A stretch of 22,180 nt of DNA from a virus. The stretch spans positions 1 through 22,180 of IMG/VR virus record IMGVR_UViG_3300032240_000612; one strand, given 5' to 3'. Under the pieces are notes generated by a model. It did not search any database and was not told where the DNA came from. It worked only from the letters and a program-made list of their open reading frames with translations. The stretch's first letter is position 1. Each line of letters opens with the position of its first letter. Shown here piece after piece: positions 1-22,180 of the stretch. The position numbers were made by a program, and so were the translations under genes.

Positions 1-258
1 AACTTGACAATCAAAGGTGAGTAGAAAGATAAAGTTGAATTGACATACCTACATCGTGGAATTTGCACTCGTTCTTTCACCAAAGTAATCACAATTGCAG
101 ACACCATTGAAGTAAAGGGTGCTGAAATCAAAGATGGCATTCTTCGTGTTGGACTTGAGAACATCATTCCAGAACACAAGAAACCACGCAAGATTGAAAT
201 TAGTAATGACTTGAAAGAGTTTAAACCACAACTCTTACAAGAAAAACTAGCAGCATAA
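1..258 (+). CDS. hsp20: Hsp20/alpha-crystallin small heat-shock protein, 3' part, with in-frame TAG
   Basis: The 5' end of the gene lies outside the window. Frame 1 reads NLTIKGE, then TAG at 22-24, then KDKVELTYLHRGI and on to LENIIPEHKKPRKIEI. Both sides of the TAG match the alpha-crystallin domain of IbpA/Hsp20 chaperones: the strand before the loop, the YLHRGI segment, the DGILRVGLE strand and the IPEHKKPRKIEI tail. The family binds unfolded proteins as ATP-independent oligomeric holdases, and Hsp20 genes are known in marine T4-like phages. The stop falls in the variable loop where homologues have a charged or polar residue. It may be a real nonsense mutation, a read-through codon or a sequence error. 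A TTG at 40-42 could start a truncated 72-residue product, but it has no convincing ribosome binding site and would lack half the domain. The family call is firm; whether the gene is intact is open. Confidence 0.85.
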
Positions 259-260
259 AG

Positions 261-281
261 AGTGGGGCGCAATGCCCCACT
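261..281 (+). terminator. Stem-loop, probable transcription terminator after hsp20
   Basis: GTGGGGC (262-268) and GCCCCAC (274-280) form a perfect GC-rich 7-bp stem with loop GCAAT, extended by an A-T pair at 261/281. It sits directly after the hsp20 stop codon and is followed by TTATTG, a short and imperfect T tract. The position and strength of the stem fit an intrinsic terminator; the weak T tract means it may only attenuate or act as an mRNA 3' stabiliser. Confidence 0.65.
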
Positions 282-297
282 TATTGAAAGGTATATA

Positions 298-861
298 ATG
301 GATAAAAATTTAGAATCATATCTCAAAATTTTTAAGGTACTTTCTGAAGAAGATTGTATTAGAACTGTCAATGCTTTGGAAGAAAAAGAAACCGAATTCG
401 AAACACACCAATTCTATAATTCACGTGATAACTCATATCATTCATATGAACATGAACTTTCGGTAGCGTATTCTCAGATTGAAACAAAAGATTTAATTAT
501 GAATGAAATATGGAAAACTATTCGACAGTATCTTGATGAAATTAAATTTTCGTGGTTCAAAAGTTGGAATGGATATTCAGCAGTTCGTTTTAATCGATAT
601 CGTACTGATACAGAAATGAAACTTCATTGTGATCATATTCATTCTATGTTTGATGGTCCACGCAAAGGCGTACCTACATTAAGTATTCTAGGTTCTCTAA
701 ACAATGATTATAAAGGTGGTGAACTTGTATTTTGGAATGATACTGTTGTTGAGTTAAAAGCAGGTGAGATTATGATATTTCCTTCTAATTTTTTATATCC
801 ACATGAGGTCAAACTGGTGACAGAAGGCACACGGTACTCATTTGTTTCTTGGACATGGTAA
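298..861 (+). CDS. 2OG-Fe(II) oxygenase, prolyl-4-hydroxylase type (first copy)
   Basis: A 187-residue protein from ATG 298, chosen because GAAAGG lies 6 bases upstream; the frame opens earlier at GTG 262, but that lies inside the terminator stem. The C-terminal half carries the double-stranded beta-helix signature of 2-oxoglutarate/Fe(II) dioxygenases: H110-x-D112 (LHCDHIH), distal H169 (YPHEV) and 2OG-binding R179 (GTRYSFVSW), with the KGGELVFW strand between them. These enzymes couple 2OG decarboxylation to hydroxylation of a protein, nucleic acid or small molecule. The substrate is not predictable here. A second, clearly different member follows at 1015. Members of this family are frequent in marine T4-like phages, where roles are mostly unproven. 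Family assignment is strong, function unknown. Confidence 0.88.
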   Translation: MDKNLESYLKIFKVLSEEDCIRTVNALEEKETEFETHQFYNSRDNSYHSYEHELSVAYSQIETKDLIMNEIWKTIRQYLDEIKFSWFKSWNGYSAVRFNRYRTDTEMKLHCDHIHSMFDGPRKGVPTLSILGSLNNDYKGGELVFWNDTVVELKAGEIMIFPSNFLYPHEVKLVTEGTRYSFVSWTW

Positions 862-1034
862 TGAAACCTAATTCAAATTTTAAAATGAACAAACCATTAA
901 AGATCATGTTGACTAATATGGAACATGAACGTAAGAAAACTTTTCGTGATGCAATAATATCCGCAATCATCGCACCTAAGATTGAATTCAAAAAGAAAAA
1001 GAAAGAGGGATTGGATGAAACATCAAATAATTGA
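861..1034 (+). CDS. Small basic conserved-type phage protein
   Basis: A 57-residue ORF whose ATG overlaps the preceding stop codon as TAATG, a typical coupled restart. It ends 20 bases inside the next gene. It would fill an otherwise empty gap of about 150 bases, which supports it being real. The protein starts MKPNSNFKMNKPLKIML, has a central helix-prone segment and a Lys-rich C-terminus (IEFKKKKKEG); no transmembrane segment or catalytic motif is visible. The FKMNKPLKIML start resembles small unnamed proteins in marine T4-like phages, from memory only. No function is suggested. An in-frame ATG at 855 is an alternative start. Confidence 0.55.
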   Translation: MKPNSNFKMNKPLKIMLTNMEHERKKTFRDAIISAIIAPKIEFKKKKKEGLDETSNN

Positions 1035-1635
1035 GTCTAGTGAAGGTTCAGTTATTATTTTAGATGATGTTTATTCGCAAAACACCTATAACATAATATT
1101 AAATCAGGTATTAGATTTAATACAATTAGGAAAAATTAATGATCATGATCAGATAGGAACTGCTACTAAAACAGTAAAAAGTTCTGATTATCTCAGTCAC
1201 AGAAAAGGTTTGTGGATAGACAATTTTTTTGCGGAAAACCGACATAATTTTTTATATTTTGTAGAACAATATAATACAATTAAAAAAATCATCTCAGATA
1301 TCAAATCTATTCCTTTTGTTTTTCGTGGTATAGAAGCAACCAATTATGATGAAAGTCTTTTAGGTATATATTCTAATAATGATGGGTATAGTTCCCATAA
1401 AGATATTTCTGTTTACTCATCAATTTTTTTCTTACATGACGAAAAAAAATTTTCGGGTGGGGATTTAATTTTCGATGAAATGAATTTAAAAATCGAATTT
1501 AAAAAAAACAGATTGATATTATTTCCGAGTTGGACATACCATGGAGTTAGTAAAGTTTTTTATCCAGAAAATTACAAACCCAAATTTAATGAATTTAGAA
1601 TGTCAATAACAACTTTTTACATGATAAAGAATTAG
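1015..1635 (+). CDS. 2OG-Fe(II) oxygenase (second, divergent copy)
   Basis: A 206-residue protein from ATG 1015, preceded by AGAGGG at 1004-1009; an in-frame TTG at 982 is rejected because it has no comparable site. The dioxygenase core is visible: H128-x-D130 (SSHKDIS), a GGDLIF strand, distal H176 (TYHGVSK) and R195 (FRMSITTF). It differs from the 298 enzyme over most of its length, so the pair is not a recent duplication. Base use is more AT-rich than the neighbours, with long A runs (AAAAAAAA around 1442-1449 and 1501-1507), suggesting separate acquisition. It ends in TAG followed at once by in-frame TGA, the only TAG-terminated main gene in the window. Substrate unknown; a protein or nucleotide hydroxylase are equally possible. 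Confidence 0.82.
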   Translation: MKHQIIESSEGSVIILDDVYSQNTYNIILNQVLDLIQLGKINDHDQIGTATKTVKSSDYLSHRKGLWIDNFFAENRHNFLYFVEQYNTIKKIISDIKSIPFVFRGIEATNYDESLLGIYSNNDGYSSHKDISVYSSIFFLHDEKKFSGGDLIFDEMNLKIEFKKNRLILFPSWTYHGVSKVFYPENYKPKFNEFRMSITTFYMIKN

Positions 1636-1655
1636 TGAGCACTTACTTCTAAACT

Positions 1656-2156
1656 ATGAAAACTAAATTTATAAACGCCCACATGCAAGCGGCAGAAGTT
1701 TATGCTGAGTTATCATCAGCAACTAGACTTCATGTCGGTTGCGTAGTGGTAAAAGACAACACAATCATTGGTATCGGGTATAACGGTATGCCATCAGGTT
1801 GGGACAATGATTGTGAGGAAATTTCATATGTCCTGAAAGATGAATGTTACTATACCGAAAAGCAAATGAAAGAAAACGGTTATAATGAAACTTCTCATGG
1901 GTGGTCTAAAATGCGATCCAAGCGTGAAGTTCTTCATGCCGAAACCAATGCTCTAGCAAAGGTTGCTCGATCTACCAATTCTTCCGAAGGCGCATCATTG
2001 TTTGTTACTCACGAACCTTGCTTAGACTGTGCCAAAATCATACATCAAGCAGGAATCAAAGAGGTATATTACCGCAATGAATATCCTCGTGCTGATGGTG
2101 GGGCACAATTTCTAAAAAACTGCGGTATAGATGTACATAAACTTGACAAAGAATGA
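1656..2156 (+). CDS. dCMP deaminase (deoxycytidylate deaminase)
   Basis: A 166-residue zinc-dependent cytidine/deoxycytidylate deaminase. The catalytic motifs are H94-A-E96 (VLHAETNAL), where H binds zinc and E shuttles the proton, and P121-C122-x-x-C125 (HEPCLDCAK), the other two zinc ligands. The N-terminal ATRLHVGCVVVKDN segment and the GYNGMPSGWDNDC loop are typical of the ComEB/dCMP deaminase branch. It would convert dCMP to dUMP, feeding thymidylate synthesis for phage replication, as Cd does in T4. The start has no obvious Shine-Dalgarno sequence. The gene's last bases contain the -35 box of the promoter at 2143, so a transcription boundary lies at its end. Confidence 0.93.
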   Translation: MKTKFINAHMQAAEVYAELSSATRLHVGCVVVKDNTIIGIGYNGMPSGWDNDCEEISYVLKDECYYTEKQMKENGYNETSHGWSKMRSKREVLHAETNALAKVARSTNSSEGASLFVTHEPCLDCAKIIHQAGIKEVYYRNEYPRADGGAQFLKNCGIDVHKLDKE

Positions 2157-2171
2157 AGGTCTTGATATACT
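2143..2171 (+). promoter_or_regulatory. Near-consensus sigma70 (early-type) promoter
   Basis: TTGACA (2143-2148), a 17-base spacer and TATACT (2166-2171), with an extended -10 TG at 2163-2164. This gives 6/6 and 5/6 matches at ideal spacing. It lies across the dCMP deaminase stop codon and in the largest gap of this region, with a predicted start near 2178 and an untranslated leader of about 22 bases containing GGAG before ATG 2201. It would transcribe 2201, 2428 and gp43 using the unmodified host RNA polymerase. Confidence 0.8.
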
Positions 2172-2200
2172 GTTTATAGTTTCAATTTTATGGAGTTAAT

Positions 2201-2431
2201 ATGAGTAGCACAACTAGAGTAGCAAAGCAAATCGCAGAAACAAATCCGAAGTATCCTAAAGCATACAAATATAATGTTGTCTATCGTGAGTTCGACAACA
2301 TGGTTGAGTTGATCGGTCTTGTTGACGATCCTACATATGACATCGCAGACTTCCGTGGTCGTGAGATGTTGTTTCCTAAAAAATGGGTGACACTTGATGT
2401 CCTCGAAACTTCAATGAGGGTGGCAGCATGA
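2201..2431 (+). CDS. Small conserved-type hypothetical protein
   Basis: A 76-residue protein (MSSTTRVAKQIAETNPKYP...) with a good ribosome binding site (GGAG about 7 bases before ATG). It is the first gene after the strong promoter at 2143, and its stop overlaps the next start as ATGA, so it is co-translated with the 2428 gene. The composition is soluble, with alternating beta-strand-like segments (YKYNVVYREF, MVELIGLV). No recognised motif. The position at the head of the polymerase operon suggests an early or replication-associated role, but that is inference from context only. Confidence 0.8.
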   Translation: MSSTTRVAKQIAETNPKYPKAYKYNVVYREFDNMVELIGLVDDPTYDIADFRGREMLFPKKWVTLDVLETSMRVAA

Positions 2432-2739
2432 GTAACATTAAACTAATCACTTTTACAACACAACAAACAATCATCGCAGAAGTTATTGATGATGGTGATT
2501 TTGGTGTACTGGTTATAAATCCAGTGCAAGTAATTGCAGTACCACCACGAAATGCTAGTGATCAAGGTGGTGTAGGATTTGCACCATATCTTGCTTATAC
2601 TGAAGAGTTTGATAAAGGTATTACAATCAGACAAGAAAATATATTTTGCATCACAACTCCAATCAGTGATCTGCTAGAACAATATCGTAAAATGTTCAGT
2701 CGTATTGAAATCGCACCTGCTGGTTTAAAACTTGTTTAA
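2428..2739 (+). CDS. Conserved phage protein, possibly Sm-like fold
   Basis: A 103-residue protein with the pattern of a small beta-barrel: IKLITFTTQQTIIAEV, then a variable turn, then VLVINPVQVIAV, a GVGFAPYLAY segment, an ITIRQENIFCITTP strand and a C-terminal helix (DLLEQYRKMFS). The 'strand, I-x-G/AEV, INPVxV, GFxPF/Y, ITTP' arrangement recurs in small proteins beside replication genes of marine T4-like phages and recalls Sm/LSm barrels. That fold call is an inference from the strand pattern, not a proven match. It overlaps the 2201 gene by 4 bases and is followed 20 bases later by gp43. Confidence 0.8.
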   Translation: MSNIKLITFTTQQTIIAEVIDDGDFGVLVINPVQVIAVPPRNASDQGGVGFAPYLAYTEEFDKGITIRQENIFCITTPISDLLEQYRKMFSRIEIAPAGLKLV

Positions 2740-2743
2740 AACT
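2723..2743 (+). repeat. Tandem 10-base direct repeat before gp43
   Basis: GTTTAAAACT occurs at 2723-2732 and again at 2734-2743, one base apart. The copies straddle the stop of the 2428 gene and end 16 bases before the gp43 start. A third, degenerate echo (GAAAACTATG) follows at 2749-2758. No clear Shine-Dalgarno sequence precedes gp43, so this stretch is a candidate operator or translational control site, or simply the by-product of a Leu-Lys-Leu-Val coding end. Confidence 0.4.
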
Positions 2744-2759
2744 ATAACGAAAACTATGA

Positions 2760-5288
2760 ATGAGTAAATATTACACAAACGTTGCAGTACACGGTAACAA
2801 CATATTGTTTCGTGGTGTAAACAATGGTCGGAGAGTTAAAGGCAAAGTCCCATACTCTCCGACGTTGTTTTTACAATCAAACAAACCTTCCGAATGGCGT
2901 TCATTGTTTAATGAACCATTGGAGCCTATGAAGTTTGAAACTATTAGGGAGACCAGAGATTTTGTTAAACGTTATGAAGAAGTTTCAAACTTTAAAATCT
3001 ATGGTAATACAAGGTATGAATACGCATTCATTGCTGACAATCATAGAGGCATCATTGATTGGGATATTTCTCATCTATCAGTTGTCATAATCGATATTGA
3101 GGTTGGATCAGAGAATGGTTTTCCTGATCCATACAAAGCGCATGAACCTATTACTGCTATTGCTATTCATCAATTGAATGGTGGTACGACAGTTTATGGT
3201 TGTGGTGAATATAAGGTGAAAGGTGAAGAAACATATGTCTTATGTGAAGATGAAATCGATTTGTGCAAACGGTTTCTTGCTGATTGGTCAGTCAATCCTC
3301 CTGACGTTGTTACTGGTTGGAATATCAAGTTCTTTGATATACCTTACATTGTTAATAGGTTTACACGTGTACTTGGCGAAGATAGCGTAAAGAAACTTTC
3401 TCCTTGGGGTGTGTATTCACAGCGTGATACCAAGTTCAAGGGTAAAGAACAAACAGTCTATGATATCGTTGGTGTTGCTGCATTAGATTACATGGAACTA
3501 TATCAATGGTATGCGCCTGGTGGTAAGTCACAAGAATCGTATCGTCTGGATAATATCGCACAAGTAGAACTTGGTGAAGGTAAGATTGCATATGATGACT
3601 ATGACAGTCTCCATGAATTGTATAGAGAGAACTATCAATTATTCATTGAGTATAACATTAAAGATGTACACTTGATTCTAAAGATGGAAGATAAGTTGAA
3701 GTTGATTGAATTGGCTTTGACTCTTGCGTATGATACCAAGTGTAACTATGATGATGTATTTGCACAAACACGCATGTGGGATGCAATCATCTATTCGTAT
3801 CTGCTCGATAAAAAGATTGTTGTTCCACCACGCCGTATTAGTAAAAAGACAGAAGCATTTGAAGGTGCATATGTTAAAGATCCACAAGTTGGTTTGCACA
3901 ATTGGGTTGCATCATTTGACTTGAATTCTCTGTATCCGCATTTGATTATTCAATACAATATCTCACCAGAAACATTAATTGATTCTGAGGACTATGATGA
4001 AAACATGAGGTCTTTGGCATCAAAAGCATCTGTCGATAAATTGTTGTATAAAGAATTGGACACTGATGATTTGAAAGATGTATCAATTACTCCAAATGGT
4101 CAATTCTTCCGAACGGACATACAAGGCTTTTTACCAAAGATGATGGAAGAAATGTATGAAGATCGAAAGAAGTTTAAAAAGTTGATGTTGAAGTCTCAAC
4201 AAGATTATGAGAATGAAAGTGATCCAAAAAAGCAATATGAAATTGAAAAACTAATTGCACGTTATAATAATCTACAATTAGCCAAGAAGGTATCGTTGAA
4301 CTCTGCTTATGGTGCTATGGGTTCACAGTATTTTAGATTTTATGATCTTCGTATGGCACTTGCTGTCACTACCGCTGGTCAGTTGTCTATTCGTTGGATC
4401 GAGAATAAATTAAACCAATACTTAAACAAACTACTAAAAACTGAAAAAGATTATGTTATCGCCTCTGACACAGATTCGATTTATCTCAACCTTGGTCCGT
4501 TGGTTGATAGCGTCTACAAAAAGGGAAAGGAACCTTCAGCAGTTATCACATTCATGGACAAGGTCTGTGAAGATAAAATTCAACCGTTCATCGATGAGAG
4601 TTATAAAGAACTTGCTGCGTATGTCCACGCATATGATCAAAAGATGATTATGAAACGTGAAGGTCTTTCAGATAAAGGTATCTGGACTGCCAAGAAACGT
4701 TACATTCTGAATGTGTACAACAATGAAGGCATTCAATATAATGAACCACATCTAAAGGTGATGGGTCTTGAGATGGTAAAATCTTCCACACCTGCTGCGG
4801 TGCGTGAGAAGATGCGACAACTTATCAAACTGATTGTCACCACTGATGAATTAACAGTGCAAACATTTATTGCCGAGTTTAAAGAACAGTTCAAATCATT
4901 GCCTGTTGAAGAGATATCTTTTCCGCGTGGATTGAATGGTTTGAGAGAATATTCGGACTCGTCTACGCTATATAAAAAAGGCACACCAATTCATGTAAAA
5001 GGTGCGATACTTTATAATCATTTCCTAAAACAACAGGGCTTGACAACTAAGTATCAGTCGATTCAAGAAGGTGAAAAACTAAAATTCACTTATCTTAAAT
5101 CACCGAATCCATTTAAAGACTCTGTGGTATCTTTCCCAACAAGATTACCAAAAGAGTTTGGTCTACAAGAATATATTGATTATGATCTACAGTTTGAGAA
5201 AACATTTCTTGATCCAATCAAAACTATTCTTGATTGTATTGGTTGGGAAACTGAAAAACAAAATACTCTAGATTCATTCTTCAAATGA
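2760..5288 (+). CDS. 43: DNA polymerase, family B, T4 gp43 type
   Basis: An 842-residue replicative polymerase with a complete 3'-5' exonuclease and polymerase. Exo I is D112-I-E114 (VVIIDIEVG), Exo II N188...F192-D193 (GWNIKFFD), Exo III Y298-x3-D302 (YNIKD). Polymerase motif A is D387-LNSLYP, motif B K510-x3-NSAYG518, motif C D570-TDS573. All catalytic acids are present. The C-terminus ends QNTLDSFFK, where Q834-x-x-L837-x-x-F840-F841 is a clean sliding-clamp-binding (PIP-like) peptide, as expected for a gp45-tethered enzyme. Length is slightly below T4 gp43 (898). No intein or intron interrupts it. A minicistron ATG AAT GAG TAA (2756-2767) overlaps the start, and no strong ribosome binding site is visible, so translation may be controlled or coupled; T4 gp43 is known to repress its own translation. 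Confidence 0.98.
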   Translation: MSKYYTNVAVHGNNILFRGVNNGRRVKGKVPYSPTLFLQSNKPSEWRSLFNEPLEPMKFETIRETRDFVKRYEEVSNFKIYGNTRYEYAFIADNHRGIIDWDISHLSVVIIDIEVGSENGFPDPYKAHEPITAIAIHQLNGGTTVYGCGEYKVKGEETYVLCEDEIDLCKRFLADWSVNPPDVVTGWNIKFFDIPYIVNRFTRVLGEDSVKKLSPWGVYSQRDTKFKGKEQTVYDIVGVAALDYMELYQWYAPGGKSQESYRLDNIAQVELGEGKIAYDDYDSLHELYRENYQLFIEYNIKDVHLILKMEDKLKLIELALTLAYDTKCNYDDVFAQTRMWDAIIYSYLLDKKIVVPPRRISKKTEAFEGAYVKDPQVGLHNWVASFDLNSLYPHLIIQYNISPETLIDSEDYDENMRSLASKASVDKLLYKELDTDDLKDVSITPNGQFFRTDIQGFLPKMMEEMYEDRKKFKKLMLKSQQDYENESDPKKQYEIEKLIARYNNLQLAKKVSLNSAYGAMGSQYFRFYDLRMALAVTTAGQLSIRWIENKLNQYLNKLLKTEKDYVIASDTDSIYLNLGPLVDSVYKKGKEPSAVITFMDKVCEDKIQPFIDESYKELAAYVHAYDQKMIMKREGLSDKGIWTAKKRYILNVYNNEGIQYNEPHLKVMGLEMVKSSTPAAVREKMRQLIKLIVTTDELTVQTFIAEFKEQFKSLPVEEISFPRGLNGLREYSDSSTLYKKGTPIHVKGAILYNHFLKQQGLTTKYQSIQEGEKLKFTYLKSPNPFKDSVVSFPTRLPKEFGLQEYIDYDLQFEKTFLDPIKTILDCIGWETEKQNTLDSFFK

Positions 5289-6193
5289 TAAACGCCATTC
5301 TACCATTTATTACTGCAATCGCTCTGTCTGGTATTGCAGCATACTATTCAGTTATTGGTCTTGCACAGATATTTCCTGGTTCATACTGGCCTATTATCAT
5401 TATGGGTTCGGTACTTGAAGCAGCAAAATTGGTAACAGTATCTTGGGTATACAATAACTGGAAAGAAACATTTTCTGCATTGAAAGTATATTTTCTGATT
5501 GCAGTTATATTGCTCATGGGTATAACTTCAATGGGTATTTTTGGCTATCTTTCAAAAGCACATATTGAACATTCATCAAGTATTGCACCATTGGTTGAAA
5601 AGGAATTTATTTATGATGAGAAGATCAAAACGCTTAAAGAAACCATCGAGACTAATCGCAAAAATGTCTTACAGTTGGATGCGGCTGTCGACCAAGTCAT
5701 GGCACGCTCGGCGGACGAAAGGGGGGCTGAGAGGTCGAACCAAATCCGCAAAGCCCAACAGAAGGAGCGCCTACGAGCGGCTGATGAGATTGCTAGGGCG
5801 CAGACCGAAATACAGAAAATTACGGAAGAAAAGTCTCCTATATCCTTGGAAATTAAAAAGGCTGAGTCAGACTTGGGGCCTATAAAATATGTGGCAGATG
5901 TAGTTTATGGCACACAAGATCGAGACTTAATTGATAAAGCAGTTAGATTAGTAATCTTTGTAATCATTGTGGTATTCGATCCACTTGCGGTATTATTATT
6001 GATTGCTGCTAATCAAACATACCGTAGAATAAAAGAAGAGAAAGTTAAACCTAAAATTAAAAAGGTAGTAAAAAAGAAAAAGATTGACAAGGATGACAGT
6101 CCTAGTTTAGAATCATTCTTAGTGGATGATAATCATCAAGTAATACGAAAAGATAATATTGCTAATATTGGAGATATAGATGAGCGTTCTTGA
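5285..6193 (+). CDS. Membrane-anchored coiled-coil protein between gp43 and uvsX
   Basis: A 302-residue protein with three N-terminal transmembrane segments (about 4-27, 34-56, 67-90), a charged coiled coil (about 104-200; KTLKETIETNRKNVLQL onwards), a fourth transmembrane segment (219-243, RLVIFVIIVVFDPLAVLLLI) and a Lys-rich tail. The start overlaps the gp43 stop as ATGA. Proteins of this layout sit beside replication genes in several marine T4-like phages, from memory; the function is not known. The position suggests tethering replication or recombination proteins to the membrane, or sensing membrane state, but this is inference. Codons for residues about 139-179 are strikingly different from the rest (5701-5820 is 58% GC by count, with AGG, GGG, TCG and CGC codons), coinciding with a nested +1-frame ORF. 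Confidence 0.85.
   Translation: MINAILPFITAIALSGIAAYYSVIGLAQIFPGSYWPIIIMGSVLEAAKLVTVSWVYNNWKETFSALKVYFLIAVILLMGITSMGIFGYLSKAHIEHSSSIAPLVEKEFIYDEKIKTLKETIETNRKNVLQLDAAVDQVMARSADERGAERSNQIRKAQQKERLRAADEIARAQTEIQKITEEKSPISLEIKKAESDLGPIKYVADVVYGTQDRDLIDKAVRLVIFVIIVVFDPLAVLLLIAANQTYRRIKEEKVKPKIKKVVKKKKIDKDDSPSLESFLVDDNHQVIRKDNIANIGDIDERS
5613..5885 (+). other. Candidate nested +1-frame ORF (90 aa, very basic)
   Basis: Inside the membrane-protein gene, in the +1 frame, ATG 5613 follows AAAAGGAA (5598-5605) and opens 90 codons to a TAA at 5885. The product would be highly basic (MMRRSKRLKKPSR..., then RRTKGGLRGRTKSAKPNRR). It spans the GC-rich, codon-shifted island of the host gene, which is what dual coding could produce. 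However, Arg-rich reading follows automatically from a GC-rich patch, the spacing to ATG is a little long, and no homologue is recognised. Low confidence. Confidence 0.2.
6084..6113 (+). promoter_or_regulatory. Candidate sigma70 promoter before uvsX
   Basis: TTGACA (6084-6089), an 18-base spacer and TAGAAT (6108-6113): 6/6 and 5/6 matches. It lies inside the end of the membrane-protein gene, with a predicted start near 6120, 60 bases before uvsX. A chance match inside coding sequence is possible. Confidence 0.4.
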
Positions 6194-7244
6194 TAAGTTA
6201 AAAAAAGCATCGACAATTAAAGAAACTTCGATCCTTGCATCATCTCAGTTTTTTACTGAGAAAGATATGATACAAACTGGTGTGCCTATGGTTAACGTAG
6301 CACTATCTGGTAATCTGGACGGTGGTCTGACACCTGGTCTGACCATGTTTGCTGGTCCATCAAAACATTTTAAAACTGCATTTGCTTTACTGATGGCATC
6401 TGCTTATATGAAGAAGTATCCAGATGCAGTAGTTCTATTTTATGATTCTGAGTTTGGTACACCACAATCTTACTTTGATACATTCAACATTGATACCGAT
6501 CGTGTGCTTCATACTCCTATTACCGACGTTGAGCAGTTAAAGCATGACATTATGGTTCAGTTACAACAGATTGCAAAAGGTGATAAGGTTATTATCATTC
6601 TCGATTCGATTGGTAATCTGGCATCAAAGAAAGAAGTTGATGATGCAACAGAAGGTAAATCTGTAGCAGATATGAGTCGTGCAAAACAAATGAAGTCGTT
6701 GTTCCGTATGGTCACACCACACTTGACAATCAAAGACATTCCAATGATTGTTGTGAATCACACATACAAAGAGATTGGTTTGTATCCTAAAGATATCGTT
6801 GGTGGTGGTACAGGTTCATACTACTCAGCAGATACAATTTGGATTCTTGGTCGTCAGCAAGAAAAGACCGGCACCGAAATCACAGGATACAACTTCATCA
6901 TCAATGTTGAGAAGTCACGATTTGTTCGTGAGAAGTCTAAGATACCTGTAGCAGTATCGTTCGATGGTGGCATCCAAAAGTATTCTGGTCTGATGGACAT
7001 TGCACTTGAAGGTAACTTTGTAAATAAACCATCGAATGGTTGGTATGCTAAAGTCGATCAAGAAACTGGTGAGATTGGTGACAAGAAACGATTTGATGAT
7101 ACACAAAATGCAGAGTTCTGGAAAGATATTCTTGCTAGTGAGAAGTTTAAAGAATATGTAAGGAAACGATATGAAATCACATATGGTAGCATTATGGGAA
7201 AAGATCCAGTTTTGGAAGAAGAAGAGTTCGTTGGTGATGTATAA
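6180..7244 (+). CDS. uvsX: UvsX, RecA-like recombinase
   Basis: A 354-residue RecA/UvsX-family strand-exchange ATPase. Walker A is G59-PSKHFKT66, very close to T4 UvsX GPSKSFKS rather than bacterial RecA. YDSE (88-91) carries the catalytic glutamate, Walker B is VIIILDS (137-143), and the DNA-binding loop region follows (NLASKKEVDDATEGKS; later GGGTGSYYSA). It forms filaments on single-stranded DNA for recombination-dependent replication and repair, working with gp41, gp32 and UvsY. The start overlaps the preceding gene by 14 bases, with GGAG about 6 bases before ATG. It is followed by the linker protein and gp41, the usual T4-like order in marine phages. Confidence 0.96.
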   Translation: MSVLDKLKKASTIKETSILASSQFFTEKDMIQTGVPMVNVALSGNLDGGLTPGLTMFAGPSKHFKTAFALLMASAYMKKYPDAVVLFYDSEFGTPQSYFDTFNIDTDRVLHTPITDVEQLKHDIMVQLQQIAKGDKVIIILDSIGNLASKKEVDDATEGKSVADMSRAKQMKSLFRMVTPHLTIKDIPMIVVNHTYKEIGLYPKDIVGGGTGSYYSADTIWILGRQQEKTGTEITGYNFIINVEKSRFVREKSKIPVAVSFDGGIQKYSGLMDIALEGNFVNKPSNGWYAKVDQETGEIGDKKRFDDTQNAEFWKDILASEKFKEYVRKRYEITYGSIMGKDPVLEEEEFVGDV

Positions 7245-7545
7245 AGAAGATTTAGATTATCAGTTTATACCATCTGATGATGAGCAGATTACAGGCATCG
7301 GCATACTGAAAGGTAAGTATGCTGGTGTTCTGTATCACTATGGTAAAGCAAAAGTAATTGAAGAGGGTGAGTTTGCTCGATTGTATTTTGATTATACTAT
7401 TGAGCATTCACCAAACTTCACCATTCATGACTTGACAAAAGATGAAGAATTTCATACAATGATTGGTGACATACTAACAGATATTTTAATGAAACAATCC
7501 AATGAAACGATTAGAAACCACGATTCTGAAGAATTTGATATTTAA
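7237..7545 (+). CDS. Conserved small protein between uvsX and gp41
   Basis: A 102-residue protein from ATG 7237, which overlaps the uvsX stop by 8 bases; an in-frame ATG at 7171 would need 74 bases of overlap and is less likely. The sequence MYKEDLDYQFIPSDDEQITG, then YAGVLYHYGKAKVIEEGEFARLYFDY, then a helical FHTMIGDILTDIL end, resembles a protein of unknown function at the same place in marine T4-like phages (recalled, not searched). It is acidic, soluble and mixed alpha/beta. Its end overlaps gp41 by 44 bases and contains the candidate promoter at 7432. A role with UvsX or gp41 is suggested by position only. Confidence 0.82.
   Translation: MYKEDLDYQFIPSDDEQITGIGILKGKYAGVLYHYGKAKVIEEGEFARLYFDYTIEHSPNFTIHDLTKDEEFHTMIGDILTDILMKQSNETIRNHDSEEFDI
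7432..7460 (+). promoter_or_regulatory. Candidate sigma70 promoter before gp41
   Basis: TTGACA (7432-7437), a 17-base spacer and TACAAT (7455-7460), matching 6/6 and 5/6 at ideal spacing. It lies in the linker gene, with a predicted start near 7467, 35 bases before the gp41 ATG. A chance match is possible because it overlaps codons for Asp-Leu-Thr-Lys. Confidence 0.45.
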
Positions 7546-8905
7546 TGATGATTATGCACGTAAAATTTTACCATTCATAAAGTCGGAATACTTTACCGAC
7601 AACACAGAGAAAATACTCTTTCAAGAAGTTGAAGAGTATATCAATCACTACAAACATCTTCCTACCTACGAATCACTTGTAATTAATTTCACCGAATCTA
7701 AAAAACTGACTGAACAACAAGTTCAAGATTCAGTCGAAATGCTTCGTGCAATTAATGCGGAGAAAGATGAAGCATCAAATATCTCATGGTTAATTGACAA
7801 TACTGAAAAGTTCTGTCAAGACAAAGCAATCTATAACGCCATCATGAAGTCTGTAAAGATTCTTGATGATAGAGATAATCGAGATAGTAAAGGTGCTATT
7901 CCACAACTATTGAGTGATGCACTTGGTGTATCATTTGATTCATCTGTTGGTCATGATTATGTTGAAGATGCAGATAATCGATTCGACTTCTATCATCGTC
8001 ATGAAACAAAGATTCCGTTTGACTTGGATATCTTCAATAAGATTACCAAAGGCGGTCTGCCACAAAAGACATTGAACATTGCACTTGCTGGCACAGGCGT
8101 TGGTAAATCTTTGTTTATGTGTCACGTTGCTGGTTCGTGTTTATCTCAAGGTCAGAATGTATTGTATATCACGATGGAGATGGCCGAAGAACGTATTGCA
8201 GAACGAATCGATGCCAACTTGTTGAACATTGATATATCTGATTTGAATTCTATCAGTAAACAAGATTATGACCGTAAGTTCTCTGCACTGAAAGTAAAAA
8301 CACAAGGTAAGTTGATCATCAAAGAATATCCGACTGCGGCTGCATCAGCACTTCACTTTCGTTCTTTGTTAAATGAATTGCAACTAAAGAAAAGTTTCAA
8401 ACCTGATATTATCTTTATTGATTATCTTAACATTTGTGCAAGTGCCAGAATCAAAGCGGGTTCTAATGTCAATAGTTACTCATATATTAAGGCGATTGCA
8501 GAAGAATTGAGGGGTCTAGCGGTCGAGTTCTCTGTACCCATAGTCTCAGCCACTCAGACAACCCGTAGCGGGTTCACAAGCAGTGATCCGGGCTTAGAAG
8601 ATACATCCGAATCATTCGGTCTACCAGCAACCGCTGATTTTATGTTTGCTTTGATAAGTACCGAGGAATTAGAGCAATTAAATCAGTTAATGGTTAAGCA
8701 ACTAAAAAATCGATACAATGATCCAAATACCTTCAAAAGATTCGTCATAGGTATTGACAGAGGCAAGATGAAACTGTATGATGTAGAACAGTCTGCACAA
8801 GAGGATATTGTTGATGCTGGTCAAGTAGATGACAAACCACTGAATACTTTCGGTGAACGTGAACGTACAAGCAAGTTCAAAAACTTCGGGGGATTCAAAG
8901 TATAA
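7502..8905 (+). CDS. 41: Replicative DNA helicase, DnaB/T4 gp41 family
   Basis: A 467-residue hexameric helicase. The N-terminal helical domain (1-150) is followed by the RecA-like motor. Walker A is A196-GTGVGKS203, the YITMEMAEERIAERI segment (222-236) carries the catalytic Glu, Walker B is D302-IIFIDYLN310, and motif H3 is VSATQTTRSG (348-357). GGLPQKTLNIALAGTG is the standard DnaB/gp41 entry to the P-loop. It unwinds DNA ahead of gp43 and would bind a gp61-type primase (not in this window). It overlaps the linker gene by 44 bases. Codon use changes over roughly 8505-8640 (55% GC by count at 8521-8580), exactly over motif H3 and the DNA-binding loop. No nested ORF explains this, since the +1 frame has stops there. 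Confidence 0.96.
   Translation: MKRLETTILKNLIFNDDYARKILPFIKSEYFTDNTEKILFQEVEEYINHYKHLPTYESLVINFTESKKLTEQQVQDSVEMLRAINAEKDEASNISWLIDNTEKFCQDKAIYNAIMKSVKILDDRDNRDSKGAIPQLLSDALGVSFDSSVGHDYVEDADNRFDFYHRHETKIPFDLDIFNKITKGGLPQKTLNIALAGTGVGKSLFMCHVAGSCLSQGQNVLYITMEMAEERIAERIDANLLNIDISDLNSISKQDYDRKFSALKVKTQGKLIIKEYPTAAASALHFRSLLNELQLKKSFKPDIIFIDYLNICASARIKAGSNVNSYSYIKAIAEELRGLAVEFSVPIVSATQTTRSGFTSSDPGLEDTSESFGLPATADFMFALISTEELEQLNQLMVKQLKNRYNDPNTFKRFVIGIDRGKMKLYDVEQSAQEDIVDAGQVDDKPLNTFGERERTSKFKNFGGFKV
8754..8782 (+). promoter_or_regulatory. Candidate sigma70 promoter within gp41 end
   Basis: TTGACA (8754-8759), a 17-base spacer and TATGAT (8777-8782): 6/6 and 5/6 matches. It lies in codons for the well-conserved IDRGKMKLYD segment, so the match may be accidental. 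If active it would give an early transcript running through the hairpin at 8909 into the 8940 gene. Confidence 0.3.
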
Positions 8906-8908
8906 ATA
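8901..8908 (+). promoter_or_regulatory. T4-type late promoter TATAAATA
   Basis: A perfect TATAAATA, the T4 late-promoter -10 box read by RNA polymerase with gp55 and the gp45 clamp. It overlaps the gp41 stop, in one of the few real intergenic gaps, just before genes with late-type features. By T4 spacing, transcription would start near 8914. Confidence 0.7.
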
Positions 8909-8938
8909 CTGAGTCAACCCTGTATGGAAAGGACTCGG
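8909..8938 (+). promoter_or_regulatory. RNA hairpin covering the ribosome binding site of the 8940 gene
   Basis: CTGAGTC (8909-8915) pairs with GACTCGG (8932-8938): seven pairs, one of them G-U, with a 16-base loop. The 3' arm covers the end of the Shine-Dalgarno sequence (AAGGA, 8929-8933) and the spacer to ATG 8940. The predicted late transcript start (about 8914) lies at the end of the 5' arm, so late mRNA could not form the stem while read-through mRNA could. This is the layout known from T4 genes e, soc and 49. Confidence 0.5.
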
Positions 8939-8939
8939 A

Positions 8940-10022
8940 ATGTTACAACCAAAAGATTTATTTGCTACTTTACAAAAGATAGACATACCACAATTGGTTC
9001 GACAAAAAAATGATAAATTTTGGGAAATCCCAATTAAAGAATATTCTAAGATTCTGAAAGGGGAAATACAAAAAAGTACGGAAATTCCATCAGAATCAAA
9101 AGGGTATCTTAAAGGTTTGGTTGATTTTATGGAAGGTAACACTACAGCAGATAATTTAAAAAAATTATATGTTAATAGTGGTAAACAAATAAAAACTGAA
9201 GATTTAATCAAAAATTTTGGAGAATTATTAGGGCCGTTTTTTGCACTTAAATTTCTTAGAGGTAGAACAGTACACAATATAGTTTTCCCAGTTCGACAGA
9301 ACTATGAAGTTTTTGATTTCTTCATTAAAAATGAACATTATTACGGTTTTAGTTCTAAGGCAGCATCGGGTGGTACAAACACATTGGCACCTAAACTTGT
9401 GGTCGAAAGATTAGATGCGATGAGTGATGACCGAGAATTTGCGAAATATCAGAAAGAGATTGTAGTTCTAAGAATTTTGACGAATAGTGGAATGTATGAG
9501 GGTATTGTTCTTGCCTTTGGTGAATTGTTAAAAGATTCCTCAACTAAAAATAAAATGGATATTCCTGCAATCAAATTGCAAGAAATATTTAAGGGTGTCA
9601 ATTTTAAAGATGATTCCACGAAATTTGAAACTTTTAAACTTAAAGAAATAACCGAAATAGGTTTAGAAAAACCTACAGCATATGCAAGGTTTTTAAATGA
9701 ATTCATTATTGATTCTACAAAAAAAGTTCCAGCACAAGAAATAAAAGATTATCAAAGTGGTAAAAAAGCATATACGAGTACAAATGTGGTTTACGGTTTA
9801 ACTAAAGTTATTGCAAAAACAGATTTTGACTTTGACTATGTTATAAATCAAGCGTTTCAAGATTTGAATGTCGTTAAAATGAGTATGAGTAAAGATGGAG
9901 TTCCTGCATTTAAAATGGTTTCAACGGTGGAAGCGGAAGACACTGTAAAAGGTGGTAATTATATATTTCGAAATAAAGCATCATTTACGAGAATAAATGA
10001 TAAGTTAGGTTTACAACTATAA
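8940..10022 (+). CDS. Unknown late protein, possible PD-(D/E)XK nuclease-like core
   Basis: A 360-residue protein preceded by AAGGA, the TATAAATA late promoter and the hairpin at 8909. I do not recognise the family. The region 95-160 has the order of a PD-(D/E)XK nuclease: E95 in a helix (GELLGPFFALKFL), then D126 on a strand (EVFDFFIK), then FSSK140 followed by AASGGTNT. The usual second acid would be replaced by Ser139. S-x-K or SSK variants followed by a Gly/Thr loop occur in some restriction-type nucleases, but this is a weak inference. There is no signal peptide, membrane segment or capsid-targeting N-terminus. Base composition is more AT-rich than gp41 or the following gene. The stop overlaps the next start as TAATG, tying it to the ligase-like protein. 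Confidence 0.8.
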   Translation: MLQPKDLFATLQKIDIPQLVRQKNDKFWEIPIKEYSKILKGEIQKSTEIPSESKGYLKGLVDFMEGNTTADNLKKLYVNSGKQIKTEDLIKNFGELLGPFFALKFLRGRTVHNIVFPVRQNYEVFDFFIKNEHYYGFSSKAASGGTNTLAPKLVVERLDAMSDDREFAKYQKEIVVLRILTNSGMYEGIVLAFGELLKDSSTKNKMDIPAIKLQEIFKGVNFKDDSTKFETFKLKEITEIGLEKPTAYARFLNEFIIDSTKKVPAQEIKDYQSGKKAYTSTNVVYGLTKVIAKTDFDFDYVINQAFQDLNVVKMSMSKDGVPAFKMVSTVEAEDTVKGGNYIFRNKASFTRINDKLGLQL

Positions 10023-11248
10023 TGAAATTTTTAGAATACATAACAGAAGCAAAAGAGGGCAAGAATGTTCACCTAGAACATCTTGAAGATAATGTATTGA
10101 ACAATGGCGTATCTGGTGCAAGGGAAGCAATCAACTTCCTGCGTTCACTCCGTAATATGTTAGCAGGTCATTCTGATGTTAAAGTAAATGTTACGACTAA
10201 ATGGGATGGCTCTCCTGCCATATTTGCAGGTATCAATCCAGAGAACGGTAAGTTCTTTGTTGGTACTAAATCTGTGTTCAATAAAAATGCCAAACTAAAC
10301 TATACTGATGCAGACATTGATGAGAATCATCCATCAGAAGGTCTGAATGATAAACTAAAGATTGCACTTGCATACTTACCTAAGTTAGGCATCAAAGGTA
10401 TTCTGCAAGGTGACATGATGTTTACCAAAGATGATCTGAAACACGAAACAATTGATGGTGAAGAATATATTATCTTTCAACCAAATACAATTGTATATGC
10501 AGTACCAGTAAATACTAAACTTGCAAAGATGATGATGGCTGCACAGATTGGTGTAGTATTTCATACAGCATACACTGGTAAAGATATCGAGAACATGAAG
10601 GCATCATTCAATATCGATATTGGTCACCTAACGACAACAAAAGATGTTTGGTTCCGTGATGCATCATTCACCGATGCATCTGGTTCTGCCACATTCACAG
10701 AAAAAGAAACTGCTGATCTCACATCCATTCTTTCACAAGCAGGAAGATTGTTTAATACAATATCAGCATTAACACTGAATAAGATATCATCATCGGAAAC
10801 TTATCTGATGCAAATCAAAACGTATAATAATACCAAAGTGCGTGAAGGACAAGAGATTCGTGACACCCGAGCACATGTAACTGGTTTGATGAAGTGGGTA
10901 GAAGATAGACTCAACAAAGAAATATTGGCAGCAAAGAAAGCAGATACTAAAGAGAAACGCATCAAAGAGAAAACAGAGGTCATGCGATTCTATCGAACCA
11001 ATGCCGCTCAATTAAAAAATATATTCGACCTGATGAACATGATTATTGAAGCAAAATTAATGATTATTCGTAAATTAGAAACTATCAAATCGATTGGTAC
11101 GTTTGTTCGCACAGAAGATGGTTTCAAAAGTACAGCACCAGAAGGATTTGTTGCTGTAGATAAACTAAAAGGTAATGCATTGAAACTTGTAGATAGACTA
11201 GAGTTCAGTCATCAAAACTTCACCGCATCTAAAAATTGGAGCAAATAA
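10022..11248 (+). CDS. Nucleotidyltransferase/ligase-like protein with capsid-targeting-like N-terminus
   Basis: A 408-residue protein. TTK60-W-D62-G63-SP looks like motif I (K-x-D-G) of covalent nucleotidyltransferases (DNA/RNA ligases, capping enzymes), with K60 as the candidate adenylated lysine. FFVGTKS (78-84) follows as in the hairpin after motif I. LQGDMMF (128-134) resembles motif III, APEGFV (372-377) motif IV and NALKLVDR (385-392) motif V. A long helical, charged insert (about 290-350) sits before motif IV. Similar WDGSP proteins occur in marine T4-like phages as unknowns, from memory. The N-terminus MKFLEYITEA resembles the T4 internal-protein capsid-targeting sequence with an I-T-E/A cleavage site. 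It is coupled by TAATG to the genes on both sides. The ligase call is inference from motifs; a polynucleotide substrate is likely but unproven. Confidence 0.85.
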   Translation: MKFLEYITEAKEGKNVHLEHLEDNVLNNGVSGAREAINFLRSLRNMLAGHSDVKVNVTTKWDGSPAIFAGINPENGKFFVGTKSVFNKNAKLNYTDADIDENHPSEGLNDKLKIALAYLPKLGIKGILQGDMMFTKDDLKHETIDGEEYIIFQPNTIVYAVPVNTKLAKMMMAAQIGVVFHTAYTGKDIENMKASFNIDIGHLTTTKDVWFRDASFTDASGSATFTEKETADLTSILSQAGRLFNTISALTLNKISSSETYLMQIKTYNNTKVREGQEIRDTRAHVTGLMKWVEDRLNKEILAAKKADTKEKRIKEKTEVMRFYRTNAAQLKNIFDLMNMIIEAKLMIIRKLETIKSIGTFVRTEDGFKSTAPEGFVAVDKLKGNALKLVDRLEFSHQNFTASKNWSK

Positions 11249-11520
11249 TGGAATATGATATCAATAAGATTATGGCGGAATATGGTGATGATGATTTTGG
11301 ATTCACCGCAGTTGATGAAGCAGAGTATGAAGCAGTCATTGCAGAGAAAGATGAAACGGTAGAAGAGTATAAAGCAAGATTGGCACAAGTAGAAAAGATT
11401 ATCATGCCTTTTCTGACTAATCTGTTAAAGTCACAAGCACAACCATATATACATTGGCCTAATCGTGGTCCAATTATTGAAAAACAAATTCAGAAAATAT
11501 TAGGATTGACCAGAGGATAA
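11248..11520 (+). CDS. Small acidic conserved-type protein
   Basis: A 90-residue protein from ATG 11248, sharing bases with the previous stop (TAATG), with GGAG 6 bases upstream. The N-terminal half is very acidic (YGDDDFGFTAVDEAEYEAV). A helix follows (ETVEEYKARLAQVEKIIMPFL), then a QPYIHWPNRGPIIEKQI end that resembles a small unnamed protein in marine T4-like phages (recalled only). The KARLAQVEK helix suggests a coiled coil or oligomer. It is part of the late-type operon, between the ligase-like gene and another MKTF-starting gene. No function assigned. Confidence 0.8.
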   Translation: MEYDINKIMAEYGDDDFGFTAVDEAEYEAVIAEKDETVEEYKARLAQVEKIIMPFLTNLLKSQAQPYIHWPNRGPIIEKQIQKILGLTRG

Positions 11521-11924
11521 TGAAAACATTTAAAGAACATTTACTTGAAACTAATATATATGATAAGGATGTGATAACTCTAGGTAAACTAGAAAAGACT
11601 GGAAAAATTGTTCGATTACTGAAAAAAGCACATACAGTTGCATTCAGTAAAGACAAAGATTGGTTAATGATTGATACTGATTTTGCTAGAGGCAAAAAGA
11701 GTAATAGTCAAAAATGGATACCCGCATCAACAAAGTTTAGTTGGGTAAAAGAATTTAACAATAAAGAAGATATGGCGTATTTGACAAATAAACCAATCCG
11801 TGAAAAACAAGAATTTGTTTCAAAAGCGGGTGCTGGTGAATGGGGTAGATCAGAACTTACAAACAAATATCTAAAGGATACTCCTGGTCAAAGTAAGAAA
11901 CTATATAAGAAACAGTTTAATTAA
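11520..11924 (+). CDS. Unknown small basic protein with capsid-targeting-like N-terminus
   Basis: A 134-residue protein coupled to the previous gene by TAATG. The N-terminus MKTFKEHLLET matches the pattern MK-x-F/Y-x2-F/H-[LI]-x-E seen in four late genes here and in T4 internal proteins, although the residue after E is Thr rather than Ala/Gly/Ser. The rest is basic and soluble (KLEKTGKIVRLLKKAHTVAFSKDKDWLMIDTDF..., then GEWGRSELTNKYLKDTPGQ), with no recognised motif. The DWLMIDTDF segment looks like a beta-hairpin core. The size and charge suit a DNA-associated internal head protein. It ends just before the glycan cassette. Confidence 0.8.
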   Translation: MKTFKEHLLETNIYDKDVITLGKLEKTGKIVRLLKKAHTVAFSKDKDWLMIDTDFARGKKSNSQKWIPASTKFSWVKEFNNKEDMAYLTNKPIREKQEFVSKAGAGEWGRSELTNKYLKDTPGQSKKLYKKQFN

Positions 11925-11942
11925 TTTTCACGTGAGGATATT

Positions 11943-12785
11943 ATGAAAGATTTGATCGTTGGCTGTGCCACGAATTATGATTGGTCAAAATTAAAGTATT
12001 GGGTTAATTCCATCAACGCATCAGGATTTGAAGGTGATAAAATTCTGATTCTCATGAATTGTGATAAAGAAACCGTAGATAAAATTTCCGATTCGGGTTT
12101 CGGTATCATTGCATTCAATAAAGACGAAAACGATAATCTAACATATAACTCCAACATGATGGTTCATGTTGAGAGATTCTTTCATATCTATCAACTTCTA
12201 AAAGATAATCTGTATCGGTATGTGATTACTACCGATGTCAAAGATGTTATCTTTCAAAAGAATCCATCTGAATGGTTAGAAAAGAATTTACCGAATACTG
12301 AAGATTTGGTGTTCTCATCTGAGAGTATGAAGTATAAAGATGAGCCATGGGGTGATCAAAACCTACGAGAAACATTCGGCACGCAAATCTATGAAGATTT
12401 CAAAAATAATACCATTTTTAATGTAGGTGTTCTTGCTGGTCGTGGATATGCGATGAAAGATTTGATGATGAATATCTTTGCATCGTGTCTTGGTCGTCCA
12501 ATCAAAATCTGTGACCAATCAACATTCAATTTCTTGATCTCACAACATCCATATTTAAAAACTTCCATGTATACAAAATCGGAAGATGGATGGGCGTGTC
12601 AGTTAGGCACAACTGCCGATCCAAGTAAGATAGATCAGTTCCGTCCATTTCTACTTGAACCATCACCAAAATTAGATGATGATAAGGTTGTAACTTCGAC
12701 TGGAATAGAGTATACTATAGTACATCAATATGACCGTGTCCCTGAGTGGAAGAAAGTGATTGAGGCAAAATATGACGACAAATAA
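11943..12785 (+). CDS. Glycosyltransferase-like protein (GT-A type)
   Basis: A 280-residue protein with GAGG 5-8 bases before the start. The N-terminus KDLIVGCATNYDWSKLKYWVNSI and the YVITTDVKDVIFQKNP segment (93-108), with D98-V-K-D101 as DxD-like metal-binding acids, resemble GT-A glycosyltransferases that use nucleotide sugars. FNVGVLAGRGYAM (159-171) and CDQSTFN (about 190) are the expected acceptor-side loops, and VHQYDRVPEW closes the domain. It is the first gene of a seven-gene cassette and overlaps the methyltransferase by 14 bases. The sugar and acceptor are unknown. A role in decorating the virion or altering the host surface is inference from the neighbours. Confidence 0.78.
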   Translation: MKDLIVGCATNYDWSKLKYWVNSINASGFEGDKILILMNCDKETVDKISDSGFGIIAFNKDENDNLTYNSNMMVHVERFFHIYQLLKDNLYRYVITTDVKDVIFQKNPSEWLEKNLPNTEDLVFSSESMKYKDEPWGDQNLRETFGTQIYEDFKNNTIFNVGVLAGRGYAMKDLMMNIFASCLGRPIKICDQSTFNFLISQHPYLKTSMYTKSEDGWACQLGTTADPSKIDQFRPFLLEPSPKLDDDKVVTSTGIEYTIVHQYDRVPEWKKVIEAKYDDK

Positions 12786-13452
12786 TCTAAAAGAAATTTT
12801 CTGGAACTTAGAAAAAGGTTCGACTAAGTGGTCTGGATACTTTGATGTGTATGAACGACATCTAAGCAAGTTCATTGATAAAGCACCACGAATTCTTGAG
12901 ATTGGTGTTCTTGGTGGTGGTTCAATCGAGATGTGGTTGAAATACTTTGGTGAAGGCACACAGGTGATTGGCATTGATATTAATTCTGAATGCTTAGATT
13001 ACAAATATGAAGGCAATGCTAAAGTTGTCATGGGTGATCAAAGTTCTCCTGAGTTTTGGGATAAGTTCCTATCAGATCAAAATGGATTTGATATTGTGAT
13101 TGATGATGGTTCACATATCATGCTTCATCAGATTACTACATTGAATAAATTATTTCCAAAATTAAATGTTGGTGGTGTTTACATTTGTGAAGATACTCAT
13201 ACAAGTTATTGGCCACAACCTTGGGGTGGTTCGTTCCGTGGTGCTGGTACATTCTTAGAGCACTCTAAACGGACCACAGATATTCTGAATCAGCAACACT
13301 TTCAAGGTGCGCCAATTATGCCAGAGGTTCTATCAAACTATCATTGTTTATACTCTGTGGCATTTTATAACAGCATGGTTGTATTTGAAAGAGAAGCATT
13401 GAAGCCTTTTGGTATTACAGATAACCGTGATGGCACTGGAAGAGATTTATGA
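12772..13452 (+). CDS. SAM-dependent methyltransferase, class I
   Basis: A 226-residue protein from ATG 12772, with GAGG at 12763-12766; the TTG at 12760 is a weaker start. SAM-binding motifs: RILEIGVLGGGS (40-51), the acidic loop VIGIDIN (65-71), and FDIVIDDGSH (106-115), then a metal- or acceptor-side VYICEDTHTSYW (136-147). The IDDGSH plus ED pattern is typical of small O-methyltransferases acting on sugars or polyketides (macrocin/cephalosporin-hydroxylase-like branch). It probably methylates a sugar made or attached by neighbouring enzymes. It overlaps both neighbours, so it is translated with them. A protein substrate cannot be excluded. Confidence 0.85.
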   Translation: MTTNNLKEIFWNLEKGSTKWSGYFDVYERHLSKFIDKAPRILEIGVLGGGSIEMWLKYFGEGTQVIGIDINSECLDYKYEGNAKVVMGDQSSPEFWDKFLSDQNGFDIVIDDGSHIMLHQITTLNKLFPKLNVGGVYICEDTHTSYWPQPWGGSFRGAGTFLEHSKRTTDILNQQHFQGAPIMPEVLSNYHCLYSVAFYNSMVVFEREALKPFGITDNRDGTGRDL

Positions 13453-14162
13453 AGATAGCATTATGTATTTCTGGACAACCAAGAATGTGGGAAGAGGGAT
13501 ACAAGTATCATTATAAAAATATTATTGAAGGTAATGATGTAACTGTATTCTTACATTCATGGGAAATGCCGTCTGAACAAATGCAACAGATATCCTCAAA
13601 GTACGATGCTAAAAGTTTTATAACTTCTCCACAACCTACTGTTGACTTATCAAAATATACTAACACGCCACCACCATCTCCTAATTGGAAAGTTAAAGAT
13701 GGTAGATTTGCTACATTCTGTCAGTTGTTAGCAATTAAAGAGTGTATGAGAACTAAACGTGAGCATGAAGAGCAGTCCGGAATAAAATTTGATTGGGTCG
13801 TTAGGTCACGATTCGATTTTGCTATCAATGTACGAATACCTTTTGAAAATTTAGATAACAGCAAATTATACATTCCAGACTGCCGAATGACACCAACAAG
13901 AGATTTTGGTAATGATCAGTTTGCATTCTCATCATCAGAAAACATGGACAAGTATGCTGATGCTTATAATCATATTGACAATTTCTATTCGTCTGGTGTA
14001 CAATTCATGATGGAAGATTTTTTAAGTGCTAATTGGAAATTGCATGGTCTTGTTGGTGAAAATCTTATGTACTGTCATATCAATCATCCATTTCCACCTG
14101 GACCATATAATGGAACGCCACACTCTCTGATTAGGGAAGATTTTGAACATTGGCAAAAATAA
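13449..14162 (+). CDS. Glycosyltransferase-like protein of unknown specificity
   Basis: A 237-residue protein starting with an ATGA overlap. MKIALCISGQPRMWEEGYKYHYKNI is a Rossmann-like beta-alpha start with the GQPR signature seen in unnamed GT-A-like proteins of phage and capsule loci. FDWVVRSRFDFAIN has R119-x-R121-x-D123, a DxD-like nucleotide-sugar site in that group. YIPDCRM and GNDQFAFSSSENM resemble the following substrate loops. No membrane segment. It sits between the methyltransferase and a kinase, so a sugar-transfer role is likely by context; biochemical specificity is unknown. It contains the candidate promoter at 13975. Confidence 0.7.
   Translation: MKIALCISGQPRMWEEGYKYHYKNIIEGNDVTVFLHSWEMPSEQMQQISSKYDAKSFITSPQPTVDLSKYTNTPPPSPNWKVKDGRFATFCQLLAIKECMRTKREHEEQSGIKFDWVVRSRFDFAINVRIPFENLDNSKLYIPDCRMTPTRDFGNDQFAFSSSENMDKYADAYNHIDNFYSSGVQFMMEDFLSANWKLHGLVGENLMYCHINHPFPPGPYNGTPHSLIREDFEHWQK
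13975..14004 (+). promoter_or_regulatory. Candidate internal sigma70 promoter in the glycan cassette
   Basis: TTGACA (13975-13980), an 18-base spacer and TACAAT (13999-14004): 6/6 and 5/6 matches. It lies about 170 bases before the kinase gene, inside the preceding coding region. It could drive the kinase, NTP-transferase and epimerase group; a chance match is possible. Confidence 0.3.
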
Positions 14163-14173
14163 TAAGGAAACTT

Positions 14174-14896
14174 ATGGGTTACTCTAACAGTGAAGTAAAG
14201 ATTATGGAAGAAGATGGCCATATCTTTGTTCGCAAGTCTGGCGACATTCAAAGAAACTTGGAAAGATACGATGCTCTTGCTCACTTGGGGTTGCGAACGC
14301 CACTCATATATGAAATCGTAGGAGAATACTATGATATGGAATACATCAAAAACTTTGACATAATCAAATACTTTTCAACACATTCTGCATTTGAACTGGG
14401 TAATTTTCTGATCAATACGATAGATACACTTTCTAAAGATTATATTGAAGCAGATTATTCTAAAGTGTATTTTGATAAACTGAATGGATTTAATTTTGGT
14501 GCATACAATCTACCATTTACTGCCGATGAATTAATTAGCAGATTACCCAAATTCTTACCAATGTCTGAGTATCATGGTGACATGACATTACAGAATATTC
14601 TTTATAATGCCGAAGCAAAAGATTTTGTTTTGATCGATCCCTTGACAACCGAGTATAGTTCTTATGTGTTTGATCTTGCTAAGTTGCGTCAGGATATAGT
14701 TTGTAAATGGTTTATTCGAAATGAGAAAGTTTTCTTTGATCCTAAATTACAAGTTTTGGATAAGATGCTAAGTAAATATGAACACTACAACAATGATTAC
14801 CTATTAATATTGATGCTTCTTCGTGTTTTACCATATGCTAAAACTGTTGAGGATGAAACCTTTTTGAGAGATAAGATTACATTACTATGGAAATAA
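14174..14896 (+). CDS. APH/choline-kinase-like small-molecule kinase
   Basis: A 240-residue protein from ATG 14174, which has AAGGA 5 bases upstream; the TTG at 14150 lacks one. H134-G-D136-MTLQN141-IL is the catalytic loop of the aminoglycoside phosphotransferase/choline kinase family (HGDxxxxN), and VLIDP (D155) is the metal-binding DFG-equivalent. The N-lobe is short (HIFVRKSGD carries a candidate ATP lysine). It is followed at once by a nucleotidyltransferase, the order known from licA/licC-type phosphocholine loci and from capsule loci that activate alcohols as CDP derivatives. The substrate may be an amino alcohol, sugar or glycerol-like alcohol; the sequence does not say which. It overlaps the next gene by 10 bases. 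Confidence 0.78.
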   Translation: MGYSNSEVKIMEEDGHIFVRKSGDIQRNLERYDALAHLGLRTPLIYEIVGEYYDMEYIKNFDIIKYFSTHSAFELGNFLINTIDTLSKDYIEADYSKVYFDKLNGFNFGAYNLPFTADELISRLPKFLPMSEYHGDMTLQNILYNAEAKDFVLIDPLTTEYSSYVFDLAKLRQDIVCKWFIRNEKVFFDPKLQVLDKMLSKYEHYNNDYLLILMLLRVLPYAKTVEDETFLRDKITLLWK

Positions 14897-15900
14897 TTAT
14901 GCCTTGTGCTGGTTTATCAACCAGATTCCCTGATATGCGACCAAAATATCTTCTAACGGATTATTCTGGTGAGTTGATGATAAAGAAGGCAGCAAAGAAT
15001 TTCATTGGTAAGCACAAAATTACCATAATCATTTTGAGAGAGCACGATGAAAAATATAATGCCAGACAAAAAGTGAGTGAAGCATTTGATGGTAAAGTTC
15101 GCATAATTACCTTAGATAAAGAGACTGATGGTCCAGCACACACTGTTTACATGGGAATTGAGAAGGCAGGTATCGATCTTGATTCACCAATTTTAATCAA
15201 AGACTGTGATGGGTTCTATGATACTGATTTGGTAGAGGGTAATGCAATCTATGTTTCCAAGTTGTCTGATAATCCAAATATCAGAAATGCTCCAGCAAAA
15301 AGTTATACACTTTCAAACGAACAACGCATAATCAATACGGTCGTAGAGAAACAAATCGTCAGCAATCATTTCTGTGCAGGTGGTTACCAATTTGCTAGAG
15401 CAGGTGATTTCTGTAATACATTTGATGATTTGGTTTATAGTGGTGAGTTATTTGTTTCTAACATTATCGACAAGATGATTGCTGATGGAAAGATTTTCGT
15501 TGAGGCAGATGTTAAAAACTTTATTGATGTTGGGACGGCACAAGATTGGTTTGAATACAATGATAAACCAACATACTTCTGCGACATTGATGGTACGATT
15601 ATTGAAACACTGAAAGATTACTATGATGATTATGTACCTCTACAAAGTAATATTGATGCCATAAAAAAAGAAATGAATCGTGGTTGCAAGGTCATATTCT
15701 GTACAGCAAGAGGTAAAGAATTTCATTTCATAACACGATCAATGCTCAATGATTTAGGATTCAGAGAGTGTGAATTGATCATGGGTGTGCATCATTCTAA
15801 ACGCATTTTGATTAATGACTTTGCCAACACGAATAGATTTCCAACTGCTGGTGCAATTAATTTACCACGGGATAGTGATACTCTGAAAGATTATCTATGA
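14887..15900 (+). CDS. Nucleotidyltransferase (NTP_transferase) fused to HAD phosphatase
   Basis: A 337-residue bifunctional protein. Residues 1-225 form a sugar-phosphate/alcohol-phosphate nucleotidyltransferase: MPCAGLSTRFP (G9-x-S-T-R-F14, NTP loop), RPKYLL with K20, KDCDGF with metal-binding D106/D108, and a DVGTAQDW end. Residues 228-337 form a HAD phosphatase: D233-I-D235-GT nucleophile motif, CTAR threonine motif region (about 273-276), and a late INDFA acid motif. It would activate a phosphorylated compound with CTP or another NTP and remove a phosphate from an intermediate. Directly after the kinase gene, this suggests phosphorylation, nucleotidyl transfer and dephosphorylation in one small pathway. 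Both active sites look intact. The identity of the product is not predictable. Confidence 0.85.
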   Translation: MEIIMPCAGLSTRFPDMRPKYLLTDYSGELMIKKAAKNFIGKHKITIIILREHDEKYNARQKVSEAFDGKVRIITLDKETDGPAHTVYMGIEKAGIDLDSPILIKDCDGFYDTDLVEGNAIYVSKLSDNPNIRNAPAKSYTLSNEQRIINTVVEKQIVSNHFCAGGYQFARAGDFCNTFDDLVYSGELFVSNIIDKMIADGKIFVEADVKNFIDVGTAQDWFEYNDKPTYFCDIDGTIIETLKDYYDDYVPLQSNIDAIKKEMNRGCKVIFCTARGKEFHFITRSMLNDLGFRECELIMGVHHSKRILINDFANTNRFPTAGAINLPRDSDTLKDYL

Positions 15901-16916
15901 ACATTATGATTACTGGAGCAGCAGGTGGCATTGGTTCAACACTTGCATTAGAATTGACCAAGAAGGGCAATAAAGTAATTGCAATTGATAACCTTGCAAA
16001 TGGATATTATCAAAATCTCTACGAAGATGGTAAAAAATTCTGTACATTTTATCAGCGTGATATTAAAGATGATTTATCAATTTCGTATGCACTAGAGAAG
16101 GAAAATATTGATACTGTTATTCATCTTGCCGCAATCACTTCATTACCATCTGCTGAATCGAATCCTTACAAAACGATTGATGTGAATGTTGCAGGTACTG
16201 TTGCACTTCTAGATGCTATACGACATTCAAATGTCAAACGCACCATCGTTGCAAGTACCTCTGCAATTTACGAAAATACTTTGAACTGGTCTAAGGCACC
16301 ACTCAAAGAATATGTTGATGTTAGTCCTAGATTGATGTATCCTCTGTCAAAGAAAATGATGGAAGATGTCATCGAATCATATAGGATGAACTATGGTTTA
16401 GATATTGTAACTCTAAGATTTTTTAATGTATTTGGTCCACGCCAAGATATTCATCGTAAATCTCCACCATTGATCAATTATATCGCACGATGTGTTCATG
16501 AAGGAATTGAAGCAACATTTTATTCTGATGGAACACAACAAAGAGATTATGTTCATGTTGATGATGTTGTAGAAATGATTTCTTTGTGTATGATTGCACC
16601 AGAAGCAGCAGGAAAAATATTTAATGTTTGCACTGGTACAGCCACATCAGTAAAAGATATTATTAATTATGCTGAGAAAGCATACGGCAAGTTTGAATAC
16701 AAATTCTCACCTAGTGAAAAATACTGGGGCGATTATAGCATATTGCACCACGGTTCATATCCTCTGAAACCAGAAGTTATTGCTAAAGAAGTTAATAAGT
16801 ATGCAGTAGGTTCTTATGATAGAGCAAAGCGTATTTTAGGATGGAACCCAAACACTAACATAGAAGAATTGATGATTAAAACATTTAAAGAAAGTTTAGA
16901 GAGATTGAACAAATGA
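15897..16916 (+). CDS. NAD-dependent epimerase/dehydratase (extended SDR, GalE-like)
   Basis: A 339-residue nucleotide-sugar-modifying enzyme. The Rossmann motif is G7-AAGGIG13, with D31 for the NAD ribose. HLAAIT (76-81), the ASTSAIYEN strand (119-127) and catalytic Y148-PLSK152 form the active site, and RFFNVFGPRQ (near 174-183) and QQRDYVHVDDV (near 216-226) are classic extended-SDR landmarks. These enzymes epimerise or dehydrate UDP-, GDP- or dTDP-sugars. It lies in the middle of the cassette with ATGA overlaps on both sides. It is the strongest evidence that the cassette handles nucleotide sugars. Exact sugar unknown. Confidence 0.92.
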   Translation: MNIMITGAAGGIGSTLALELTKKGNKVIAIDNLANGYYQNLYEDGKKFCTFYQRDIKDDLSISYALEKENIDTVIHLAAITSLPSAESNPYKTIDVNVAGTVALLDAIRHSNVKRTIVASTSAIYENTLNWSKAPLKEYVDVSPRLMYPLSKKMMEDVIESYRMNYGLDIVTLRFFNVFGPRQDIHRKSPPLINYIARCVHEGIEATFYSDGTQQRDYVHVDDVVEMISLCMIAPEAAGKIFNVCTGTATSVKDIINYAEKAYGKFEYKFSPSEKYWGDYSILHHGSYPLKPEVIAKEVNKYAVGSYDRAKRILGWNPNTNIEELMIKTFKESLERLNK

Positions 16917-17608
16917 AGAAGAATCTTTTTATTGTAACCTCAGCACTGAATGCTGATATGGGTGTAGTAAACCGTAAAGACAGATTTGATCAAACTGTAA
17001 AAGGTTTACTATCAATTCGTAAGTATGATCCTGATGCGATAATTCTTTTGACTGATGGTTCGCCAACTAAAATTGATGATGAGAAAGTAAAAGCACTTGC
17101 ACACTTTGTCAATTTTGCTTCTGATTTTTCCGATGATAGACAAATAACGGACTTGGCTTCCAATCATCAAAAAAGTGCGGCGGAAAATCTTTTGATGTTA
17201 AAAACGTTAATGCTTTTACAGCAAGATGAAGGTATGAAAGAAGTTATGCGTAATGTTGGTCGTGTATTTAAAATATCGGGTAGAACAGATTTGACTGATG
17301 CGTTTAACGTTGAAGAACACATGATACCTGGCAAATATGTGTTTAAGAAACGCATGCCCACTTGGTTGACAGATTCTCGTAAAGAATTTGCTACTGATCT
17401 ACTGATTACTAGAATGTTCTCTTTTTGTCCAACATTAATGGATAATTATATGTTGTTGTGTGAGAACAATATTCCTTTGATTTTACAGACTGTAATCGAT
17501 ACGGAACATGCTCATTTCGTCAATATACCTAAAGATTTACTGGTAGAATTAGATGAAATCCACTGCACAGGCATAGTTGCTGGCACAGGCACGGTTGAGA
17601 ATTACTAA
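16913..17608 (+). CDS. Unknown cassette protein, glycosyltransferase-like
   Basis: A 231-residue protein starting with an ATGA overlap. KKNLFIVTSALNADMGVVNRKDRFDQTVKGLLSI is a Rossmann-like opening, IILLTDGSPT a second strand, and VFKISGRTDLTDAFN (R-x-D near 144) resembles the donor-binding region of unnamed capsule/LPS glycosyltransferase-like proteins. FVNIPKDLLVELDEIHCTGIVAGTG is a distinctive end that I associate with marine phage proteins of unknown function. It closes the cassette; the CTAAATA late-type motif begins at its stop codon. Assignment to glycosyl transfer is by context and faint similarity only. Confidence 0.68.
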   Translation: MKKNLFIVTSALNADMGVVNRKDRFDQTVKGLLSIRKYDPDAIILLTDGSPTKIDDEKVKALAHFVNFASDFSDDRQITDLASNHQKSAAENLLMLKTLMLLQQDEGMKEVMRNVGRVFKISGRTDLTDAFNVEEHMIPGKYVFKKRMPTWLTDSRKEFATDLLITRMFSFCPTLMDNYMLLCENNIPLILQTVIDTEHAHFVNIPKDLLVELDEIHCTGIVAGTGTVENY

Positions 17609-17611
17609 ATA
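17605..17611 (+). promoter_or_regulatory. Late-promoter-like CTAAATA before the 803-residue protein
   Basis: CTAAATA overlaps the preceding stop codon in a 38-base gap and resembles the late promoter motifs of T4-like cyanophages. Downstream comes AACCCTG (17623-17629), the same heptamer found 8 bases after TATAAATA at 8916-8922. A Shine-Dalgarno AGAGG (17634-17638) precedes ATG 17647. A second AT-rich box, TAAAATA (17615-17621), is an alternative. Confidence 0.5.
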
Positions 17612-17646
17612 GAATAAAATATAACCCTGCTGTAGAGGCGGATTAA

Positions 17647-20058
17647 ATGAAATTTAGAGATTTTCTGCGTGAGCAGAAGGAAAAACATGCTGTACTAGCA
17701 TTTGGGCGTATGAATCCAATTACTTCTGGTCACGAAAAATTAGTCAAAAAAGTCAAAGATATTGCCGATTCTGTCGGTGGTTCTCATCACATCGTTCTGT
17801 CACACTCACAAGACTCCAAGAAGAATCCTCTTACCGCAGCACAAAAACTCAAACACGCCAAACGTGCATTTCCTGGTACCAATTTTTCTACATCCGATAA
17901 AGAGCATCCAACATATTTAAAACAAGCGGAGAAATTACACAAACAAGGTGTAACTCATCTTCATATGGTTGGTGGTTCGGATCGTGCCGAAGATTTTAAA
18001 AAGTATCTTAATCAATACAATGGAACACACAAAGGTGCATTGTATAATTTTAAATCCATTACAGTACACTCTGCTGGTAAACGTGATCCAGATGCAGAAG
18101 GTACAACTGGCATTTCAGCATCTAAAATGCGTGAACATGCGGGCAAAGGTAACTTTAAAGAATTCAGAAAAGGTGCTCCATCTACAATGTCGGATGAACA
18201 TATCAAACAAATGTACAATGATGTTCGTAGAGGAATGAATCTACATGAATCTATTCTAGCAGAAGGTGTACATGATAAAGGTATATTCAAAGCAGTATTT
18301 TTAGGTGGCGGTCCTGGTTCTGGTAAAGATTATGTTCTATCGAATACCCTTGATGGACATGGTATGATCGAAATCAATTCAGATAAAGCATTAGAGTATC
18401 TGATGGATAAAGAAAATCTCGACAAAAAAATGCCAGATAATGAAGAAGCACAACGTAATGTTATTCGTAAGAAAGCAAAAGATGTTGCTGAGATTCGTCA
18501 CCTTATGGCACTTCAAGGACGGAATGGATTGATCATTAATGGTACTGGTGCTGATCCACAAGAATACATGGAGATTAAAAAACGTCTGGATAAGTTGGGT
18601 TATGATACTTCAATGATCATGGTTAATACCGCAGATGAAGTATCAAAAGCAAGAAATATTGAACGAGGTCAGAATGGCGGTCGTACAGTACCAGAACATA
18701 TTCGTAAACAAAAGTGGGAAGCAGTGCAAGCAGCACGTACCGAGTTTGGTAAAATATTCCGTAATAATTACATTGAGTTTGACAACTCTGAAGATTTGCG
18801 TAATGCATCACCTGATGTTGTAAAGGCAAAAAAAGAAGAGATGATGCAAATTCACAAAGAGATAGAAAAGTTTGTGAGTGCTCCTCCTAAGAATGAAAGA
18901 GCAAAACATTGGATTGCAACTCAATTAGGTCAAAAAGATACACAACCAATCAGTAAGACATCAAGACCTCATCCAACTGCAAAAGCAAGTCAAGAAATGG
19001 ATACGATGGGTCTTGAGTATTATGGATTTGGTCGCTACGGTAAGAATGGTAAAGTAACACATCGTTCAGTTCATGATAGATTAGTGCCTGTTGAAAAGAT
19101 TGCTAAGACAGTTGAAACTCATCAAAATAAAAATGCTAAGGCTTCTGGTATACAACCAAATCGTTCTGGTTCCGCTGTAAAAGTTAGAACAGAACCTAAT
19201 AGGCATGTTCGTAAAAGAGATGCAAACAAAAAAGTCAATGAGGCATTTGAAGATTTCTTGCTAGAAGCAGTCACAGTTACAATCACTGGTGACACCGCAG
19301 AAGAAGTCAACAAAATGTTTAAGATGTTGAAAAACGAAGGTGACATAAAAGATGAAGTTGAAGAATCAAATGAAACCTATGGCACTTCACTTTCAAGTAA
19401 TGGTGCCTATAATGCTTTAACACTAGGCAAACATATGGTTATTGAAGAAACTCAAAAGAAACAAAAACTCATGTCTGACATCAATGGAAAACCAAGAGTG
19501 TTCCATTTCCGCATGTCGGCAGCAAAAGAAGCACATCGTAACAATGGTATCGTTCACAAAGTTGGAAAAACTTATGTTGTCAAAATTAGAGAGGACTTAA
19601 ATGAAATATCTTCACCAGATAATAATGCTATTGAAGCAATTTATGGACAAAATTTCTCCACCCCCGATGCAAAACAACTCGGTAAAGTTGGAACCAATTT
19701 TAGACCAAAAGGAAAGCCAGTCCTCGACAAACCAGTCGGCGAATCTTACGGAAGCGGAAATCAAACCCGCACCAAAATTACCCTCACCAAAATCAAAGAA
19801 AACTGGAGCAAGAAAGTCCAAGAGTCAATCGACAAAGGGATAGAGCCTGGTATTTCAATGGCAGGTGCTGGTGAATCATCCGCAAGAGATATGGGTGAGA
19901 GATTGAGCAAAAAAGGTAAAGCAACACAAGTTGTACCATCTTCAATTTCTGAATTGACAGGTGACACAACAACTGCATCTATTGGCGATCAAAAAGAAGA
20001 TGAGTTGAATAAAAAAGGTATTTCTTTATCGTCATTCAAAAAGAAAAATTTCGTATGA
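17647..20058 (+). CDS. Multidomain late protein: nucleotidylyltransferase, P-loop kinase and extra modules (candidate head polyprotein)
   Basis: An 803-residue protein. Residues 1-10 (MKFRDFLREQ) are capsid-targeting-like. Residues 14-195 form an HxGH-type nucleotidylyltransferase: GRMNPITSGH29 and ISASKMREHA (156-165, the ISSTxxR-type motif). The S202-G207 stretch SILAEG is a boundary with an L-A-E/G site. Residues 213-410 form a P-loop kinase of zeta-toxin/polynucleotide-kinase type: GGGPGSGKD228 Walker A, DKA after the IEINS strand, NGT (298-300) and the GGRTVPEH lid. A low-complexity basic linker (425-530) leads to AFEDFLLEA (533-541) with an L-L-E/A site, then a small VTVTITGDTAEEVNKMFKML module, a KTYVVKIRED module and a C-terminal ISLSSFKKKNFV end. 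It follows a late-type promoter. Codons become C-ending over 19660-19840, where a nested ORF also lies. Domain calls are firm; packaging and processing are inference. Confidence 0.9.
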   Translation: MKFRDFLREQKEKHAVLAFGRMNPITSGHEKLVKKVKDIADSVGGSHHIVLSHSQDSKKNPLTAAQKLKHAKRAFPGTNFSTSDKEHPTYLKQAEKLHKQGVTHLHMVGGSDRAEDFKKYLNQYNGTHKGALYNFKSITVHSAGKRDPDAEGTTGISASKMREHAGKGNFKEFRKGAPSTMSDEHIKQMYNDVRRGMNLHESILAEGVHDKGIFKAVFLGGGPGSGKDYVLSNTLDGHGMIEINSDKALEYLMDKENLDKKMPDNEEAQRNVIRKKAKDVAEIRHLMALQGRNGLIINGTGADPQEYMEIKKRLDKLGYDTSMIMVNTADEVSKARNIERGQNGGRTVPEHIRKQKWEAVQAARTEFGKIFRNNYIEFDNSEDLRNASPDVVKAKKEEMMQIHKEIEKFVSAPPKNERAKHWIATQLGQKDTQPISKTSRPHPTAKASQEMDTMGLEYYGFGRYGKNGKVTHRSVHDRLVPVEKIAKTVETHQNKNAKASGIQPNRSGSAVKVRTEPNRHVRKRDANKKVNEAFEDFLLEAVTVTITGDTAEEVNKMFKMLKNEGDIKDEVEESNETYGTSLSSNGAYNALTLGKHMVIEETQKKQKLMSDINGKPRVFHFRMSAAKEAHRNNGIVHKVGKTYVVKIREDLNEISSPDNNAIEAIYGQNFSTPDAKQLGKVGTNFRPKGKPVLDKPVGESYGSGNQTRTKITLTKIKENWSKKVQESIDKGIEPGISMAGAGESSARDMGERLSKKGKATQVVPSSISELTGDTTTASIGDQKEDELNKKGISLSSFKKKNFV
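19601..19843 (+). other. Candidate nested +1-frame ORF (80 aa) with strong ribosome binding site
   Basis: Within the 803-residue gene, in the +1 frame, ATG 19601 follows AGAGAGGA (19588-19595) with 5-6 bases of spacing, as good a ribosome binding site as any in the window. The 80-residue product starts MKYLHQIIMLLKQFMDKI and continues rich in Pro, Ser, Lys and Gln. The host gene's codon use turns C-ending over 19660-19840, which fits selection on the second reading frame. No homologue or lipobox is recognised. The SD-like bases also encode Arg-Glu-Asp in the main frame, so chance is possible. Confidence 0.3.
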
Positions 20059-21122
20059 AGAAGTTTAATAAATTTTTAGAAGAAGCAAACAAATCTGGAG
20101 ATGCATCATTACATGATTGGTTTACTAAAAGCAAATCATCGGATGGTAAACCAGGATGGGTTCAGTTGGGTGGACGATATGCAGGCAAGTCGTGTGCTAA
20201 ACAACCAGGTCAAACTACGAAACCAAAATGTGGTAGTTCAAAAATGGCAGCATCGATGTCCGACAAAGAAGAGGATGCCGCAGCAAAGAGAAAAAGAGCA
20301 CAAGACCCTGATCCAAATAGAAGTGGCGCACCAATAAATGTTTCAACGGAAGGAAAGCGAAAGATGAAGGAAGAATGGAGTCAAAAATATAAAAGTTCAA
20401 TCAACTGCTCACACCCTAAAGGATTCAGTCAAAAGGCACACTGTGCTGGCAAGAAAAAACAGAATGAATCTACTGAAATGGAAATGACTTGCGAAGATTG
20501 TGGTATGTGCCAAACACATGGTAACCATTCACATGATACTTTAGGTGAAGCCTGTTGGGCAGGATATGAAAAAAAGGGAATGAAAACCATGTTTGGTAAA
20601 AGATATCCAAACTGTGTTAAAAAAGAAAGTATTGACGAATATATTGCTAAAAGTGAATGTCCAGAATGTGGTGGACTTATGGTGTCTGAAGATCAATTGG
20701 TAGAAGAAAAAGATGCATGTTATCATAAAGTAAAATCACGATACTCTGTATGGCCTTCTGCATATGCATCGGGTGCATTAGTTAAGTGCCGTAAAGCAGG
20801 TGCTGCAAATTGGGGAAACAAAACAAAACAAGAAGGAACTCAATTGAAAACTTTTAAACAACATTTAGAAGAAGCAACATATCAAGGTAAAGAAGTTGCC
20901 TTGAATAAGCCCATGGCGGGTGATGTAAAAAAATCCAAAGTTTATGTCGATCCAGATGGTGATGGCAAAGCACAAAAAGTAAACTTTGGCGATAAGAATC
21001 TTTCAATCAAAAAAGATCAACCAAAACGTAAGAGTTCATATTGCGCCCGTTCGGGTGGAATCAAAGGCACAAGCGATAAGACATCAGCAAATTATTGGTC
21101 AAGAAGGGCTTGGGACTGCTAA
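20055..21122 (+). CDS. Multi-module basic, Cys-containing late protein (candidate head polyprotein)
   Basis: A 355-residue protein overlapping the previous stop as ATGA. It reads as a string of small modules: MKKFNKFLEEA (1-11, capsid-targeting-like, L-E-E/A); LHDWFTKSKSSDGKPGW to CGSSKM (19-64), resembling DUF5872-type phage proteins; a QDPDPNRSGAPINVSTE stretch; YKSSINCSHPKGFSQKAHC (112-130); a Cys/His segment CEDCGMCQTHGNHSH (146-160); LGEACWAGYEKKGMKT (163-178); CPECGG (202-207), zinc-ribbon-like; CYHKVKSRYSVWPSAYASGA (222-241); then LKTFKQHLEEATYQG (264-278) opening a last module with YVDPDGDGKAQKVNFGD and YWSRRAW. Several of these segments occur as separate small proteins in marine phages, from memory. 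Basic charge and Cys pairs suggest DNA and zinc binding. Possible [LI]-x-E/A cleavage points lie after residues 10, 165 and 273. Confidence 0.85.
   Translation: MKKFNKFLEEANKSGDASLHDWFTKSKSSDGKPGWVQLGGRYAGKSCAKQPGQTTKPKCGSSKMAASMSDKEEDAAAKRKRAQDPDPNRSGAPINVSTEGKRKMKEEWSQKYKSSINCSHPKGFSQKAHCAGKKKQNESTEMEMTCEDCGMCQTHGNHSHDTLGEACWAGYEKKGMKTMFGKRYPNCVKKESIDEYIAKSECPECGGLMVSEDQLVEEKDACYHKVKSRYSVWPSAYASGALVKCRKAGAANWGNKTKQEGTQLKTFKQHLEEATYQGKEVALNKPMAGDVKKSKVYVDPDGDGKAQKVNFGDKNLSIKKDQPKRKSSYCARSGGIKGTSDKTSANYWSRRAWDC
20832..20846 (+). promoter_or_regulatory. Internal ribosome binding site and TTG start inside the 20055 gene
   Basis: GAAGGA (20832-20837) lies 6 bases before an in-frame TTG (20844-20846) that begins LKTFKQHLEEA, the internal copy of the late-gene N-terminal motif. 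Initiation here would give a separate 92-residue product (20844-21122). This looks like the start of a once-independent gene fused to its upstream neighbour, and it may still be used. Confidence 0.45.
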
Positions 21123-21125
21123 TAT

Positions 21126-22180
21126 ATGGCACAGTGGAAATCTGATACACAGCAGTTTGATCAAGCAATATCACGCCGATATGAGGTGATGATGTTGGCT
21201 AATGGTGCCAATGGTGAGATTGTGACCACTGGCAATCCATTACCTGTAACACTGGGTTCTAATAATATTACAATTACTGGAAATGTTAATGTAGGAACAA
21301 CAGTTAATGTATCAAGTTCTCCAGAGAATCCAGTTCATACTCATATTACAGAAGTTGGAACAAGTGGTAATCTACAGATAAGTTATTTGCCAATTGGTGG
21401 TAATGTTAATGTGACGAATATTGTTGCTATCACTGGTAATGTAACTGCGAATGGTACTATCAATGTTGGTAACTTACCATCTACACAAAATGTAACCATT
21501 ATGAAGAATGGTTTACCAGTTAGCGACACAATAGGTCTTCCTACTCGTGTTATCAACGATGAAGCATTGATATCTTATGCACGTGGCAAGCCTGTTACAG
21601 AAGCGGATGTATTAAATGCTTATCTGATTGACAAGAGTGGTGCCACAGAAACCTTAGGTGTATCAGCGAATACTATGAGCACAGTTTGGGGTGGAACCGG
21701 CTTGTATCCATGGACTACCTTCACAGGTACCGGCGATAAAATATACATTAAATCTGTGACCAATGATCCTAAAGTTCAGGGTAAAAGTGTGACCATCGAA
21801 GGCTTGGACAGTAACTACGATGTCTTGATAGAAACAGTCACCCTACACCCAACTGACACCACAACACCAGTAAGCACAGTCAATAACTTTTACAGAACTA
21901 ATAAAATGTATTTGACTGGTAATAATACTAATAATCTACCACACGACTACAATATTGAACTACGGTACGGTAGTAGTAGTGGTACAATTATTGGTAAAAT
22001 GAATGCTCCTTGGGGTCGCGGTCAAAACTGTTTTTATACTGTGCCACGTGGCTATGAAGGATTTATATTGAGTATCAATGGTAATAGTGGTAAGATGGAT
22101 GAAATCACCAGTTCATTTTGGTTTCATCCCTATGGTGGAACCTGGACACTGCAAAAAAGTTTTAAGTTTATTTCTGGAAC
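21126..22180 (+). CDS. Putative virion structural protein, 5' part
   Basis: An ORF of 351 codons from ATG 21126 that runs off the window end without a stop. It begins 3 bases after the preceding stop. The N-terminus MAQWKSDTQQFDQAISRRYEVMMLANG is followed by Asn/Val/Gly-rich repeats (ITGNVNVGTTVNV, GGNVNVTNIVAITGNV, NGTINVGNLPS) that suggest a beta-helix or beta-solenoid. ARGKPVTEADVLN and VWGGTGLYPW start a second part that looks like a globular beta domain (GKMNAPWGRGQNCFYTVPRGYEGF). The sequence is Gly/Asn/Thr-rich and low in Cys, typical of tail-fibre, baseplate or head-decoration proteins of marine myoviruses. Which one cannot be told. From about 21690 to 21900 codon choice shifts to ACC/GTC/GGC, so the second part may have a different origin. 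Confidence 0.78.
   Translation, partial: MAQWKSDTQQFDQAISRRYEVMMLANGANGEIVTTGNPLPVTLGSNNITITGNVNVGTTVNVSSSPENPVHTHITEVGTSGNLQISYLPIGGNVNVTNIVAITGNVTANGTINVGNLPSTQNVTIMKNGLPVSDTIGLPTRVINDEALISYARGKPVTEADVLNAYLIDKSGATETLGVSANTMSTVWGGTGLYPWTTFTGTGDKIYIKSVTNDPKVQGKSVTIEGLDSNYDVLIETVTLHPTDTTTPVSTVNNFYRTNKMYLTGNNTNNLPHDYNIELRYGSSSGTIIGKMNAPWGRGQNCFYTVPRGYEGFILSINGNSGKMDEITSSFWFHPYGGTWTLQKSFKFISG

Follow-up and report, generated by a model that had tools for sequence, protein, structure and literature searches.

The 803-residue protein encoded near the end of the viral DNA analysed here (the window, 22,180 nucleotides) is probably a polyprotein destined for the head of a T4-like marine phage and cut at its joints by the prohead protease. 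Sequence comparison shows it to be a fusion of once-separate proteins that bore targeting sequences, with the sites retained at the joints, and establishes where these sites lie, how they are conserved and, for the kinase, that the internal site is equivalent to an N-terminus. The assignment to a T4-like marine phage is indicated by the genes of the window, among them those for a DNA polymerase, a UvsX-like recombinase and a helicase, and by the occurrence of relatives in Kyanoviridae records (HTVC008M, Melnitz).

In the mechanism that we propose, the targeting sequence MKFRDFLRE would bring the 803-residue protein into the prohead core, where a gp21-type prohead protease would remove residues 1–9 and cut after Glu206 and Glu540. 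The products would be a free adenylyltransferase (residues 10–206), a piece comprising the kinase, the GLEYYG module and the basic tail (207–540), and the C-terminal modules (541–803), the last possibly cut further; we infer that the pieces remain in the head and enter the host with the DNA. Each internal site would once have been the targeting sequence at the N-terminus of an independent cargo protein and, on this proposal, would have survived the fusion through its continued use as a cut site; the site at junction 2 probably doubles as an additional core-binding signal.

The features concerned are listed in Table 1. The open reading frame and both sites, with Gly207 following SILAE and Ala541 following AFEDFLLE, are as described in the original prediction, which was made from the DNA sequence without database searches and placed the sites at domain boundaries. 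That placement agrees with the Pfam matches to CTP_transf_like (residues 17–163) and AAA_33/Zeta_toxin (residues 215–363) and with the cytidyltransferase PHROG matches, which end at residues 204–205. The single chain carries several distinct effector domains, namely the adenylyltransferase, the kinase and further modules, as identified by Pfam, PHROG and alignment. Its relatives, mostly full length, show 62–85% identity, and the protein and its relatives were aligned as a set of 36 sequences. The C-terminal part, which is poorly characterised, gave no match to annotated phages by tblastn, and no peptidase family was found in the protein in Pfam or PHROG scans.

Table 1. Features of the 803-residue protein and of other proteins with targeting-type N-termini in the window; cuts are those proposed.
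Feature	Residues	Position	Strand	Evidence
Modular protein: adenylyltransferase, kinase, GLEYYG module, C-terminal modules	1–803	17647..20058	+	ORF, relatives, alignment
Capsid-targeting-type N-terminus MKFRDFLRE, proposed cut before Gln10	1–9	17647..17673	+	Matrix score, conservation
HIGH-type nucleotidyltransferase, adenylyltransferase fold	14–199	17686..18243	+	Pfam CTP_transf_like, PHROG 3041/395, structures
Junction 1, HESILAE/G, proposed cut after nt 18264	200–207	18244..18267	+	Conservation in fused relatives, pLDDT
P-loop kinase, polynucleotide kinase / zeta-toxin type	207–428	18265..18930	+	Pfam AAA_33, Zeta_toxin; polynucleotide kinase structures
GLEYYG module	446–500	18982..19146	+	Conserved alignment block
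Basic linker, predicted disordered	503–533	19153..19245	+	pLDDT <50; length varies among relatives
Junction 2, FEDFLLE/A, proposed cut after nt 19266	534–541	19246..19269	+	Matrix score, conservation, gp23 likeness
TGDT module (VTVTITGDTAEEV...)	541–600	19267..19446	+	[LIVMF]xE directly in front, 16/16 instances
KQKL module (KKQKLMSDxNGKPRVF...)	603–655	19453..19611	+	Site in front, 26/38 instances
Downstream 355-residue protein, same build, N-terminus MKKFNKFLEE/A		20055..21122	+	[LI]xE sites, separate gene in L017
DUF6267 protein, targeting-type N-terminus MKFLEYITE/A		10022..11248	+	Pfam PF19782 E = 2.8e-119, relatives' N-termini
134-residue protein, targeting-type N-terminus MKTFKEHLLE/T		11520..11924	+	Sequence

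Taken within this one sequence, the evidence for the sites is modest. The bare motif [LI]xE is not in excess in the 803-residue protein (nine occurrences against 6.4 in shuffled sequences, P = 0.30); the longer pattern [FYWH]..[FYHLIM][LI].E[AGSTQ], devised knowing the sites, gave two internal matches against 0.04 expected (P = 0.0003). We also scored all positions with a weight matrix for which 62 N-termini, all from proteins without either domain, served as the training set. The highest score, 15.6, was that of MKFRDFLRE/Q, in which F3, F6 and E9 are nearly invariant across the 36 relatives, and which fits the T4-type targeting pattern of a hydrophobic or aromatic residue at P7 and P4, [LI] at P3 and E at P1. 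Site 540 ranked first among the internal positions (11.8, shuffle P = 0.017) and site 206 fifth (2.8). The window alone thus gives good support to site 540 but weak support to site 206, and the case for the latter depends on the relatives, from which the evidence is strong. Chance was considered as the entire explanation and is ruled out by the relatives, in which both sites are conserved. The residues at the three sites, LRE/Q, LAE/G and LLE/A, all form the [LI]xE cleavage motif, of the same type as the sites in the relatives' capsid proteins.

For junction 1, a non-redundant set of 112 kinases was drawn from viral and genome contigs, 52 of them internal and 60 at the N-terminus of their ORF. 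The internal kinases have E at P1 and G at P1' without exception (52/52 each), L or I at P3 in 51 and F or H at P7 in 38. The outcome that the original prediction had named as contrary to it, domains that persist while the junction sequence does not, was not observed at junction 1. The N-terminal kinases have E at P1 in 60/60, G at P1' in 59/60 and L or I at P3 in 58/60. By this comparison, the site before the internal kinase is the separate kinase gene's own N-terminal targeting/cleavage-type sequence. The kinase begins MIPFILKE/GLYDPGIFKA in the Pelagibacter phage HTVC008M and MKTFAELQE/GVYDPNIFKA in Melnitz, and the corresponding internal sequence in the window is MNLHESILAE/GVHDKGIFKA; an alignment of six sequences shows no variation at the L, E and G positions. 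In both phages, the separate kinase gene begins at the site, and the view that once-separate targeted proteins were fused is well supported, the kinase being N-terminal in 60 of the 112 and other modules being likewise equivalent. All six codons are used for the P3 Leu and all four for the P1' Gly, showing that these residues are held by selection at the protein level. The kinase tree contains approximately six switches between N-terminal and internal positions, at least four of them on well-supported branches, but 50 of the 52 internal kinases fall within one large group, so the counts are not independent. In two relatives (L004 and L005), a module of approximately 70 residues is inserted exactly at junction 1, between ELSE/N and TLTE/G.

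Two further features of the kinases may be recorded here. In the fused clade, the Walker A motif (window 18319–18330, residues 225–228) reads GGPGSGKD, with Asp replacing the Ser or Thr of the separate kinases (GSGKT, GSGKS). Two adenylyltransferase–kinase fusions that resemble each other closely occur on different kinds of contig, one viral (L053) and the other assigned by binning to Nitrospira lenta (L175), which may reflect a prophage or a binning error.

The conservation at junction 1 could also have a structural origin: L-x-E-G may form part of the kinase fold, as an N-terminal cap whose likeness to a protease site is incidental, with site 540 a remnant. V208 and D210 are just as strictly kept as E206 and G207, and part of the conservation of E206/G207 may therefore be structural. 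However, residues 200–209 are predicted to be disordered, the same [LI]xE precedes unrelated modules, and site 540 is conserved rather than decaying, and we regard the cap as the least probable of the three alternatives considered in this work. The prediction of disorder comes from an AlphaFold2 model based on the 36 sequences (mean pLDDT 66), in which pLDDT falls below 50 at residues 200–209 and 503–547, i.e. at both junctions, and the folded domains extend up to approximately residue 199 and from residue 210 to approximately residue 428.

The main alternative is that the protein is an uncut bifunctional enzyme of the NadR type, carrying out the consecutive steps from nicotinamide riboside to NMN and from NMN to NAD+, with the junction serving only as a hinge. 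Phage NadR proteins have been described as fusions of an adenylyltransferase and a P-loop kinase (PMC9503650), which is a point in favour of this reading, as is the best structure returned by Foldseek, NadR 6gyf, which has the same domain order. The matches listed by VIA-align count against it: PPAT and NMNAT structures fit the first domain with Z values of about 13–14, PPAT at approximately 14 and NMNAT just below; the kinase is nearest there to polynucleotide kinases (Z 15) and one putative kinase, and NadR is not among the matches listed. In addition, HTVC008M has separate genes for the adenylyltransferase and the kinase, which in Melnitz are widely spaced, each fused junction has the E/G seen at the N-termini of separate kinases, and an uncut enzyme of this kind would leave site 540 unaddressed. 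It therefore seems unlikely that the protein is a NadR, and we favour the polyprotein, which resembles NadR (NMN adenylyltransferase plus ribosylnicotinamide kinase) in having an adenylyltransferase followed by a P-loop kinase in one chain but differs in that its kinase is near to polynucleotide kinase, its domains are often separate genes, and a targeting sequence and sites at the joints are present.

At junction 2, columns 534–540 of the 36-protein alignment mirror columns 3–9. F534 (P7) is kept in 29 of 33 aligned relatives, position 537 is hydrophobic, P3 (residue 538) is L, F, I or M, and E540 is kept in 31 of 33; the most variable column is P2 (residue 539, 3.4 bits). Past residue 541, approximately half of the relatives have the TGDT module and others a DLRKWF module, and E540 is retained despite these differing downstream modules. 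The established site of T4 gp23, FGSFLTE/A, was recovered by the same pattern and resembles junction 2. Judged by the original criterion, conservation of the junction along with the domains, the result here is mixed: E540 is kept in 31 of 33, but four relatives (L004, L005, L015 and L105), all without the TGDT module, have AFEDLFE/[DE] or AFEDFFE/D instead, and junction 2, on this alignment, is not universal.

In the T4 targeting sequence, residues 4 and 7 are the main determinants of targeting, and residues 8 and 10 govern processing (PMC9026906); in our numbering, these pairs correspond to P7/P4 and P3/P1, respectively. The internal motifs might accordingly be extra core-binding signals that are never cut and that strengthen attachment to the prohead core through avidity. 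The targeting positions P7 and P4 are kept at junction 2, with F534 in 29 of 33, beyond what cutting by itself should demand, because the capsid-protein sites of the relatives have no aromatic P7. Against this, the most conserved positions are those used in T4 for processing, P3 and P1, and P7 and P4 vary more at junction 1. We consider uncut binding signals to be very unlikely as the whole explanation; it is rather as part of the polyprotein reading that the conserved P7 and P4 suggest that the motif at junction 2 may also still bind the core.

No prohead protease gene was found in the window, which is a record of only 22 kb in its entirety, so that much of the phage, including any such gene, is unseen. 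A Peptidase_S77 protein (gp21 type, the T4-type prohead protease) is encoded on seven of the 12 contigs with relatives and a gp23-type capsid protein on nine of the 12; in relatives such as L199 and L203, the two genes are neighbours or nearly so. All eight full-length gp23-type capsid proteins that we examined have [LI]xE/[ATG] near residue 52. Cytidylyltransferase homologues have been found by mass spectrometry in virions of S-SM1 (PMC3037559) and, as gp154, of S-CREM2 (PMC10665884), reports that concern homologues of the first domain only. Targeting-type motifs are present in the S-CREM2 virion proteins gp154, gp6, gp12, gp13 and gp14, and gp154, gp14, gp6 and gp13 were among the top hits when the matrix was applied to the ORF starts of every frame in that genome; scores above 8 were, however, also reached by several ORF starts that are unannotated or do not belong to virion proteins, and the link between matrix score and virion is therefore suggestive only. 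In gp12 (L193 4705–7314), a virion-detected 'Cas9-like' nuclease, the targeting-type motif, RFASFMAE/A, lies at residue 25.

The association of sites with module starts extends to other proteins. The motif [LIVMF]xE lies within four residues before the internal start of the TGDT module in 16/16 instances, DLRKWF in 22/24, YQGK in 14/14 and GGLN in 27/28, and less regularly before KQKL (26/38) and EGNIG (23/69), against a background at random positions of about 0.06–0.11, the module starts having been picked by eye. When boundaries were instead taken from blastp, as places where a module is N-terminal in one protein and internal in another, [LI]xE was nearby in 71 of 199, against 13% expected. 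Of the short modules, GRPSQ has the site in 10/10 internal and 3/3 N-terminal instances and ACYHK in 7/7. No site precedes the GLEYYG (0/53) or CSHPK (0/6) modules, and the rule therefore does not cover every module. The 355-residue protein encoded immediately downstream is, by its sequence, a candidate second polyprotein; it has [LI]xE at residues 10, 165 (LGE/A), 195 (IDE/Y), 217 (LVE/E) and 273 (LEE/A), at or just before the starts of its modules, which are SLHDWF, CWAGY, a CPECGG zinc ribbon-like module, an ACYHKV/DUF5872-like module and YQGK. One of these modules is a separate gene in L017, beginning MKTFKQHLEE/ATYQGK. Long proteins with the linkers EEVEQLDE or EEVEIDE repeated between small modules were also observed (L002 9996–11720 and 11689–13914, L023 5452), with up to seven linkers in one protein of 1431 residues.

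On balance, though by no great distance, we believe that marine T4-like phages bear a whole class of such head-cargo polyproteins, in which interchangeable units, namely enzymes and small modules of zinc-binding or basic character, would be joined by prohead-protease sites behind one N-terminal targeting sequence, separated within the prohead and injected together as a mixture. Old targeting sequences, serving as joints, would let modules pass between separate genes and polyproteins without loss of packaging or release.

In the open-access literature searched, we found no description of an effector polyprotein cut by a prohead protease, in agreement with the original prediction. The nearest known systems are the T4 internal proteins and Alt, the cut T4 core proteins and the polyvalent proteins. 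The T4 internal proteins and Alt, which are processed by gp21 (PMC9026906), share the N-terminal targeting pattern, the [LI]xE sites and the carriage of enzymes in the head, and the relatives encode a T4-type protease; in T4, however, the cargo consists of separate proteins with one N-terminal site each (Alt being also trimmed at its C-terminus), whereas here several cargo domains are combined in a single chain, two of whose joints each carry a site. Multiple cuts within one protein are made by gp21 in the T4 core proteins gp22, gp67 and gp68, but those pieces are scaffold debris that mostly leaves the head, whereas the pieces here would be folded enzymes and modules. In phiKZ and SPN3US (PMC5694885, PMC10052503), ejected proteins are matured by the prohead protease, with propeptides cut at several places; the portions of text searched describe removal of long propeptides and contain no domain-by-domain release of fused effectors. 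Polyvalent proteins (Iyer et al. 2017, PMC5512222) also combine several effector domains in one phage protein that is thought to be injected, and the same paper draws the polyprotein analogy and lists a zeta-toxin-like kinase domain. Release there is ascribed, for a subset, to an embedded peptidase (PMC5512222), whereas the protein described here has head-protease sites at its joints and no peptidase domain was matched.

If the proposal is correct, tailed phages make effectors for injection as polyproteins and rely on the head-maturation protease to process them, and the long mosaics of small modules among the 'hypothetical' proteins of cyanophages and pelagiphages would be accounted for. A rule readable from genomes – [LI]xE at module starts together with an MKxFxxFLxE N-terminus – would then predict head cargo and its mature pieces, and annotation, expression or structural work on the whole ORF may address a form that is absent from the virion.

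Two other regions of the window deserve mention. Between the genes of head-cargo type, positions 11943–17608 contain an apparent sugar/glycan gene block whose members, mostly assigned by eye, are glycosyltransferase-like, nucleotidyltransferase plus HAD hydrolase, NAD-dependent epimerase-like and methyltransferase-like. At positions 5285–6193, a membrane-type protein of 302 residues is encoded, with a sub-threshold match to Tetraspanin (E = 3.5e-5, 24 bits against a cutoff of 32).
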